Below are positions 1 to 64,000 of a stretch of DNA of 64,000 nt, piece by piece (position 1 is the first letter of the stretch; the number at the start of each line of letters is the position of its first letter). The stretch spans positions 1-64,000 of the forward strand of contig WBUR01000004.1 in assembly GCA_008933615.1 (NCBI GenBank), read 5' to 3'. Under the pieces are notes generated by a model that had not been told where the DNA came from, ran no database searches, and saw only the letters and a list, made by a program, of their open reading frames with translations. Source of the DNA: a bacterium. GTDB taxonomy: Bacteria > CLD3 > SB21. The position numbers were made by a program, and so were the translations under genes.

Positions 1-351
1 AATGTATATAATGCCCGCACCAGATTGTGTGACATCAGTATGCTCCGAACGCTTTTCAAGAAAGAAGACGGATCCCTTGTTTATCGTTGTCCGGCCGAGC
101 CTGTAGAAGATTATGTACGCAAAGGCGGACGGTTAGAAGAAACGGTCGGCAGAACGTGTTTGTGCAATAATCTTATGGCCGCTGCCGGAATCCCCCAGCG
201 CCGAAAAAACGGATACGTCGAACCGCCGCTTGTAACTGCGGGCAACGATCTTGCCAACATTGGCCGGTTTTTGAAAGCCGGGAACTCGGGTTACTCAGCC
301 AAAGATGTCATAGACGCTCTCATGGGCACCGCTAATTTAGATTCTATTTAA
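1..351 (+). CDS. Nitronate monooxygenase (2-nitropropane dioxygenase family), C-terminal part
   Basis: The reading frame is open from base 1, so the 5' part lies outside the window; 116 residues are visible. Motifs typical of the C-terminal region of FMN-dependent nitronate monooxygenases are present: YNARTRLCD at the left edge, YRCPAEP followed by an acidic/aromatic segment and RKGG, then VGRTCLCNNLMAAAG, YVEPPLVT and finally a YSAKDVID helix. Family members oxidise alkyl nitronates using FMN and O2. The TIM-barrel FMN site itself is not visible. A lipoprotein gene starts 20 bp downstream on the same strand. The family call is good; substrate is not known. Confidence 0.8.
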   Translation, partial: NVYNARTRLCDISMLRTLFKKEDGSLVYRCPAEPVEDYVRKGGRLEETVGRTCLCNNLMAAAGIPQRRKNGYVEPPLVTAGNDLANIGRFLKAGNSGYSAKDVIDALMGTANLDSI

Positions 352-371
352 CATCAAAAAAAGGAGCTAAC

Positions 372-1160
372 ATGAAACACATTATATGGATTTTATCTCT
401 CGCCGTTCTTATTTCATGCGGTACAAAAAAGACAGAATCCAAAAAAGAAGAAAGCCAAAAACTAACGGAGATCAAGATTACTCCGGGTGAGCGCACCGAT
501 GAAAAAGAAACTCCGACCGTGAAAATCACTTATCCTAAAGACGGTGAAATTATCAAAGATAAAAAACTGGGCGTTACATTAGACGTAACCGGTTACGACC
601 TTGGCAAACAAACCGAAACTGCCCGCGCCAAAGAAATCGCCAATTCATCCCAAGGCCAACACATTCACATAATTCTGGATAATAAAGCCTATGAAGCTTG
701 TTATGAAGTCGGAAAACCTTTTGAGATTCCGGGTGAATTATCGCCGGGCGTTCATACTCTGCGCGTGTTTCCGAGCCGCTCTTATCACGAAAGCCTTAAA
801 GGAGCGCAGGGTTGGGATGCGATCACTTTCTATGCCGAGAAAAAGGTAGGCGCTGCGCCGGTTGACTTTAAAAAGCCGCTATTAACTTACAGCCGCCCCA
901 AAGGCACTTACAAAAGCGAGGATGGAAAACGCATCATGGTCGATTTTTGGGTATCAGGCTGCGACCTGAGTCCCGATGGATATAAAGTCAAACTAACCAT
1001 CAACGGACAGCATGAAACCGTGTTCACCGAATGGAAACCGTATTTTGTTACGGGTTTAACCCCCGGTAAATACACATTTGCATTGGAACTCGTAGATAAG
1101 GATGGAAAACCTGCAGAGGGCTCCTATAATAAAACTGAGCGAGAGATCACAATCGAATAA
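372..1160 (+). CDS. Secreted lipoprotein of unknown function
   Basis: 262 residues. A strong ribosome site (AAGGAGCTAAC) precedes the ATG. The N-terminus is a lipoprotein signal: hydrophobic core, then the lipobox LISC with the acylated Cys at about residue 16, followed by a Lys/Glu/Ser-rich linker. Two beta-rich repeats seem to follow: about residues 45-160, with a VKITYPKDGE strand and a GQHIHIILDN motif, and about 165-262, with VDFWVSGCDL and VKLTINGQ. Both include a phrase of the type 'SPGVHTLRVF' or 'TPGKYTFALE', which suggests two related Ig/FN3-like folds. The GQHIHI stretch recalls DUF4399-like proteins, but this is weak. A terminator follows directly. Confidence 0.75.
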   Translation: MKHIIWILSLAVLISCGTKKTESKKEESQKLTEIKITPGERTDEKETPTVKITYPKDGEIIKDKKLGVTLDVTGYDLGKQTETARAKEIANSSQGQHIHIILDNKAYEACYEVGKPFEIPGELSPGVHTLRVFPSRSYHESLKGAQGWDAITFYAEKKVGAAPVDFKKPLLTYSRPKGTYKSEDGKRIMVDFWVSGCDLSPDGYKVKLTINGQHETVFTEWKPYFVTGLTPGKYTFALELVDKDGKPAEGSYNKTEREITIE

Positions 1161-1170
1161 ACTTCAACCA

Positions 1171-1204
1171 AACCTCCCGTGCTTCGGCATCGGAGGTTTT
1201 TTTA
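1171..1204 (+). terminator. Rho-independent terminator with a TTCG loop
   Basis: A 7-bp stem AACCTCC/GGAGGTT, a 2x2 mismatch, then TGC/GCA closing a TTCG tetraloop, followed by a run of seven T. It sits 10 bp after the stop codon of the lipoprotein gene and just before the ribosome site of the next gene. Confidence 0.9.
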
Positions 1205-1218
1205 TAAAGAAGGATTGT

Positions 1219-1509
1219 ATGCCTGATCGTAGAAAATTAGACGAAAAAGACATTTTGTCCCGTATAGCCAATCTCAAGAACTGGCAATTCCATGACGGGA
1301 AATTGCGTAAAGAATTCCGATTCCCCGATTTTGTCAAAGCTTTCGGTTTCATGACCGGCGTTGCCTTACTGGCGGAATCACTGAATCACCATCCAAACTG
1401 GTCCAACGTCTACAACTCCGTTATTATCGAACTCTATACGCACGATGCAAACGGCATCACCGAATATGATTTTACTTTAGCGGAACGCATAGACGCCTTT
1501 TTGACATGA
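1219..1509 (+). CDS. Pterin-4a-carbinolamine dehydratase
   Basis: 96 residues from the ATG at 1219, preceded by AAGGA five bases upstream; an open frame extends upstream through the terminator but lacks family similarity there. The family signature is clear: NHHPNWSNVYNSV (His57, His58) and THDANGITEYDF (His75, Asp76), then the C-terminal helix LAERIDAF. Family members dehydrate 4a-hydroxytetrahydrobiopterin after aromatic amino-acid hydroxylation. No pterin-dependent hydroxylase is in the window, and such proteins also occur in bacteria with unclear roles, so the pathway is uncertain. Confidence 0.9.
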   Translation: MPDRRKLDEKDILSRIANLKNWQFHDGKLRKEFRFPDFVKAFGFMTGVALLAESLNHHPNWSNVYNSVIIELYTHDANGITEYDFTLAERIDAFLT

Positions 1510-1660
1510 CAGAATTTTATCTTGCAATCGCACGGATTTATTCATAAAATTTAATACCATTTCTTTTAATCATTTATTTCCATCGTCAGACAGACAGTAA
1601 AAGTATGTACGTCGTACCGTCATGTCAGGAATATTTTTACACTAACTAAACATCAACTTT

Positions 1661-3268
1661 ATGCACGATTCGGCCTCAGACAAAGACAACGAACGCAGAA
1701 AAAACTTCGAGCTCCGGGCGATTATCGAATTTCTTGCCGAATCGGGAATGCAGGCCAATAAATCACCATGGCAGTGCATTTCTGAAATTTACGTTCTGAT
1801 TCAGTCTATTCTGAAGGAAGGTAAAGATCTTTCGGTTTCACAGGAATTGCTGGCCACATTTGAAACCAACCGAAGGGTCATTGAGGAAATTTACAACGCC
1901 CCGCATCTCAAAGCAAAAAAACTCAGCAATCCGCTCACGGCTTATTTTACAAAATTTCTGGATATCAAAAATCGTTTTCTTCAAAGCAGGACCGAAGCTC
2001 ACAGAGAAGCCCTTCCCGAAAACATTGACGAGGCAATCGATCAATTTCTGAGGGAATATGTTGTCAACTTGATAAAAGACCCTCGGGTTGTATTTCTACT
2101 TCTTATTACTTTGATATACCGGCAGTTGCAGAATCAGTCGACAGTGGAGTTCAAACTCAATGTTGCGCATCTCACGAAGCTATTTGAGAAACATGAAGCT
2201 CAATCTGACAGGCTCCTCACTTTATTGATATACAATTTATGCCAGGCAAGCGTGGATGCCATAGAAGAAACCGATTACGGCCATGCCAGCGTGTATTGTG
2301 AACGGGCTGTAGAACTATTCAAGATGCTGGGCGACGGATCAAAGGTTAAGGACGCAATCCGGTCTCAGATCGAGGATGCCATGCGCATTACGGCTGAGCG
2401 GCTGGTTAATCGGATACAAGAACATGACGAAGCCGAACAAATTCAGAATATCGAATCGTTGGTGGAACGCCTGGTCAATATCGACCTTATCGCGTATTTG
2501 CTGCCCAAATTAGTTTTTTTTCTTATTCGCGCGCAAAAATATGAAGATTGCTTGCATCATCTCGACCGAATACTGGAAGCCGACGATCTCAGCAATGAAT
2601 TTATGGATTATCAGACGGCCATCACAATCGGGTATGAGTGGTGCGATTCACTATTAAAAGCCGAACGATATTCACGCGGCAAAGTGGATTTTAGTTTTTT
2701 CCAGAAAGAAAAAGAAAATATTCATAAAGTCTTTTCGTTTTCAACGACGGTTTTAATTCCTGACATGGAGGATGAAACATTTTACAATGTGGAAACCGAA
2801 AAACTGGCCGTTACTTTTAGCCATTTGGGAACTCTGTTCTTTCTGACAGGGCGTGTCGATCTGGCGGCAGAATCCTACAAGAAAAGTTTTGAAACCATTC
2901 TGCAAAAACGTTGCAGCCGCAATCGTGACTCTGTGGACGAGATCATGGACCGTTATAAAGATACTATTCATCATCCGCTTAACAGCGCGCCGATGGAAGC
3001 GCATTCCCTTATCGGAATATTTGCTTCTGAAAAAGGATATGACTATCTGCTGAATCTTCAATTAAAAAAGTGGGATGAGGAAGGAAAGGCATATAACCGG
3101 GAAGAGCAGAATTTCAGCACCTTAGTCAATGAACAGAAACAAATGTTGGCCGATCTGATGGATTCCACGCAGAATAAGTTGAAGATGCGTTTCTCAGAAC
3201 CTTACGCGGGATACAAGGAGTTTATCGTAAACAACTACAACGATATAAAAAACCGCATGCAGATCTAA
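1661..3268 (+). CDS. Large helical protein with TPR-like segment, function unknown
   Basis: 535 residues, no signal peptide or membrane segment, so cytoplasmic. I do not recognise the family. Almost all of it reads as amphipathic helices. Around residues 380-420 the phrase SHLGTLFFLTGRVDLAAESYKKSFE has the spacing of a tetratricopeptide repeat, and a second possible repeat lies near residue 200 (GHASVYCERAVELFKMLGDG). The C-terminus is rich in Lys/Glu and may be coiled coil (about 475-535). No clear Shine-Dalgarno precedes the ATG. It stands alone: 151 bp of featureless DNA before it and a convergent gene after it. Confidence 0.6.
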   Translation: MHDSASDKDNERRKNFELRAIIEFLAESGMQANKSPWQCISEIYVLIQSILKEGKDLSVSQELLATFETNRRVIEEIYNAPHLKAKKLSNPLTAYFTKFLDIKNRFLQSRTEAHREALPENIDEAIDQFLREYVVNLIKDPRVVFLLLITLIYRQLQNQSTVEFKLNVAHLTKLFEKHEAQSDRLLTLLIYNLCQASVDAIEETDYGHASVYCERAVELFKMLGDGSKVKDAIRSQIEDAMRITAERLVNRIQEHDEAEQIQNIESLVERLVNIDLIAYLLPKLVFFLIRAQKYEDCLHHLDRILEADDLSNEFMDYQTAITIGYEWCDSLLKAERYSRGKVDFSFFQKEKENIHKVFSFSTTVLIPDMEDETFYNVETEKLAVTFSHLGTLFFLTGRVDLAAESYKKSFETILQKRCSRNRDSVDEIMDRYKDTIHHPLNSAPMEAHSLIGIFASEKGYDYLLNLQLKKWDEEGKAYNREEQNFSTLVNEQKQMLADLMDSTQNKLKMRFSEPYAGYKEFIVNNYNDIKNRMQI

Positions 3269-3279
3269 TTTTTAATGAA

Positions 3280-3693
3280 TTACAAGCGATAGAGCATTAA
3301 ATAAACCGCCACGCCGCTCGCCGACACAAATATCCACACAGGCCATACCCAACGCACAACCTTTTTATGCCGATCGAAATCATTTCGAAATGCAAACCAC
3401 ACTGCCGTTAAAATAAACGGACCCATCAGTGCGGCCAGAATCACATGCGGAATTAGTATGAAGAAATAAAGAGGCCGCGTCCAGTCATGATACGGATAAG
3501 AGACGGAACCGACCTGATAGTGGTAAAACACATATGACGTCAGGAATAAAGCGGAAGTGATCAATGCGCCAATCATGATTTTCTTGTGTAAATCGCGGTT
3601 TCCATTTTTTATCTGAATGAACCCCGCAATCAATAACATGGAACAGACAAGGTTTAAGAACGCGTTTAACGTCGGCAGATCAGTGAAGGCCAT
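3280..3693 (-). CDS. DUF420 / CtaM-like membrane protein
   Basis: 137 residues with about four membrane helices. The family pattern is plain: DLPTLNAFLNLV at the N-terminus, the helix ending in IKNGNRDLHKKIM, TSYVFYHYQVGSV, and a C-terminal HKKVVRWVWPVW. Bacillus/Staphylococcus relatives (CtaM/YozB) are needed to make functional heme A-containing oxidases. This is the last gene of the respiratory block; its ATG lies 2 bp after the SCO stop codon and its ribosome site (GAGGATT) lies within the last codons of the SCO gene, so the two are probably coupled. A role in oxidase maturation is inferred from family and position. Confidence 0.85.
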   Translation of the reverse strand: MAFTDLPTLNAFLNLVCSMLLIAGFIQIKNGNRDLHKKIMIGALITSALFLTSYVFYHYQVGSVSYPYHDWTRPLYFFILIPHVILAALMGPFILTAVWFAFRNDFDRHKKVVRWVWPVWIFVSASGVAVYLMLYRL

Positions 3694-3695
3694 TG

Positions 3696-4289
3696 TTAAT
3701 CCTCAACTAATACTAGAATATGCTTTTTTAATAATTGTAAATCTTTCGGATCATCGCTGCTATAATACCCGCGAATGCTGTTTTGTTCGTCTACCAGGAT
3801 CAACTTAGTACTGTGCAAACTCGGCATGTCCCCGCCCGCCAGCATAAAAACATTTTCAGATAACGACTTCACATCGTCTATCGGCGCTCTCAAAAAAAGC
3901 CATCGCCGGTCATTCACACCAAACCGCGCAGCATAGTCCCCGAGCGCCTGAAGCGAATCACGTACGGGATCCACAGAAATAGAAACAAACTGAACGCTTG
4001 CTGCAGCTGAGAAATATTTATAAAGTTCTGCAACCCGTGCGTTCATCCTAGGGCAGGGACCCTCACAAGTGGTAAAGAAAAAATTAACGATACTTACTTT
4101 TCCGGATAGCTCATTCGAGCCAAACGGTTCGGCGTTTCTTTCGGTAAATGAAAACGATGTTACCTTACCAAACACCGGAATACCGGAGTTTGAAGATTTG
4201 ATTTTATGAATTCCCCAGGCACCAACGATCATTAATAATAATACCGCGGGAAGACCGATGAAAACCCATTTTATTTTTTTATCATTCAT
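3696..4289 (-). CDS. SCO1/SenC-type copper chaperone, oxidase-distal copy
   Basis: 197 residues. One N-terminal membrane anchor (residues about 8-28), then a thioredoxin-like domain facing the periplasm. The copper ligands are present: CEGPC (Cys75, Cys79) and His159 in the SLHSTKLILVD strand. SCO proteins deliver copper to, or reduce, the CuA site of cytochrome oxidase subunit II. It follows the oxidase genes after a 112-bp spacer that contains a strong hairpin, and is coupled to the DUF420 gene. A second, different SCO protein is encoded at 8202-9020. Confidence 0.93.
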   Translation of the reverse strand: MNDKKIKWVFIGLPAVLLLMIVGAWGIHKIKSSNSGIPVFGKVTSFSFTERNAEPFGSNELSGKVSIVNFFFTTCEGPCPRMNARVAELYKYFSAAASVQFVSISVDPVRDSLQALGDYAARFGVNDRRWLFLRAPIDDVKSLSENVFMLAGGDMPSLHSTKLILVDEQNSIRGYYSSDDPKDLQLLKKHILVLVED

Positions 4290-4326
4290 GTTACTTAAAA
4301 GGTATTAATTAATATTATAGAAAACA

Positions 4327-4367
4327 AATTTCGGCATTCGGAGCCTGTTGGCTCCGGTACCGAAATT
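4327..4367 (-). terminator. Strong hairpin between coxD and sco, probable partial terminator
   Basis: Two nested stems: AATTTCGG/CCGAAATT outside and CGGAGCC/GGCTCCG inside, closed by TGTT. On the minus strand the stem is followed by a T-rich run (TTGTTTTCT). It sits inside the spacer between the subunit IV gene and the distal SCO gene, where it could lower expression of the two assembly-factor genes relative to the structural genes. Confidence 0.65.
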
Positions 4368-4401
4368 ATATGAAAGAATGTAAGAAACGGTTTGATAATA
4401 A

Positions 4402-4821
4402 CTAATGTGCAGTTCCGGATGGAACGGCCGTTGAATCGGGTGCGGCGGACGTTTTGGTCGAATCGGTTTGATAAATAATAGCATTCGGATTGATCGGTTT
4501 TTCAACGTAGTCATAAATGTCATCCCGCCGCAGCGTATCAAACATGGTCAGAACAATAAATATGCCCAAAAATAAGATCGAACTCAAAAAAATGACCATG
4601 TAAACTTTATTGTCCCACAAAAGGTGCATGAAGATGAGCGCAACCAGAATTGCTTTCGTTACGGCGACCGCCATCGCGACGATAAGATTCCATTCTCCGA
4701 AATGAAATTGCGCAACCCAGACCGTTATCGCGGTCAAAACCAGCAGCGCGGCGCCAACGCCGAGATACGTGCTTACGGGCAGAACATGCGGTTGATGTTT
4801 GGCTGATGTGTCGGTGCTCAT
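4402..4821 (-). CDS. coxD: Cytochrome c oxidase subunit IV (prokaryotic type)
   Basis: 139 residues from the ATG at 4821, which has AGGATAATTATC upstream; the longer frame would run into the end of the subunit III gene. Three membrane helices follow a short N-terminus: LGVGAALLVLTAITVWVA, then VAMAVAVTKAILVALIFMHLLWD, then MVIFLSSILFLGIFIVLTMFD. The second helix, with KAILVALIFMHL, is the hallmark of small subunit IV (CtaF/COX4_pro). A Ser/Thr/Ala-rich soluble tail follows. It is the last structural gene of the oxidase, 5 bp after coxC. Confidence 0.88.
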   Translation of the reverse strand: MSTDTSAKHQPHVLPVSTYLGVGAALLVLTAITVWVAQFHFGEWNLIVAMAVAVTKAILVALIFMHLLWDNKVYMVIFLSSILFLGIFIVLTMFDTLRRDDIYDYVEKPINPNAIIYQTDSTKTSAAPDSTAVPSGTAH

Positions 4822-4826
4822 GATAA

Positions 4827-5474
4827 TTATCCTATAAGGTAAAATAGTGGAAATAAAAATATCCAAATGAGGTCAACGAGATGCCAGAATAATCCTGTCA
4901 TTTCGATCGGCGTATAATATTCCGGCGAAAAAGTGTTCTTTTTTGTTTTGTACATCAGCCAGGCTATAAGGCACATCCCCCCCAAAACGTGTATGCCGTG
5001 CAACCCGGTCATCATGAAATAAATACTGAAGAATATATGCGGGTTCGAACCTTCAATTCCTTCAAAGGAATAAAACTTTCCAGGCAATTGTCCGACATGG
5101 ATCTTGTGAGTATATTCGAAATATTTGATCACCATGAACGTGCCGGCCAGCAGGAACGTAAAAAATAGATACCACATGGTTTGATTCTTACGGTCGATCT
5201 GCATTGAGCGGATCGCGAGCGCCATCGTGAGTGAACTGGTGATCAGTACAACCGTATTGATCGTTCCCATCAATACATTCAGTTCACGGTGCGCATTTGA
5301 AAACATCTCGGGATACCACGCCCGGTAAACCGCATACGCGCAAAATAACCCGCCAAACGTCAACACTTCGGTTAACAAAAAGAACCACATGCCTAATTTA
5401 GCCGATTCTTTTTGTTGCTCCATATCCGCGAAGTGATGCGCAAGATGGGTTGGATGTTCAGCAGCATGATTCAT
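4827..5474 (-). CDS. coxC: Cytochrome c oxidase subunit III
   Basis: 215 residues, five to six membrane helices, the short form found with caa3 and related oxidases. Family motifs include KLGMWFFLLTEVLTFGGLFCAY (helix 1-2), FFSIYFMMTGLHGIHVLGG, and the C-terminal GLFWHLVDLIWIFLFPLFYLIG. A ribosome site GAGGAAGC precedes the ATG. It lies between subunits I and IV with short spacing, so it is cotranscribed. Subunit III stabilises the catalytic core in the inner membrane and has no redox centre of its own. Confidence 0.95.
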   Translation of the reverse strand: MNHAAEHPTHLAHHFADMEQQKESAKLGMWFFLLTEVLTFGGLFCAYAVYRAWYPEMFSNAHRELNVLMGTINTVVLITSSLTMALAIRSMQIDRKNQTMWYLFFTFLLAGTFMVIKYFEYTHKIHVGQLPGKFYSFEGIEGSNPHIFFSIYFMMTGLHGIHVLGGMCLIAWLMYKTKKNTFSPEYYTPIEMTGLFWHLVDLIWIFLFPLFYLIG

Positions 5475-5510
5475 GAAATTGCTTCCTCTTAAGGTATTCT
5501 ATTTAAAATT

Positions 5511-7184
5511 CTACTTTACTTCTGTTTTAGTTTCCTCTTTACTGCCCACATAACCCGGAGTTCCGCTATAGGTTATTTCGGCCATCATAGAGTCGTAATC
5601 ATAGGGACCGTGAACTGCGATCGGCTGACGATCAAAATTATGAGCCGGCGGCGGCGACGGCGTGGTCCACTCTAAAGTCAGAGCGCCCCAGGGATTATTG
5701 CCTGCAACAGGCCCTTTGAATATGGCGTAAATCAGATAGATTGCCATGATAAGGAAGCCTAAACCGATAAGCCATGTACCGATCGTGGACATCTGGTGCA
5801 GTGTCTGAAAACGTTCAACGTAACTGAAATAGCGTCTCGGCATGCCCTGGGTCCCCAAAATGAACTGTGTGAAAAAAGTCAGATTGAATCCGACAAAAAC
5901 AAAAATAACCGAGAAACGCGCCCAGGCTTCATTGTACATTCGTCCCCATATTTTTGGCCACCAGTAATGAATACCTCCCATCAGAGCCATGACCGTTCCT
6001 CCCATCATCACGTAATGAAAATGCGCAACAACAAAATATGTATCGTGTAAATGCTGATCGAGCGAAATGGCGCCAAGAAAAATACCGGTTAATCCGCCGA
6101 TCGTAAACAGAAACAAGAAAGAAAATGTCCATAGCATCGGCGCCTGAAAACTGATGGAGCCTCTATGCATAGTGACTAGCCAATTAAATATTTTGATGCC
6201 TGAAGGTATACCCACCAGGAAGGTAATAAATGAAAAAACGACAGCTGAAAATTCTGATTGGCCGGAGGTGAACATGTGATGGCCCCAAACCAGGAAGCCC
6301 GTCAAAGCTATTGCAAGGCTTGAAAATCCGACAAAACGATAACCGAAAATTTGTTTATGAGAAAAGGCCGCTACCAGTTCACTGATAATCGCCATACCGG
6401 GCAGGATCATGATATAAACCGCCGGATGGGAATAAAACCAGAAAAAATGCTGAAATAAAACCGGATCGCCTCCCATGGCAGGATCAAATATGCCAATGCC
6501 TAAACTGCGTTCCAGCATTAATAGCACCAAGGTAATTGCGAGCACCGGTGTCGCGAGAACCTGAATGATCGCAGTGGCATATAATCCCCAGACCATCAAT
6601 GGCAGGCGGAACCAAGTCATCCCGGGAGCGCGTAATTTGTGAATCGTGACGATAAAATTAAGTCCTGTAAAGATCGAAGAAAAACCCAGAATAAATACGG
6701 CCAGCGTCATAGAAATGACGGACGTATTGGTCGTCGTGCTGTACGGCGTATAGAATGTCCATCCGGTATCTACAGCCCCGCTGATCATTGAATACAGTGC
6801 GAAAATGGCGCCTGTAACATATACGTACCAGCTGGCTAGATTAAGCCGCGGAAACGCGACGTCTTTCGCGCCCAACTGTAAAGGCAGAATAATATTTCCG
6901 ATGGCTGCGGGAATCGAAGGAATGATAAAAAGAAACACCATGATCGCACCATGCAGTGTAAAGAGTTTATTGTACGTATCCGGATCAAAATAATCACGAG
7001 CCGGCGTCATGAGTTCCAGCCGCAACAAAATGGCAAAAACGCCGCCCATCAAAAACATCGTCATGATGGCAAATAAATACATCAAGCCGATGCGCTTGTG
7101 ATCCAGCGTCAATAGCCAGGACTTCAAGCCTTTGGGATCATTCAGATAATTTACTTCGGCATAAGATTGCGAAGCGGTAGCCAT
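5511..7184 (-). CDS. coxA: Cytochrome c oxidase subunit I (heme-copper oxidase catalytic subunit)
   Basis: 557 residues with about 12 membrane helices. Heme and copper ligands are visible: [10 protein letters not shown] (low-spin heme His), [16 protein letters not shown] (CuB His with the cross-linked Tyr), [11 protein letters not shown] (CuB His pair) and [14 protein letters not shown] (high-spin and low-spin heme His). The SHPAVY motif and the residues around it are those of an A-family oxidase. AAAGGTAAATTT precedes the ATG. It reduces O2 to water with proton pumping, fed by subunit II just upstream in the operon. Confidence 0.97.
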
Positions 7185-7205
7185 AAATTTACCTTTTGTT
7201 AAAAT

Positions 7206-8144
7206 TTATTTTAATGTTTTGATATACGAAATAATGGCGTCAATCTCCCGGTCCTTTAAGATTCCCTGGTACGTGGGCATCACAGGCTGGAATCCGGCTA
7301 CGATACGCGCCTGCGGATTCAATATGGATTCACGTATATAGTTCTCATCCACCTCAACCGTGGAACCGTCGGCCATCTTAACCTCATGGCCGTAGATACC
7401 TTTCCAGCTGGGGCCCGTTCCCGGCTTCCCGTCAAGACTGTGGCAGGTGATACATGCCTTCGAAGCGTACAGTTTTTCACCGTATAATTCCGGCGTCATG
7501 CCTTCGCCGCTTGCGCTATTGGTCTCCAGCCATTTATTAAATTCTAATTCCGTCAGTACGCGCACCTTGCCGATCATTTCCGAATGTTTGGTTCCGCAAT
7601 ACTCGGCGCAAAAAATTTCAAATTCGCCCGTACTTACCGCTTCAATCCAGTTGACAGAATAACGATTGGGTAATACATCGCGTTTCGTCCTGAATTCCGG
7701 AAGAAACAAGCTGTGGATCACGTCTTTCGACGACTGCAAGAGTTTGATCGGTTTGCCGACGGGTATGACCAACTCATTTACCGACGTGCCGCCTTCCGGA
7801 TATTCAAACGACCAGAACCATTTTTGTCCGGTTACTTTGATCTCCAAAGCATCCTTCGGAACAACGGTCATGTGAATGTAATCCTGAAAAGCCCAGCCAA
7901 ATACCGTAAAGGATAGAATAGCCGGAATGATCGTCCACACAAATTCCAATGTGTTGTTGTGCGTAGCGCCGGATGTCATTTCCTGTTTACGTCGTTTGTG
8001 CTTTAGGGAAAAATAAATAATCCCAGCTGTAACGAGCGCCAGGAAAAATACAGAGCAATAATAGATGAAATAAAAAAGCGCATCAATATCGCCCGCGTAA
8101 GTAGAATTGGCCTGAGGCATCCAAAACGAACTGCTCTCATTCAT
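7206..8144 (-). CDS. coxB: Cytochrome c oxidase subunit II with fused cytochrome c domain (caa3 type)
   Basis: 312 residues: two N-terminal membrane helices (about 22-45 and 68-88), a CuA cupredoxin domain (about 100-200) and a C-terminal monoheme cytochrome c (about 215-312). CuA ligands: His144, then Cys179, Glu181, Cys183, His187 and Met190 in CAEYCGTKHSEM. The heme site is CITCH (231-235), and MPTYQGI supplies the distal Met. The covalent cytochrome c makes this a caa3-type enzyme that can receive electrons directly from alternative complex III encoded upstream. Confidence 0.97.
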   Translation of the reverse strand: MNESSSFWMPQANSTYAGDIDALFYFIYYCSVFFLALVTAGIIYFSLKHKRRKQEMTSGATHNNTLEFVWTIIPAILSFTVFGWAFQDYIHMTVVPKDALEIKVTGQKWFWSFEYPEGGTSVNELVIPVGKPIKLLQSSKDVIHSLFLPEFRTKRDVLPNRYSVNWIEAVSTGEFEIFCAEYCGTKHSEMIGKVRVLTELEFNKWLETNSASGEGMTPELYGEKLYASKACITCHSLDGKPGTGPSWKGIYGHEVKMADGSTVEVDENYIRESILNPQARIVAGFQPVMPTYQGILKDREIDAIISYIKTLK

Positions 8145-8201
8145 GTTCTTTGAACTTTCCTTTAATAATCGAATAACAATGTTATATGAAAAAAATCTTA
8201 A

Positions 8202-9020
8202 TTATTCTTTTTTTGATGTACGGTCTCTTTTCCACATCACGGCAAGAAACAATCCCAATATCAACATAGTTGCCAATCCGCCCAGTTTCATGACGTTCAT
8301 CGCCATGACGACGTAACCTTTCGACGCAGGATCGTAATGAAAACAATACAGAAGCAATCGATCCAGCGTATTTCCAACCTTGCCCTCGGACGCTTCTACC
8401 AATGCTAATCTGAAATCGCGGTCATTAAACTGAATGCCATACAGGTAACGGGAAATTTTTCCGTCTTCACCCAAAATAAAAACTACCGCCGGATGCGCAA
8501 ATTCTTTTCGGTCTGCATCATAGAAAAACTTAAAGCCCAATGCATCTGCCAAACGTACGATCTGTGTATGGTCGCCGACGTGAAACCGCCAACCGGCATC
8601 CGCTTCCGGTTTGGCGAGATATTCAAGATACCGTTTCCTTTTCAGGCCGGCCAACTCAGCCGTCTCCGAAGAATCAATGCTGATCGTGACGATACGGTAA
8701 TCTTCACCCGGAGTCCAATTGTTCTGCTTTACCGCATCCGCGACGCCGTTCAGCACCAGCGTGCATAACATCGGGCAATTATAATAGGCTAACACAATCA
8801 CAACCGGTTTGCCCTGATGAAAATAATCGCCCAGTACTGTTTTCTTGCCTTCATCGTCGGTAAATTCGAGATCAAGCGGAATGGTATCGCTTAGATGTTC
8901 GATAACATCGATCCCGCTCACAGGCTGCCGGTCCATAATCACCTGCGCCCGAAGTTCAATCCGTCCACATTGTAAAAGAACAATCGCGAGTATCCACGAT
9001 GTCAAACTGAATCGAAACAC
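8202..9020 (-). CDS. SCO-family protein with C-terminal membrane helix
   Basis: 272 residues; start is GTG, with only a weak ribosome site, 12 bp after the preceding stop. An N-terminal signal precedes a thioredoxin-like domain with the pair CPMLC (Cys82, Cys86) and a downstream His in the FAHPAVVFIL strand. Unlike the distal copy it has a C-terminal extension (HYDPASKGY, then a membrane helix ATMLILGLFLAVMW and a Lys/Arg tail). This longer SCO type is typical of operons that join alternative complex III to a caa3 oxidase; a role in CuA assembly is inferred. Confidence 0.9.
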   Translation of the reverse strand: MFRFSLTSWILAIVLLQCGRIELRAQVIMDRQPVSGIDVIEHLSDTIPLDLEFTDDEGKKTVLGDYFHQGKPVVIVLAYYNCPMLCTLVLNGVADAVKQNNWTPGEDYRIVTISIDSSETAELAGLKRKRYLEYLAKPEADAGWRFHVGDHTQIVRLADALGFKFFYDADRKEFAHPAVVFILGEDGKISRYLYGIQFNDRDFRLALVEASEGKVGNTLDRLLLYCFHYDPASKGYVVMAMNVMKLGGLATMLILGLFLAVMWKRDRTSKKE

Positions 9021-9032
9021 TTAATATCTTTG

Positions 9033-9446
9033 CTAATTTCCGGCGTTAGTCTTTGCCGGTTTAGAATCTTTTTTTTGCGCGTTTTGATACGCTTCTTCGG
9101 CAACTAAGTCCATCGCGCGCGTAATCGGAATTTGGTATACGCCTTTTGCAGCATCAATTATTTTATAATTATTCAGAATTTCCCGTTCTTTAGATCTTAA
9201 TTCACGCAACGGCGCTGACTCGGGCTTAAGAACCGCTTCTTTAATTTGGTTCTCCGTTACCATGGTGAAAAGTTCCGCCAGTCCGATAATCAATACAACA
9301 ACGACAGAGAGAAGAGAAACGGTGGCGATCATGATTTTACGCGGATTTGCGTCCCTGCGTTCATAATCCACTCCGCCGTGCTCTGCGCCTAATTGTTCGG
9401 CGTGTTCTCCTTGACGTTCGTGCCCGAATTTGTTTGATTCGTTCAT
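9033..9446 (-). CDS. Small single-span membrane protein of alternative complex III/oxidase operons
   Basis: 137 residues. A charged, His/Glu-rich N-terminus is followed by one membrane helix (about 38-62, KIMIATVSLLSVVVVLIIGL) and a periplasmic tail. The tail contains APLRELRSKEREILNNY, then KGVYQIPITRAMDLVAEE. That last pattern (a tyrosine-containing turn, then an 'IPI.RAM.L' helix) recurs in short proteins or tails in ACIII/oxidase loci of other phyla. Function is unknown; a role in assembly or stability of the ACIII-oxidase supercomplex is only an inference from position. AGGAATTATAT precedes the ATG. Confidence 0.72.
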   Translation of the reverse strand: MNESNKFGHERQGEHAEQLGAEHGGVDYERRDANPRKIMIATVSLLSVVVVLIIGLAELFTMVTENQIKEAVLKPESAPLRELRSKEREILNNYKIIDAAKGVYQIPITRAMDLVAEEAYQNAQKKDSKPAKTNAGN

Positions 9447-9455
9447 ATATAATTC

Positions 9456-10637
9456 CTATGGGTTTGCAAAGTGCAGCGATTTATCGAGTTTTGGATCTTT
9501 AACCGGGATCAATGCGTTCTTTGAAAAACGAACCCACATCGCCCAGATAAAAATACCGCCAATACCCAGCATCGTTGTGAGATCCATCCAGGATAACTGG
9601 AAACCGTGTTCATGTAAATTAGGAAATACGGACCAGTAGAGATCGACCCAATGCATAAGCAGGAGCCACACGCCGATAAATGCCATGGCAGGCAAGCTGC
9701 GTTTGGTCGCGCGCGGGATCAGCCAAAGGAACGGAAGCATCAAATGTCCGTAGATCAGCATGAGACTCACGCTCTGCCATGAGCCTTCCCAACGATCAAG
9801 ATAAAAAATAGTTTCCTCTGGAATATTCGCATACCAGATGAGAAAGAATTGGGAGAACGCGATATAAGCCCAAAATATCGTAAACGCAAATTTTAGTTTT
9901 CCGATATCGTGATAGTGTTCGATCGTGATCTGATTATTCAGAACTTCGTTCTTTCTCAGGACCTGCGCAAACAAGTTGATAAATGCCAAAGCAGTCAAAA
10001 GTCCGCCCGCAAAATACCACACGCCGAATATTGTAGAGAACCAGTGCGGCTGAAGCGACATGAGCCAGTCGAATGCGGCATAGGTCGCTGTAAATGCAAA
10101 AAGGATCATGCCGGGCGCGCTGATGCGGCGCATGCGTTCGCTATTAGACTGATCGCCGCCGTCCTGCTTGATCGACATATTATATAACATACGGCCGAAT
10201 ATGAACCAGATAGCAAAATAGATCACCGTACGAATTACAAAAAACATCGGATTCAGATAACCGGCTTTTGCTTTCAAAATTGGATCCGCGTCCACTACGT
10301 CGGCATGGCTCCAGTGATACAGATCGTGAAAACCAAATATGATCGGAACAAAAAACACAAGCATGATGGGCAGCGTTACCATAATGGTCTCTGAAATGCG
10401 GCGCAAAACAATACTCCATTCCGAACCGACGAGATGATTCAGCAAAGTAAAAAACAACCCGCCTAAGCCGATCGAAGTCCAAAATGTGAATGCAACAAGA
10501 TAAGAATGAAAAAACTGTTTTGAATCCATAACATATCCCGCCGCGCTCAACGCGAGGCCGGCCGCTCCCACGATCAACGCATTTCTGCCGAATGAACCGG
10601 GTTCTGTCAGTTTAAAAGTTTCAGTATTGATCTTCAT
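9456..10637 (-). CDS. actF: Alternative complex III subunit ActF (quinol:cytochrome c oxidoreductase membrane subunit)
   Basis: 393 residues with about ten membrane helices, a shortened NrfD/PsrC-like fold. It matches the ActF pattern by length, by the phrase MSLQPHWFSTIFGVWYFAGG and by the run SQFFLIWYANIPEETIFYLDR, both characteristic of ACIII ActC/ActF-like subunits. It follows actE with a 6-bp gap. In the solved complexes ActF sits beside ActC in the membrane and is thought to form part of a proton path without binding heme. The call is firm from sequence and from gene order A-B-C-D-E-F. Confidence 0.93.
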   Translation of the reverse strand: MKINTETFKLTEPGSFGRNALIVGAAGLALSAAGYVMDSKQFFHSYLVAFTFWTSIGLGGLFFTLLNHLVGSEWSIVLRRISETIMVTLPIMLVFFVPIIFGFHDLYHWSHADVVDADPILKAKAGYLNPMFFVIRTVIYFAIWFIFGRMLYNMSIKQDGGDQSNSERMRRISAPGMILFAFTATYAAFDWLMSLQPHWFSTIFGVWYFAGGLLTALAFINLFAQVLRKNEVLNNQITIEHYHDIGKLKFAFTIFWAYIAFSQFFLIWYANIPEETIFYLDRWEGSWQSVSLMLIYGHLMLPFLWLIPRATKRSLPAMAFIGVWLLLMHWVDLYWSVFPNLHEHGFQLSWMDLTTMLGIGGIFIWAMWVRFSKNALIPVKDPKLDKSLHFANP

Positions 10638-10643
10638 GATTTT

Positions 10644-11252
10644 TTACTTAAGGTCCTTTCGCATTTCTTGTGGAACGTCTTCAAGACCGGCGTTTTGGCT
10701 GCGCTGTAAGGCGCGTATGTAGGCGACGATGGCCCATCGGTCATTCACGGAAACCTGGTTCTTATAGGAGGCCATGTTACGAATGCCGTTGGTCATGGCG
10801 TCAAAAAAGTGTCCGTCCGGATTTTTACGCAAAACGTCCGTGTGGTATGACGGCGGCGGCAGGTAACCTCGCTGAACGACTATCCCGCGACCATCGCCGG
10901 CCGCACCGTGACATGGAGAACAAAAAATTTCGTAGCGTTCCTGCCCGCGTTTGAGCAAAGCTAAATCCGTCTTAACCGGTGAGACAGCGACCAAATTGCC
11001 CTTCTCGTCCTTGCCGGTGTAATACGCCGCATCGCCGCGCAAATTCCCACGCGCAACGGTTCCTGCAACCGGTATCCGCATAGTCGAATTATTTTCATAA
11101 AAGTTAGAATACGACTGCGGCTTGAACTTGGGCTGATGATCCATATTAGGATTCAAATGGATCGGCGGCTGATCCGAAGGACGGCCCTGGCAGGCACTAA
11201 CCGTTACCGCGAACGCGATCCATAAAAATTTCCGGAATCTTTGGTGATTCAT
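10644..11252 (-). CDS. actE: Alternative complex III monoheme cytochrome c subunit ActE
   Basis: 202 residues with a lipoprotein signal (lipobox ending SAC at about residue 21), so probably lipid-anchored on the periplasmic side. A cytochrome c domain follows: heme motif CSPCH, GAAGDGRG, a PPPSYHTD segment and the distal-ligand region NGIRNMASYKNQV, ending with WAIVAYIRALQ. ActE is the electron exit toward cytochrome c or the oxidase. The mature N-terminus carries 'PPIHLNPNMDHQPKFKPQ', a stretch typical of ActE proteins. Confidence 0.93.
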   Translation of the reverse strand: MNHQRFRKFLWIAFAVTVSACQGRPSDQPPIHLNPNMDHQPKFKPQSYSNFYENNSTMRIPVAGTVARGNLRGDAAYYTGKDEKGNLVAVSPVKTDLALLKRGQERYEIFCSPCHGAAGDGRGIVVQRGYLPPPSYHTDVLRKNPDGHFFDAMTNGIRNMASYKNQVSVNDRWAIVAYIRALQRSQNAGLEDVPQEMRKDLK

Positions 11253-11279
11253 AAATAGTTTGATTTATAGGTGATTAAA

Positions 11280-11834
11280 TTATCCTTGAATGACTTCAAC
11301 ATTCTTGCCGCCGATGGACGTCAAAAACGATTTAACTTTTTGTTCGTCGTATTGCGGATCGTTTGACTGAACGGTTACAAAAAAACCGTCATCCGTTACC
11401 CGCGCAAAACCGGTTGAATTGAACAGCGGATGATACGGCATGGGCAATTTATTCAAAGCCAGCATACCGAACACGGATGTTAACGCGCCGGTCAAAACAC
11501 CGATCGCAAAAATCGGCGGCGCATACGCGATATAACTGAAAAAAGGTTTCCCGGAAATCACCAGCGGATAAGCAACGACGCTGACATAATACGTTAACGC
11601 GATCATCCCGCACACCGCCGACATCGCGCAGAAAAATACGATTTTTGCTAATGGTGAACGCGACAGCCCCATCGCGCCGTCCATACCGTGCACGGGAAAT
11701 GGCGAGTGACAGTCATACGCTTTGTATCCGGCTTCACGCGTTTTCACGGCAGCCTGCAGGAGCGATCCCGGATCGGCAAATTCCGCCAGCACGATCGATA
11801 CCTTTTTCTCTTCTTTTGGCTTAGTTTCACTCAT
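11280..11834 (-). CDS. actD: Alternative complex III subunit ActD (DUF3341)
   Basis: 184 residues. An N-terminal ferredoxin-like cytoplasmic domain (about 12-60, with GSLLQAAVKTREAGYKAYDCHSP) is followed by two membrane helices (about 65-90 and 100-135) and a short C-terminal domain ending in VEVIQG. The phrase PFPVHGMDGAMGL is the DUF3341 hallmark. It lies between actC and actE with short gaps. ActD is a structural subunit without redox centres. Confidence 0.93.
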   Translation of the reverse strand: MSETKPKEEKKVSIVLAEFADPGSLLQAAVKTREAGYKAYDCHSPFPVHGMDGAMGLSRSPLAKIVFFCAMSAVCGMIALTYYVSVVAYPLVISGKPFFSYIAYAPPIFAIGVLTGALTSVFGMLALNKLPMPYHPLFNSTGFARVTDDGFFVTVQSNDPQYDEQKVKSFLTSIGGKNVEVIQG

Positions 11835-11867
11835 GACAAAACCTTATTATTTTAAAATTGCAGCTGT

Positions 11868-13256
11868 TTAATGTTTACCGTTATTATGATGCGGATCCGC
11901 TTGCGGCAGAATTCCTTTTACCTCCGCCATCGCAATCATAGGTAAAAACCTCAAGAACAGTAAGAATAACACAAAAAATAGTCCAAATGAGCCGATAAAC
12001 GTCATCCAATCCCATGCCGTCGGACGATAATAATCCCAACTCGAAGGCAAATAATCACGGGACAACGTCACGATAATCACAAACCGCTCGAACCACATGC
12101 CGATATTGATGAATATGGTCGCAATGAACATGACCGGAATACTCGTACGTAATTTTTTGAACCAAAATATTTGCGGCACTACCACATTACAAAAGATCAT
12201 ACTGAAGTACGACCACCAGAACGGGCCGAAAGCGCGGTTGATAAATGCGAATCGTTCGTAACCGTTACCGCTGTACCATGCGATGAAAAATTCACAACTG
12301 TAGGCATAACCTACCATCATCCCCGTCACCAGCATAACCTTGTTCATATTTTCAAGATGGTAGATCGTAATAATATTTTCGAGTTTGTATATCTTACGCG
12401 CAATGATGGCCAGCGTCATCACCATGGCAAATCCGGAAAAGATCGCGCCGGCTACGAAATACGGCGGGAATATCGTCGTATGCCATCCGGGAACGATACT
12501 CGTAGCGAAATCCGTAGACACGATACTGTGAACGGACAACACAAGCGGTGTTGAAAGCCCGGCTAAAATCATGTACGCCATTTCATAATGCTTCCACTGC
12601 CTGTTTCCGCCGCGCCATCCGAGCGATAATATTCCGAAAATGATCTGTCGCGTGCGCGTTTTCGCGCGATCGCGCAACGTGGCAAGATCGGGTATTAAAC
12701 CAACATACCAGAATAATAATGAAACGGTAAAATACGTTCCCACCGCAAAAAAGTCCCAAAGCAATGGGCTGCGGAAATTTGGCCACATACCCATTTGATT
12801 AGGTACGGGAGCAAACCAATACGTCACCCAAATACGGCCAACGTGAATTCCGGGAAAGAGCAAAGCGCAAATAACGGCAAAAATGGTCATCGCTTCGGCA
12901 AATCGGTTGATCGACGTGCGCCATCTTTGGCGCAGCAAAAAAAGGATTGCCGAGATCAGCGTGCCTGCGTGGCCGATACCAACCCAAAACACGAAGTTTA
13001 CAATCGCCAAGCCCCAGCCGACCGGATTATTTATGCCCCAGATACCGGTGCCCTCAAAGATCAAATAGGTGACGGAAACCAAGAGCAGAAGCAGGCCTGA
13101 ACTGGCAACCAGAAACGCCATATACCAGGGTTTCGGCGGTTTGTTCTCAACGACTTCGCTGATCTGATTTGATATGCCCTTAAATGTCGGATTGCCCGTA
13201 ATTAACGGAGCTTCGTCGACGAAAGGTTCAGGTTGATTTGTTGTTGCTACACTCAC
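11868..13256 (-). CDS. actC: Alternative complex III quinol-oxidising membrane subunit ActC (NrfD-like)
   Basis: 462 residues, about ten membrane helices. Motifs of the ActC/NrfD family are visible: [16 protein letters not shown] at helix 1, [19 protein letters not shown], and FVFWVGIGH, which lies near the proposed quinol site. A cytoplasmic N-terminus of about 40 residues and a His-rich end complete the protein. It follows actB by 51 bp. ActC passes electrons from quinol to the iron-sulfur clusters of ActB. Confidence 0.95.
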
Positions 13257-13307
13257 AGGTTTTTCAGTTTAATTTGTAATCGTGACATTAATTAATTTTT
13301 ACAGCGG

Positions 13308-16300
13308 CTAAGCGTTTTTATGTTCTTCTAACTCAGGATTCGGATTTCGCAGTTTCGCCAGATACGATGTGCGCGGACGCGTATTGAGTTCAGCCAGCAA
13401 TTGATACTGGCGGTTCAGTTTTTTGATCTCGGCAACTTTACTGCTCGGATCGTTAATGTTACCAAATACAATCGCCTGCGTCGGGCAGCTTTGCTGACAG
13501 GCCGATATGACTTCGCCGTCCTTGATCTGGCGATTTTCTTTCTTTGCGGTAATGCGCGCACCGCTGATTCGCTGGACGCAATACGTACACTTTTCCATCA
13601 CGCCGCGCATACGAACGGACACGTCCGGATTCTTCGACATTTTAAGAATTTCCGGGCCGTCCACCTGATTGAACCCGCTGGTACCCGGGTTAAATTCAAG
13701 AAAGTTGAAACGGCGAACTTTGTACGGACAGTTGTTCGCGCAATAACGCGTACCGACGCAGCGGTTGTATACCATGACGTTAAGGCCCTCGCTGTCGTGA
13801 ACTGTTGCCGCTACGGGGCAAACCTGTTCGCAAGGCGCCGTTTCACAGTGCTGGCATCCGATAGGCTGAAACGCTATTTCCGGCTGCTCCACATCGCCGC
13901 TGTAATATCGGTCCATACGCATCCAGTGCATTTCGCGTCCTTTGAGTATCTGCGATTTACCGACAATCGGAATATTGTTTTCGCTCTGACATGCGATCGT
14001 ACAGGCGTTACATCCGATACACGCATTGAGATCAATGGACATGCCCCATTGATAACCTTCAGCATAATTATGCGCATTGTAAATCGATATAGGATCAGGC
14101 AATTGCGGGTTTTTCTTTTTGCTTTCTTTGTCGATCAATTCCGCATTCATCTCAGCTATGTCAGTAACGAAATTTGGATTTTTCTGATATTCATTCAAAG
14201 TTCCTTCACGCAAGATCGTCGGAACACGGCGCGCAATTTCTGCCGCCGCCAGCGCTTCCGTATCAAACCCGCCATGATCCTGCACGGTTCCGATAGCATA
14301 CCATTTTCCCGTTTTCGAAATCTGCAATCCAAGCCCGAAATCCTGCGCCGCAGATGTTCTTAAAGCATAAACATTAGTACCGACTCCATTACCCACGCGC
14401 CCCGCGGCAGAACGTCCGTAGCCTAATGTCACCGTGACCGAATTATCAGCATGGCCGGGTTGAACCCATACCGGCATTTCAAGTTCGCGTCCGTTATATT
14501 GCAAGGTGATCACCGGCTGCTTATTTTCGCCTTTGATCACCTGATTACTTAATCCCAGTTCTTTAGCTGTCGCAAAGCTGACCATCGCCACATTGTCCCA
14601 CGTGATCTTCGTAACGGGATCGGGCAGTTCCTGCAGCCAGCCGTTATTGGCAAATCGCCCGTCAAACGTCGCAGACGATGACTGAAAAACAATTTCTAAA
14701 TTATCTTTTGTAGCAGAGTCGGAAGCAAAAGGATTAGATGAAAGATAATTTGTATAGGATTTACTGTCTATTTTCGGCGTGCTGAGCGGCAAAGAACTGT
14801 TCGCCAAAATCCCATCATGCAGCACCAGGCGCCATGATTTTTCGTAATCTCCTTTTATTACGTTTTTCCAGTTCTCCCGCACAATATCGTATCCACGATC
14901 GTCTTTACTTGCGGCAACCAGATTCAAAAACTCCAACGCCGTCTTGCCGCCGAACAGCGGTTCGATCAACGGTTGAATAATACTCAAAGATCCGTCGGTA
15001 GAACGCACATCGCCCCAGCTTTCAAGAAAATGCGCCTGAGGAATATGCCACTTGGCCAGCGATGACGTTTCATCCATGTACGCGCTTAAGTGAATTGTAT
15101 TCCCGACTTTTCCCATGGCCGATTCAAAGTCCAGATCTGCGGGCGCATTATAGACGGGATTACCGCCCATGATCACCAAGGTCGATACATTGCTGTCGTG
15201 CATTTTTTTGACGAGCGCGGTAAAAGCGGCGCGATCCGGCAGCGCAGCGTCTTTCATTTCACGATAGCTGACGGCGTTTCCGATATTGCCGAGGGCGGAA
15301 TTGATCGCGTAAACCAGCGCATGAACGGAAGCCGGCTGACGCGCGCCCGCTACAACGAGCGACTTGCCGCGCGATTGGATCAGGTCTTTTGCCACGGCGC
15401 TCAGCCATTTCATATCAAAATTTCCGCCCGCCAATCCTGCAGCACCTTCGACATCAACGCCTTGTGTCGTAAGTTCCTTCGCCAATGCGGCAGTAAATGC
15501 GCCGATCTGACGGCTTTGCATCCGCAAACGGTGATCTGCCATACCGCCGGTGATTGAAAAAACACTTTCAACAACGTACAGGCGATTCATCGCATCGTTT
15601 TCAGTTTTGATGCGGCGTCCGTCTGCAAATCCTCTCGCAGCCGTGACATTGTCAGAACCGGTATAAAGAAAATCGGAATCTAAGGATAGAATTACTTGGG
15701 CTTTATTGTAGGAATATAACGGCTGGTAATATTTTCCGGTAGCCGCTTTGACGCCTTCGTAAATATTTTCATCGCTGACCGGTTCATACGTAACCCATGT
15801 CGCTTTCGGAAATGTTTTTTTGAATTGAGCCTGAAGAAGCGCCAGACTCGGCGACGACCATGATTCGCTCAATAAGGCCAATCCCTCGCCTTCGGAGGTT
15901 TTGTATTGATTATATAAATCGCGCCAGAACGTGACAAAATCATACCACGTTTTATCTTCATTGTTTTGTAAGACGAATTTCGAACGATCCGGGTCGTACA
16001 ATCCAAGTATGGCCGACTGCATGAAAGAATTGGATGAACCGAGAGAGGAAGGATGTTTTTCATTTCCTTCGATCTTCGTCGGGTGGCCTTCATGGCTTTT
16101 AGCTAAGACGCCGTATGCATTCAGTCCCATCGGCATCGCAGTGGCATACCATTCCGCAATACCCGGTATGATTTCTTCCGGTTTGATCACATAGGGAATG
16201 ATCTTTTCAACGGGACGGCGGCAGCCCGCTAATCCGGCAAGAGCGATCGAGGCGCCCATGAGCCCGAGAAAATTACGGCGCGTTACGTTATTGGTCATTT

Positions 16301-16430
16301 CCGAAGCGTTTTCCGGAAATTCGCGTTCTACAAATTCTTTAAATTCCGGCGTATCGGCGAGTTGGTCTAAACTGCGCCAGTATTCTTTGCCGTTCTGAAC
16401 GATCATATTTTTTTTGTTTATCGATGGCAT
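13308..16430 (-). CDS. actB: Alternative complex III iron-sulfur subunit ActB
   Basis: 1040 residues from the ATG at 16430, which has CCGGAGG ten bases upstream; a TTG at 16439 is too close to that site. A twin-arginine signal (TRRNFLGLMGASIALAG, about 50-70) is followed by a molybdopterin-oxidoreductase-like domain (about 90-740) that in this family lacks the cofactor, and by a ferredoxin-like domain (about 780-1000) with four Cys clusters: CIGCNACTIAC, CQHCETAPCEQVC, CVGTRYCANNC and CTYC with CQQSC. These hold three [4Fe-4S] and one [3Fe-4S] cluster in relatives. Its first codons overlap the end of actA by 13 bp. Confidence 0.96.
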   Translation of the reverse strand: MPSINKKNMIVQNGKEYWRSLDQLADTPEFKEFVEREFPENASEMTNNVTRRNFLGLMGASIALAGLAGCRRPVEKIIPYVIKPEEIIPGIAEWYATAMPMGLNAYGVLAKSHEGHPTKIEGNEKHPSSLGSSNSFMQSAILGLYDPDRSKFVLQNNEDKTWYDFVTFWRDLYNQYKTSEGEGLALLSESWSSPSLALLQAQFKKTFPKATWVTYEPVSDENIYEGVKAATGKYYQPLYSYNKAQVILSLDSDFLYTGSDNVTAARGFADGRRIKTENDAMNRLYVVESVFSITGGMADHRLRMQSRQIGAFTAALAKELTTQGVDVEGAAGLAGGNFDMKWLSAVAKDLIQSRGKSLVVAGARQPASVHALVYAINSALGNIGNAVSYREMKDAALPDRAAFTALVKKMHDSNVSTLVIMGGNPVYNAPADLDFESAMGKVGNTIHLSAYMDETSSLAKWHIPQAHFLESWGDVRSTDGSLSIIQPLIEPLFGGKTALEFLNLVAASKDDRGYDIVRENWKNVIKGDYEKSWRLVLHDGILANSSLPLSTPKIDSKSYTNYLSSNPFASDSATKDNLEIVFQSSSATFDGRFANNGWLQELPDPVTKITWDNVAMVSFATAKELGLSNQVIKGENKQPVITLQYNGRELEMPVWVQPGHADNSVTVTLGYGRSAAGRVGNGVGTNVYALRTSAAQDFGLGLQISKTGKWYAIGTVQDHGGFDTEALAAAEIARRVPTILREGTLNEYQKNPNFVTDIAEMNAELIDKESKKKNPQLPDPISIYNAHNYAEGYQWGMSIDLNACIGCNACTIACQSENNIPIVGKSQILKGREMHWMRMDRYYSGDVEQPEIAFQPIGCQHCETAPCEQVCPVAATVHDSEGLNVMVYNRCVGTRYCANNCPYKVRRFNFLEFNPGTSGFNQVDGPEILKMSKNPDVSVRMRGVMEKCTYCVQRISGARITAKKENRQIKDGEVISACQQSCPTQAIVFGNINDPSSKVAEIKKLNRQYQLLAELNTRPRTSYLAKLRNPNPELEEHKNA

Positions 16431-17071
16431 GCGGAACAATCCTCCGGTGGAGCAATATTTTTTTCTTTTTTAATTTTTTGAGCAAAAGCGAGTTGATCTG
16501 TCGGCGGGGTCCAGTTCATATCGGTGATCTTGACCTTACTCAGATCACGCAGCGACATATCCGGGTTACGATGACAATCTAAACACCATCCCATACTGAG
16601 CGGTTGTTTCTGCTCGACTATTTCCATTTGGGCGACATTGCCGTGGCAGGACTCACAGCCGATCCCGCGGTTGACGTGAATGCTGTGATTAAAATACGCG
16701 TAGTCCGGCGTCTTGTGCACTTTCACCCATTCAATCGGAACGCCGCTGGTCCAACTCTCTCGCACCGGCAAAAGTTTCTCGCTCTGGGTAAGAATCAGAT
16801 TGTGGCAATTCATACACGTCGCGGTCGGCGGCACCATGGCTGTAGCCGAAGTCTCTACTCCGACGTGACAATAACGGCAATCCATGCCGAGATCGCCGGC
16901 GTGCAGTTTATGGCTGTAGGGCACGGGCTGATTCGGACGATAACCGACGTCGGTAAACTTAGGCGAAGCAAAATACCAGAAAAAGCCGGTCAGCGCGCCG
17001 CCCACTACCAGAACAGCCACAAGCGAGATCAAGGGCAGCTTATTCGCTGATTTTGGAAATATTTGAGGCAC
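16418..17071 (-). CDS. actA: Alternative complex III pentaheme cytochrome c subunit ActA
   Basis: 217 residues; GTG start preceded by AAGGAGATAGAAC. One N-terminal membrane anchor (about 12-34) and five CxxCH heme sites: CRYCH (65), CMNCH (86), CESCH (139), CLDCH (163) and CSACH (212), the last at the very C-terminus. This is the normal heme count for ActA. It is the first act gene; 255 bp of AT-rich DNA separate it from ctaB and probably hold the operon promoter. ActA accepts electrons from ActB on the periplasmic side. Confidence 0.95.
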   Translation of the reverse strand: MPQIFPKSANKLPLISLVAVLVVGGALTGFFWYFASPKFTDVGYRPNQPVPYSHKLHAGDLGMDCRYCHVGVETSATAMVPPTATCMNCHNLILTQSEKLLPVRESWTSGVPIEWVKVHKTPDYAYFNHSIHVNRGIGCESCHGNVAQMEIVEQKQPLSMGWCLDCHRNPDMSLRDLSKVKITDMNWTPPTDQLAFAQKIKKEKNIAPPEDCSACHR

Positions 17072-17222
17072 GTTCTATCTCCTTAAAGTTACAACTTTTA
17101 CAAAAAATTAATTCTCACGCATTTCAGAGTGTAAAAAAAATCTGCGCGCTGAATATGCTGTTCAATGTGGAAGGCGTTTTTTTAAAAGAATATTTGTTTG
17201 AATAAAATTTAATTCGACAAGG

Positions 17223-17295
17223 CCGTTTGCGGAGAACAAATATCAAACGGGTAAAAATATATTGTCCGACCGTAAAACATGCAAGATATTTTTAC
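17223..17295. repeat. Two inverted repeats in the ctaB-actA spacer
   Basis: In the 255-bp spacer (17072-17326) two dyads lie side by side. The first is CCGTTTG/CAAACGG around a 14-base loop (17223-17250). The second is a perfect 10-bp pair, GTAAAAATAT at 17251-17260 and ATATTTTTAC at 17286-17295. Neither is followed by a T-run on the minus strand, so they look more like operator or processing sites upstream of actA than terminators. No convincing -35/-10 pair was found nearby. Confidence 0.45.
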
Positions 17296-17326
17296 AAATC
17301 GAATATTTATTTCACTCGAAGCAAAT

Positions 17327-18199
17327 CTAAATTTTTACGCCTATAAAACTGTCGATGATCATGGCAAAGAACAACGCAAAAAGATATATAATGGAATAAC
17401 CAAAAAGACCGCGAATTAGTTTTTCAGATTTGTTCATCATCACGCGATAAGCCTTCTTAATAAAGAAGAATCCTAACACGACGGCGGCCAGGCCGTAAAA
17501 AAGGCCGGAAAAAAAATAGATCAGCGACAGGCTGATCGCGACCAAGGCCAATGTATATAAAAACATCTGGCGGAGCGTGCTATCGTCGCCTTTGACGACG
17601 GGCATCATCGGAAGTTTGGCTTTAACGTAGTCGTCTTTACAGAACAAGGCCAAGGCCCAGAAATGAGGCGGCGTCCACAAAAAAACGATCGCAAACATGA
17701 GCCATGGCGCAACGGCCATGGTCCCGGTTGCTGCAGCCCATGCGCCTACCGGAGCCATCGCGCCGGCAGCGCCGCCGATCACGATATTCTGCGGTGTATT
17801 GGGTTTTAAATATAAAGTGTAAAATAGGCTGTAAAACAGGATCGTTGACAATGACAGGATCGCGGTGAGTAAATTGAACACAAATGCAAAAACCAACACG
17901 CCGGTAACGCCGATCGTGATCGAAAAGATCAATGCATGGGTTGAGCTGATCTCGCCCATGGGCAAAGGGCGGCGTTTTTTCGTACGCTCCATTTTCGCAT
18001 CTATATGACGTTCGAAGTACTGATTGAGCGCATTGGCGCAGCCGCCCGTCAGATACAATCCCAGCATCACCAGTAAAAATCTGCCCGGTTCGTGCACCAT
18101 GCTGCCTTCAACAATCAAGGCCGTTGCGCCCGTAAAAAGCACGAGCAGCATGATCGTCGGCTTAGTCAAAGTAATGTAGGACGAAATGATGGATTTCAA
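17327..18199 (-). CDS. ctaB: Protoheme IX farnesyltransferase (heme O synthase)
   Basis: 290 residues with about nine membrane helices, a UbiA-family prenyltransferase. The prenyl-diphosphate motif is visible as NQYFERHIDAKMERTKKRRP near residue 60, followed by LPMGEIS; the second loop carries WTPPHFWALA and KDDYVKAKLPMMP, both diagnostic for CtaB/CyoE. The start appears to be TTG; a stop lies six codons upstream and the next Met would remove most of helix 1. Heme O feeds the oxidase encoded downstream. The partner heme A synthase (ctaA) is not in the window. Confidence 0.95.
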   Translation of the reverse strand: MKSIISSYITLTKPTIMLLVLFTGATALIVEGSMVHEPGRFLLVMLGLYLTGGCANALNQYFERHIDAKMERTKKRRPLPMGEISSTHALIFSITIGVTGVLVFAFVFNLLTAILSLSTILFYSLFYTLYLKPNTPQNIVIGGAAGAMAPVGAWAAATGTMAVAPWLMFAIVFLWTPPHFWALALFCKDDYVKAKLPMMPVVKGDDSTLRQMFLYTLALVAISLSLIYFFSGLFYGLAAVVLGFFFIKKAYRVMMNKSEKLIRGLFGYSIIYLFALFFAMIIDSFIGVKI

Positions 18200-18438
18200 T
18201 CTTCGATCAATCTTTCACAATGTAAGAACTTGTTTAATGGCGGCTAATCTATATAACTCGCCTCATATTGTCAAATTTTATTTCAATTTTTTCTCGTCGG
18301 GCTTATTCGACCGTTTTCTTAGTGTTGTTAATTATTTATCTTTCTTTGTTTTTATTAAGAAATATTGTAATTTTTAACGGTCGTAGCGCACTTTCCAATC
18401 CAAATGAGAGCCCGCATGTCTAATCATGGAGCAAAAGC

Positions 18439-19710
18439 ATGAAAAAAACTTTACTCTTTTCAATTGCCGCAGTCACGTCTATTTTAATGATCGTTTGCAT
18501 GATTTCATCCGCACAGGCAGGAGTGACGGGACGCCTCAAAGGCAAAGTCATTGACAAAGGTTCACGACAGCCATTACCCGGTGCGGTCGTTAAGATCGAA
18601 GGCACTTTTTTTGAAACAACGTCGAATGCCGGCGGCGAATTTTCATTTATCTGTATCGATGCGGGAACGTATGACATTCGTGTAGAACTTGACGGATATG
18701 CAAGACAATCCATGACTGGATTCGCCGTCTATCCCGATATGGGTAATGAAATCCTTTTTGAACTTTCTCCGCGTGGAAATGATGGCCACTTCATTGTCCT
18801 CGACGCAGAATCTGTTTCATCCAAATCCGATGACCCGTATATGCGCAGACTGGTCGATTCAAAAACCTTCAGCCGGCAGCCTCATCATTCCCTGAATGAC
18901 ATTATTCTGCAATCCTCCGGAGGCGTGTACCAAAGAGCCATCACGACCTCTTTGCCGCTTGGCGAGAGGTATATGCGAACTGACGAGCTTTTTTTCCGTG
19001 GCGGAGCGGCAAGGGAATCGGGTACTTTCCTCAACGGATTGCGATTAACGGACGCCAATACCGGCACATCTTTTTTGTCACTTCCCTATGGCGCGATCGA
19101 TCAGGTGACTGTTCAAACCGGCGGATACGAAGCAAAATACGGGCAATTTGGAACCGGTATGATACAGATCGTTTCGAAACGGGGAGGCAAGTCGCTTGCC
19201 GGTTCCGGAGAAGTGGTTACCAGTGACTATGGAACCAGCGTATACAACCTCTCGCTGGGCGGCCCGGTCACGGATCAGATCCGGTTCTATGCGGCGCTCG
19301 ATTATACGGCCGCGGAGGATGCGGAACCCGGCGTATTCGGTCATCCTGTGATACGATATAACACCACCGGTATATCCAATCCGGACCCCGTCATCAACGA
19401 TACCGCTATCTTTGTCACCGATCAAAATGGCCGGCTGAAATACAAACGCGGTGCAAGGCCGGACAGGGTCAATGCATCGGACCTGACCAATTTTTATGCG
19501 AACGTGTCCTACACCCCGAATGCCGTCATGCAATTTGACCTGACCACGCTTTTTTCATCAATCAAAAGGAATCAATTCAGTTCTCATATATTATTGTCTC
19601 CCAGCGGTGTACCTCGTGAAGAACGTTCCACCTATGTAGTCAATCTGACCGGCAAATATTTTCTTTCCCCCTCTATGTTTCTGGAAGGTCATATCGGAAT
19701 GTATTCGTAA
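18439..19710 (+). pseudogene. TonB-dependent receptor, N-terminal half, ended by an in-frame TAA
   Basis: 423 residues after a GGAG ribosome site. Signal peptide (1-27, ending SSAQA), a carboxypeptidase-regulatory-like domain (about 28-115, GVTGRLKGKVID through DAGTYDIRVELDGY), and a plug domain (about 150-250: RRLVDSKTFSRQPHHSLNDIILQSSGGV, FRGGAARESGTFLNGL, YGAIDQVTVQTGGYEAKYGQFGTGMIQI). Early barrel strands follow. The frame stops at TAA 19708-19710, yet the same frame continues for 527 more codons with full similarity to the paralogue at 21326-24235. So this is one 951-codon gene with a nonsense codon, or a sequencing error. Confidence 0.85.
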
Positions 19711-21294
19711 GATGACAAAATTGCCGCCAGATCATTTTTCGAAATGGGTGACAAGGCGATAACGTTTCTTAATGCCTCGACAAGAGGCAACACCGGGTCG
19801 ACAACCTACTATGCGGACAATTTTATCTATGATATTGATCGCGGATTTCTTGGCTACAAGAAAAGTGAATCCGATGAATGGTTTGGCGGAATCAACTTCA
19901 ACTGGCAGTGGAATAAAGAACACTTCATCGAAAGCGGCATCGAGTTCTCAAGCCATACGGAGCGCCTGCTTGATATCACGGATATTGGTAATCCGATTGG
20001 TGGAGCAAATAATATTTATGGTTATAGAGCATATATTGATGATCAGAACAGATTCGCAGTAAGACACCAAGACAAGAATGACCCGGAGGCCCTTATAGAT
20101 GGGCCAAAGACACCCAAGACTGCCGCTTTCTTCATTCAAGATAAATATACTATCGAGCGGTTCACGTTCTCAGGCGGCATGAGAGTTGACTATTTTTCTA
20201 ACGGTGTAAAATCTGTGGATCCACGACAATTCGGATTTATTTCGTTACAGGTTGGTCAGAAACTGAATGAGAGTAAGTCATATATTAAATGGAGCCCGCG
20301 ACTGGGCATATCGGCCGAATTCAGCAAGAATTTATCAGTTCGATCTAGTTACGGATGGTTCTATCACCTACCCGCTTTTGAAAATTATTTCGTTAGCAGC
20401 AATATGGTAGAAAGACTCATTATCGCACCGCCGTTTAAGAATTATGTAGCAAATCCGACACTCGAGCCCGAAAAAACAGAAGCGATCGAAATCGGAGTAT
20501 CCTACAATACAAGCAAGGTCATTTTTGATGCGGCTTTTTTTCGAAACACTGTTACTGATGTGATCGTGAAAGGTCAACAACCGGCCTTAAATATTCTATG
20601 GACGTTAGACAATTCCGCATCATCAATTGTTACTGGATTTAATTTACGCGTTGAAAACCGGATCTCAGATAATTTTTCGATGGGCGCTTTTGCAACGTTT
20701 TTGCGTTCTAATACCGCCACGTCGGAAAGCGGTTCCGGTTTTCGCTCCGACTGGTTAATGGATGGTCAAGAACAGATCGATGCCTCCTCGGATCACGAAC
20801 AGAGAACCACACTGAAATTCTTTGCAGATGGACAATTACTCAAAGGCGAAGGCCCGCTAATCGGAGACGTAAGGCCCCTCCAAAACACAAGCCTATTCGT
20901 GTGGATTAACTGGGCAAACGGTTTTCCGTATACGCCAACCGCCGTCACGCGCTATGCGCTGGCAGGATCGTCCACGGCCACCCAAACCGGTGAAAGAAAT
21001 TCCAGAACCACGCCTTCAACCATGACCGTAGATCTGAAAGTCACCAAAGCATTTAATATCACAGAACGTTACCGCGCCACGCTCTATATCGAGATCCTGA
21101 ACCTGCTTGACCGCAAAAACCCGATACAGGTTTTCTCTGCAACAGGAAAGGCTGACACCGACGGCTATCTGGCGACGTCGGATGCACAGACTTTAAATAC
21201 AAGACAGCAGCAGCAGTATCAGTATCTGCTGAAAAATAGTTTGTATTATTCCAACCCCCGGCTGGTAAACCTGGGATGCAAGATCGAGTTTTGA
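19711..21294 (+). pseudogene. TonB-dependent receptor, C-terminal barrel half, in frame after the TAA
   Basis: Continues the same frame directly after the stop at 19708-19710. The first possible ATG is at 19744, but there is no good ribosome site and a product from there would lack the signal peptide, so it is unlikely to be made into a working protein by itself. The sequence is barrel strands of a TonB receptor; STTYYADNFIYDIDRGF aligns without gaps to STTYYGDNLLYDINRGF in the next gene. It ends in LVNLGCKIEF, the aromatic C-terminus expected for an outer-membrane barrel. No other damage is seen, so the lesion is recent or technical. Confidence 0.85.
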
Positions 21295-21325
21295 ACCCTT
21301 ACAGATACTGCTCAAGGAGAATGTT

Positions 21326-24235
21326 ATGAAAAAGCATATTTTATTTATTTGTGTGATAATGACCCAATTGGTATTCAGCAGCGCCACTCCAATTATCGCC
21401 GGTGTCACCGGCCGGCTCAAGGGAAAAGTCATCGACAAAAATTCACAGGAGGCGTTGCCAAATGCGGTTGTAAAAATCGAAGGAACTTATTTTGAGACGA
21501 CAACCAATTCCGCCGGTGAGTTTTCATTCATCGGAATCGATGCGGGAACGTATGACGTTACCGGTTCATCAAACTCATACACAAATCATACTATTATCGA
21601 GGCTTTAGTATTTCCGGATCAGGTTACCGAGTTGGTCTTTGAGCTGTTGCCTTTAACGACAGACGGATATTCACAATTTACAATGTTTCAAGAGCCCAAT
21701 GTCCAGTCGAGAAGCCCGTTTACAATAAACGCACTGACACGCTCAGAGATTTCCAAATTGCCGGTCCGATCAATCGATGATATCATCTTAAGTACCACAG
21801 GCTCCATTTACAATCGTAACGAACGATCAGGTTATACCGGAAATTATTATTATGGACTTGGAATCGCTGTTAATAATGAGGGATTTGCCGAGTATAGAGA
21901 GGCGGCCATTACCGGCAGTGATAATCTCCATGTTCGTGGCGGCGCGGACAACGAATTGGGTTACTACATGGACGGAATGATGCTAAACGATCCATTCACA
22001 GGAAATGTGTATACTCAACTGCCTTTCTACGCGGTAGATCACGTATCAGTGCAGACGGGAGGTTTTGGCGCATCTTACGGGAGTTACGCCTCTGGGATTG
22101 CTAATATTACTCCACGCCGTGCGGGCAACCGGATTTCCGCATCCGGTCAATACACCACAGATGCCGCGGCGGGATTGCTTGGAGCCAATAGCTATGGCAA
22201 TCGTTTGTACAGTCTCACTGTTTCGGGCCCGGTTGCCACAAAGCGTCTGAAATTTTTTGCTGCGGCTGATTTGTCTGTCACCGATGACGCGGAACCTTCG
22301 TATCTGGGCGTTTCCCGATATCGTTTGACCACCGGAGGCATTAAAAACCCGGATCCAACCATCATGGATACGGTTATTTTCAAAAACCACCGAAAAGGAC
22401 CAAGGGTTCTTCATGTCAATGCCCAAAGCGTGAGAAACATATACGCCTCAATGTCGTTCAGTCCAACATCGTCCATTCAGATCGATGCCACGGCTATGCA
22501 CTCTTTCAGAAGAAGAAATATCTTTTTTGCGGAATACCTTCTCGCGCCCGATCGCGTGCCGCATCAGGAACGATCTGCATTTAACCTGGGGCTTTCAGGA
22601 AAATGGATCGTCAATCCCGATCTCTTCGTCCGGGCGAGCCTGGGCTATTATTCCACGGATTATCAATTGATGGAGCGCAGTTTGTTTGATAAAGGGAGCG
22701 ATGGGGTTCTTTTGTTAGGTGAAAGAACAAGAGGAAACACAAATTCCACGACCTATTACGGCGATAATCTGCTTTATGACATCAACCGTGGCTTCATTCC
22801 ATATCTTAAAACTGAGTCCAATAATACTTCACTAAACCTGGCTTTAGGATGGCGATATGAAAAAGCTCATTTCATTGAAACTGGCATTGATCATAGAAAA
22901 CACACCGTGCGGTATGCAAGCATATTCGACGTCGGCTATCCAGTGGGCGGTGGCAATAATATTTACGGATATGAGATTGACACCTCCGGTTCCAAGTATC
23001 GGCTTAGGCCGATAGGAACGTCCGGAATGGACGGAGCCAAGACTCCGTCGGTGACAGCAATCTATCTGCATGACCGTTTTGATTATGAGATATTTCATTT
23101 TGTCGGCGGTTTTCGATATGAAATTTTTGATCCGGGCACGCGGGAACTGAAAAACCTGGGCAATCCAACCGGTAATGATGGCATGTTGAATGAAGACGAC
23201 TTCAAAGCTGGAAAGAATCAAACTTATATGAGTCCGCGCTTTGGCGTATCGGTGGAAGTTATGCAGGGTATTTCTCTCAGGGGAAATTACGGTTTGTATT
23301 ATCAGACGGCCAATTACCAGCAATATTATGTTTCGCGCGGTTTTCTTGAAAGAATGTCAGTCGCTCCCCCATATAATACGGTTGTGGGTAACTCCTCTTT
23401 GCAACCGGTCAAAAATGAATCTTACGAACTTGGTCTCCATTATGTGTATAAAAACATATTTAAACTTAATATATCCCGTTTTTGGAAAAACGCGTCAAAT
23501 GCAATAGTCGTAGTTCCGATAACTTCATTTCCAAACGCCTTGCATACTTCGGTAAATGTCAAAGAAGATGAAATTGACGGATGGGATTTTCAGATGGAAT
23601 CCCGGATGACACAGAACTTACAGATGATTTTCCGTTTGGGCATCGTCGAAAACATGCAGGACTATTCAGTAAAATCTTCAGGTTTTCGTGCAGCTTGGTT
23701 GGGTTATTCGTCTGAACGGTTCAAAATGCATCCAAATTATTGGAAAGGATCAAATTTTAGCACAAGCATTATATACCAGTTAAATAAACATGAGGGCCCG
23801 TCAATCGGACAGATGCAACCATTTGAGAACATGACTTTTTGCATTGTTTATACCGAAACCGGCGGATCACTCTATACGCCAACGCAAATAACAAAACTTG
23901 GCGTTGTTGGAGTTCCGGAACCCCGTGCAATTGCCAGACATAATTCCGGCCGTATACCCAACCGGCAGAATCTCGATATGAAGATCATGAAGAAATTGGC
24001 GATAGGGCAAAAGTATCAAATGTCCGGCTTTGTCCTGATCACAAATGTGCTGAACGCAAAAAATGCAGCCAATGTTTTTGCTTCAACGGGTCTTACCAAT
24101 GACGATGCATTCCTTGCCACACCTGGTGTATCTTTGACTGAAAGAGAACTCAACCAATACAACATAAACCTTAAAGACAATTTTAATCTGGAACCGCCAA
24201 GACAAGTGGCCGTCGGCTTAACTATGGAATTTTAA
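21326..24235 (+). CDS. TonB-dependent receptor (intact paralogue)
   Basis: 969 residues after AAGGAGAATGTT. Signal peptide (1-28), carboxypeptidase-regulatory-like domain (about 29-115), plug (about 140-265: ISKLPVRSIDDIILSTTGSI, VRGGADNELGYYMDGMML, VSVQTGGFGASYGSYASGIANI), then a 22-strand-type barrel ending in VAVGLTMEF. It shares domain order and many phrases with the interrupted gene upstream; the N-terminal domains are closest. No TonB box could be assigned. No SusD-type partner follows, only a small barrel. Substrate unknown. This is an outer-membrane importer powered by TonB. Confidence 0.93.
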   Translation: MKKHILFICVIMTQLVFSSATPIIAGVTGRLKGKVIDKNSQEALPNAVVKIEGTYFETTTNSAGEFSFIGIDAGTYDVTGSSNSYTNHTIIEALVFPDQVTELVFELLPLTTDGYSQFTMFQEPNVQSRSPFTINALTRSEISKLPVRSIDDIILSTTGSIYNRNERSGYTGNYYYGLGIAVNNEGFAEYREAAITGSDNLHVRGGADNELGYYMDGMMLNDPFTGNVYTQLPFYAVDHVSVQTGGFGASYGSYASGIANITPRRAGNRISASGQYTTDAAAGLLGANSYGNRLYSLTVSGPVATKRLKFFAAADLSVTDDAEPSYLGVSRYRLTTGGIKNPDPTIMDTVIFKNHRKGPRVLHVNAQSVRNIYASMSFSPTSSIQIDATAMHSFRRRNIFFAEYLLAPDRVPHQERSAFNLGLSGKWIVNPDLFVRASLGYYSTDYQLMERSLFDKGSDGVLLLGERTRGNTNSTTYYGDNLLYDINRGFIPYLKTESNNTSLNLALGWRYEKAHFIETGIDHRKHTVRYASIFDVGYPVGGGNNIYGYEIDTSGSKYRLRPIGTSGMDGAKTPSVTAIYLHDRFDYEIFHFVGGFRYEIFDPGTRELKNLGNPTGNDGMLNEDDFKAGKNQTYMSPRFGVSVEVMQGISLRGNYGLYYQTANYQQYYVSRGFLERMSVAPPYNTVVGNSSLQPVKNESYELGLHYVYKNIFKLNISRFWKNASNAIVVVPITSFPNALHTSVNVKEDEIDGWDFQMESRMTQNLQMIFRLGIVENMQDYSVKSSGFRAAWLGYSSERFKMHPNYWKGSNFSTSIIYQLNKHEGPSIGQMQPFENMTFCIVYTETGGSLYTPTQITKLGVVGVPEPRAIARHNSGRIPNRQNLDMKIMKKLAIGQKYQMSGFVLITNVLNAKNAANVFASTGLTNDDAFLATPGVSLTERELNQYNINLKDNFNLEPPRQVAVGLTMEF

Positions 24236-24256
24236 TATCGCAATGGAGAAAAGATC

Positions 24257-24850
24257 ATGAAAAAAATTATTTGCTTTTATTTGGCATTCTCTAGCCTCCT
24301 GATCGAGAATAGTTTTTCGCAGAACCATCTGAGCCCGACTATTTTTTTCAATTCAGGAATATCGATACCGTACGCTCCCAGCAACTTTACAAAATACTGG
24401 AGCCCCGGTTTCAATTTAGGCGGTGGCGCCGAATTCCTAATCAATACTTCGCTCGCACTCCAGCCTTATTTCGAATACAATACCATGCCAGTGAACAAAG
24501 CAAAACTTAATACGAGTGCTTCAAACATCGTTGGCGGTAATGTTTCTTTGTACACCGTTTCGTTGAATTTCAAAGCCGGCAGTATAAGACCAGGCGAGGG
24601 ACTGGGTATGTATGTTATCAGCGGGCTTGGGCTCTTTCAGTTGGATCAAAGCAGTGTCGGTCTGAGTTCGGGGGGTACGGTCAAAGATCTCGGAATTCAT
24701 GCCGGCCTGGGCTTTATTGATAAAATCTCAGACCGATATGGCGTATTTGCCGAATTCAAATACGCCGTGGGATTGATCAGCGGCAAAAATGCACAATATT
24801 TACCGATCAAGATCGGTATTTATTTTGAACCGAGAGATTTGGAAAAATAA
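24257..24850 (+). CDS. Small outer-membrane beta-barrel protein
   Basis: 197 residues with a signal peptide (1-22, ending SFSQ) and alternating strands of an eight-stranded barrel: glycine/aromatic pairs such as GFNLGGGAEFLI, LQPYFEYNTMP, VSLYTVSLNFKAG, MYVISGLGLFQL, YGVFAEFKYAVGL. The end IKIGIYFEPRDLEK runs a little beyond the last strand. GGAGAAAAGATC precedes the ATG. It starts 21 bp after the receptor gene and is probably in its operon. Function unknown; an accessory part of the receptor system is possible. Confidence 0.75.
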   Translation: MKKIICFYLAFSSLLIENSFSQNHLSPTIFFNSGISIPYAPSNFTKYWSPGFNLGGGAEFLINTSLALQPYFEYNTMPVNKAKLNTSASNIVGGNVSLYTVSLNFKAGSIRPGEGLGMYVISGLGLFQLDQSSVGLSSGGTVKDLGIHAGLGFIDKISDRYGVFAEFKYAVGLISGKNAQYLPIKIGIYFEPRDLEK

Positions 24851-24878
24851 TTCTACTGATTATATCTAAATTTGAAAG

Positions 24879-26471
24879 TCATTTCCTCGGCAATCTCTCA
24901 TCCTGCATCGCACTTTGATAAACAAAATAAGCGACTATAGCCGCATTACGCCGCATGTCCTGCGCCACGATGTGGTCGGGCATGTCCATATTCGTATGCC
25001 AGGTTTTCGAACCGTATTCAAGCGGATCCTGTATGAACTGAAAGCCCGGCAGCCCCGCATCATCAAATGCAGCGTGATCCGTGCTCCCTGTTTTCTTTAA
25101 AGAGATTGTGGATGCGTCCCAAGCGCGAAACGGTTCAAGCCACTGACGAAAATTTTCGGCAGCTTTTTCATTTCCCTGCATATGAATCCCGCGAATTTGT
25201 CCTCCGCCGTTGTCCAGATTATAGTATACATTAAATTTTTCGTAATCCGGTTTTGTTGACATCGAATCCTTCAGATGTTTTGCAACATAATTTCTCGATC
25301 CTAACAATCCCTGTTCCTCCCCCGACCACAAACCAACGCGGATCGTTCGGCGAGGCTTGATGTCGAGTTGTTTTAAAATGCGGACGGCTTCCATCATGAC
25401 CGCTACGCCGGCCGCATTATCCGTTGCGCCGGTCGCGCCGTGCCATGAATCCATGTGCGCGCCGATCATCACAATTTCGTCTTTCAGGTCGCTACCTTCC
25501 CATTCTGCAATCGTGTTGTATCCTTTGGTGTCTTTATTCTGCCAATCGACCTGCAGGTCACATTCCAGCTTAACGTCTTTTCCGTTGATAATGAGTTCGG
25601 CAAGCTGATTAAATTGTTCCGCCGCTATCACGACTTGCGGCGCGATGAAGGGCGGCTTCACGTCGTACGGTTTTGGATTTTTCCGGCCGAACACATCCTC
25701 TTCATCAAGGAGCGGTGTATTGGCGCTTTGCACCGTTACTACTCCGGAATTTCTGCCCGGCATACGCGAACTGCTGGTTCCGCCGTCGAGGATCAATGCG
25801 GGCTGCTGCTCGTTGACCCAGGTGAAAATTTTTGAGCGTTCAACGTAGGCAGGATAAAAGGATGAATTCCTAAATTGCGCGCGATAACTTCCCCTGGGTT
25901 CGTCTTTCTGGGATGCATTCGCCATGGCTAATAATTCAGCATCCGTTACGCGTTTCGCGGCAGGTTCGAATGAGGGTTCTACTTTGATCTTCTCACCCAG
26001 CAGAACTATGGCGTTTTTCAATTTTCCGTCATATTTCGTTTTCACGGCTTCTAAATTTTTTTCATTGACATAAATGATTTTTCCTTTGACGGCGCCGATT
26101 GTTGCCGGTGACCAGGCTTTGGGATACGCGATAAGCTGAAAAGCATACGGCGCGGTCACGCCGGCGCGGAACGATTTGACATCCCAGCCGCGACCAAATT
26201 CGCCCCAAGCCTCAACCTGCGCTGTAAGGCCGTATGACTCAAGCGTCTTTTGCGACCACGCGTTGGCTGCCGCCATGCCTTTGGAGTTGGTCAGCCGAGG
26301 CCCGATAACATTGGTCAGTACATTAAGTAGTTCCATCACCTTGGAATTTTCTATAGCTTCTTTTTTAATATTGAAAGCAACCAGCGTATCAGCGGGATTG
26401 AATTGCGCGTGTAATTCAAATGAAAAAATGAACATGCACAGCGCAGAGAATAAAATAAGAAAACGTTTCAT
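24879..26471 (-). CDS. Secreted M28-family metallopeptidase (carboxypeptidase Q-like)
   Basis: 530 residues from the ATG at 26471 (AGAGG seven bases upstream). Signal peptide 1-22 (LFSALCMFIFSFELHAQ). A PA-like insert occupies about residues 120-290. The zinc peptidase domain follows, with the ligands in order: IGAHMDSW (His, Asp), GATDNAAGVAVMMEA (bridging Asp), WSGEEQGLLGS (catalytic Glu and zinc Glu), a later Asp in YNLDNGG and His in KKTGSTDHAAFDD. Members are exported dipeptidases or aminopeptidases with two zinc ions. It is convergent with the barrel gene at 24257-24850. Confidence 0.92.
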   Translation of the reverse strand: MKRFLILFSALCMFIFSFELHAQFNPADTLVAFNIKKEAIENSKVMELLNVLTNVIGPRLTNSKGMAAANAWSQKTLESYGLTAQVEAWGEFGRGWDVKSFRAGVTAPYAFQLIAYPKAWSPATIGAVKGKIIYVNEKNLEAVKTKYDGKLKNAIVLLGEKIKVEPSFEPAAKRVTDAELLAMANASQKDEPRGSYRAQFRNSSFYPAYVERSKIFTWVNEQQPALILDGGTSSSRMPGRNSGVVTVQSANTPLLDEEDVFGRKNPKPYDVKPPFIAPQVVIAAEQFNQLAELIINGKDVKLECDLQVDWQNKDTKGYNTIAEWEGSDLKDEIVMIGAHMDSWHGATGATDNAAGVAVMMEAVRILKQLDIKPRRTIRVGLWSGEEQGLLGSRNYVAKHLKDSMSTKPDYEKFNVYYNLDNGGGQIRGIHMQGNEKAAENFRQWLEPFRAWDASTISLKKTGSTDHAAFDDAGLPGFQFIQDPLEYGSKTWHTNMDMPDHIVAQDMRRNAAIVAYFVYQSAMQDERLPRK

Positions 26472-26530
26472 TGCGAACCTCTTCAAATGGGTAGATGACA
26501 AGTTGGAAGTGATTAAGATGATTAAATAAT

Positions 26531-26660
26531 GTGCTTATCGGGTTTACTCACAACGTCATGGTGAGCGGAGTCGAACCATGACCAAGTTTAGTAAAATCAG
26601 TCTTCGACTTCGCTCAGACTGAAGGGTTCTCTTCCATTTATGAGCCAACCCGATAAGCAC
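26531..26660. mobile_element. MITE-like element with terminal inverted repeats and a 10-bp target duplication
   Basis: A 130-bp noncoding unit. Its ends are inverted repeats of 20 bp with two mismatches (26531-26550 and 26641-26660; outer part GTGCTTATCGGGTT against AACCCGATAAGCAC). The direct repeat ATTAAATAAT flanks it exactly on both sides (26521-26530 and 26661-26670). Inside are two smaller dyads, GTCATGG/CCATGAC (26555-26582) and TCAGTCT/AGACTGA (26597-26622). There is no open frame for a transposase, so it would be moved in trans. It lies between the M28 peptidase and the ankyrin gene. Confidence 0.85.
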
Positions 26661-26712
26661 ATTAAATAATAAATTCGATAAAAAGGATTCATTTTCATTC
26701 TAAATTGAAAAA

Positions 26713-27543
26713 TTATTTTTTCGCTGAAGCGTCTGCAAATAGGTCAATAATCGTTTTGTATTGCTTAGATTTAGCAACATCGAGCGCAGTACGGTTTTTT
26801 TTATCGCGAGAGCGTATGTCCGCGCCGTTCATAAGCAGAAGCCGTACAGCCTCAATTCGGTTATATTCTGTTGCCAACATTAGGACGGTTTGCCCCTGAT
26901 CGTTGGCTGCCGTTAGATCAGCCCCATTTGTGAGGAGAACAGTAATGATGTTGGCTTTGCCTTTGATGGCCGCCTGCATCAGCGGCGTGAAATGAAATCG
27001 ATCTCGCGCGTTGACATCGCCACCGTTTTGCAGAAGAGATTTGATAATTTCAACCCGGTCAAATAGCACCGCAAACGTAAGCGCAGTCTTTCCGTCCTCG
27101 TCTTTTGCGTTGACCTTCGCGCCTTTCTTGATCAACGATTCCATCACATCCACCGGCGCATACCGGGCAGCATACATCAGCGCAGTCTGCCCGTTGGTGG
27201 CGAGGGCGTTGACATCGGCGCCTCTGGCCAGCAGCAGACGTACTAATTTCGAATGCCCGTCACGAGCCGCAATCATCAACGGCGTAGGCTCGTTGAGTTC
27301 TCCTTGAGAAGTTGAATCGTACGAACGTAAAAACCGGGCATTGGGATTCATTCCCGATGTCAAAAAAAGATTGGTTAAAATCGCATCGCCCTTGCGTAAT
27401 CTATGCAGAAAAGATTTTTCACTGTACTCAATGCCCAGGCGATCCAGTTCCTTTCTTGCATTGTCACGTTGATTCCCGCATCCAATTAAGATCATTAATG
27501 CGAAAAGGGCATGTAATTTAAAATTCAGAATCAAAAATTTCAT
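26713..27543 (-). CDS. Ankyrin-repeat lipoprotein
   Basis: 276 residues from the ATG at 27543, chosen because it begins a lipoprotein signal (MKFLILNFKLHALFALMILIGC, Cys at 22). About six ankyrin repeats follow (about 65-270), each with the pattern 'G.T.LM.AA..G....V..LL..GAD.N'; examples are TPLMIAARDGHSKLVRLLL and QTALMYAARY. The protein should sit in the periplasm, held by lipid, and bind another protein. It begins 7 bp after the stop codon of the flavin reductase gene, so the two are probably cotranscribed. Confidence 0.88.
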   Translation of the reverse strand: MKFLILNFKLHALFALMILIGCGNQRDNARKELDRLGIEYSEKSFLHRLRKGDAILTNLFLTSGMNPNARFLRSYDSTSQGELNEPTPLMIAARDGHSKLVRLLLARGADVNALATNGQTALMYAARYAPVDVMESLIKKGAKVNAKDEDGKTALTFAVLFDRVEIIKSLLQNGGDVNARDRFHFTPLMQAAIKGKANIITVLLTNGADLTAANDQGQTVLMLATEYNRIEAVRLLLMNGADIRSRDKKNRTALDVAKSKQYKTIIDLFADASAKK

Positions 27544-27550
27544 AATTGTT

Positions 27551-28045
27551 TTATCCACCATAACTCCATCCCGTATCACGCAATAACATCGGCTCATCTT
27601 CCGTTTCATTAAGGCGTGCGTTCACGATCTTCCCGATAACGATCGTATGATCGCCTTTTTTGATACGCTCCTCGACCGAACATTCAAGAGCCGCGTTTGC
27701 TTCCAGAAACAGCGGCGCCCCCGTCACGCCTGCTTCAAATTCACAGCCGTTTATTTTGTTCCCATCCAAATGAACTTCTTTAAAAAATTTTGACGCCATC
27801 GCCTTTTGGTTTTTTCCCAAAACGTTCAGCGCGAAACTTTTACTCTGCTTAACCGCTTCATTTGCCCAACTTTCATTTCGTATTCCCACCATCACGAGCG
27901 GCGGTTCAAACGAAGCCTGCGACACCCATGTCACCGTTGCCGCGGCGTACGGCATGGACTCTTTGGGATCGGTTGCTTTCGCGGTTAATATATATAAACC
28001 GTATTGAAACATTTTTAGCGCGCGTTTTTTATCGCTCAAATTCAT
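27551..28045 (-). CDS. Flavin reductase-like protein (FMN-binding split barrel)
   Basis: 164 residues with a strong ribosome site (AGGAGGATAGA). It has the flavin-reductase fold signatures: YGLYILTAK at the N-terminus, PYAAATVTWVSQASFEPPLVMVGI (FMN-phosphate strand pair), SKSFALNVLGKNQ, FEAGVTGAPLFLEANAALECSVEER and KGDHTIVIGKIVNA. Family members reduce free FMN with NAD(P)H or bind FMN as oxidoreductases. It lies 12 bp after the cysteine desulfurase gene and just before the ankyrin lipoprotein. Specific partner unknown. Confidence 0.88.
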   Translation of the reverse strand: MNLSDKKRALKMFQYGLYILTAKATDPKESMPYAAATVTWVSQASFEPPLVMVGIRNESWANEAVKQSKSFALNVLGKNQKAMASKFFKEVHLDGNKINGCEFEAGVTGAPLFLEANAALECSVEERIKKGDHTIVIGKIVNARLNETEDEPMLLRDTGWSYGG

Positions 28046-28057
28046 TCTATCCTCCTG

Positions 28058-29290
28058 TTAGGATGAGTGTGCATGCTGAGGTTCCGATCGCAATTTTGTT
28101 ACCACGTCCACCAAACGCCGCCCGACGAATTCGATTTCCTCCAACGTATTGGTTCGCCCGATCCCGAAACGAAGCGACGCTTTAGCGAGTTCGTCGCTGA
28201 TCCCGATCGCGCGCAGCACGTGGGACGGTTCCGGCAACGCGCTCGTACATGCGGAGCCCGACGACATGGCAACTTCTTTCATCGCTATCATGATCGATTC
28301 GGATTTCGTTTGTTCGAAACTTATATTCAGATTATTGGGCAGCCGTTTGATCTTTTTTGAAGCTTCGTTCGCTGTACCGACTTTTTTTAAAACTTCAGGA
28401 GTTTCTATCTCCGGCCCGTTCAAATGAATACTGTCAAGTTCTGTAACGACCGCTTCATACAATTTATTTCTCAAATTGAAGTAATGCCAAAAATTGTTGT
28501 CAAATTCCGCTTTACACAATAACGCCGCTCTACCCAGCCCGATAATCCCCGGCACATTAAGCGTACCGGAACGCATCTCCTTTTCATGCCCGCCTCCGTC
28601 CATTTGCGCGACAAGTTTTACGCGCGGATTTTTTTGCCTTACGAATAATGCGCCAACCCCTTTGGGTCCATAAAATTTATGAGCTGAAAGAGATGCCAGA
28701 TCCAAATTCAGTTCATTGACGTCCACACTGACTTTTCCCACGGCTTGAACGATATCGCTGTGAAAAAGAATATTTTTCTCACGCGCGACCTCGCCGATTT
28801 TTTGTATCGGGTTTATACTTCCGATTTCATTATTGGCCATCATGACCGAAATCAAAATCGTTCTGTCAGTAATTGCACTGCGAACTTGCTCCGGATCAAC
28901 CGTGCCGTCATTACGAACCGGCAGAACGGTAATTTCGAAGCCCGACTTTTCAAGGTGTTTGCATGAATCCAGAACGCATCTATGTTCGGCGACGGCGGTG
29001 ATGATGTGATTGCCTTTGGACGCGTAAGCCTCTGCAACTCCTTTCAATGCCAGATTAATCGATTCCGTTGCGCCGCCGGTAAAAATAATTTCTTTTTTGT
29101 CGGCTCCGATCAGCTCGGCAACATCCGCCCTGGCCAGTTCCACCGCTTCTTCAGCCTGCCATCCAAAAACATGATTGCGGCTGGCCGCATTGCCGAAGCG
29201 ATCGGTCAGATACGGCATCATCGCATCGAGTACTCTCTTGTCCAAAGGCGTCGTGGCGTGATGATCTAAATATATTGGCAGATGACCCAT
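28058..29290 (-). CDS. Cysteine desulfurase (NifS/IscS family)
   Basis: 410 residues from the ATG at 29290, where the family's conserved start (IYLDHHATTPLD) begins; upstream residues in the open frame are not family-like and no strong ribosome site is seen. PLP lysine Lys205 lies in SLSAHKFYGPKG, cofactor contacts are in TGGATESIN and FHSDIVQAVGK, and the sulfur-carrying Cys348 is in SSGSACTS. The short loop around that Cys is of the IscS/NifS (group I) kind. It takes sulfur from cysteine for Fe-S clusters or thiolation. No iscU or regulator lies beside it. Confidence 0.95.
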   Translation of the reverse strand: MGHLPIYLDHHATTPLDKRVLDAMMPYLTDRFGNAASRNHVFGWQAEEAVELARADVAELIGADKKEIIFTGGATESINLALKGVAEAYASKGNHIITAVAEHRCVLDSCKHLEKSGFEITVLPVRNDGTVDPEQVRSAITDRTILISVMMANNEIGSINPIQKIGEVAREKNILFHSDIVQAVGKVSVDVNELNLDLASLSAHKFYGPKGVGALFVRQKNPRVKLVAQMDGGGHEKEMRSGTLNVPGIIGLGRAALLCKAEFDNNFWHYFNLRNKLYEAVVTELDSIHLNGPEIETPEVLKKVGTANEASKKIKRLPNNLNISFEQTKSESIMIAMKEVAMSSGSACTSALPEPSHVLRAIGISDELAKASLRFGIGRTNTLEEIEFVGRRLVDVVTKLRSEPQHAHSS

Positions 29291-29382
29291 AAAAAAAATA
29301 CGGTAAATCACGGTGCATGTTTTTTGTGCGGGAAATGTAGACAATCACTTTTCAAAAATCAAGTTTACGCCATAGCTTTCTG

Positions 29383-29411
29383 TTGACATTTCTTTGCGAA
29401 TCGTTTATTTT
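29383..29411 (+). promoter_or_regulatory. Sigma-70-like promoter of asd
   Basis: A perfect -35 box TTGACA (29383-29388), a 17-bp spacer and TATTTT as -10 box (29406-29411). The expected transcription start is near 29418, about 20 bp before the asd ATG at 29437, leaving no room for a riboswitch. Confidence 0.7.
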
Positions 29412-29436
29412 GTCCCACTTAAAAAAGCAGAGGAAC

Positions 29437-30489
29437 ATGAGCAAGATCAACGTAGTCATTCTCGGCGCTACCGGAACCGTCGGCCAGAGATTCATTCAAC
29501 TTTTGGACCGACATCCGTATTTTGAGATCGCCGCTATCGCGGCTTCTGATAAATCAGCAGGCAAAAAATATAAAGACGTTGTAACATGGAAACTTGATAC
29601 GCCGATTCCCCAGTCCATCCAAGACATGGTCATTCAAAAGTGCGAACCCGGTATGGATGCAAGGATTGCCTTTTCCGGATTAGATTCGACGGTGGCGGGC
29701 GAGATCGAAATGGCTTTTGCAAAAAACGGATATGCAGTGGTGAGTAATTCAAAAAACTACCGCATGGAAGCGGATGTACCGCTGATTTATCCTGAAGTTA
29801 ATGCAGACCACCTCGCGCTGATTGACATCCAGAAAAAGAATCGCGGATTCAAAAATGGTTTTATCGTTACCAATTCCAATTGCTCAATCATGTCTTTTTT
29901 ACCGGTCATTCATGTACTCGACAAAAACTTCGGAGTTGAAAAAATGACCGTCGTGACCATGCAGGCTGTCTCCGGCGCAGGATATCCCGGTGTCGCTTCA
30001 TTGGACATTTTAGGAAATATCGTTCCTTATATCGGCGGCGAGGAAGAAGAGAAGATCCGCACAGAGCCTTTGAAAATTCTTGGAAAACTGGAAAATGGAC
30101 GTATCAAATATTCCGGAATTCAAATAAGTCCCTCGGTAAATCGTGTTCCGGTAGTAGACGGACATCTTGCGTCGGTATCAGTTAAATTGAAGACAAAAAC
30201 GAACGAGGAGGAAATCAAAAACTATTTAAGAAATTTCCACGGTGTCCCGCAGGATTTGAAATTGCCCCTCGCGCCGGAACGCCCGATCATTATTCATGAC
30301 GCCATCGATCGTCCGCAACCGCGGCTGGACATTCATCTTGATAAGGGCATGGCCGTTTCCGTCGGACGAATTCGTTCCTGCGAAGTGTTGGACTATAAAT
30401 TTACCTGCCTCGTTCATAATACGATTCGCGGCGCAGCCGGCGCAGCCATTCTAAATGCAGAGTTACTGTCTGCGAAACAAATGCTATAA
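29437..30489 (+). CDS. asd: Aspartate-semialdehyde dehydrogenase
   Basis: 350 residues from the ATG at 29437 (GAGGAAC upstream). NADP-binding motif VVILGATGTVGQRF at the N-terminus; catalytic Cys in TNSNCSIMSF (about residue 149); dimerisation/catalytic segments VSGAGYPGVASLDI and GGEEEEKIRTEP; active-site NRVPVVDGHLASVSV with the acid-base His. The form is the archaeal/fungal-like type of Asd, common in FCB bacteria. It reduces aspartyl phosphate to aspartate semialdehyde and heads the lysine/diaminopimelate gene group that continues with lysC, dapB and dapA. Confidence 0.95.
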   Translation: MSKINVVILGATGTVGQRFIQLLDRHPYFEIAAIAASDKSAGKKYKDVVTWKLDTPIPQSIQDMVIQKCEPGMDARIAFSGLDSTVAGEIEMAFAKNGYAVVSNSKNYRMEADVPLIYPEVNADHLALIDIQKKNRGFKNGFIVTNSNCSIMSFLPVIHVLDKNFGVEKMTVVTMQAVSGAGYPGVASLDILGNIVPYIGGEEEEKIRTEPLKILGKLENGRIKYSGIQISPSVNRVPVVDGHLASVSVKLKTKTNEEEIKNYLRNFHGVPQDLKLPLAPERPIIIHDAIDRPQPRLDIHLDKGMAVSVGRIRSCEVLDYKFTCLVHNTIRGAAGAAILNAELLSAKQML

Positions 30490-30636
30490 ACCGCTTGGAC
30501 GCCGAGGCGCGTGAGAAAATGACCAAAGTAGACTACAATAAAATATAGGAAAAAATATTGGATTCCCGGCTTCAAACGATTTGTAAATAATTTTTAAGTA
30601 AATATTTCTTTGCGGCTCCGCACTTCTGCGGTTAAT
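30486..30636. repeat. Degenerate inverted repeat filling the asd-lysC spacer
   Basis: The left arm (about 30486-30520, beginning ATAAACCGC and containing GCCGAGGCGC) and the right arm (about 30603-30636, containing TGCGGCTCCGC and ending GCGGTTAAT) are imperfect inverted copies. This pattern of CGC/GAG-rich arms resembles dispersed intergenic repeats in other bacteria. It occupies most of the 164-bp spacer. It is too short and lacks the conserved core for a lysine riboswitch. Confidence 0.4.
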
Positions 30637-30653
30637 AAAACGAACTAATTTCC

Positions 30654-32051
30654 ATGATCATTATAAAATTCGGCGGAACATCGGTTCAGGATGTCGCATC
30701 CATTCGTTCCGTTATCAATATTGTCAAGGCTAAACTGCACAAGCAGCCGATCGTTGTCGTTTCCGCTGTGGCCGGCGCAACAAATCAGTTGATCGAATCC
30801 GCGCGCTGCGCCGTTGCAGGAAAAAAGGAAGAGTCGGTAGGGATATTAAACAGTCTCCGAAATCGTCATCTTGAAATTGCCGAAGACCTGATCAAGGATA
30901 GCGGCGAATTGGACAATGTCAACAAATCGATTGATGACATCATCACCAAGTTGGCTAACTTAGTCGAAGGCGTGTCGCTTATCGGGGAATTGACAAACCG
31001 TTCGCTTGATATGTTTGCCGCACAGGGAGAACTTTTGTCCTCGAATGTTATCGCTCCTGCGATGAAGGAAGCGGAACTTGAGGTGAAATGGTTTGACGCA
31101 CGGCAAGTCATGATCACCGACGAACAATATGCAAGCGCCATTCCTAACATCCCTGTTTTGGCCGATAAGTGCAGAACGCTTATTACACCCCTCTTCAAAG
31201 AATGGCAAGTGGTTTTAACGCAGGGATTTATTGGTTCGACTTCCTCCGGCATTACTACAACACTTGGCCGTGGCGGATCGGATTATTCCGCCGCTTTGCT
31301 TGGCGCTGCCATGGACGCAGAGGATATTGAAATTTGGACCGACGTGGACGGCGTATTAACAACCGATCCGCGCATCGTACCGCACGCCAAGCGGGTCAAA
31401 CAGATGAGCTTTCGTGAAGCATCCGAATTGGCGTATTTCGGCGCCAAAGTGCTCCATCCGGCAACGATCATTCCGGCGGTAGAAAAAAATATTCCTGTTC
31501 ACGTTTACAATACCAAAAATCCGGATTTTGGCGGAACGCTTATCGCCGCGAAACTCCATTTATCAAAAGAAGCGCAAAGTTCCTCCTGCGTGATCAAATC
31601 GATCGCTTTCAAAAAAGACATTACTATTTTTAATATTACTTCTTCGCGCATGCTTCTTGCGCATGGATTTCTTTATTCGATTTTCGAAATATTCAAAAAA
31701 CACAAAACGGCCGTGGACGTCGTATCAACAACCGAAGTCAGTGTCTCACTGACCATTGACAACCTTGAAAATCTGGAGTCCATCGTTCGCGATCTGTCCG
31801 CGTTTTCACAGGTTCAAGTTGAATCTAAACGCGCCATCGTTTGCCTGGTAGGAGAACAAATGCGCAAAACGGCGGGCATTGCGGCGCGAACTTTTGGTGC
31901 GATCCGGGATATTAATATTAATATGGTCTCCCAAGGTGCGTCCGAGATTAATTTAACGTTCGTAATCGACGAGAAGGATGTTGACGCAGTTGTGAAACGC
32001 CTGCATGATGAATTTTTCTCCGGTCCGTTGCCTGCGGATATTTTCGAATAG
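30654..32051 (+). CDS. lysC: Aspartate kinase (lysine-sensitive, LysC type)
   Basis: 465 residues. Kinase domain 1-285: IIIKFGGTSV (ATP loop), SAVAGATNQL, GFIGSTSSGITTTLGRGGSDYSAALLGAAM, and EIWTDVDGVLTTDPR. Two ACT domains follow (about 310-465), with ITIFNITSSRMLLAHGFL and the second repeat INMVSQGASEINLTFVIDE. Length and layout match monofunctional aspartokinase III (LysC), in which lysine inhibits through the first ACT domain. It is not fused to homoserine dehydrogenase. No strong ribosome site; the ATG was kept because the family begins here. Confidence 0.94.
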   Translation: MIIIKFGGTSVQDVASIRSVINIVKAKLHKQPIVVVSAVAGATNQLIESARCAVAGKKEESVGILNSLRNRHLEIAEDLIKDSGELDNVNKSIDDIITKLANLVEGVSLIGELTNRSLDMFAAQGELLSSNVIAPAMKEAELEVKWFDARQVMITDEQYASAIPNIPVLADKCRTLITPLFKEWQVVLTQGFIGSTSSGITTTLGRGGSDYSAALLGAAMDAEDIEIWTDVDGVLTTDPRIVPHAKRVKQMSFREASELAYFGAKVLHPATIIPAVEKNIPVHVYNTKNPDFGGTLIAAKLHLSKEAQSSSCVIKSIAFKKDITIFNITSSRMLLAHGFLYSIFEIFKKHKTAVDVVSTTEVSVSLTIDNLENLESIVRDLSAFSQVQVESKRAIVCLVGEQMRKTAGIAARTFGAIRDININMVSQGASEINLTFVIDEKDVDAVVKRLHDEFFSGPLPADIFE

Positions 32052-32144
32052 AAGGTATGAATCACAACATAAACTGAAAAAGATTTACCTGCTTTTCTTC
32101 TCAAAGTGTTTTTTTTTGGCTTCTCAGGTGTGAAAGGTACACAA

Positions 32145-32861
32145 ATGAAAATCGCATTAATCGGTTACGGCAAGATGGGAAAAGAAATCGAACGTTGTGC
32201 AAAAGAAAAACAAATTACAGTGTCTGCGATATTTGACGAAAACAAACCGGTGACTGTCAACGGTATTCAAGATGCCGATGTCTGTATTGATTTTTCAGTT
32301 CCGTCAGCCGTTGTCAGCAACATCCGACTCTATGCGGAAGCCGGAAAGAATGCCGTTGTCGGCACAACAGACTGGCTTGAACATATTGACGAGGTAAAAC
32401 GCATCGTAATGGATTCCGGCACTGGGCTGATTTATACGTCAAATTTTTCGATTGGCGTGAATATGTTCTTCAAGATCGTTGAGCATGCGGCCGAACTGAT
32501 GAATAACTTTTCCGATTACGATGCATTTGTTCACGAACTGCATCATAATCAAAAGATCGACAGCCCAAGCGGAACTGCGCTAAGCATCGCCAAAATCATG
32601 ATCGAAAAAATAGATCGCAAAAAATCTATTCTTTCAGATACGTCTAAAGGCAAAATCAACGCAGACCATCTGCACATTACTTCCACCCGAATAGGTTCCG
32701 TTCCGGGCACGCATACCGTTGGTTTTGACTCGTCAGCAGATACGATCGAACTTACGCATACCGCGCGAAATCGTTCCGGATTTGCGCTTGGCGCCTTATT
32801 CGCCGCCAAGTGGATACAAGGGAAAAAGGGGATTTACACGATGGGAGATGTATTGAAATAA
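32145..32861 (+). CDS. dapB: 4-hydroxy-tetrahydrodipicolinate reductase
   Basis: 238 residues from the ATG at 32145 (AAAGG eight bases upstream). N-terminal NAD(P)H-binding motif KIALIGYGKMGKEI; VCIDFSVPSAV and NAVVGTTDW; SNFSIGVNMFFKI; the substrate loop HELHHNQKIDSPSGTALSIA with catalytic His and Lys; C-terminal GTHTVGFDSSADTIELTHTARNRSGFA. The protein is slightly shorter than E. coli DapB (273), as in many FCB bacteria. It makes tetrahydrodipicolinate in the lysine and peptidoglycan pathway. Confidence 0.94.
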   Translation: MKIALIGYGKMGKEIERCAKEKQITVSAIFDENKPVTVNGIQDADVCIDFSVPSAVVSNIRLYAEAGKNAVVGTTDWLEHIDEVKRIVMDSGTGLIYTSNFSIGVNMFFKIVEHAAELMNNFSDYDAFVHELHHNQKIDSPSGTALSIAKIMIEKIDRKKSILSDTSKGKINADHLHITSTRIGSVPGTHTVGFDSSADTIELTHTARNRSGFALGALFAAKWIQGKKGIYTMGDVLK

Positions 32862-32943
32862 TTTTCATTACTAGTGAGTCATCGCGGTCTTATCTAATCT
32901 TGTGTTTCAAAATTACGAATCATAAAGCAAAAGATCTTCTAAT

Positions 32944-33588
32944 ATGACTAACGATTTCATATCGATTATTCTTAAGGGGCTCGCTTTAGGCTGGTCCGTG
33001 GCCTGGCCGCCTGGCCCGATCAATACGGAAATGATTCGCCGCGGATTAAACGGTAGTTTCTGGGGAGCTTATTCCGTTGGACTCGGAGCTTGTTGCGGCG
33101 ATTTCATCTGGGCTGTTGCCACGGCGCTGGGCGTGGGATTACTCCTCGATCAGGAAAATGTACGCCCGATCCTTGGCATCATCAGTTTTCTCCTGCTTTT
33201 GTATCTCGCCTACATATTCCTGAAAGGCGCATGGGTTCAGTGGCAAAAACAAAAACGAGGCGAACCGATTGTGTTTGATCAAAAGGAGCAATCCTCGCGC
33301 CGCGGTTTTTTTCTGGGATGGACTATGGCAATGCTCTCTCCGTGGAATCTTGCATTCTGGCTCGCTGTGATGGGAGCGCAGACAGGCGATCCGATGAGTC
33401 TCGGCGAATCATTGCTGCTGGCAACCTCCGTTGTCACCGGCGCCTCGGCGTGGGGATTGGTTTTGACCATTTCTGTAAAATTCGGCGCACGATTCACAAG
33501 CCCGGCATGGGAAACCGTTACTCGCGCTGTCACAGGGCTGTTGATGCTGGCGTTCGCCGGCATGCTCTTGTGGAATATATTTAAATAA
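32944..33588 (+). CDS. LysE/RhtB-family amino-acid exporter
   Basis: 214 residues with six membrane helices. The family motif PPGPINTEMIRRGL follows helix 1; then SVGLGACCGDFIWAVATALG, a cytoplasmic Lys/Arg-rich loop (about 98-120), and GWTMAMLSPWNLAFWLAVMG, the paired motif of the second half. LysE-type proteins export lysine, threonine, homoserine or other amino acids by proton antiport. Its place between dapB and dapA suggests lysine or another aspartate-family compound, but that is inference. A terminator follows. Confidence 0.85.
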   Translation: MTNDFISIILKGLALGWSVAWPPGPINTEMIRRGLNGSFWGAYSVGLGACCGDFIWAVATALGVGLLLDQENVRPILGIISFLLLLYLAYIFLKGAWVQWQKQKRGEPIVFDQKEQSSRRGFFLGWTMAMLSPWNLAFWLAVMGAQTGDPMSLGESLLLATSVVTGASAWGLVLTISVKFGARFTSPAWETVTRAVTGLLMLAFAGMLLWNIFK

Positions 33589-33590
33589 AA

Positions 33591-33635
33591 AAGCTCCAGA
33601 CAATATGAACTTGTTCGGAGCTTGAGTATTTTTGA
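33591..33635. terminator. Bidirectional terminator between convergent genes
   Basis: Stem AAGCTCC (33591-33597) pairs with GGAGCTT (33617-33623), extended inward by ACA/TGT. On the minus strand it runs into a T-run (GCTTTTTTATTT), a good terminator for the YfiR-like gene that ends at 33671; on the plus strand the T-run is weaker (GAGTATTTTT) and serves the exporter gene. Confidence 0.8.
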
Positions 33636-33670
33636 GATTATTTTGAAATTGAATCATTATCCAAAAGACA

Positions 33671-34207
33671 TCATAGGATTTTACACAATTTCAGATAAGA
33701 CGAACTGAACGCATGATCCAGGCTTTTCAGTTTTTCGAGATTGACAAGCGGCTTAACTTTGCCTTCCTCTTTGATCACCGATAAACACGCATACCCGTCT
33801 TCAACGAATTTAGCAACGCCGGTGGCGCTGACAATTTTATTTTTTGTGCAAAATTGATTTAGCTGAGCTAATTGCACGTTGGTCAGATCGTTGCACAAGT
33901 ACACAAGATCAACTTTAATCTGGCCGTTGACAATCGGGTCCAGAGAGCTCATGCTAACGAATTCAAGCTGAAAGAGTTCGACCGGAACTTTCTTGATTGA
34001 TTTCCCTGATAGCGTAGAGGCTACATTGTTGGAATTAGCATTGCTGCCGCTCCTTGAAATAACCAGAACCGTGCCGCCATTGATCTTGGAATCGTAAGAC
34101 AGGCTCTTGATTATCATCTCCACATGGGTCGCTTCATCCACATCCATCGGGTTTTGCGCTGGAAACCACGTTAATAGAGACAGAATAAACCCAATAAATA
34201 ATTTCAT
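33671..34207 (-). CDS. YfiR/HmsC-like (DUF4154) periplasmic protein
   Basis: 178 residues from the ATG at 34207 (AAGGA nine bases upstream), where a signal peptide starts (MKLFIGFILSLLTWFPAQ). The mature part has the DUF4154 layout: an early helix, VLVISRSGS, a segment KKVPVELFQLEFVS, VDLVYLCNDLTN, and the C-terminal pattern KPLVNLEKLKSLDHAFSSSYLKLCKI, which corresponds to the family's 'INL...SS.LL.LA.I' end. YfiR restrains a diguanylate cyclase in Pseudomonas, but no cyclase is nearby here, so only the fold is claimed. Orientation is opposite to the dap genes on both sides. Confidence 0.65.
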   Translation of the reverse strand: MKLFIGFILSLLTWFPAQNPMDVDEATHVEMIIKSLSYDSKINGGTVLVISRSGSNANSNNVASTLSGKSIKKVPVELFQLEFVSMSSLDPIVNGQIKVDLVYLCNDLTNVQLAQLNQFCTKNKIVSATGVAKFVEDGYACLSVIKEEGKVKPLVNLEKLKSLDHAFSSSYLKLCKIL

Positions 34208-34375
34208 ATAAAAAATCCTTCCTTTGAAACATAAGCTAAGGGCGCATAATTTATTGTTTATTTTGATGTATGCAAGAAAAAAATAAAAATTCTTTCCTGG
34301 GAACTGCGTTAGCAAAAGAAAGGTTGAATTTCTTCTCGTTTTTTATTATTCACATAAAAAAAGGGATCAAGCGAC

Positions 34376-35272
34376 ATGATACATGCATCTTCCTTACGCG
34401 GTTGCGGCGTTGCCATTGTAACGCCCTTTTCAAAAAACGGCAACATCGATGAAAAAGCGTTGCGCAAATTGGTCAATTTTCAGATCGAGAACGGCACAAA
34501 CTTTATCATTCCATGCGGAACGACAGGAGAATCCGCCACTATGGAAGCTGACGAGCGCAAACAAGTTATTCGAATCGTGATCGATCAAACTAAAAAACGC
34601 GTGCCGGTTATAGCAGGTACCGGAACCAACTCGACCGCCTCTTCAGTCACTTATTCGAAGCAGGCACAGGATCTCGGTGCTGACGGCGTTCTTCTCGTAG
34701 GGCCCTATTACAATAAACCGACTCAGGAGGGATATTTTCAACACTTCAAGGCGATTGCCGAATCGATCTCAATTCCCGCTATCTTATACAATGTGCCGGG
34801 ACGCACGGGAGGAAATATGGAACCAAAAACCATTTTGCGATTAGCAGAAATAAAGAACATTATAGGTGTAAAGGAAGCTTCGGCAAACTTCGGTCAATTT
34901 ATGGAAATTTTAGAGCAACGGTCAAGAGATTTTTTAGTTTTATCCGGTGACGACGCCCTGACTCTGCCCATGATGCCTTTGGGCGCCGATGGCGTAATAT
35001 CGGTTGCAGCCAACCAGATTCCGCGCGCCATGAGCGATATGGTCAAATATGCGCTTGATGGAAACTTTGTGAAAGCCAGGGAAATTCATTATCAATATTT
35101 GGAACTTATGAACTTTAATTTCGTTGAGTCCAATCCGATTCCGGTCAAATGCGCGCTCGCGTTGATGGGCTTGATAGAAGAAAATTACCGTCTCCCGCTT
35201 GTTCCGTTGCAAGAGGCCAACAAACAGAAAATGAAACAATTGTTATTCACATTGAAATTGATTTCCCAATAA
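34376..35272 (+). CDS. dapA: 4-hydroxy-tetrahydrodipicolinate synthase
   Basis: 298 residues, the usual length. Class I aldolase fold: CGTTGESATM (Thr pair, 49-50), LVGPYYNKPTQEGY (Tyr of the triad), AILYNVPGRTGGN (Tyr138, Arg143), and IGVKEAS with Schiff-base Lys166; SGDDALTLPMMPLGADGVISV completes the site. AGGGA lies before the ATG. It condenses pyruvate with aspartate semialdehyde. Together with asd, lysC and dapB it supplies diaminopimelate and lysine. Confidence 0.95.
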   Translation: MIHASSLRGCGVAIVTPFSKNGNIDEKALRKLVNFQIENGTNFIIPCGTTGESATMEADERKQVIRIVIDQTKKRVPVIAGTGTNSTASSVTYSKQAQDLGADGVLLVGPYYNKPTQEGYFQHFKAIAESISIPAILYNVPGRTGGNMEPKTILRLAEIKNIIGVKEASANFGQFMEILEQRSRDFLVLSGDDALTLPMMPLGADGVISVAANQIPRAMSDMVKYALDGNFVKAREIHYQYLELMNFNFVESNPIPVKCALALMGLIEENYRLPLVPLQEANKQKMKQLLFTLKLISQ

Positions 35273-35365
35273 GTTTTCGTTTTGAATTTTATGCATCACT
35301 CCGTGTGTTCAATTCAAACTGATTTTCGGAAACTTAACTGCCCGGTCACCACAAAATGTCGGCTG

Positions 35366-35437
35366 TGTCATTCTGCAAGAATCTTTTTGTATCAAAAGTC
35401 GCACGGTGTAAAGAAAAAAGATTCATACAGAATGACA
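35366..35437. repeat. Inverted repeat in the dapA-glnA spacer
   Basis: Arms of 23 bp (35366-35388 and 35415-35437) pair with two mismatches; outer part TGTCATTCTG against CAGAATGACA, inner part GAATCTTTTT against AAAAAGATTC. Outside it a weaker pair, ACTTAACTGCCCGGTCAC (35332-35349) and GTGTCCGGCTAAGT (35469-35482), may be part of a larger element. The arms resemble dispersed repeats seen in FCB and cyanobacterial intergenic DNA. The whole spacer 35273-35599 holds no gene; the last 100 bases should hold the glnA promoter, not identified. Confidence 0.6.
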
Positions 35438-35599
35438 ATGGTTTAATCCTCGATGGATTGAAAAGTATGTGTCCGGCTAAGTAACCACTCGGAAGCGCAT
35501 CTCCGCGAAATTTCCATTTTCTTCTTCCCGTAGCATCTTAATAATAATTTCACTATTTTTGTTGAAGCGATAGTCATTTCAAACTGAACAGGAGCTATT

Positions 35600-37135
35600 A
35601 TGACGTATTACGCGCTCTCAAATCCTTTGTGCAGGTTTCTCGATAAAACCCCGGATCAATTCACCCGCAACGATATGATCAACGTGATCGAAAATAAGAA
35701 TATCGAACGAATCACATTTCACTACACCGCTCTCGACGGTAAATTAAAAGAATTAAAAATACCTGTTACCGGACGCGGCATTGCAGAACGCATTTTGGCA
35801 GAAGGCGAACGCGTGGATGGATCTTCATTATTTAAAGGAATGGTGGATACCGGTTTGTCCGATCTTTATGTTGTACCGGTATACAAAACGGCTTTCTTAA
35901 ATCCGTTTGACGAAAATAGCCTGGATTTTATCTGCAGGTACCTCGGGCCCGACGGCAATCCAGCGCCGTTTGCCATGGACAACGTGCTTCACGCGGCGTA
36001 TGAATTATTTAAGAAAAACTGCGGCGTGGAACTGCACGCTATGGGCGAATTAGAGTTTTATCTTTTAAGCCGCGATGAAGAGTTTATGTATCACGCCTCA
36101 AAACAAAAAGGATATCATGCTTCCGCGCCATTTATTAAGTGCGGGCCTATTCTAAATGAAATGATGCGCCACATTTCGCAGATCACCGGCGCAGTAAAAT
36201 ATGCGCACAGCGAGGTCGGCTACGTAGAACACGTATTCAGCCAGTCCGATGAGATTCGCGGAAGACAAGGAGAACAGCTTGAGATCGAATTTTTGCCCAG
36301 ACCCGTCACGGATGCGGCGGACCACTTGGTTCTGGCGCGCTGGCTCATTCGCAATATAGCTCATCGTAATGGCTGTGTGGCCACCTTTGCCCCGAAGATC
36401 GAAGAAGGCGTCGCAGGCAGCGGCCTGCACGTTCACATGGAATTGCTCAAGAACGGAAAAAATATCATGCGCAACGGACAGGCTGAATTGTCCACCGAAG
36501 CGAAACAAATAATCGGCGGTTTGTGCACTTATGCAGATACGTTGACTGCATTCGGCAATACAACCGCCGCATCATACCTGCGCCTGGTACCGGATCAAGA
36601 AGCGCCGACGCGTGTATGTTGGAGCGATCTCAATCGCAGCGCGATGATCCGAGTTCCCCTCGGATGGGGCAAGATGCACCATCTCGCCCGTAAATTGAAT
36701 CCGAACGAATCGGAAGCGGCGGAAGTTCTGTCCAATGCGCAAACCATCGAATTACGTACGCCGGACGGCAGCGCGCTGATTCATTTTTTGATTGCAGGTA
36801 TTACACTTGCCGCAGAATGGGGATTGACCAACAATGAATCGTTGCAAAAAGCCGAGTCACTTTATGTCAAAGGCAATATCTTTAAGGATAAGAGCTTATT
36901 GGAAAGATTGCCGTCCATACCGCGAAGCTGTGTGGCATCGTCGCTGCTGCTCGATGAAAAACGGGCGTTTTATGAACGGAGCAACGTATTTCCGCCCAGC
37001 GCGATCGATTATATAACCAAATTACTGCGCGCGGAGAATGACGAAATAATGAATAAATCGCTCAGTGAATTACCGCCGGATGAACGGCTTAGTGAAACGC
37101 GTAAGATCATGCATAAAGATCTGCACCGGCATTAA
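35600..37135 (+). CDS. Glutamine synthetase family protein (type I-like)
   Basis: 511 residues; CAGGAGCTATT precedes the ATG. N-terminal beta-grasp domain with ERVDGSSLFKGM (the Asp of the active site in DGSS), then the catalytic domain: MGELEFYLL (metal Glu), EQLEIEFLPRPV, GSGLHVHMEL (metal His), NTTAASYLRLVPDQEAPTRVCWSDLNRSAMIRVP (ATP/glutamate site), and LRTPDGSA near the C-terminal metal Arg/Glu pair. It lacks the NLYDLP adenylylation site and belongs to a divergent clade, so ligation of ammonia to glutamate is likely but a related amide ligation cannot be excluded. Confidence 0.85.
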   Translation: MTYYALSNPLCRFLDKTPDQFTRNDMINVIENKNIERITFHYTALDGKLKELKIPVTGRGIAERILAEGERVDGSSLFKGMVDTGLSDLYVVPVYKTAFLNPFDENSLDFICRYLGPDGNPAPFAMDNVLHAAYELFKKNCGVELHAMGELEFYLLSRDEEFMYHASKQKGYHASAPFIKCGPILNEMMRHISQITGAVKYAHSEVGYVEHVFSQSDEIRGRQGEQLEIEFLPRPVTDAADHLVLARWLIRNIAHRNGCVATFAPKIEEGVAGSGLHVHMELLKNGKNIMRNGQAELSTEAKQIIGGLCTYADTLTAFGNTTAASYLRLVPDQEAPTRVCWSDLNRSAMIRVPLGWGKMHHLARKLNPNESEAAEVLSNAQTIELRTPDGSALIHFLIAGITLAAEWGLTNNESLQKAESLYVKGNIFKDKSLLERLPSIPRSCVASSLLLDEKRAFYERSNVFPPSAIDYITKLLRAENDEIMNKSLSELPPDERLSETRKIMHKDLHRH

Positions 37136-37204
37136 AAATTTGCTTGTTTGTATTTGTCTTTTTATGTAATGTGAAGTAGTCATTAACAACAAAGGATAAA
37201 CAGC

Positions 37205-37624
37205 ATGCTCAAATCGTTTTGCATTTGCGCCGCCGCCATTTTTTTATTCAACCATACTGTTACCGCCCAGGACATTTCCAAAGATCTTGCCAAACTGGAC
37301 CCGTTCACCGCAACCGCCACATTGGATAATCTTGGGAAAACGCACTACGACCAACTGGTCAAAGAACACGAAGCAAAACTTGCGGAACTTGCTAAAACAG
37401 ACGTTGTGATCATTAGAGCCGATGTGGTTATGTCCGTTGAAAAACCTGTAAAAATCGCATTTGCGTGGCCTGTCTCCTACGGCCAGAAGTTATCGGACAA
37501 ATCCAACGTCAAACGCGATCCTTATATCATCACACTGCATCCGGGCAAAGATTCGGCCAACAAAGATGCTGCTCAAAAATGGCAGATCTCTTATGCCGAC
37601 GGCTCCGTGAAAGCCATACAATAA
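37205..37624 (+). CDS. Small secreted protein of unknown function
   Basis: 139 residues after AAAGGATAAACAGC. Signal peptide 1-21 (MLKSFCICAAAIFLF, cleavage near TVTAQ). Mature part: a Lys/Leu-rich helical stretch (about 40-65) and a beta-rich part with VVIIRADVVMSVEKPVKIAFAWP and YIITLHPGKDS. I do not recognise the family. It ends 33 bp before the His-rich gene and may belong to the same locus as the ZnuD-like receptor. Confidence 0.55.
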   Translation: MLKSFCICAAAIFLFNHTVTAQDISKDLAKLDPFTATATLDNLGKTHYDQLVKEHEAKLAELAKTDVVIIRADVVMSVEKPVKIAFAWPVSYGQKLSDKSNVKRDPYIITLHPGKDSANKDAAQKWQISYADGSVKAIQ

Positions 37625-37656
37625 ATTTTAGATAGGTTATTAAAAAGTTAATTTGC

Positions 37657-38019
37657 ATGATGCACGCGGCGAAAAAAATAGCAGCAATTAGTCTGACATC
37701 TATTTACGTCACGCTGGCGCTGTCTGCTCCTTTTACGGTTTTTCATCACCATCAAATGCCGGTTCAGGATGCCCGCCATGTCGCCACTCACGAGCTGCAC
37801 GATACGTCATGCGATAAGCATATCACCGCACACCTTCATCTGTCGGATCATTGTGCCGCGTGTCAATTCACTTCTACAAAACAATCTGATTTTCAATACG
37901 TTTGGAATCTGCTTGACAATCAAACATCAGTCGATAACCTCTTTTTCCATTTTGTAATTTTTTCTTCTCAACCTTATCTTTCAAAAGCCGCAGGGCGCGC
38001 TCCTCCCGTTATTTCATAA
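37657..38019 (+). CDS. His-rich small exported protein (DUF2946-like)
   Basis: 120 residues. An N-terminal hydrophobic helix is followed by a His/Cys-rich mature part: FHHHQMP, THELHDTSCDKH, AHLHLSDHCAACQF, and the end GRAPPVIS. The combination of an 'H..CAAC' element and a terminal RAPP is typical of short proteins, often filed under DUF2946, that precede metal-linked TonB receptors. It could bind zinc or copper in the periplasm. Two ATG codons stand in tandem; no clear ribosome site. It lies 96 bp before the receptor gene. Confidence 0.6.
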   Translation: MMHAAKKIAAISLTSIYVTLALSAPFTVFHHHQMPVQDARHVATHELHDTSCDKHITAHLHLSDHCAACQFTSTKQSDFQYVWNLLDNQTSVDNLFFHFVIFSSQPYLSKAAGRAPPVIS

Positions 38020-38115
38020 ATCCACCAAAAAAAACCTTCAGGCTCGAGCGGCTATAAAATTTTTGTCCGCTTTATTTGCTTTCCTTTATTATTCGAAAAC
38101 TCGTAAAGGGACTTT

Positions 38116-40365
38116 ATGAAAATACTTATTTTAATGATACTATTATTTCCAACAATGGCCATTGCTGAATCTATAGGCGATGTAATGATCACCGGCAAGG
38201 TCATTGACAAAGAATCCGGTGAACCCCTTATAGGCGCTAATGTACAATTGCTCGGTTCTAATCGCGGCGCAACGACCAATGCCGACGGTTTTTTTAATAT
38301 TTCCGCGCCCTCCGGCTCCTATAAAATGCGCATCAGTTATGTCGGTTATAAAACTGAAATCATTGAGGTTTCGATACAGGACTCCCCCATCGAACTGAGT
38401 ATCTCGTTAAAAGTATCTCCGATAGAAGGTGAAGCGGTCGTGGTCACGGCGCATGCAGCATACAAAAATGCTTTTGAATCTTACAACGCCGCCACCGTGA
38501 TTGAAGAAAAAGAGGTCACAAGCAGGCTTTCCACCTCGATCGGACAAATGTTAGATGGCGAGCCTGGTATCGGCGCCCGTTCCAACGGCAGTAATGCCAC
38601 CAGACCGGTCATTCATGGATTTAGTGATGAAAAAGTATTGGTGTTGGTTAACGGCGTACGGACAGGCGATCTGTCGTCCACTGCCCCCGATCACGCCATG
38701 AATGTCAATCCAGCCAGTGTAGATAAACTGGAAGTCATCAAAGGGCCACAGAGCCTTTTATATGGAAGCAGCGCTATTGGCGGAGTAGTGAATATCATGA
38801 CGGCTTCCATCCCTACCCAATTCGAAAGCGGCGTGCATTTTAAAGGCGTAACTTCCGCCGCTTCCGTGAACAACGCTTTTACATCTAACGGAGCCTTGAG
38901 TTATGGAAACGGTCCCTGGGCATTCACCGGCGATCTTGGAATTAACCGTACCGGTAATCTCCAGGTGCCGTCATTCGATCAAAAAGACGGAACTGGAAAT
39001 ATTATCAATAACAACGTGCAGCACCTCGATAATACACGCAATAAGATTTATAATGGGAGCATCGGATCGGCCTACCACTTTGATAGAGGGTATGTCGGCG
39101 GCAGTTTTGAAAAGTATTATAACCTTTACGGACTGCCCGTGGTCGAAGAAGCCATCCGCCTGAAGATCAATTCAAAAAAATATAACTTTGCAGCGCAATA
39201 TAAGCCCTCAGGTTTTATTGAGTCCGTTTCACTTAACGGAGGATATGAAAACTATAATCATAAAGAATTAGAAGAAACGGGCGAAGTCGGCACTGAGTTT
39301 TTCAATAAAAGCTTTTCATCCAACCTTATTTTTTCTCATAAGGCGACTTATAATTTTAGCGGAACTTTCGGGCTCTCTTATTTACATAAAAATTATAAAA
39401 CCATCGGAGAAGAAGCTATCGCACCGCCATCGATAACAAATAATTTCGGAATTTTTGGCGTCGAAGAATATGTCGTATGGCCGGATAAACTAAGACTTCA
39501 GGCCGGTCTTCGATATGATTTTTATAAACTAAAGAGAAACGGGGATTTTTCAGACAACACCCTTGAGTCCATATATCCTAACAAAAAAAACCTGAGTACA
39601 ATATCATCATCAGGCGGATTTCTTTACAGCTTTAATAAAAATTTTGTTTGGGCGGCCAATGTCAGCCGTTCTTACCGCGCCCCGACTACGGAAGAGCTGT
39701 TTTCTTATAATTTCCATGCCGGCACCGCAAGTTTTGACAGCGGTAACGGAAATTTAAAATCGGAAATCGGCATAGGGTATGAAACCACGCTGCGCTATCA
39801 CAGCGATGATGTACAGGTGGAAGGCACATATTATTTTAATACGTTTGACAATTACATTTTCTTCAGAAGAGACCTCAACTACACAAAAACGGATGCCGAT
39901 AATAATACTTTTCCTGTAAGAGCCTTCCTCCAGGGCCCTGCGCAAGTCTGGGGGATTGAGGGTAGTATCACGGGCGCTGTCAATCGCTACATGAGCCTCG
40001 GCCTGTCTGCCGACTATACCCGCGGTGAACGAACGGGCGATAACGAACCGTTGCCGCAAATCCCGCCTTTGCGTGTAACTTTCCGCTCCGAAAACCGATA
40101 TAAACGGTTTCACATCGGGTTTGATGTTCGTAAGGTTTTCGATCAAAAGAAGGTTGACCGGACATTTGAATCTCCAACGAATGGGTATACATTGCTTAAT
40201 GTGCATATTGGAACGGAATTCTACATTCAAAAGTATGTCAATACGGTAACCTTAAGAATCGATAACCTGACTAATAAATTATATTACGATCATTTGTCGG
40301 TTATTAAAGATTACGCTCCCATGCCAGGCCGTAATATAATGTTAATCTATCAATTACTTTTTTAA
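38116..40365 (+). CDS. TonB-dependent receptor, ZnuD-like (probable metal uptake)
   Basis: 749 residues after AAAGGGACTTT. Signal peptide 1-18; carboxypeptidase-regulatory-like domain about 25-105 (ITGKVIDKESGEPLIGANV); plug about 125-235 with IGQMLDGEPGIGARSNGSN, RPVIHGFSDEKVLVLVNG, RTGDLSSTAPDHAMNVNPAS and EVIKGPQSLLYGSSAIGGVVNI; barrel to the end (MLIYQLLF). The plug phrases about 'RTGD.S..APDHA' match the ZnuD zinc-receptor group. The His-rich protein upstream and a metal-permease remnant downstream support a metal role, which remains an inference. A strong terminator follows. Confidence 0.88.
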   Translation: MKILILMILLFPTMAIAESIGDVMITGKVIDKESGEPLIGANVQLLGSNRGATTNADGFFNISAPSGSYKMRISYVGYKTEIIEVSIQDSPIELSISLKVSPIEGEAVVVTAHAAYKNAFESYNAATVIEEKEVTSRLSTSIGQMLDGEPGIGARSNGSNATRPVIHGFSDEKVLVLVNGVRTGDLSSTAPDHAMNVNPASVDKLEVIKGPQSLLYGSSAIGGVVNIMTASIPTQFESGVHFKGVTSAASVNNAFTSNGALSYGNGPWAFTGDLGINRTGNLQVPSFDQKDGTGNIINNNVQHLDNTRNKIYNGSIGSAYHFDRGYVGGSFEKYYNLYGLPVVEEAIRLKINSKKYNFAAQYKPSGFIESVSLNGGYENYNHKELEETGEVGTEFFNKSFSSNLIFSHKATYNFSGTFGLSYLHKNYKTIGEEAIAPPSITNNFGIFGVEEYVVWPDKLRLQAGLRYDFYKLKRNGDFSDNTLESIYPNKKNLSTISSSGGFLYSFNKNFVWAANVSRSYRAPTTEELFSYNFHAGTASFDSGNGNLKSEIGIGYETTLRYHSDDVQVEGTYYFNTFDNYIFFRRDLNYTKTDADNNTFPVRAFLQGPAQVWGIEGSITGAVNRYMSLGLSADYTRGERTGDNEPLPQIPPLRVTFRSENRYKRFHIGFDVRKVFDQKKVDRTFESPTNGYTLLNVHIGTEFYIQKYVNTVTLRIDNLTNKLYYDHLSVIKDYAPMPGRNIMLIYQLLF

Positions 40366-40376
40366 TCTCCTTTAAT

Positions 40377-40414
40377 GGGAATTGCCAAGAATCAATTGGC
40401 AATTCCCTTTTTTT
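40377..40414 (+). terminator. Rho-independent terminator after the ZnuD-like receptor
   Basis: A perfect 12-bp stem GGGAATTGCCAA / TTGGCAATTCCC with a 7-base loop, followed by seven T, 11 bp after the receptor stop codon. Confidence 0.95.
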
Positions 40415-40674
40415 ACTTCCGAAACACTTCAACCAATCCGGACTAAAGTCATATCCTTTCCTGGTTAATATCTTTTAGCCATGAAATATTATCTGCAACG
40501 AGGAACCTTTCTGCATACGTTTGTATTATCGATGGATAACATTGGCGATACGGAATACAGCTCTTGCCTCGCGTACGATCGATCATGCCGGAACCAGGCT
40601 GGAATATTAAACTTCTCTATAAAGTATTTTTTTAGGAAAAACATACGATCAGGTCATAGATTTTCTTTCACCCT

Positions 40675-40857
40675 TTGCGGAAAAAGATGCGCAGGGTATT
40701 TATGTGGTCAGTTCTCATCGCTATAATATCCATACCGTCCGGATTATATCTGTCATTTACTCAGGATATCCCGTCGGCCCCGACTATTATAGCTTTAATG
40801 ACGATCTGGCTGTGTATTATTTTTGTGTTTAATAAACTCAGGCGTGCAGTGAGTTGA
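40675..40857 (+). pseudogene. Remnant of an ABC-3 family metal permease C-terminus
   Basis: A 60-codon open stretch whose product reads VLIAIISIPSGLYLSFTQ, then DIPSAPTIIALMTIWLCIIFVF. 'GLYLS...D.PS..TI.L' followed by a last helix is the usual C-terminus of ZnuB/TroC-type zinc or manganese ABC permeases. Upstream in 40415-40674 all frames are interrupted, though short permease- or receptor-like phrases appear in different frames, as in a decayed gene. So the 490-bp stretch 40366-40857 holds a terminator and gene debris, no intact gene. It may be translated as a small peptide, but I doubt it. Confidence 0.45.
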
Positions 40858-41625
40858 TTACCAATTCAATAGTGCTTTCAATTCCTGCGCACGGTTACGG
40901 CTGACGAAGAGTTCGGTGCCGGCCTTGTCTGTCAGTATCAACTTATACTTGCCGCTGAACCAAGGGATAATCTCACTGACATTATTAAGATTGACGATGG
41001 TGGAACGGTGCACCCTAAAAAAATGTTTAGGATCAAGTCTTGATTCCAATTCATCTAAAGTATATTTCACATCGATTTTCTGATTATCAATATATGCGAA
41101 AGTAATACTGTGCTGTGAATCAAACCACTTTATGTCCTGTACTTTGAACAGCTTTATTTTTTGCCCTATTCGAGAAGGCAGCCGTTCAATGTAACTTGGA
41201 TTATCTTTAGATTGCAGTATTTTTATCACCAGTTTCTTAATTTCCTCTGCTGATTCAGCCGGCTTTTTCAGCCGGGTTTTCACTCGTTCAATTGCGGTTG
41301 CAAGTCTGGCCTTGTCATAAGGTTTCAGGAGATAATCAACGGCATGAATCTCAAATGCGCGTATCGCATAATGATCATACGCTGTGGAAAAAACAACGCA
41401 CGGGACGTGTTTCAAATGACGAATAACTTCGAAGCCGTTCAAGCCCGGCATTTCAATGTCCAGTATGACAAAATCAGGTTTTTGAGATTCTATCTTTTCA
41501 AGGGCTTCAATTCCGTTTTTCGCCTCGTCGCATACCGACATGTCCGGATCAGCGAGTTCTTTAAAAAGCCGCTTTAGTTTTTCACGCGCCAGCTTTTCGT
41601 CATCAATGATGATAGTCTTAAGCAT
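40858..41625 (-). CDS. LytTR-family response regulator
   Basis: 255 residues. Receiver domain 1-125: acidic pocket IIIDDEKLAR, phosphoacceptor Asp in VILDIEMPGLNG (about residue 55), FSTAYDHYAI and LLKPYD (conserved Lys). A LytTR DNA-binding domain follows (about 155-255: LPSRIGQKIKLFKVQDIKWFDS, HFFRVHRSTIVNLNNV, LFVSRNRAQELKALL). It follows the histidine-kinase gene by 7 bp and forms a two-component pair with it. Probable target is its own operon, which encodes an ABC exporter. Confidence 0.95.
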   Translation of the reverse strand: MLKTIIIDDEKLAREKLKRLFKELADPDMSVCDEAKNGIEALEKIESQKPDFVILDIEMPGLNGFEVIRHLKHVPCVVFSTAYDHYAIRAFEIHAVDYLLKPYDKARLATAIERVKTRLKKPAESAEEIKKLVIKILQSKDNPSYIERLPSRIGQKIKLFKVQDIKWFDSQHSITFAYIDNQKIDVKYTLDELESRLDPKHFFRVHRSTIVNLNNVSEIIPWFSGKYKLILTDKAGTELFVSRNRAQELKALLNW

Positions 41626-41632
41626 ACTAATA

Positions 41633-42703
41633 TTATTTGGAATTTCTTGGCATCGTTACGACAACTTTCATCCCCTTGACCTCCGCACGTTTAACTTCAA
41701 CTCCATAATTCTCGCCGTACGTTTTTATAATTCTCTCGTTCACATTTTTTAATCCAATGCCCAAGCCGTCAGGCGTGGTTTTCATACTATTCTCATCCCC
41801 GTCATCTTCGATTATAATCCTCCATCTGCCGTTTTCCGCCACCGTAGAAAGCGTAAGGGTTCCCCCGTCGATATTCTTTGAAATGCCGTGTTTTAAAGCG
41901 TTTTCAACGATCGGCTGTAAAATAAGACTAGGCAATGGCTCCGTCAGGGTTTCAGGGTCGATACGGTGTTCAATTTTTAGTTTCTCATCAAACCGAACTT
42001 TTTCTATTTCCAGGTAGTTGTCAATAAAATGCATTTCTTCCTGTAGAGTCACCGTCTCCTTTTCGGATGCGACCAGTACGTATCGAAAAATATCGGCCAG
42101 TTTCTGAATCATATAATCTGCTTTGCCGGGATCGGTCGGAATAAGCGCCGAAATGGAATTAAGCGTATTAAATAGAAAATGCGGATTAACTTGCGCCTGC
42201 AATGCTTTAAGTTCAGACCTCAATGCCATTTGTTTGGCAGCCTGAGCATCCGTCATAGTCTTAAGCATCGCTTTGTAAAATCGTGCGGCGTAAAAACTCA
42301 TAGTGACAGCCATCGTAATGATCACACCAATAAACATCTGAACATACACCGTTTTTACCTTGCCGAGAAAAATAATGCCGGTCCAAGTTTCTGCAACCCA
42401 AAGAGCGAGAAGTGTGCTTAGTATTCCAAACAACACGCGGATGCTTATCTGAATAACAAAAGTTTTTCTCGAGGCGACAATATCTGTCGGAGTGAATGTT
42501 CGTACAACTTTATCGGCGGCATACCCCATCATAAAACGCATAATTACGTAAAAAATCGACGCAATTTGAAATGCCAGCAGGAAGGCCCCCGGAGTAATTA
42601 TTGGCGAATATAAACTGCCTATCAAGTAAGCGGAGACGGCAGTAATGATGAAATAGAGGCCCGTCTCGGTAATTATTCTTTTTAGTAATTTATTTGTTTT
42701 CAT
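41633..42703 (-). CDS. LytS/YehU-type sensor histidine kinase
   Basis: 356 residues from the ATG at 42703 (an upstream GTG would overlap the permease gene). Four N-terminal membrane helices (about 8-150) with almost no periplasmic domain, then a linker helix, the phosphoacceptor region LQAQVNPHFLFNTLNSISAL, and an HATPase domain (about 250-356) with VENALKHGI, EDDGDENS and GLGIGLKNVNERI. This short membrane-sensor form often works with ABC exporters, sensing in the membrane rather than outside. It is paired with the LytTR regulator next to it. Confidence 0.93.
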   Translation of the reverse strand: MKTNKLLKRIITETGLYFIITAVSAYLIGSLYSPIITPGAFLLAFQIASIFYVIMRFMMGYAADKVVRTFTPTDIVASRKTFVIQISIRVLFGILSTLLALWVAETWTGIIFLGKVKTVYVQMFIGVIITMAVTMSFYAARFYKAMLKTMTDAQAAKQMALRSELKALQAQVNPHFLFNTLNSISALIPTDPGKADYMIQKLADIFRYVLVASEKETVTLQEEMHFIDNYLEIEKVRFDEKLKIEHRIDPETLTEPLPSLILQPIVENALKHGISKNIDGGTLTLSTVAENGRWRIIIEDDGDENSMKTTPDGLGIGLKNVNERIIKTYGENYGVEVKRAEVKGMKVVVTMPRNSK

Positions 42704-42717
42704 TTCAAGACTTACGC

Positions 42718-43818
42718 CTATTCCCACTTAAATATTCTGATATTGATCGCAAAAACGATCACACCCCAACCGGCCAGAACCGATAATTCGGCGCCGATAT
42801 CAAGTAATCCCGCCCCTTCAAAAGATATTTTCCGCAAGGCGTCGTTGACATAAGTCAAAGGCAGAACTCTGCAAATCGGCTGAAGCCAATCCGGAAATAC
42901 GTTAATGCTAAAAAATGTTCCCGCAAGAAGAAACTGGGGCAAGACGATCAAATTTGAAATAGGCGGAACGGCGTGCTCATTTTTCGCAATATTGGACACG
43001 ATCATGCCAAAACCGAAAAACACAAGCAGCGCCAAAGCGCAAACCAACAACATGGGCAGTAATGTGATCAAGCCGTGTATCAGCGTAAACCCGAAGGCAT
43101 AGGTTCCCACGAGAACGATAATGATGACCTGGATCATTGCAAAAATAAGCCGGCTGATGGATTCTCCCAGGAGGATCGTGCTGCGCCGCGCCGGCGTAGC
43201 AAACAGACGTTTGATGATGAGCCGCTGTTTCAGCGTTATCAGAACATACGCAGCTCCAAATACGCCGGTGCTCAGAATAACAAATCCTAATTGCCCCGGT
43301 AATATGAAATCAATGGTTTTATACTTTCGGCCTTCGATCCTTTCCTGTTTAACCGTAATCGGGCGGTTTTTGATTTCACTCATTTCCACATTCATTTCTG
43401 CTGCTATCCCATTCATCATGGCCATGAATGCCTGAGAATTAGATGACGCATCCGAAGTTGTGATCCCAAGACTATACGTTTTACTTGTTCCGTTATCATC
43501 TGCGCTGATCAGAATGATTGCTTCGATCTGGCCCTTCTGCAACTTTTGCAACAACACGTCATCGGAAACATCGCTGATCAATTTCAACGTCCGTATCTTA
43601 GACAATTTTTCAAATATCGGATTGGATTTATTGCTGTGCGACGATACGCCGACATCCAGACTGAATGATCGATTGCCGATAAATCCGAAAATTAAAATAA
43701 ATATGAAAGGAAATAAAAATCCAAAGACCAGGCTGGACGGATTGCGGCTGATCGCGGTCAGGCTTGCTTTCACATACGCTTTTAACGCCATGGTATGGCT
43801 ATATTTACCGGATGTCAT
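42718..43818 (-). CDS. ABC-2 type exporter permease
   Basis: 366 residues. One N-terminal helix (about 25-48, SLVFGFLFPFIFILIFGFI), a large extracytoplasmic domain (about 55-175) and five C-terminal helices (about 180-360), including the ABC-2 signature region KRLFATPARRSTILLGESISRLIF and LVVFFGFGMIVS-like helix, then NAIPPISNLIVLPQFLLAGTFF-like segment, LPLTYVNDALRKI. It starts 2 bp after the ATPase gene. Substrate is unknown; drugs, lipids or peptides are typical. Confidence 0.9.
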   Translation of the reverse strand: MTSGKYSHTMALKAYVKASLTAISRNPSSLVFGFLFPFIFILIFGFIGNRSFSLDVGVSSHSNKSNPIFEKLSKIRTLKLISDVSDDVLLQKLQKGQIEAIILISADDNGTSKTYSLGITTSDASSNSQAFMAMMNGIAAEMNVEMSEIKNRPITVKQERIEGRKYKTIDFILPGQLGFVILSTGVFGAAYVLITLKQRLIIKRLFATPARRSTILLGESISRLIFAMIQVIIIVLVGTYAFGFTLIHGLITLLPMLLVCALALLVFFGFGMIVSNIAKNEHAVPPISNLIVLPQFLLAGTFFSINVFPDWLQPICRVLPLTYVNDALRKISFEGAGLLDIGAELSVLAGWGVIVFAINIRIFKWE

Positions 43819-43820
43819 GC

Positions 43821-44591
43821 TCAGTCTTCTCTTAGTTTTTTGCCTGTCAATTCCAAAAATACATCTTCCAAACTTGCCTCTTTCATTGCTTTATGGCGTT
43901 TGAACCCGGATCGTATCAGATCATGAATCATTTCATCCGGTGAATCAATTCTGATAATTTGCCCCTCATCCATGATACCCACACGGTCGCACAAAAACTC
44001 CGCCTCGTCCAAATAGTGCGTTGTCAATACCACGGTCGTACCGCACTTTTGAATTTCACGTATCAATTCCCATAAATTGCGCCGGGCCTGCGGATCCAGG
44101 CCAACGGTCGGCTCATCCAGAAAAACCAATTTTGGATTGTTGACCAGTGTCGTAGCAATGGAAAATCTTTGTTTTTGCCCTCCGGACAGTTTATCAACTC
44201 TTGTATGGGCCTTTTCCTGCAGCCCCATTTTTGTGAGCAGATGTACCGGATCAATATCGACGTTATATAACCCGGCGAAAAGTTCCAACATTTCCACAAG
44301 TTTCAGATTTGGATAAAATCCGGATTCCTGTAGCTGCACGCCGATGTTTTGTTTAATTTGATTCTGATCCGTATCAACATTAAATCCGTTGATCCAAATG
44401 TCACCGCTTGTCTTCTCACGCAGCGTTTCCATGATCTCGAGTGTCGTTGTTTTGCCTGCGCCGTTGGGGCCGAGTAACCCAAATATCTCGCCTTCAAATA
44501 CATTAAAGCTGACGCCTTTTACCGCTTCAATATTTCCATACGACTTAAACAGATTTTGAACTTTTATGATAATTTTCTTTTCCTGTTCCAT
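43821..44591 (-). CDS. ABC transporter ATP-binding protein
   Basis: 256 residues from the ATG at 44591 (a TTG two codons upstream is less likely). Walker A GLLGPNGAGKTTTLE, Q-loop IGVQLQESGFYPNL, signature VDKLSGGQKQRFSIA, Walker B LVFLDEPTVGLDPQARR, H-loop VVLTTHYLDEAEF. The C-terminal tail (SLEDVFLELTGKKLRED) is that of the DrrA/CcmA-like ATPases of ABC-2 exporters. It works with the permease encoded directly downstream in the same operon. Confidence 0.95.
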   Translation of the reverse strand: MEQEKKIIIKVQNLFKSYGNIEAVKGVSFNVFEGEIFGLLGPNGAGKTTTLEIMETLREKTSGDIWINGFNVDTDQNQIKQNIGVQLQESGFYPNLKLVEMLELFAGLYNVDIDPVHLLTKMGLQEKAHTRVDKLSGGQKQRFSIATTLVNNPKLVFLDEPTVGLDPQARRNLWELIREIQKCGTTVVLTTHYLDEAEFLCDRVGIMDEGQIIRIDSPDEMIHDLIRSGFKRHKAMKEASLEDVFLELTGKKLRED

Positions 44592-44636
44592 CAGCAAACT
44601 TCGGCGCTTTTTAAGAGTTGTTTTTCTATACTATCT

Positions 44637-45791
44637 TTAAACTGTGATCAAGTCCTTTAGCGGCCTTCTCGGCGCATGCGGCACTGTGTCGGCAAAACCG
44701 ACTCTGACAACCATCTGCGCAGTTCCTTTTCCGGGTCCTGTTATGTCAGCAAATTTATTCCGGATAGATGCCAACTCATCATATTCTTCCGTGATTTGCG
44801 TCATCGGATGCATGGCCAGACCCAATTGAGTAGCGGTCAGATGAAGGCGCGCGTATTTCCGGCCTACCTGTATCTGATCCATACGGTTATTTTCTTTAGA
44901 AAAGATAATTCCGAATACATTCGCGGAATGAGTCATGTCGCGCGTAACCGATACCGTCTTTTCTTTAAATGAATCGCTAAACGCTTTATCGCGTCCGGCA
45001 AATGTTTGTGCGAGAAACTTGGACATCCCGCTAATCCCCATGTTTTCATATCCAAATCCGTCGCGAAATTTTACTAACTCTTCATCTGTAAATCGAATCA
45101 TCGCTACCGTCTCCGCATGCGTCCGATCCAAATACGTTTCTACCTTCATCGCCTCTGTCATCAGATCGGCCAATTGACTTGTTGTGTTCTTATCCGTTAT
45201 GAATTGGATTGTACATTCCGCATCGCCAAAAATTCTTGCAAGGGTCTGCAACTGACTTGCATCTGGAGTGCGTTCATCATAGACCAATCGATTGGTCACC
45301 CGTTTGGTTATATAATCAAAAAGAACGTCTTTATCTACCGTCAATTTTGAAAATGTAATTTCCGCCACGGGCGATTTGCCTGTATTTTCGACACTATCGG
45401 TACCTTCAGTGAAAAACTGAATCAGTGCGTCGTAACCCAAGGCATTTGACGAAAGGCTAAGAATCTCAAGAAAAGTTCCCTGACTTATGTATATTTGACG
45501 GTGAAAGATATCAGTCATTGGCAAAAGCCGTTCTGAATCAATGAAAAGCAGCATCTTGTTATCATCGGCCAATTTGATTTTCCACGGTTGTTTGTTATGC
45601 GGGCTGGGGGCCAACATAGCATAGCTTAAAATTTTTAGTCGAAAGTCGGTAAAGGATTCGGTTAACTTCTCCGGATCCCATCCTTCATGCGCCGGATTCG
45701 CGTTGTCACTCTTACAACCTGCGGCGAGTCCGGTAAACGCTACTGCGGCGCCGCTGACAGTGACGATTTTAATAAAATTTCTTCTTTCCAT
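44637..45791 (-). CDS. Exported Acg-like nitroreductase-family protein
   Basis: 384 residues. A twin-arginine-like signal (MERRNFIKIVTVSGAAVAFTGLAAGC) ends in a lipobox, so the protein may be exported folded and then lipidated. The body matches the two-domain Acg/Rv2032 group of nitroreductase-like flavoproteins: SYAMLAPSPHNKQPWKIKL, FIDSERLLPMTDIFHRQIYISQGTFLEI, and the second half with FGYENMGISGM and LHLTATQLGLAMHPMTQI. Members are thought to bind FMN, some perhaps storing it without enzymatic turnover. It sits between a TPR protein and an ABC exporter. Confidence 0.85.
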   Translation of the reverse strand: MERRNFIKIVTVSGAAVAFTGLAAGCKSDNANPAHEGWDPEKLTESFTDFRLKILSYAMLAPSPHNKQPWKIKLADDNKMLLFIDSERLLPMTDIFHRQIYISQGTFLEILSLSSNALGYDALIQFFTEGTDSVENTGKSPVAEITFSKLTVDKDVLFDYITKRVTNRLVYDERTPDASQLQTLARIFGDAECTIQFITDKNTTSQLADLMTEAMKVETYLDRTHAETVAMIRFTDEELVKFRDGFGYENMGISGMSKFLAQTFAGRDKAFSDSFKEKTVSVTRDMTHSANVFGIIFSKENNRMDQIQVGRKYARLHLTATQLGLAMHPMTQITEEYDELASIRNKFADITGPGKGTAQMVVRVGFADTVPHAPRRPLKDLITV

Positions 45792-45828
45792 TTTTTCTCC
45801 TTTTCACTAACCGAGGGTATTCGACAAA

Positions 45829-46614
45829 TTATTTGAATTTTAATTTTACCAGTTCCATTTTAGCCCTACTGGAATTCGGGTTCAATTCCAAAGCTTTTTG
45901 ATAACAAATCCTTGCGCGTTCAATCTCATTGTTTTTCTCATAGGCATTCCCCAAAAACGAATAACATCCTTCCAAACCCCATCGAGGCGATAAAGAATCT
46001 ACCGGTGTTTCCATGCTTTCCTTCTCGAATAAGGACAATGCTTTTTCAAACTGGCTGATCGCTTTATCCGTTCCGCCGCCGAACATAGATGGCGTGTTCA
46101 TAGTTCCGATACCCATTAGATAAAATACTCGCGGGTTCTTGTCATTCGCAGAAACTGCTTTTTGAAACAAACCGTTGGACTTCGGACCCAACCACATTCC
46201 GGAAATTGGGCTGAACTGAATTTTCATTCCGGTTAACGATCCTAACAACGCATAACTGTCCGCATCTGTCTTATGCAAGCTAATTGCTTTTTCAAGCGAC
46301 TTTATTGCGTTTTCGACATGGCGCTTACCCGCGTCCTCATCGCGTGTGGATTCATCAACGTAAAGAAAATATATTGCCAATTGGTAATCGGCGTAGGCAT
46401 TCCAGTACAGAGATCGATAATCTTTTGGGGCAGCATCCACCGCCTTCGCTAAAATAGCCTTCGCTTCATCCATCTCAGATTTATTCCAGTGTTTCACAGC
46501 ATGGTCGATGGTCTTAATACCTTTAGTCAAAAGCATCGCACCCTCGTTTTCGTTCTGAGAATAAATCCGAGTGCATGTAAACAAAAAAATCAACAACATA
46601 CTTGTTTTTTTCAT
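45829..46614 (-). CDS. Exported TPR-repeat protein
   Basis: 261 residues after a strong ribosome site (GGAGGAACCGTGCT). Signal peptide 1-19 (LLIFLFTCTRIYSQ). Helix pairs follow: GIKTIDHAVKHWNKSEMDEAKAILAKAVDAAPKDYRSLYWNAYADYQLA is the first, DADSYALLGSLTG the middle part, and CYSFLGNAYEKNNEIERARICYQKALELNPNSSRAK a clear TPR near the C-terminus. It is the first gene of the operon that ends with the LytTR regulator. It probably binds a partner in the periplasm. Confidence 0.85.
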   Translation of the reverse strand: MKKTSMLLIFLFTCTRIYSQNENEGAMLLTKGIKTIDHAVKHWNKSEMDEAKAILAKAVDAAPKDYRSLYWNAYADYQLAIYFLYVDESTRDEDAGKRHVENAIKSLEKAISLHKTDADSYALLGSLTGMKIQFSPISGMWLGPKSNGLFQKAVSANDKNPRVFYLMGIGTMNTPSMFGGGTDKAISQFEKALSLFEKESMETPVDSLSPRWGLEGCYSFLGNAYEKNNEIERARICYQKALELNPNSSRAKMELVKLKFK

Positions 46615-46754
46615 AGCACGGTTCCTCCAATTGATTTTGATTTTTTTTTATGCAGTCAATATAACCGCGCTTGGGCATATCGAAAATCAATTAAAGTTGA
46701 AATAGCAAATAGTTCCTTCAAGTGCACCCAAAGACAGTTGAAACGCATTAAATG

Positions 46755-46783
46755 AAAAACCCCATGAAATACTATCATGGGGT
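46755..46783 (-). terminator. Rho-independent terminator at the end of the atp operon
   Basis: Stem ACCCCATG (46759-46766) pairs with CATGGGGT (46776-46783) around a 9-base loop. On the minus strand it is followed by TTTTTCATTT, 27 bp after the atpC stop codon. Confidence 0.9.
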
Positions 46784-46809
46784 CATTCACTTATTCGGTT
46801 TAATTTCTG

Positions 46810-47226
46810 TCACGGACGCGTTGCCCGCTTGGCTGCAATTTCCAAACGGTTTGCCGCACGTTGCAAAGCCTGATTAACCAGATCAATATCATAATTAGCC
46901 CGGTCTTCCAGCCGTTTTCGCGCGCGGTCATGCGCCAGCTTGGCGCGATTGACGTCAATATCCGCAGAATGTTCGCACGTTTCCGCCAATACCATGACTT
47001 TGTTGTCGTGGACATCCAGAAATCCTCCCCCGACAGCGTAATATTCTTCATACCCGTCTTCATGACGCAATCGCATTTCACCGATTTTAATTGATGAAAT
47101 AAACGCGGTATGTTTATTCAAAATCTCAAAACTGCCTACAGTTCCGGGAGCAACAACTCCACTGACCTCTCCGTCAAAAACGACTTTTTGCGGAGTAATA
47201 ACCTGAACATGAAAAGTTTTTTCCAT
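46810..47226 (-). CDS. atpC: F1 ATP synthase epsilon subunit
   Basis: 138 residues after AGGAATTTT. N-terminal beta-sandwich (1-88: HVQVITPQKVVFDGEVSGVVAPGTVGSFEIL, HTAFISSIKIG, YYAVGGGFLDVHDNKVMVLAETCE) and a C-terminal helical hairpin (about 90-138), present in full, so the inhibitory arm could exist. The subunit links gamma to the c-ring and regulates the enzyme. It is the last gene of the atp operon, before a terminator. Confidence 0.95.
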   Translation of the reverse strand: MEKTFHVQVITPQKVVFDGEVSGVVAPGTVGSFEILNKHTAFISSIKIGEMRLRHEDGYEEYYAVGGGFLDVHDNKVMVLAETCEHSADIDVNRAKLAHDRARKRLEDRANYDIDLVNQALQRAANRLEIAAKRATRP

Positions 47227-47271
47227 AAAATTCCTGCAATTAATCTGTTAACTCATGACACCAACGAAAAA

Positions 47272-48675
<1,404 letters not shown>

Positions 48676-48700
48676 TCATTTATTTAATTTAAACTAAAGT

Positions 48701-49804
48701 TTACAATTTCACATCTATACCAAAACTCCATCGGTTAATATCCCCCAAAGCCCCCATCCGTTGCTCTGAATATTCAAATTTTGGCGTAATTTCATAATGA
48801 GATTTCATAAAAAGTCTTGAAGGCAATTGTATACCAAAACCATATCTTTCTCCCCATACTTTTCCATTGCCTCTAATAAAATTTTTTGATGAAAATCGTA
48901 CAGATGCTATTTCGAGCATATTGATTTCCGTTCCGAAAATGAGTTCCTCACGCCCGGACTTGTATGAGTGATCGGATACAAAGACGTTCGCAGTACTAAA
49001 ATCTTGATAGGAGAAATGGTTTACTATTTCAAATACTTCTGCGGAACCATTCAAAATGTTTTTGTTGGTATAACTGAAACCATGTCCAATCCCCATACGA
49101 TAATTTCTCTCAACTAAAAACGCTATAGAAGTAAATGAGAAAAACACATTTTGAGAATCGATGACAAGCGAGCCGTTACCATGATACTTTGGATTACTAC
49201 CTATCAAATTATTTCCGGTGCTGGTTCCAATATACAAGATATTGTTACACCCTAAAACTCGCCCAATTGGAACTTTTGCCATCACACCTAAATCATACAA
49301 TGTAGCTTCCGCCGAAATTTTGTCGATTTGACTGCTAAAGCGCTTAATAGTTACACCAAAAGAAACCATGTCAAATATTTTGAAAGCATAATTTAGTGCA
49401 ATAACGTCGTCATGCGGCTCATAAGAGCCAATTCCTCCTTCAGGGAATTCTTCAGTCGTTTTTTTAATTGAACCAAAACTTACTCTACGATATGTAAAGG
49501 CTAATGACCCGAATTTCTTATGAGTATATCCTGCCGTCCAATTATGACTTGAGATACCCGCAAAATAGCCAACATTATCGTATTGAAGGGCCATGCCCCT
49601 CGTAAAACCAACTCCTGCCGGATTCCAATAACCGCTGTTCCATTGATCACCAATTGCAACCGTATTTCCTAAGCTGTGAGAACGCGCATCCGGCGTAATG
49701 TTAAGAACTACAAAAGTAAATAAATCACTATTTGTCTCTTGGCCTAAAAGAGAGTGTAAATTTAACAGTGCGAACAGAATGAGTATGGTTGTTTTCTTAA
49801 TCAT
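48701..49804 (-). CDS. PorV/PorQ-like outer-membrane beta-barrel protein inside the atp operon
   Basis: 367 residues from the ATG at 49804, where a signal peptide begins (IKKTTILILFALLNLHSLLGQ); the nearby AAAGGAA is very close to this ATG, so an upstream Met is an alternative. The mature start, FVVLNITPDARSHSLGNTVAIGDQWNSGYWNPAGVGF, is the hallmark of the PorV/PorQ/UPF0164 group ('ARS.GMG...WNPAG'), followed by barrel strands ending WSFGIDVKL. Relatives act in the outer membrane, some with type IX secretion. It lies between atpG and atpD on the same strand with short gaps. Link to ATP synthase is unexplained. Confidence 0.82.
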   Translation of the reverse strand: MIKKTTILILFALLNLHSLLGQETNSDLFTFVVLNITPDARSHSLGNTVAIGDQWNSGYWNPAGVGFTRGMALQYDNVGYFAGISSHNWTAGYTHKKFGSLAFTYRRVSFGSIKKTTEEFPEGGIGSYEPHDDVIALNYAFKIFDMVSFGVTIKRFSSQIDKISAEATLYDLGVMAKVPIGRVLGCNNILYIGTSTGNNLIGSNPKYHGNGSLVIDSQNVFFSFTSIAFLVERNYRMGIGHGFSYTNKNILNGSAEVFEIVNHFSYQDFSTANVFVSDHSYKSGREELIFGTEINMLEIASVRFSSKNFIRGNGKVWGERYGFGIQLPSRLFMKSHYEITPKFEYSEQRMGALGDINRWSFGIDVKL

Positions 49805-49847
49805 TTCCTTTGAAATCTTTTCATGTATTTCGTAGGCTCGCATATAT

Positions 49848-50735
49848 CTACTTCTGCAACGCCTCCGCTCCGCTGACCACTTCAAGGATTTCCTTGGTAA
49901 TCGCCGCTTGTCGCGCGCGGTTATATTTAAGAGACAATGTGCTTATCATTTCTCCGGCGTTCTCGGTTGCGGAATCCATCGCGGTCATACGCGCACCCAT
50001 TTCCGCCGCGAAAGATTCCAGCAATATACGCCACATCTGAACGTTAAGATGTTTCGGGATCAGGGTATTGATGATCTCAAACTGAGAGGGTTCGTATATA
50101 TAATCAGTTTCTATCTTATACTGGTTACCGTTACTTTCTACTTTTTCCGGCTCCACAGGCAAAAGCTTTTCGAGAACCAAATTCTGCTGCAACGCCGACT
50201 TGAATTCGTTGTACACCACGTACACTTCATCGGCGCGTTCTTCGTTGTATTCTTTTACGCAAGAAGAGATAATATCTGCGGCATTGCTAATGCTCATGGT
50301 GTTGAAGAAATTGTAAAACCGGCCCGCCACCTTAAATTGCCTCTTAACAAAAAATTCGTCACCCTTTTTTCCAACGGTTACCAACTTAAGGCGCCCCTTA
50401 TCGTGAAACGTTTTAAATTCGTTACTCATCAGGCTGTTGACTTTACGAATAATAGTACTGTTAAAAGCCCCGCATAAAGAACGGTCGGCCGTCACGACAA
50501 CCAGCAGCACGTTTTTGACGTCTCGTTTGCTGATCAGCGGATTAAGCCTCGCAACTTCGCAATTTGCAAGATGTTGGATCAGCGAACCCAAGGTATAAGC
50601 ATAGGGCCTTGCGGAAATGATATTTTCCTGAGCCCGGCGCAGTTTGGCCGCCGCAACCATCTTCATGGCTTTCGTGATCTTTTGAGTGCTTTTTACACTG
50701 ACAATGCGTCGTTTGATTTCACGTAACGTTGCCAT
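49848..50735 (-). CDS. atpG: F1 ATP synthase gamma subunit
   Basis: 295 residues after AAAGGGAATT. Typical N-terminus ATLREIKRRIVSVKSTQKITKAMKMVAAAKLRRAQ and C-terminus AEMGARMTAMDSATENAGEMISTLSLKYNRARQAAITKEI, the two long helices of the central shaft. The middle Rossmann-like domain has TADRSLCGAFN. It starts 8 bp after the last of three small lipoprotein genes that separate it from atpA. Confidence 0.97.
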   Translation of the reverse strand: MATLREIKRRIVSVKSTQKITKAMKMVAAAKLRRAQENIISARPYAYTLGSLIQHLANCEVARLNPLISKRDVKNVLLVVVTADRSLCGAFNSTIIRKVNSLMSNEFKTFHDKGRLKLVTVGKKGDEFFVKRQFKVAGRFYNFFNTMSISNAADIISSCVKEYNEERADEVYVVYNEFKSALQQNLVLEKLLPVEPEKVESNGNQYKIETDYIYEPSQFEIINTLIPKHLNVQMWRILLESFAAEMGARMTAMDSATENAGEMISTLSLKYNRARQAAITKEILEVVSGAEALQK

Positions 50736-50743
50736 AATTCCCT

Positions 50744-51094
50744 TTAATTTTTTTCAATTTCTTTCTCGTTCAAACTCTTCATCGCTTCGGCTTCAATCGC
50801 TTGTTTCAACAGACTGTCCAGCGCGACTTTCTTAACCGGATCAACGGCGATAGCCCGATAAGTATATTTGAAATCCATTGATGAAAAACCGTACATTCTG
50901 CCGATCGAGTCCAGCGCAGGTTCGGGATACGATTCCGGCTTTTGGTACTGCTTCATAAGACTATCTTCACGCAGCGCCGACACATACATTTTCACAAATG
51001 AATCCAATGGAATTTCCTGAGCATTTTTCTGTTTTGATTGACATCCTAATAACATAATTAAGGTTGTCAGCCCGAACATGACCTTCTTACTCAT
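50744..51094 (-). CDS. Small lipoprotein, third of a tandem paralogous set in the atp operon
   Basis: 116 residues. Lipoprotein signal with lipobox MLLGC (Cys about 18). The mature part shares with its two neighbours a short pattern: QEIPLDSFVKMYVSAL after the Cys, and YGFSSMDFKYTYRAIAVDPVKK near the middle. It has the shortest tail of the three (helical, Lys/Glu-rich). The pattern is reminiscent of DUF4296-type lipoproteins of Bacteroidota, but distantly. It starts 5 bp after the stop of the 125-residue paralogue and ends 8 bp before atpG. Function unknown. Confidence 0.78.
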   Translation of the reverse strand: MSKKVMFGLTTLIMLLGCQSKQKNAQEIPLDSFVKMYVSALREDSLMKQYQKPESYPEPALDSIGRMYGFSSMDFKYTYRAIAVDPVKKVALDSLLKQAIEAEAMKSLNEKEIEKN

Positions 51095-51099
51095 AACGT

Positions 51100-51477
51100 T
51101 TAGGGCGTTTCCTTTTTAGTGCTGTCTGCGTTTCTTATGGACTCTCCCTCGCGTAAGGTATTCGAAGATTTTTCACTTAAATACTGAAGCGACAGATCGT
51201 CAAACTTTTTCTTCAGATCGGGATTCGAATTGATCTGCTTGTAAGTAAATTTAAAATCATCCGGAGAATAATTAAACGGTTTTGTAAAAGGTTCGAGCTC
51301 TTCATTGGTAGCTTCCGCCGGCGATTGATGTTTTTTCATGAATGCGTCGTCGGAAAAGACCTTGAACCAGATCTTAACATAAGTTTCCATGGGAACTTCT
51401 TTCGGCTGCTTGCTGCACCCGGATCCCGCAATCATCGCCGTAACGATGACGCTAGTTAATATCCATTTCAATTTCAT
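51100..51477 (-). CDS. Small lipoprotein, second of a tandem paralogous set in the atp operon
   Basis: 125 residues after AAAGGACGTTGCT. Lipobox IAGSGC (Cys about 21). Shared pattern: KEVPMETYVKIWFKVFSDDAFMKKHQSP after the Cys, which matches the third copy's DSFVKMYVSALREDSLMKQYQKP closely, then FNYSPDDFKFTYKQINSNPDLKKKFDDL. The end is Ser/Asn/Lys-rich and probably disordered. No membrane span after lipidation, so it would hang from a membrane into the periplasm. Function unknown; only the tandem duplication is certain. Confidence 0.78.
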   Translation of the reverse strand: MKLKWILTSVIVTAMIAGSGCSKQPKEVPMETYVKIWFKVFSDDAFMKKHQSPAEATNEELEPFTKPFNYSPDDFKFTYKQINSNPDLKKKFDDLSLQYLSEKSSNTLREGESIRNADSTKKETP

Positions 51478-51507
51478 AGCAACGTCCTTTACTTTAGTAC
51501 ACTGCTG

Positions 51508-51939
51508 TTATTTAGTATCTTCTTTTTTCTCCATTTCTTTGTCGAACTCACCCATCATCTTCGAAATGGATTCAGCATCCATTCCCTGGGCTTTTAATTC
51601 TTCTTCCAACATCACTTTAGTAAATGCTTTGCCTAGTTCAGGATCCTCTTTGGCGATTTTGTTAATTGCTTCGCCGATCCCTTTGGCTTTTTCCATATCT
51701 TTATCATACATCTCTGCAGTGAATTTGAAATCGTCTGCGGAGAAGCCTTCCGCTTTGCTGTACGGGCTAACGACGTCATTGGCAATATCTTTCGGATTCT
51801 GACTGGTACTGGTTTTTTTATCAACCAACATCTTCATCATGATCTTCGCCATGCTGTCCGCAGGAATTTCTTTAGGCCCGCAGGAAATGATTGAGGTCAA
51901 AAGCGCAATGCCGACGACCATAGTGATTAGATTTTTCAT
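51508..51939 (-). CDS. Small lipoprotein, first of a tandem paralogous set, overlapping the atpA stop
   Basis: 143 residues, the longest copy. Lipobox SIISC (Cys about 20), then GPKEIPADSMAKIMMKMLVDKK and the shared core GFSADDFKFTAEMYDKDMEKAK, ending in a longer Met/Lys/Glu-rich helical tail (about 105-143). Its ATG overlaps the atpA stop as TAATG (one base shared), with the ribosome site AAAGGAG inside the end of atpA, so it is very likely translated in coupling with the alpha subunit. Function unknown. Confidence 0.8.
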   Translation of the reverse strand: MKNLITMVVGIALLTSIISCGPKEIPADSMAKIMMKMLVDKKTSTSQNPKDIANDVVSPYSKAEGFSADDFKFTAEMYDKDMEKAKGIGEAINKIAKEDPELGKAFTKVMLEEELKAQGMDAESISKMMGEFDKEMEKKEDTK

Positions 51940-53462
51940 TAGACTCCTTTGATTTTAAATGCCTTTTTGAAATCGCCGATGATCGTATTCAGTTGACTAC
52001 GAAAATCGTCTGTTAATTCTTTTTTAGCCATGATTTGATCCGTCAACGTTTTGTGGCGCAGTTCTATATTTTCAAGCAGTTCTTTTTCGAATCGTTTACA
52101 TTCTTCTACCGGGATTTCATCTAAAAACCCGTTCGTTGCGGCAAAAATGATCACGATCTGCTTATCAAATGAATACGGCTGATACTGACCTTGTTTGAGA
52201 ATCTCCACCAGTCTTGCTCCGCGGCGTAACTGCTGTTGCGTGGTTTTGTCAAGATCCGAACCGAATTTTGCAAACGCTTCCAGTTCACGGTATTGCGCAA
52301 GTTCCAATCGCAACCGGCCGGCAACCTGCTTCATTGCTTTGATCTGCGCGCTGCCGCCGACGCGGGACACGGAAATACCGACGTTGATTGCCGGACGTAC
52401 GCCGGAGTAAAACAAATTTGATTCCAGAAATATCTGCCCGTCGGTGATCGAGATCACGTTCGTCGGAATGTAGGCCGAAACGTCGCCCGCCTGCGTTTCA
52501 ATAATAGGCAACGCAGTCAGGGAACCGCCGCCTAACTTATCATTCAATTTCGCGGCACGTTCCAGTAATCGTGAATGCAGATAGAAAACGTCGCCCGGAT
52601 AGGCTTCGCGTCCCGGAGGACGGCGGAGCAAAAGCGAGACCTGGCGGTAAGCCACGGCATGTTTGGACAAATCATCATAGACGCACAAAGCGTGGCGCCC
52701 GCTGTCACGGAAAAATTCACCCATGGCTGCGCCGCTGTACGGTGCAATGAACTGCAATGGAGCCGCTTCCGATGCCGACGAGGAAACGACAATGGTATAT
52801 TCCATCGCGCCGGCATCTTCCAGGATCTTTACAACTTTCGCGATCGTCGATTCTTTCTGGCCGATACCAACGTAAATACAGTAAACGTCTTTTCCCTTTT
52901 GATTGATGATCGTGTCCACCGCAACGGCGGTCTTTCCCGTCTGACGGTCGCCGATAATGAGTTCACGCTGGCCTCTTCCGATCGGGATCATCGAATCAAT
53001 CGCTTTAATGCCGGTGGCCAATGGTTCCTTTACCGACTGTCTTTCGATCACTCCGAGCGCTTTTCGTTCGATCAGCGACGTGTGTTTGGAATGAATCGGG
53101 CCTTTGCCGTCAATCGGTTGTCCTAGCGCATTCACGACTCGTCCGAGCATTTCTTCGCCGACGGGAACTTCTGCGATCTTACCGGTACGTTTAACAATGT
53201 CCCCTTCTTTGATCATTTCGGTTTCGCCGAAAAGTACCGCGCCGACATTGTCTTCTTCCAGGTTCAAGATCATGCCCATGATCCCGTGAGGAAATTCTAT
53301 AAGTTCACTCGACATCGCGTTAGACAAACCGTAAATACGCGCGATACCATCGCCAACCTGTAATACCACGCCGGTTTCATATGTGTCAATTTCTCTTTCG
53401 AACTTAGAAAGCTGTTGCTTCAATATGCTTGAAACTTCATCCGGTCTCACTGATACAGCCAT
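51939..53462 (-). CDS. atpA: F1 ATP synthase alpha subunit
   Basis: 507 residues after AGGATAGGTATT. N-terminal [18 protein letters not shown], nucleotide domain with P-loop [33 protein letters not shown], and the alpha signature [18 protein letters not shown]-terminal helical bundle. It carries the regulatory nucleotide sites of F1. Its stop codon overlaps the start of the first small lipoprotein gene. Confidence 0.98.
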
Positions 53463-53524
53463 AATACCTATCCTCTTATATTGATGTATGTTTTATATAT
53501 AAATTTTTTAGATTGCTTTCCGTT

Positions 53525-54061
53525 TTATTCTGAGAACTGCTCACGGAGCCGTTCCAATTGGCGCTTTACGGAACCGTCGATCACCGTGTCGCCGAGGCGA
53601 ACCAAGAACCCGCCGATCAGTTGAGGATCCTTGCGAAAACTCAGATGAGGGGATTTACCCGAAAACGCGGCCAGCTTTCCCGTCAGAATCTCGATTTGTT
53701 TGGGATCGAGATCGACAACGGACACGACTTCTGCCTTAATAATGCCCAATTGTTCGTCGTGCAGCGCCATGAAATCTACGAGGATCTCATCCAAAATATC
53801 CTCGCGGCCTTTAGTGCATAAGACGACTAGAAAATCCAGCGTCTCTTTGGATAAGGTTTTCTCAAAAAGCGCTTTAAAAGTATTTATCTTCTGAATCGTA
53901 GTAATGATCGGATTCTTCAAAAATGTATTGAAGTCAGCGGATTGTCCGATAACGGAATGAATATGAAGTATATCATTATAAATTCTATCCAGCAATTTCT
54001 TGTCATTTGCCATTCCCAGCAATGCATTCGCATAACGATGCGCGGTTTTTTTATTTTTCAT
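53525..54061 (-). CDS. atpH: ATP synthase delta subunit (OSCP)
   Basis: 178 residues after AAGGATATATGGATTC. N-terminal six-helix domain (KTAHRYANALLGMANDKKLLDRIYNDI through LVVLCTKGREDILDEILVDFMALHDE) and C-terminal part with the family motif KDPQLIGGFLVRLGDTVIDGSVKRQLERL. It joins F1 to the b-subunit stalk. Gene order b-delta-alpha is the standard one. Confidence 0.95.
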   Translation of the reverse strand: MKNKKTAHRYANALLGMANDKKLLDRIYNDILHIHSVIGQSADFNTFLKNPIITTIQKINTFKALFEKTLSKETLDFLVVLCTKGREDILDEILVDFMALHDEQLGIIKAEVVSVVDLDPKQIEILTGKLAAFSGKSPHLSFRKDPQLIGGFLVRLGDTVIDGSVKRQLERLREQFSE

Positions 54062-54120
54062 GAATCCATATATCCTTCATTCCACTGTATAAAACGTCCG
54101 GTCAGTTTAAACCGACACAA

Positions 54121-54669
54121 CTAATTCTTACTTGTTGGCATTTCTTTAATAAAATCGTCCACGAGTTTTCTGTGTTTTTCAGCATCCAAATTAGCGCCGA
54201 TGATCTTGCCGGCAGCCTGAACCGCCATAGCGGCCACTTCGTTCTTCAAAAACACTAAGGCGGAATTTTTTTCGTTATCGATTTCTTTTTTGGCAGTTTG
54301 AAGAAGTTTAACTGCCTCGATCTTTGCCTGTTCCGCTATTTCATTTTTAAGTTTTTCAGCGTTTTCTTTTGCCTTACGCGCGATGTCCTGCGCCTCACGT
54401 TCTGCCTGCGCCAGCATTTCATTGTTCTTGGCGATGAGTCCCTCGGCGTCGCGTCGTGCTTTTTCCGCCTGCTCCAGAGAGTTCTTGATCTTCGTTTCCC
54501 GTTCCTGCAACGTCGTAATGATCGGCTTCCATGCAAACTTACCCAATAGAACAAGAAGTAATCCGAAAGTGATGAGTGTCCATATGATGAGGCCCGGATC
54601 AATGTCCAGCAACCCGCCTTTATGCCCGCCTTCTTCCAAAAGCATAAAAGTGATTAACAATGTTTTCAT
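54121..54669 (-). CDS. atpF: ATP synthase subunit b
   Basis: 182 residues after GGAAGAATT. A short N-terminus with Glu/Gly (LLEEGGHKGGLLDIDPGLIIWTLITF), one membrane helix (about 25-45), the motif GKFAWKPIITTLQERETKIKNSLEQAEKARRDAE, then a long Ala/Glu/Lys-rich coiled coil to the end. It is the peripheral stalk. A hairpin lies upstream between this gene and atpE. Confidence 0.95.
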   Translation of the reverse strand: MKTLLITFMLLEEGGHKGGLLDIDPGLIIWTLITFGLLLVLLGKFAWKPIITTLQERETKIKNSLEQAEKARRDAEGLIAKNNEMLAQAEREAQDIARKAKENAEKLKNEIAEQAKIEAVKLLQTAKKEIDNEKNSALVFLKNEVAAMAVQAAGKIIGANLDAEKHRKLVDDFIKEMPTSKN

Positions 54670-54714
54670 AATTCTTCCGTTTAAAGTATTTTTTAATAAA
54701 TACGGATATACCTA

Positions 54715-54748
54715 AAGCGATGGGAGGGAATCCGTCCTCCCACCGCTT
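54715..54748 (-). promoter_or_regulatory. Intergenic hairpin between atpE and atpF
   Basis: Stem AAGCG and TGGGAGG pair with CCTCCCA and CGCTT around an 8-base loop, with a single A/C mismatch. There is no T-run after it on the minus strand, so it is not a normal terminator. It sits 18 bp after the atpE stop; a likely use is to protect the 3' end of atpE messenger so that more subunit c is made than subunit b. Confidence 0.6.
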
Positions 54749-54766
54749 ATATCATAATTATCCGGA

Positions 54767-54994
54767 TTATTTCAACGCCATAAGGATACAAATAACTTCT
54801 GCAAAAAGCGCTACACCTTCGATCAGAGCGGCCGCGATGATCATGGTCGTTCTGAGATCGCCTGTTGCTTCCGGCTGACGTGCAGCGCCTTCAAGAGCCG
54901 ACGCGGCTAATTTACCAATACCAAGCCCCGCGCCCAACACTGCTAAACCGGCGCCCAGACCCGCACCCAAATATCCTAATCCAATAGCTTCCAT
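54767..54994 (-). CDS. atpE: ATP synthase subunit c
   Basis: 75 residues after the strongest ribosome site of the operon (GGAGGAATTTCAC). Two helices with a polar loop ARQPEAT; helix 1 has a glycine ladder (GAGLGAGLAVLGAGLGIG) and helix 2 the ion-binding Glu in AALIEGVALFAEVICIL. The usual sodium-site Gln in helix 1 is not seen, so proton use is more likely. The subunit forms the membrane rotor ring. Confidence 0.96.
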   Translation of the reverse strand: MEAIGLGYLGAGLGAGLAVLGAGLGIGKLAASALEGAARQPEATGDLRTTMIIAAALIEGVALFAEVICILMALK

Positions 54995-55063
54995 GTGAAA
55001 TTCCTCCGTTAAATAATGTAGTGAATGAGTTTAATTGCGATGTATTTCATTTCAAAAAATTGC

Positions 55064-55996
55064 TTAATGATGTTCAGCTTCCACAGCATGTTCTTCGTGC
55101 CCGCTGTGCAATGCCATGCCGATGAAGATCGCCGACAACAGCGTGAAAACATATGCCTGCAGGAACGCAACAAAAATTTCCAGCATGTAAATAAACAACG
55201 CCATCGGAATGGAAACGAAAATGCCCACAAATACGGATTTCAGAACAAAGATCAATCCTATCAGCGACAGGATCACCACGTGGCCTGCAGTCATGTTCGC
55301 AAAAAGACGGATACAAAGAGCAAAGGGTTTGGTAAAAAGTCCGATGAATTCGACAGGAACCATTATAACAATCAGCACCGCCTTCATCGCAATATTCATA
55401 TCCATTTGGTCTATGCCGCCCATCAAATGCCTGAAATATCCGACAATACCCTGCGCTTTTACGGCAGAATACTGGGTGACCAAAAAAGTACAAACGGCCA
55501 GCGTCGCGGTCACGGCAATATTGCCTGTTGCAGTTGACCCGAAGGGAATCAACCCCAGCAGGTTGGCAAACAATATGAAAAAGAAAACCGTTAGGAAATA
55601 ATTAACGTAGGCATCGGTTTTTTCGCCGAAATTCGGACGAACAACTTCTTCGCGGATATAAACGATGATAGATTCAAAAAAATTATAAAGCCCTTTTGGA
55701 ATTAATTTTGGCCTTGCCAAAACTGTAAATACCAAAAGCAGCAATAATGCTACGATCCACATCATTACAACGTGTTTGGTCGGAGACAAGTCAATCGTCA
55801 TACTCCCGATGTGGATAGGGTCAAAATGCGGGAGTTTAACTACTCCAAAAAACGGTAATTCGAGTTCGTGCGAATTGGTAATGTGGTGAAGAATCGTTCC
55901 GCCAATGTCAACTTTTCCTGTTTCTTCGACTGCCTTAGCTGCAGCCTTAGTGCCCTCTTGCGGGGCGTGGGGATCTTGCAGTAAATTCAATAGCAT
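55064..55996 (-). CDS. atpB: ATP synthase subunit a
   Basis: 310 residues after AGGAAAATAGAACGC. A long N-terminal region (1-75) before helix 1, as common in FCB bacteria, ends with ISNSHELELPFFG-like and IDLSPTKHVVMMW. Five to six helices follow: FTKPFALCIRLFANMTAGHVVILSLIGL holds the essential Arg in the half-channel helix, and the last helix pair ends in LEIFVAFLQAYVFTLLSAIFIGMALHSGHEEHA. It forms the stator channel against the c-ring. Confidence 0.95.
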   Translation of the reverse strand: MLLNLLQDPHAPQEGTKAAAKAVEETGKVDIGGTILHHITNSHELELPFFGVVKLPHFDPIHIGSMTIDLSPTKHVVMMWIVALLLLLVFTVLARPKLIPKGLYNFFESIIVYIREEVVRPNFGEKTDAYVNYFLTVFFFILFANLLGLIPFGSTATGNIAVTATLAVCTFLVTQYSAVKAQGIVGYFRHLMGGIDQMDMNIAMKAVLIVIMVPVEFIGLFTKPFALCIRLFANMTAGHVVILSLIGLIFVLKSVFVGIFVSIPMALFIYMLEIFVAFLQAYVFTLLSAIFIGMALHSGHEEHAVEAEHH

Positions 55997-56083
55997 GCGT
56001 TCTATTTTCCTGTTTTAATTCCGCATATGCGGGTCAATAAATAAGCGGCCGTTTTTATGCCAGAGCCGGCTCCCGGATGGACA

Positions 56084-56467
56084 TCAGCTCTTCATCACCT
56101 TCTTCAACTGGAGACCACGATTAATAAAGTAAAGTTCCACCATTTGAAACAGGAGATAATAAATGCCAAATGTGACAATGAACAATTTTATATCAATATC
56201 GACAACTTTGACCAAGATGACGATCAATATACCCACGAGCAGCATCCGAATTCCCATACCGCCCATGACTATACTTAGAAACAGCTTCATGGATTTATTA
56301 AATGCCCATCGCGTCATGTAAAAGCCGGACAATACGTGCACCAAAGCTAAGCCGCAGGCGCTTATCACAACCGTGATTTCATTGTTCTCGGTTAGAAATG
56401 CATTCATGATGAAGAACACAACCAACGTAATCGTCATTACCGTCAGCAAGAAATATTTCTGACTCAC
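56084..56467 (-). CDS. atpI: AtpI-like ATP synthase accessory membrane protein
   Basis: 127 residues with four membrane helices and short loops, the size and place (just before atpB) of AtpI. The GTG start overlaps the stop of the atpZ-like gene by 4 bp, indicating coupled translation. Phrases such as MGGMGIRMLLVGILIVILV (helix 3) and a final helix followed by INRGLQLKK fit the family loosely. AtpI is thought to help c-ring assembly or supply Mg2+. The call rests as much on position as on sequence. Confidence 0.75.
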   Translation of the reverse strand: MSQKYFLLTVMTITLVVFFIMNAFLTENNEITVVISACGLALVHVLSGFYMTRWAFNKSMKLFLSIVMGGMGIRMLLVGILIVILVKVVDIDIKLFIVTFGIYYLLFQMVELYFINRGLQLKKVMKS

Positions 56468-56733
56468 AATCTGTCTTTTTCTTTTTTCGCGCGACCCGGT
56501 TTAGGTAAATTAGATACAATTCTGTACAAATTATAGAACCCGCCAAAGAGGCCTAAAAAAACGCCCGTTAAAACAAACAAAACCTTGGTCTCAAATTTTT
56601 CATCCAGCCAATGACCAAACCACGACAAAAAACCTAAAGTTAAAGCAAACTGCCATCCCCATGTCATGAACGGGCCTAATTGACGTGTCGAATCGGCAAA
56701 GTTTTTCAGGGGCTTTTTATCGTTCGTATTCAA
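56464..56733 (-). CDS. atpZ: AtpZ/AtpI-family ATP synthase accessory protein
   Basis: 89 residues; TTG start with AAAGG upstream, 3 bp after the bactofilin stop. Two membrane helices (about 24-42 and 50-72) with the family pattern GPFMTWGWQFALTLGFLSWFGHWLDEKFETK and FLGLFGGFYNLYRIV; 'G...D......P/K......G...G....' is typical of AtpZ. AtpZ and AtpI together have been linked to divalent-cation movement for ATP synthase. It is cotranslated with the next gene. Confidence 0.85.
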   Translation of the reverse strand: MNTNDKKPLKNFADSTRQLGPFMTWGWQFALTLGFLSWFGHWLDEKFETKVLFVLTGVFLGLFGGFYNLYRIVSNLPKPGRAKKEKDRL

Positions 56734-56736
56734 AAA

Positions 56737-57147
56737 CTAACCTTTTACGATCTTCATTTCACCCGTTGCCGGGTTATCCGTAATGATCAGCGGTTTTTCT
56801 TTCACTGCTTTCATTGAGCATTTACCGTCAAAGCTCGCGCCTTCATCAACCACGAGCCGTCGCGCGCGAAGATCACCCATAACGCCGGACTTAGCTTCCA
56901 TCACCAGTTTATCCTGCGCCGAGATATTCCCGCTGACTCTTCCGCCGATCACGATATTTTTCGCATCAATATCACCATCAACATTTCCGGAGGATCCGAC
57001 CGTCACGAGATCGTGGCACACGACTTTTCCTTTGATCTCTCCTTCAATTCGAATACTCGAGGATGCCGTGATCGAGCCGACGATTACCGTTCCGCGTCCG
57101 ATCAAATTCAGATTTGTGCCCGATTGAATTTCATTTTCTTTTGCCAT
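56737..57147 (-). CDS. Bactofilin
   Basis: 136 residues from the ATG at 57147. A short N-terminus (KENEIQSGTNLNLIGRGTVIVGSI) precedes a beta-helix of about ten short turns (about 18-120), with the bactofilin spacing: IRIEGEIKGKVVCHDLVTVGSSGNVDGDI, KNIVIGGRVSGNI, GVMGDLRARRLVVDEGASFDGKC. Bactofilins form cytoskeletal filaments at the inner membrane. It follows an M23 peptidase gene by 13 bp, the same pairing seen for bactofilins that control cell shape, and leads straight into the atp genes. The ribosome site is weak. Confidence 0.93.
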   Translation of the reverse strand: MAKENEIQSGTNLNLIGRGTVIVGSITASSSIRIEGEIKGKVVCHDLVTVGSSGNVDGDIDAKNIVIGGRVSGNISAQDKLVMEAKSGVMGDLRARRLVVDEGASFDGKCSMKAVKEKPLIITDNPATGEMKIVKG

Positions 57148-57160
57148 AATTTTTCTCTGC

Positions 57161-58078
57161 TTAGTGACGAACGGTTGAGACCTTAAGAATATCCTGAAAT
57201 TGCGGAATATACTCTGCCGGGTCCTGCGGTATTCCGTCTTTCCATATTTCAAAATGTAGATGAGTTCCCGTCGCGAGTTGCCCTGTTTTTCCTACGGTCG
57301 CAATAATATCGCCGCCTTTTACAAATCCGCCCTCGCGACACAATAAATACTGAGCATGTTTATAGATCGAAAAAAAACCAAAACCGTGATACAAAATGAC
57401 CGTGTTGCCATAGTCGCTCAGCCAATCCGCCATGACCACCCATCCGTCGGATGCGGCCTTAACGGGCGCGCCTTCCTCCGCAACGATGTCGTATCCTAAA
57501 TGAGAGCTATTTCCAAATAAATCATTCATCTTATTCCCTTTAGAAAATCCCTGCGATATGAAACGGCTGTTGACCGGCATAAGCGAAGGAATGATCTTCG
57601 TATACATTAAATAATCGGAAGGAATCGCCCTTTCCTGGTCCATCCCCTTTATCTGGCTCCTGGACAAATTGTCGTCAGCATAGGAATACAGATCTAAATT
57701 TTTCTCGTTGGCAACCGTTGTTCTGCCAGGACCGTTACCCACAGAGTCCTGTACGTTGCCCAAAAGACCGAACACCATTCGAATCTTCTCGTTTTCCTGC
57801 TTGACTAGTCGGTATTGTCTTTCAATCAGCTTGATGCGTTTATTATCAACTACTAGCTGATCATACTTCTTCTGAAGGTCGTCGTAATAAAAAATTTTAT
57901 AAGAATATGCATAATAGTAAATTAAAGAGCCTGTGAAAAAGAGCAACGCTATCGCTAAAAAACCGGCTAAAAGCTTTAGCCGACTCATTCGAATGCGAAA
58001 GCTTTTAGGATCAGAGCTGGCATCGAACATCACCAGAAGTGTGATGTATTTATTAGAGGTTTTTTTTGCGCTCTGCAA
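57161..58078 (-). CDS. M23-family (LytM) peptidoglycan endopeptidase with membrane anchor
   Basis: 305 residues; TTG start, chosen because the family N-terminus (NKYITLLVMFD...KSFRIRMSRLKLL) begins here. One membrane helix (about 36-58), a coiled coil (about 65-110, DLQKKYDQLVVDNKRIKLIERQYRLVKQENEKI) and a periplasmic peptidase domain (about 175-290). Zinc ligands: SSHLGYDIVAEEG (His, Asp) and ATGTHLHFEIW (His-x-His), with a further His in IYKHAQYLL. The site is complete, so it should be active on peptide cross-links. It is the first gene of the unit with the bactofilin and the atp operon. Confidence 0.92.
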   Translation of the reverse strand: MQSAKKTSNKYITLLVMFDASSDPKSFRIRMSRLKLLAGFLAIALLFFTGSLIYYYAYSYKIFYYDDLQKKYDQLVVDNKRIKLIERQYRLVKQENEKIRMVFGLLGNVQDSVGNGPGRTTVANEKNLDLYSYADDNLSRSQIKGMDQERAIPSDYLMYTKIIPSLMPVNSRFISQGFSKGNKMNDLFGNSSHLGYDIVAEEGAPVKAASDGWVVMADWLSDYGNTVILYHGFGFFSIYKHAQYLLCREGGFVKGGDIIATVGKTGQLATGTHLHFEIWKDGIPQDPAEYIPQFQDILKVSTVRH

Positions 58079-58266
58079 TATTTTCTCTTTTAAATTAACG
58101 GACCTTTTACTCCGTCATAAGCCAAAATTCACAATAAAATCAATCATTAAGAGAACATTGCCGTTTTTCAAAAAGGCAACGAAATATATTGAAATGATTA
58201 TGAATTGTCAATCTATTTTTGATAAAAGTCACCGTATCGAAATTGAATATTAACAACAAATAAAAA

Positions 58267-58292
58267 ACCCATTCTGCATGGGCAGAATGGGT
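58267..58292 (-). terminator. Rho-independent terminator after the Ig-like lipoprotein gene
   Basis: Perfect 11-bp stem ACCCATTCTGC / GCAGAATGGGT with loop ATGG. On the minus strand it runs into TTTTTTATTT, 29 bp after the stop of the lipoprotein gene at 58322. It isolates that operon from the M23/bactofilin/atp unit; the rest of 58079-58321 is AT-rich and should carry the promoter for the M23 gene. Confidence 0.95.
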
Positions 58293-58321
58293 AATTCATC
58301 AGGAAAATTAAGTTTTTCACA

Positions 58322-59002
58322 TTAGGGTCTACGTTTGCTCACTGTTCCTTCGATTGAGACGCTGATTTTGGTTGAGTCGGTGGTTGTCGTGTTCGGGATT
58401 AAAGCCCTTGTCCAGGCTTGAACTTTAATCGACTTGACTCCGTTAAGTCCCGTTACCGCCCAATCAAAAGTTGCGTCTCCGTTATTCGTAACTTTACCAA
58501 TTGAGCTATTATCAACGAAACACTTCATGCTGTCCACCAAACCGGATGTTACATTAGCAACCCTTGCATGGATCGCTACAGTCCCATTGCTGGAAGGAAT
58601 GAAATCGTCGTTGGCTGGACTCAAAATCTGAACGATCGGATTAGTAACGTTGGAAACCTGAATATCGAGCTCTTTTGTTGCGCTTTCCTTTGACTCATTA
58701 TTGACGCGGCAGCGAATGGTATAAAAGCCGGGCGTCAGAGGCGGTTTCCAACGGATTAAATCCAGTCCGTTTATGGTCACAAACGTTCCCCCATCCAAGG
58801 CGGTCCAAATGTAATCCAGGCTTTCCTCATTTAAGTCTCTCGCTTCAACATAAATTGTAGCCGTATCTGATACCAGGATCGTCGTTCTATCCGCAAAAAT
58901 TCTGTCTATGATGGGCTTCTGACCGGAGTCTTTTCCCAAATTCAGGTTATCGCAACCCAAAAATAGGATAAAAAAAAGCGTGGATAACAAAAATCGTTTC
59001 AT
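58322..59002 (-). CDS. Lipoprotein with two Ig-like domains
   Basis: 226 residues after AAGGAATTTATTTAT. Lipobox FLGC (Cys about 17). First domain about 30-115, PKD/Ig-like (ATIYVEARDLNEESLDYIWTALDGG, RWKPPLTPGFYTIRCRVNNES); second about 118-215, with NPIVQILSPANDDFI, FDWAVTGLNGVKSIKVQAWTRA, a pattern seen in Ig domains of surface proteins. A basic tail ends it. It is the last gene of a three-gene unit with a lipoprotein and a CsgG-like protein, followed by a terminator. Function unknown; adhesion or scaffolding is likely for such folds. Confidence 0.75.
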   Translation of the reverse strand: MKRFLLSTLFFILFLGCDNLNLGKDSGQKPIIDRIFADRTTILVSDTATIYVEARDLNEESLDYIWTALDGGTFVTINGLDLIRWKPPLTPGFYTIRCRVNNESKESATKELDIQVSNVTNPIVQILSPANDDFIPSSNGTVAIHARVANVTSGLVDSMKCFVDNSSIGKVTNNGDATFDWAVTGLNGVKSIKVQAWTRALIPNTTTTDSTKISVSIEGTVSKRRP

Positions 59003-59018
59003 ATAAATAAATTCCTTT

Positions 59019-59795
59019 TTATTCAGCTAAAGCTGCTTGTAGGATTTTTTTGGAAATATTATCCTTTACGAGAATAACGACTGCAAATGAGTTTCTATCG
59101 GAGCCGGCGGGTATTACAAAAGCCCGTGGAATGAGATCGTGAATCGTTTTTGGAGTAATTGAAGTAATGGATTGGGGAAGAAGCGCTTCCCTTACAACGT
59201 AATGTAAATAGTCTCCCTTATCCTCAATAACAACCATTTCAACAACGAGATTTTCAATATTCGAATCTCCATATCTTGCAATCTGGCCGCCAACGGTCAG
59301 CGTATCCGCATTAAAGCTGGTCTGCCCTTCGCAATACAGCTTGACTTTCTTTAAGGTCAGCGAATCCAAGATAAGCTTATACCGATCTTTGACCGTTGCT
59401 TTGGATGAAGCCCCTTGAATCCACGTTTGTTTTCCGTTAAAAAAGGTATGAGGAAAACCGCGTGGAGTGCTGCCGCGATATTCGGTCGTATAACGAAAAT
59501 CAATATCGGGCGATGAAAGCGAATCTTCAAGCGAATTATCTGAAGGTGTCATGTGGTATTCAAGAATCAACACTTTCCCGCCAAAGTCGCCTTTTAATTC
59601 ATAGGATGCCTCTTGCGAATACTGAATTACATTCGGGATCGAATCAAAATTGGTGTAATGCATAATGAAGTTTTCAACAACGGCAACCTGATCGGCTTCG
59701 GCGTCTGGATTTTTCGGATCCAATGTGTTGTCCCGAGGAAGATCCGCGCAGCCTATCGTAGTAATAAAGAATATCAGCAGCAGGTACTTTTTCAT
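59019..59795 (-). CDS. Lipoprotein of unknown function
   Basis: 258 residues after AAGGAACGAATAC. Lipobox IGC (Cys about 16), followed by ADLPRDNTLDPKNPDA, a sequence often found just after the Cys in FCB lipoproteins. The mature part has two beta-rich regions with a strand such as KVLILEYHMTPSDNSL and, later, ENLVVEMVVIEDKGDYLHYVVREALLPQSI; a phrase TVGGQIARYGD resembles an immunoglobulin-like turn. I do not recognise a named family. It stands between a CsgG-like gene and an Ig-like lipoprotein gene, 11 and 16 bp away. Confidence 0.7.
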   Translation of the reverse strand: MKKYLLLIFFITTIGCADLPRDNTLDPKNPDAEADQVAVVENFIMHYTNFDSIPNVIQYSQEASYELKGDFGGKVLILEYHMTPSDNSLEDSLSSPDIDFRYTTEYRGSTPRGFPHTFFNGKQTWIQGASSKATVKDRYKLILDSLTLKKVKLYCEGQTSFNADTLTVGGQIARYGDSNIENLVVEMVVIEDKGDYLHYVVREALLPQSITSITPKTIHDLIPRAFVIPAGSDRNSFAVVILVKDNISKKILQAALAE

Positions 59796-59806
59796 GTATT
59801 CGTTCC

Positions 59807-60688
59807 TTAAAATTGAATCGACAGGTTAATTCCGGCTGATACTTTCCGGGCGTTCATATCCAGCATGGGCTGCAGAGACCACGGCGACGACGTTCCGGTG
59901 TTATCATCGGCAAGAACTTCGAGTTGTGAATTCTTGTTCTTTATCAGCGCCATGACATAGGCCCCGACCGCAATGGCCGTGACACCGGCGGCGGCGTAAG
60001 CGACTTTATTCCAGTTGTTTGCCTTCGCATAGGTATCATTAATTTTCTTGAGGCTTGTGGCATCACGGTAATCTTTGTCGTATTTCTTTTTATTGCTAAA
60101 AGATACGAGGGTCGCTGCACCGAGTGCGACGCTGGTAACAAGCAGTGTTCCGGTTGGCGCACCGCGCAATTGGACTTTCTCCATCCTGCGACCTTCACCG
60201 GTAAGCTGAAATACAATATTCTGCGCAAGCATCTTTGCCATGACGCCGGCTTGTTCTTTCGATGGAGCTATCGCCTTTTCTCCGACTACTTGGCCATTAG
60301 AAATTTTAGTGATCGCAACATCAATCCGAATTAACTTACCATTCTCTGAAATATCTCCAGTAATGATATAATCGGCGCCAATCAGGTTGCCGACTTTTGT
60401 TTGTTTATCCTTGTCCTCCGACAGATCGCTCAATACAAAATCCTGCTCCGCCAAAATGTCGTCAATTTTCTGACGCTCCGCGATGAATAACGATTTTTTT
60501 TGAGATAATTCGGTTTTTAACAAAGCGGGAAAAGATCGTTGAAGTTCGTCAAGGTAGAATTTCTTGGTTGTGTTTTTAAAATCCAGAACCGCGACTACGG
60601 GCTGAGAGTGCTCCGTTTGGCAATATACGATAGGCGGAACAGGATTTAAACAAAACGCAAAAAACAATGAGAGTAATATTTTCTTCAT
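59807..60688 (-). CDS. CsgG-like secreted protein
   Basis: 293 residues from the ATG at 60688, where a signal peptide begins (MKKILLSLFFAFCLNPVPPIVYCQ); a longer open frame lacks a plausible start. The N-terminal half is CsgG/penicillin-binding-activator-like: QPVVAVLDFKNTTKKFYLDELQRSFPALLKTELSQKKSLFIAERQKIDDILAEQDF, then GNLIGADYIITGDISENGKLIRIDVAITKISNGQVV. A hydrophobic segment (about 210-265) and a beta end (MNARKVSAGINLSIQF) follow, so a membrane-embedded or barrel-like tail is possible. It heads the unit with the two lipoproteins. Confidence 0.82.
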   Translation of the reverse strand: MKKILLSLFFAFCLNPVPPIVYCQTEHSQPVVAVLDFKNTTKKFYLDELQRSFPALLKTELSQKKSLFIAERQKIDDILAEQDFVLSDLSEDKDKQTKVGNLIGADYIITGDISENGKLIRIDVAITKISNGQVVGEKAIAPSKEQAGVMAKMLAQNIVFQLTGEGRRMEKVQLRGAPTGTLLVTSVALGAATLVSFSNKKKYDKDYRDATSLKKINDTYAKANNWNKVAYAAAGVTAIAVGAYVMALIKNKNSQLEVLADDNTGTSSPWSLQPMLDMNARKVSAGINLSIQF

Positions 60689-60919
60689 CCAAGTTAGATC
60701 CTTCTGTAAGTAGAAACGCTTTTCACTCAATAACTTTATATAATCGAAATCGGCCTTTGGTAAATAATTATTTTGGGTTATTTTTGACTGAGAGTTAACG
60801 GTAAATATCCAAATAACATGCCTATATTTTGATGTAATATAATTTGAATTTACAATACATATGGCTGAAATAATTGTGAAAAAAAAGAACACTGCAAGAT
60901 TTTCTTTGCATATAGCGTT

Positions 60920-61774
60920 TCACACTGAAAATAATTTCAATGCGTTTTCTCGAACGATTTTTAGTTTTGTTTCTTCTTCTAACGGCAAAGACAAAAACTC
61001 ATCCGCATTTTTTCTCATGTCCTCCACTTGCGGCCCGGGCCAATCCGTTCCGAATAACACTTTATCTGCAATTGCCTCCAGCCGCGGAAAATAATCACTT
61101 AACAGTTTTTTCGGCGGAATAGATGAAATATCCATATACATGTTTTTATGCCTCCGAATCAGATAAAAAGCCGTGTCCATCCATATGGGACGTCCGCCGT
61201 GTGCCATAATGATCTTCAGTTTCGGAAAATCGAGTGCGACGTCATCGAGAGAAATCGGATCGCCGTATTTGATTCGCGCGCCAGAAAAAAAAGATGTGCC
61301 TGTATGAACCATTACCGGAATACCCCACTCTTCGCATCGCCGGTAAACGATTTCCAGATTCTTCATTCCGTTCAGATAGTCGTTTGGATAAAAAAGCTGG
61401 TGCGGCGGGTGAACTTTAATAGCCCGTATACCGAGTTCATGAATCAGACGATGTATATCTGCGTCAGCGTCTTTTGTAAAGCGAGGATGAACGGAGCCAA
61501 ACGCAATAAACCGATCGGGTGCGAAACTCTGATATTGAGCGGAGAAATCGTTAGAGCTGTCATCGAAACCCATCAGATCAGGGCTGACATAATTGATCAA
61601 TCCGACTTTCTCGATTCCTGCACGATCCATTAATTCGATCAACTTTGCCGGGCTTTTCATCAGGTCCATAAGAAAATCAAAATTTTCTTTCCCCAATGCC
61701 ATACGTTCCAGAATTGCAGGCTTCAGCTGCCACCAGGGTTGAATATGAATATGGATGTCGATAACTTTGACCAT
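60920..61774 (-). CDS. Amidohydrolase-2 family metal-dependent hydrolase
   Basis: 284 residues, TIM-barrel. Metal and catalytic residues are visible: IDIHIHIQPW (HxH), VHPPHQLF, VMVHTGTSFF (His of the third strand), IMAHGGRPIWMD (His), and LFGTDWPGPQ (Asp). The lack of a lysine carbamate site and the single FGTDWPG motif place it in amidohydrolase family 2, whose members hydrolyse or decarboxylate diverse substrates. No signal peptide. Its ATG is 9 bp after the DUF3467 gene. Substrate unknown. Confidence 0.85.
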   Translation of the reverse strand: MVKVIDIHIHIQPWWQLKPAILERMALGKENFDFLMDLMKSPAKLIELMDRAGIEKVGLINYVSPDLMGFDDSSNDFSAQYQSFAPDRFIAFGSVHPRFTKDADADIHRLIHELGIRAIKVHPPHQLFYPNDYLNGMKNLEIVYRRCEEWGIPVMVHTGTSFFSGARIKYGDPISLDDVALDFPKLKIIMAHGGRPIWMDTAFYLIRRHKNMYMDISSIPPKKLLSDYFPRLEAIADKVLFGTDWPGPQVEDMRKNADEFLSLPLEEETKLKIVRENALKLFSV

Positions 61775-61783
61775 GGCAGACGA

Positions 61784-62074
61784 TTACGCTTGAAATCCAA
61801 ATGGATTTTTTGGCTCGCTCGCTTCCTCTATCTTTCCAAATTGTTCTTCGTAATGACGCATGTTCTGGACCAGTGCAGCTATCACGCGTTTTACATGTCC
61901 CGGGCTCATGATCACTCTCGCGTTGACCGTACCGGTCGGCGGTGTTACCAACATAAAATCGAGTATGAATTCTTCTTTAGAATGCGCTACGACCATATTG
62001 TTGGCATAAGCGCCTCCCTGTTTCTCTTGCGGGAAATTAATTTGAATTTCCTGAATCTTTTTTTCTTCGGCCAT
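61784..62074 (-). CDS. DUF3467 protein
   Basis: 96 residues after AAAGGATACG. A single small alpha/beta domain: QEIQINFPQEKQGGAYANNMVVAHSKEEFILDFMLVTPPTGTVNARVIMSPGHVKRVIAALVQNMRHYEEQFG. The 'G.YANN..V.HS..EF.LDF' start and 'R.I.SP.H.K....AL..N...YE..FG' end are diagnostic for DUF3467, a widespread small cytoplasmic family of unknown role. It lies between lysA and the amidohydrolase on the same strand. Confidence 0.92.
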   Translation of the reverse strand: MAEEKKIQEIQINFPQEKQGGAYANNMVVAHSKEEFILDFMLVTPPTGTVNARVIMSPGHVKRVIAALVQNMRHYEEQFGKIEEASEPKNPFGFQA

Positions 62075-62126
62075 TCTGACGTATCCTTTGTATTATATTA
62101 TTTGAATTTTTTGCAAAATGTGCATA

Positions 62127-63392
62127 TTAAATTATACAGTGGTCAATATATTCTTGGGGTTCAATTCGTCTCCGAACGAGGACTGCCTTGCGATCACGAA
62201 TCATTACCTCTGCGGGAATCGGATGACTGAGGAAGTACGGCATGGATTCCGAAAATCCATATGCGCCCGCGTTAAAAAACGCGATGGTGTCCCCTACTTC
62301 AATATCGGGCAGTTTTACATCCATCCCTATACAATCCAAGCTGGTGCACAATGGACCTTCAACACGGTATATGTTTGCAGGTTCATGGTCAAATTTATTG
62401 GAAACCCGCACCGGGTGATTCTGGTGAATTAAAGCCGGGCGCAGAAAATTATTAATCCCTGCATCCGTTATGACAAATCTAACGCCTCGTGAGGTTTTGA
62501 CATCTACCACATTTGTCAACAGCACGCCGCACTCGCCCGAAAGATAACGTCCGGGTTCCACGATCCAGCGCACCGTACTCAGCGATGAAATTTCTTTATG
62601 CAGATCGCTAAACTCTCGCCCCAATGCTATGACGTCAAGTTCTTTCTCGCCTTCGGCATACGGTATTCCCAGTCCTCCGCCAATATCGATATACTCAAGC
62701 GATAGATTTTTATGATCCATGATATCACATGCGAGCCGTAGAATATTTTTGGTATTAGCTGCGAGCTGTTTATAATCCAACACCTGGGCGGCATTAAAAA
62801 CGTGAATCCCCACAACGATGACGTTTTCAAGCTTCCTTACGCGATCAATGACGTCGAAAATCTGGTTCTCGTCAATCCCGAATTTTTTGGCCTGAGTCCC
62901 GCCTATCATTTTGATAGATTCCTTAATCGCATAATCGGTATTGACGCGCAGTCCGATCTTTATCTTCTTATTCTCTTTCTTTGCGGCGGAGTTTATTCTA
63001 ATTATCTCATTTTCTGATTCACAGTTAAACGAGTAAATTCCAAGTTGTATTGCCAATACAATCTCATCGTCGGATTTCCCCGGCCCGGTAAAAACAACGC
63101 GCGCTCCATCGATGGCCAATTTTTTTATGGCTGTCAATTCACCTATAGACGCCACGTCAAACCCGCATCCGAGCTCGGCGAGTATTCTGATAACGGCTAA
63201 ATTCGGATTGCTCTTCATTGCATAAAAAATGTGTACATGCGGTGGCATCGCTTCGCGCAATCGCTGAAATTTGGCACGAATAATCTCCGAGTCATAGACG
63301 TACAGCGGCGTCTTATATAGACGTGTCATCTCTTCAAAATCCATTCCGCCGATCTGAAGCCGTGATGTATTGCGTTTAAAATATTCCAGCAT
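62127..63392 (-). CDS. lysA: Diaminopimelate decarboxylase
   Basis: 421 residues. N-terminal alanine-racemase-like barrel: TPLYVYDSEIIR, FYAMKSNPNLAVI (PLP Lys), GCGFDVASIGEL, YIDIGGGLGIPYAEGE (PLP phosphate Gly loop); C-terminal beta domain with VEPGRYLSGECGVL, VTDAGINNFLRPALI, GPLCTSLDCIG (Cys of the second active site) and NAGAYGFSESMPYFLSHP. It decarboxylates meso-diaminopimelate to lysine, the last step of the pathway whose early genes lie at 29437-35272. Its ATG is 2 bp after the SRPBCC-like gene. Confidence 0.96.
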   Translation of the reverse strand: MLEYFKRNTSRLQIGGMDFEEMTRLYKTPLYVYDSEIIRAKFQRLREAMPPHVHIFYAMKSNPNLAVIRILAELGCGFDVASIGELTAIKKLAIDGARVVFTGPGKSDDEIVLAIQLGIYSFNCESENEIIRINSAAKKENKKIKIGLRVNTDYAIKESIKMIGGTQAKKFGIDENQIFDVIDRVRKLENVIVVGIHVFNAAQVLDYKQLAANTKNILRLACDIMDHKNLSLEYIDIGGGLGIPYAEGEKELDVIALGREFSDLHKEISSLSTVRWIVEPGRYLSGECGVLLTNVVDVKTSRGVRFVITDAGINNFLRPALIHQNHPVRVSNKFDHEPANIYRVEGPLCTSLDCIGMDVKLPDIEVGDTIAFFNAGAYGFSESMPYFLSHPIPAEVMIRDRKAVLVRRRIEPQEYIDHCII

Positions 63393-63394
63393 GA

Positions 63395-63961
63395 TTATTG
63401 AGACTGCTCACAGAGTTTTTTTAAGTTTTCCAGACTGCTTACATTTAGTTTATTCATTCCGATCCTGACACTGAGCACCTTGATGCCGCCCAACAATCCG
63501 CTGAAAGTAAATTTTTCTTTTATGGTAACTTTGGTGTTGTTCTTATCCAATTCAAATAAAAGCACCTCCGGCTCCATTCCGTTCAATGGCCCTCCGGAAA
63601 CTTTATATACTATGCGCGACGGAGAATCTGCTTTCACAAAACCCACATTCATTTTCAGCAATTGGGTGGCATCGCGCACCCCGGCCAGCATTGTGTCCAC
63701 GTTGACGCCCGGGATCTGAACCTGCAAATTGATGTCTTTAGGAATATCAAAATTATCAAAAGAAATACCCCCCATCATAGCGATCACGTGCCATCGCCGG
63801 AGATTCTGAGCCTCGGCGAAAATAGCCTCCCGGGACACCCGAACATCTATACCGGTTTCGCTGTTATATTCTTTCGGCAGAAAAAAAATAATGACGACAA
63901 GCGCTGCGATCATGAAAACGACAAATAAGATCAGATTTTTAATCCATCTAAATAAGAACAT
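63395..63961 (-). CDS. Membrane-anchored SRPBCC-like (polyketide cyclase-fold) protein
   Basis: 188 residues. One N-terminal helix (about 9-30, NLILFVVFMIAALVVIIFFLP) and then a START/SRPBCC-like domain: YNSETGIDVRVSREAIFAEAQNLRRWHVI resembles the strand-plus-helix start of that fold ('V...........V....N..W...'), with later strands SRIVYKVSGGPLNGMEPEVLLFEL and TKVTIKEKFTFSGLLGG, and a C-terminal helix SSLENLKKLCEQ. Ligand unknown. It is coupled to lysA. The fold call is moderate. Confidence 0.62.
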   Translation of the reverse strand: MFLFRWIKNLILFVVFMIAALVVIIFFLPKEYNSETGIDVRVSREAIFAEAQNLRRWHVIAMMGGISFDNFDIPKDINLQVQIPGVNVDTMLAGVRDATQLLKMNVGFVKADSPSRIVYKVSGGPLNGMEPEVLLFELDKNNTKVTIKEKFTFSGLLGGIKVLSVRIGMNKLNVSSLENLKKLCEQSQ

Positions 63962-64000
63962 GATTCATTTCCTTTGCAGAAAGAAAAACGTACGTTGTCC

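What the first reader, a model, noticed from the sequence alone, without database searches (positions are those of the whole stretch)
26521..26670. MITE-like element with a clean 10-bp target-site duplication
A 130-bp noncoding unit with 20-bp terminal inverted repeats is flanked exactly by ATTAAATAAT on both sides. Two internal dyads would let the transcript or single strand fold into a branched structure. The intact duplication suggests a fairly recent insertion. No transposase is inside, so a partner element elsewhere in the genome is expected.
Basis: seen in the sequence. Interest (0 to 1): 0.6.

Follow-up and report, generated by a model that had tools for sequence, protein, structure and literature searches.

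The report
MITE that hosts RNA-guided insertion sequences
A short, gene-free jumping DNA, present in dozens of copies in this bacterium and its close relatives, really did insert here, and its internal hairpins are landing sites for larger jumping genes that appear to find them with a guide RNA, a nesting already known from one other bacterium.

Summary
Window 26530-26661 is a 132-bp non-coding element with matching inverted ends (15 bp perfect, about 22 bp in all), duplicated flanks and no ORF. It is a MITE: the own genome holds about 40 matching places, 51 complete copies were collected from four genomes of one family, and a congener has a clean empty site at exactly this position (single ATTAAATAAT). 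The duplication is 8 bp, not 10: across 51 copies only the inner 8 bases match reliably; the outer A/T are target preference and a terminal Y/R base of the element. No autonomous partner was found, so the mobilising transposase is unknown. The downstream non-coding region of one of these IS carries a 9-nt segment complementary to the DNA abutting that CT, as expected of an IS1111 seekRNA/bridge RNA; the guide step is inferred. Coxiella burnetii QMITE2, whose palindrome is targeted by IS1111, is a close published precedent, so this is a new member of a known kind.

The parts
26530..26661 (+). MITE copy (132 bp counting the terminal T and A)
26522..26529 (.). left copy of the 8-bp target duplication TTAAATAA
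   Evidence: empty site with a single copy in G006:C90
26662..26669 (.). right copy of the 8-bp target duplication TTAAATAA
26530..26551 (+). left terminal inverted repeat TGTGCTTATCGGGTTTACTCAC
26640..26661 (-). right terminal inverted repeat TGTGCTTATCGGGTTGGCTCAT (read on the - strand)
26555..26582 (+). internal hairpin 1 (GTCATGGTGAGCGGAGTCGAACCATGAC); 23-24 bp longer in the long form of the family
26597..26622 (+). internal hairpin 2 (TCAGTCTTCGACTTCGCTCAGACTGA), the usual landing site of IS110/IS1111-type elements in other copies
26613..26614 (+). CT core dinucleotide at which IS110/IS1111-type elements sit in 17 of 19 junctions in other copies (not occupied here)
26564..26565 (-). equivalent CT core in hairpin 1 (opposite orientation), used in the two remaining junctions
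   Evidence: L070; L082

Best explanation
This is one copy of an orphan MITE family. It was inserted by a cut-and-paste type (DDE-like, inferred) transposase acting in trans on the terminal repeats YGTGCTTATCGGGTT..., making 8-bp duplications of AT-rich intergenic targets (shown for the copies). The mobilising transposase has not been found. The internal hairpins serve as landing sites for at least two distinct IS110-family elements of the IS1111 type, which insert at a fixed CT dinucleotide (shown). They are most likely guided there by a small RNA from the non-coding region downstream of their transposase gene, which carries segments matching both strands of the hairpin next to the CT (complementarity shown for one element; use as guide inferred). 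The MITE thus spreads mostly intergenic target sites on which the guided elements can multiply.
For: Copies: 40 places in the own genome at E<=1e-6, 89 matching stretches in all at E<=10, 51 complete copies from four genomes collected. TSD: 32 of 51 copies match perfectly over 8 bp and 10 more with one mismatch, against 0.7% (perfect) and 4.2% (at most one mismatch) when left and right flanks of different copies are paired; the outer positions match far less. Empty site in G006:C90 with the flanks continuing on both sides. IS junctions: 19 of 19 lie in MITE copies, all at CT, 17 in hairpin 2 and 2 in hairpin 1; a MITE copy intact in G000:C10 is IS-filled in the congener's contig G006:C151. Transposase: PF01548 E 1.2e-12 and PF02371 E 7.6e-7 on the two fragments; full-length relative in G006:C421 matches NCBIfam NF033542 E 5.3e-69 and IS621 transposase in PDB. 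Guide: TCGACTTCG in the type-b non-coding region is the complement of the target bases abutting the core; the type-c element, which sits in a different repeat, carries TGTCATTCTG and TTTCAGAA matching its own target across the core, and only 1 of 5527 AG-centred control sites reaches both lengths.
Against: No autonomous element with these ends was found, so the transposase class is unknown. The guide match of type b alone is modest (67 of 5527 control sites have an equally long match anywhere) and its bottom-strand segment is only 5 nt. The complete type-a and type-b elements are missing from all assemblies (collapsed repeats), so their gene and RNA are known in pieces; type b comes from two contigs of G006.
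Confidence: 0.88

Rival explanations
1. REP/BIME-type repeat spread by a single-strand (HuH, RAYT) transposase rather than a MITE.
For: Strong internal palindromes; REP-like motif GAGCGnAGTCGAA.
Against: Copy-specific 8-bp duplications and precise terminal inverted repeats; the motif occurs in the own genome only inside these elements (30 of 30 hits at MITE places).
Confidence: 0.03
2. A conserved regulatory RNA or attenuator between two codirectional genes.
For: Strong fold; lies between the ankyrin-repeat gene and the M28 peptidase gene, both on the - strand; 21 of 24 checked copies lie between codirectional genes.
Against: Absent from the orthologous site of a congener; orientation relative to genes is mixed (9 same, 12 opposite); codirectional gaps make up 78-85% of gaps in the window, so 21 of 24 is expected; no Rfam match; no terminator found.
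Confidence: 0.04
3. The IS110-type elements are seen at MITE copies only because assemblies break there; other IS copies are hidden.
For: All junctions are at contig ends.
Against: All copies, wherever inserted, would break contigs and leave junctions; a search with both type-a ends over the whole assembly found 14 ends, all in MITE copies, to which short ends and type-b ends add 5.
Confidence: 0.05

Closest known systems
QMITE2 of Coxiella burnetii with IS1111 (PMC5896051)
   Same: 150-190 bp MITE, inverted ends, 7-11 nt duplications of unique sequence, internal palindrome used as insertion target by IS1111; 20 of 21 IS1111 copies sit in it.
   Different: Different host; sequences were not compared here. 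Here two distinct IS1111-type elements use the same site, the MITE targets AT-rich DNA, and guide-target complementarity was examined.
IS1111/IS110 elements guided by seekRNA / bridge RNA (PMC11187229, PMC11208160)
   Same: DEDD transposase, subterminal inverted repeats, long non-coding region downstream of tnp, RNA segments matching both target strands in IS1111 order.
   Different: Target here is a MITE hairpin; the RNA is predicted, not observed.
REP-targeting IS (ISPa11, ISPpu9, ISPpu10, IS621; PMC1525189)
   Same: Fixed-position insertion in dispersed palindromes.
   Different: The palindrome here is part of a transposing MITE rather than a free REP.

Membership tests
MITE | terminal inverted repeats at precise ends | tested here: met
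MITE | target-site duplication specific to each copy | tested here: met
   8 bp
MITE | short, non-coding, multi-copy, dispersed | tested here: met
MITE | mobility shown by empty site | tested here: met
   G006:C90
MITE | autonomous partner with the same ends (usual, not strictly defining; orphan MITEs exist) | tested here: inconclusive
   none found in nine draft genomes; assemblies are incomplete at repeats
IS1111 group of the IS110 family (the inserted elements) | DEDD transposase with PF01548 and PF02371 | tested here: met
   types b (in two fragments) and c; type a known only by its first residues
IS1111 group of the IS110 family (the inserted elements) | long non-coding region downstream of tnp | tested here: met
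   206 nt (b), 233 nt (c)
IS1111 group of the IS110 family (the inserted elements) | subterminal inverted repeats | tested here: inconclusive
   seen by eye in types a and b (GTTTTGATAAGTTT; CACGCTGwTCTTT) in the ends printed; not scored
IS1111 group of the IS110 family (the inserted elements) | GL-P----S(T)G motif | tested here: met
   GLVPSEHSSG in type c, motif from PMC11187229
IS1111 group of the IS110 family (the inserted elements) | seekRNA that co-purifies and guides insertion | not testable with these tools
   only complementarity computed

The most novel reading that the evidence does not exclude
A two-layer mobile system in which two distinct RNA-guided IS1111-type elements have each come to carry guides for the same MITE hairpin, so that MITE amplification continually creates new intergenic landing pads for guided elements.
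Probability: 0.4. Interest if true: 0.5.

Novelty: new member of a known kind. Interest (0 to 1): 0.35.

Why it matters
It adds a second host lineage besides Coxiella where a MITE palindrome is the home of IS1111-type elements, and offers a compact natural test of guide-target co-evolution: several guided elements, one repeated target that drifts, and free and occupied orthologous sites in congeners.

Tried and rejected
Autonomous partner: inverted pairs of the ends at insertion-sequence distance were looked for in the own genome, G003 and seven more genomes; the two candidates (C1:59834/61929 and C10:32786/34184) enclose ordinary genes (a membrane-protein-like and an aminotransferase-like reading frame, judged by eye) and are chance combinations of separate MITE ends. 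Rfam: no match. Plasmid collection: no match to the MITE. Bias for codirectional gene gaps: disappears against the window's own gaps. PF01548 search of the own genome found nothing because the IS bodies are not assembled. Exact ends across 84,980 GTDB species: only the two congeners MAG-300 and MAG-301.

Full report
Observation. The sequence around 26521-26670 is as described: ATTAAATAAT on both sides of a 130-bp unit, with ends that are inverted repeats and a fold far more stable than shuffles (z -8.7). Neighbouring genes, both on the - strand, are an M28 peptidase (ATG at 26471) and an ankyrin-repeat protein (26713-27609); the element lies in the gap and contains no gene.

It is a MITE. A search of the own genome (3.77 Mb, 97 contigs) with the 150-bp stretch gives 89 matching stretches at E<=10; with the 130-bp unit, 40 places at E<=1e-6, plus 33 in congener G006, 4 in congener G005 and 4 in G003 of another genus, and none in three further genomes of the family or two of the class. 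I collected 51 complete copies; lengths fall mainly into a short form (130-131 bp between the GTGC ends) and a long form (153-155 bp), which differ by 23-24 bp in hairpin 1. The copies lie in different flanking DNA.

The duplication is 8 bp. Comparing left and right flanks of all 51 copies, positions 1-8 match in 44-49 of 51, while the positions just outside match in 13 and 32. 32 copies match perfectly over these 8 bp and 10 with one mismatch; mispaired flanks do so in 0.7% (perfect) and 4.2% (at most one mismatch). The outer bases follow a rule of their own: the element ends in Y...R, and the target tends to be A-N8-T. In the window copy the terminal T and A happen to equal the target neighbours, which makes 8 look like 10.

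Empty site. In G006 contig C90 the flanks join across a single ATTAAATAAT (GTGATTAAGATGATTAAATAATAAATTCGAT). The window copy is thus absent there, while other copies are shared with G006 (C36 with C41, C1:157777 with C43), so the family was probably active both before and after the split.

No partner. Of 99 matches to the 20-bp end in the own genome and 92 to the 13-bp end, none forms an inverted pair around a transposase; contig-end copies all lead into the IS110-type elements described next, so a collapsed multi-copy partner with these ends is unlikely. The same 13-bp search in G003 and seven further genomes gave no insertion-sequence-sized pair. Which transposase moves the MITE is unknown; a DDE enzyme that makes 8-bp duplications is inferred.

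Many MITE copies stop at contig ends, always at the same place...CTTCGACTTCG-CT | GGTATGTAAA... and, from the other side...CTTCAGTCTG-AG | ACCTTATGTTAA.... These are the two ends of insertion sequences sitting at a CT dinucleotide. There are two different ones (a: GGTATGTAAAGAGTC...; b: GGTATGTAAATAGTC...). I count 10 left and 9 right junctions; all 19 are inside MITE copies, 17 in hairpin 2 and 2 in hairpin 1 in the opposite orientation. A search with both type-a ends in the whole genome gave 14 ends, all of them among these. The IS bodies are not in the assembly, which explains why a PF01548 search is empty.

Identity of the inserted elements. In G006 two contigs hold parts of type b: C151 the first 158 residues of its transposase after the start, C499 the last 83 and the non-coding end. 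They match PF01548 (1.2e-12) and PF02371 (7.6e-7). A complete third element, type c (1369 bp, about 360-aa reading frame), lies in G006:C421 in a different dispersed repeat; it matches NF033542 'IS110 family RNA-guided transposase' (5.3e-69) and the IS621 and ISCro4 transposases of known structure. The non-coding region is downstream of the transposase gene and the protein has GLVPSEHSSG, both features given for the IS1111 group in PMC11187229.

Guide. That paper reports that IS1111 seekRNAs hold a segment complementary to the top strand of the target 5' of one complementary to the bottom strand. In type b, read in the direction of the transposase gene, TCGACTTCG (complement of CGAAGTCGA that follows the AG core) comes first and CTGAG (equal to the top strand up to the core) second. 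The partial type-a region begins, at the contig end, with ACTTCG in the same place and has the same CCTGAGACTGCGG. Type c has TGTCATTCTG and TTTCAGAA, matching CAGAATGACA and TTTCAGAA of its own different target. Swapped pairs give only 7 nt (top) and 5-6 nt (bottom). Against 5527 AG-centred sites of the window, 67 reach the type-b top-strand length and 1 reaches both type-c lengths. So type c is strong, type b suggestive, and the position next to the core in both supports the reading. That the RNA exists and guides insertion is inferred from the family.

Comparison with what is known. PMC5896051 describes QMITE2 of Coxiella burnetii: 150-190 bp, 7-11 nt duplications, with a palindrome targeted by IS1111, 20 of 21 IS1111 copies being in it. 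REP-targeting IS110 elements are known too (PMC1525189). The present case is therefore a new member of a known kind. What is added: a clean empty site, the exact duplication, two IS on one site, an IS-filled against an intact orthologous copy (G006:C151 against G000:C10) and guide complementarity.

Limits. Contig ends inside repeats can be mis-extended by assemblers, so details of half copies are less certain than those of complete copies.

Noticed in passing
G006:C421:10500-14800 (L193): Complete 1369-bp IS110-family element (type c) inserted at an AG core in a different dispersed palindrome (GATTCTTTC-AG-AATGACA); a similar repeat occurs uninterrupted in the own genome near C30:11000 (L077).
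   Followed up: partly
G006:C608:10500-12500 (L135): A MITE copy holds an about 92-bp remnant with both ends of the type-b insertion sequence, an internal deletion derivative.
   Followed up: no
G006:C499:15500-17109 (L132): A MITE insertion supplies the last codons and stop of an amidohydrolase-like reading frame (...VHINECAYRVYSHTSW), which suggests occasional insertion into a gene's 3' end.
   Followed up: no
G000:C36:8738-8872 (L007) and G006:C41:1-74 (L141): Same insertion site but the short form in one genome and the long form of hairpin 1 in the other, suggesting conversion between copies, unless the contig end is mis-extended.
   Followed up: partly
L152, L156, L158, L159: Mini or decayed relatives with the same ends and different or shortened interiors.
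   Followed up: no

Follow-up and report, generated by a model that had tools for sequence, protein, structure and literature searches.

Tandem genes for putative lipoproteins distantly related to DUF4296 between atpA and atpG in the ATP synthase operon of one bacterial family

The atpA–atpG junction and the lip proteins

The window, by which we mean the whole 64,000-nucleotide stretch of DNA analysed, carries on its minus strand an atp operon with the gene order M23 peptidase, bactofilin, atpZ, atpI, atpB, atpE, atpF, atpH, atpA, lip1, lip2, lip3, atpG, a PorV/PorQ-like gene, atpD and atpC. The names of the atp, M23 and bactofilin genes were read from their sequences, whereas the PorV family was assigned by an NCBIfam profile scan (PorV_fam, E 6.4e-22, 78.5 bits, cut-off 90); the start of the PorV-like gene at 49804 was chosen from the signal sequence. 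The features considered here are as follows.

56737-58078, minus strand, M23 peptidase and bactofilin genes, preceding atpZ
51939-53462, minus strand, atpA, upstream neighbour of lip1
51508-51939, minus strand, lip1, a 143-residue DUF4296-like lipoprotein; TAATG overlap with the atpA stop
51100-51477, minus strand, lip2, a 125-residue DUF4296-like lipoprotein; lipobox imperfect at -3
50744-51094, minus strand, lip3, a 116-residue DUF4296-like lipoprotein; stop 8 bp before atpG
49848-50735, minus strand, atpG, downstream neighbour of lip3
48701-49804, minus strand, gene for an outer-membrane protein of the PorV/PorQ family, located between atpG and atpD; below the NCBIfam PorV_fam cut-off

The coordinates, sizes and order of the three open reading frames between atpA and atpG agree with a preliminary description of this DNA, and the junctions that it reported are all seen in the window: the lip1 start and the atpA stop have one base in common (TAATG), a Shine–Dalgarno-like AAAGGAG for lip1 sits within the last codons of atpA and lip3 ends 8 bp before atpG. 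The remaining gaps are 30 bp between lip1 and lip2 and 5 bp between lip2 and lip3. On the operon strand no terminator-like site occurs from atpA to atpG, and lip1 and lip3 contain two weak promoter-like sites; across 46600-58200 there are 20 promoter-like sites, compared with 21.3 in shuffled sequences.

Pairwise BLASTP indicates that lip1, lip2 and lip3 are mutual homologues, with identities of 28–34% and E values of 2e-12, 5e-18 and 2e-7 (single comparisons, to which the signal peptides contribute), as was to be expected of the one duplicated family that had been proposed. The same proposal gave all three proteins a lipobox and an 'FS' core. Judged by eye, lip1 (IIS-C) and lip3 (LLG-C) fit a lipobox, but lip2 (GSG-C) has a glycine in place of the usual residue at -3; the 'FS' core holds for lip1 and lip3 but reads 'YS' in lip2. 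The lipid-anchor cysteine is invariant across 12 aligned lip sequences. It is followed by G, S and Q in the window proteins, and the orthologues have S, A, G or Q; neither an Asp at +2 nor an acidic run is seen. By the lipoprotein sorting rules of Escherichia coli and the Bacteroidota this would suggest an outer-membrane location facing the periplasm, and the mature lip proteins are most likely to be lipid-anchored on that side.

Between the window's own genome (G000) and G001, dN/dS is 0/0.18 for lip1, 0.010/0.10 for lip2 and 0.029/0.23 for lip3; between G000 and G002 the corresponding values are 0.009/0.32, 0.034/0.23 and 0.078/0.37. For comparison, the within-genus values are 0.003/0.34 for atpA and 0.013/0.59 and 0.015/0.82 for atpG. 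The lip genes are therefore under weaker constraint than atpA and atpG within the genus, as far as few substitutions allow this comparison, and dN below dS in the genus, again on few substitutions, points to real, constrained proteins.

The AlphaFold2 model of lip2 (12 aligned sequences) has a mean pLDDT of 81.6 (83–97 on average in the blocks spanning residues 21–110), and that of lip1 (the three window sequences) has a mean pLDDT of 82.8; both are all-helical. The two models have four helices after the cysteine in common order; lip2 has one additional short helix, and the C-terminal part of lip1 is longer and split. Searches of solved structures with Foldseek gave nothing usable (best E 1.1 and 2.8 for the two models), and with VIA-align the best Z score for lip2 was 5.0, limited to the last helix. 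At the sequence level, the lip profile matched three solved structures with E values of 0.016 to 0.95, the best of which is a de novo designed protein, and a DUF4296 set matched two (best E 0.14). The lack of convincing structure matches does not in itself point to a new fold.

Distribution of the lip genes

Orthologues of the lip genes lie at the atpA–atpG junction in G001, G002, G003, G004 and G005 in 3, 3, 3, 2 and 2 copies, respectively. The first two genomes belong to the genus of the window and the other three are further members of its taxonomic family. Including G000, the genes are present in all six family genomes with an assembled junction, which represent four genera, and the atpA–atpG linkage pointed out earlier is hence conserved inside the family. 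The seventh family genome (G006) was set aside, as its assembly holds no atpA at E ≤ 1e-80. It yields only a piece of atpG with 40% identity, which would be consistent with either a missing operon or a foreign contig.

The junctions are tight in three of the four genera. In G003 atpA and lip1 overlap by 8 bp, lip1 and lip2 overlap as TGATG, and lip2 and lip3 also overlap if a presumed TTG start is accepted, while in G004 lip1 follows atpA by 12 bp and overlaps lip2 as ATGA. The junctions of G005 are loose, with gaps of 95, 92 and 27 bp and no overlaps. Tight coupling of lip to atp genes is therefore not universal in the family, and production of the lipoproteins and ATP synthase at a constant ratio, as suggested earlier, is conjecture.

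In a tree of the mature parts, the lip2 and lip3 sequences of G000–G003 form clades with support of 96/93 and 96/97, respectively. Since these clades are supported across G000–G003, the lip2/lip3 duplication is older than the split between the window's genus and that of G003. The separation of lip1 from lip2 and lip3, among the deepest forks, is weaker (81/95), and L151, a DUF4296 protein discussed below, falls on the lip1 side on a long branch.

A profile of the three window sequences searched against 60 genomes gave strong matches in G000–G005; other matches (in G018, in G052 and at a second place in G003, E 0.07–0.10) are noise. The search was extended with a 12-sequence profile to 386 genomes, 13 of which match at E ≤ 0.01. 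All 16 strong matches (E ≤ 7.8e-33) lie at the atpA–atpG junction of the six family genomes. Seven genomes outside the family have one weak match each, with E values from 7.7e-5 to 9.4e-3, the best being a 117-residue lipoprotein in G351. By BLASTP no atp gene occurs within about 1.5 kb of six of these seven loci, the match in G367, for which there was no locus, being left out. In G007 and G008, which belong to the same class and to a sister family, lip genes are absent from the junction and atpA and atpG are separated by 51 and 62 bp.

Loci of named organisms were collected with AtpG, taking the best 80 of the 575 matches listed (best identity 56%); these 80 span Ignavibacteria, Melioribacter, KSB1, Calditrichota, Bacteroidota and others. 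By BLASTP at E ≤ 1e-5, lip homologues are missing from all of these best 80 of 575. The distance from atpA to atpG is less than 200 bp in 75 of them, so that this junction appears to be rarely opened. The gap exceeds 200 bp in the other five of these best 80 of 575: L056, L059, L094, L120 and L113. The wide gaps of L056 and L059 hold no operon-strand reading frame over 70 residues. Two Ignavibacteria have a different, non-lipoprotein gene of 90–91 residues between atpA and atpG (L094:6705-6980 and L120:6720-6992), and L113 has an unrelated gene there. In G056 two unrelated reading frames of 116 and 167 residues occupy the same position (L035:1238-2081, minus strand).

The preliminary description had taken profile matches lying mostly far from atp genes as evidence against its reading. 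The strong matches in the family are all atp-linked, while no atp gene was found in the flanks of about 1.5 kb of the DUF4296 relatives taken from other genomes. The lip–atp linkage is a lineage-specific trait and not a general feature of ATP synthase.

The PorV-like gene between atpG and atpD is also found in G001, G002 and G004, and not in G003 or G005. At E ≤ 1e-5 no homologue of it is present in the 80 named loci (the best of 575 listed), some of which extend too little beyond atpG. Among the same best 80 of 575, M23 homologues occur in 36 and bactofilin homologues in 45, which indicates that a neighbourhood of cell-envelope and atp genes is common.

Relation to DUF4296

DUF4296 (PF14129) comprises small lipoproteins of the Bacteroidota and their relatives. 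In a Pfam scan (gathering score 27 bits) lip1–lip3 do not match PF14129 at E ≤ 10, the four orthologues from G004 and G005 do not match at E ≤ 1 and no match is found in G000–G006 at E ≤ 0.01. Other Pfam and NCBIfam families gave sub-threshold noise only for lip1–lip3.

In a profile–profile comparison with hhalign, the 12 lip sequences and ten DUF4296 proteins over the cut-off aligned with a probability of 96.7% (E 4.5e-10) over their full length and at 90.6–91.0% (E about 1e-6) when the signal peptides were removed, compared with at most 1.8% in 100 column shuffles and 0.2–0.3% for reversed profiles. The DUF4296 alignment was made from ten of the 11 over-cut-off proteins from named genomes (L144, which has a long tail, was left out, and L136, a further protein over the cut-off, was not included). 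The lip1 group alone gave 89% and the lip2/lip3 group alone 56%; without L151, which bridges the two sets, the value was 62%. L151 scores 43.9 bits as DUF4296 (cut-off 27) and matches lip1 by BLASTP with an E value of 1e-7 over 93 columns (a single comparison), while its match to lip2 covers 28 columns only, mostly signal peptide. L151 carries KEIPMETFVNIY, for which the lip2 counterpart is KEVPMETYVKIW.

Like the lip proteins, those of DUF4296 have the lipid-anchor cysteine, then a segment resembling '(E)IP.(D/E).F..I' and later a 'K(Y/F)....(D/E)(F/Y)..T' segment, and both are found in the FCB group and are similar in profile–profile and BLASTP comparisons. In contrast to DUF4296, the lip proteins fall under the Pfam cut-off, their genes lie inside the atp operon and they occur in two or three copies, not mostly in one. 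Judged from these alignments, the lip proteins are distant relatives of DUF4296 and not members, and the likeness suggested in the preliminary description is upheld by the 91.0% for mature parts and the BLASTP bridge from lip1 to L151.

PF14129 matches in seven of 98 relatives, once over the cut-off, and in no member of the window's family, and in 13 of 18 chosen named genomes, with one match each. A mixed profile matches in 14 of 31 genomes (E ≤ 0.01). As this profile includes sequences from G000, G005, G007 and G008, matches there arise by construction and we use only the absence of further copies. In the family it finds only atp-linked copies (3, 3, 3, 3, 2 and 2), in the sister-family genomes G007 and G008 one off-operon copy each, and in six other genomes one copy each, apart from G011, which has a further one at E 0.0066. 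Seven of 12 chosen named genomes match, six with one match and one with two, the second being weak.

Outside the family, no atp gene was found in flanks of about 1.5 kb around the DUF4296-like loci (L136–L155, L160, L161, L164–L169 and L175–L182, several of which are one gene fetched twice). The neighbours, named by eye, vary and include glnA, rhomboid-like, radA, ispG and other genes; with such varied surroundings no function is suggested by them. At L050:1474-1815 (minus strand) and L137:1387-1701 (plus strand), which are from different families, the DUF4296-like gene adjoins a gene for a Peptidase_MA_2 and PD40-propeller protein, a possible lead to the function of stand-alone DUF4296. The name 'DUF4296' has zero occurrences in the full text of 5.39 million open-licence papers, and the string 'DUF' is absent from the available part of a paper on the BAM of Bacteroidota (PMC12611786).

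Interpretation of the atp linkage

The standard bacterial atp operon has the order atpBEFHAGDC. The order is also found in the available part of PMC5709465. The family of the window keeps the order atpI-B-E-F-H-A-G-D-C but has two or three lip genes after A and ahead of G and, in some of its genomes, a PorV-like gene that separates G from D. No lipoprotein at the atpA–atpG junction appears in the available parts of PMC5709465, where the word 'lipoprotein' occurs zero times, or of PMC10197588, and nothing on point regarding lipoproteins in atp operons was found in the open-licence literature. As far as these searches show, lip genes in an atp operon are newly described: the arrangement is new, and the kind of lipoprotein is known but unexplained. 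The lipoprotein YbjP, a partner of TolC according to the part of PMC13095208 available, is comparable as an idea only, in that a small uncharacterized lipoprotein partners an envelope machine; the machine differs.

In our view, capture followed by duplication is the simplest history, since relatives are mostly single, with no atp gene in the flanks covered, and the copies found in the family are all atp-linked. A single stand-alone gene of the DUF4296 superfamily, encoding a small helical lipoprotein, would have entered the operon at the atpA–atpG junction in the common ancestor of the family and would then have been duplicated there into lip1 and lip2, with lip3 probably derived from the lip2 line. 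Movement into the operon, as opposed to out of it, is suggested on grounds of parsimony. The copies would be translated as part of the operon, stop and start codons overlapping or nearly abutting in three of the four genera, and their output would follow ATP synthase and growth, the duplication probably serving growth-linked dosage. The mature proteins would have a separate function in the envelope that requires no contact with the rotary enzyme, and we infer that they did not become ATP-synthase subunits. To this reading, a captured and duplicated stand-alone gene with its own envelope function for which the atp operon gives strong, growth-linked expression, we assign a probability of roughly 0.55.

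The lip genes might instead have arrived by a chance insertion that was kept since its removal would harm translation of atpG, their position having no functional meaning. Unrelated genes do occupy the junction in G056, L094, L120 and L113, and the loose junctions of G005 also fit; on the other hand, the two or three paralogues are distinct, have diverged and are retained, dN being lower than dS within the genus, and passengers kept by chance should presumably differ in content from one genus to the next, which makes such an origin unlikely. The lip proteins could also be periplasm-facing accessory or assembly factors of the family's F1Fo ATP synthase, or may anchor the enzyme to the outer membrane or the wall. 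This would suit genes that stay between those for the alpha and gamma subunits in all six genomes that could be read, that overlap in three of the four genera and of which no further copy was found in the family genomes at E ≤ 0.01; the gene order kept across four genera would also fit. We nevertheless consider it quite unlikely. A subunit or assembly factor present wherever the operon is would not be absent from G007, G008 and all 80 named loci (the best 80 of 575 listed), as the junction lip genes are, and the flanks of the DUF4296 relatives taken from other genomes contain no atp gene. In addition, comparison of seven operon genes (atpB, E, F, H, G, I and Z) of three family genomes with 12–15 chosen FCB sequences shows no more than two inserted and three deleted columns specific to the family. 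So few indels do not speak for a new docking site, yet would be compatible with a new contact, and an accessory confined to one lineage need not accompany every operon. That the lip proteins are periplasmic-side partners of the family's ATP synthase, as an envelope-tethered accessory, strikes us as decidedly doubtful; we know of no such protein in any other F-type enzyme.

An outer-membrane complex of the lip proteins with the PorV/PorQ-like protein, encoded from the atp operon, would account for the PorV-like gene in the operon of G000, G001, G002 and G004 and for its NCBIfam match, which is under the family cut-off. We think it very improbable, as G003 and G005 have lip genes and no PorV-like gene between atpG and atpD, and the PorV-like proteins of G000 and G004 are merely 25% identical.

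High interest would attach to the lip proteins only if their contact with ATP synthase were true. On the capture reading that we prefer, the atp-linked family offers a testable handle on DUF4296, and a captured, duplicated lip gene appears to have been kept across four genera, which may be a natural case of the dosage of an envelope protein being tied to the output of ATP synthase.
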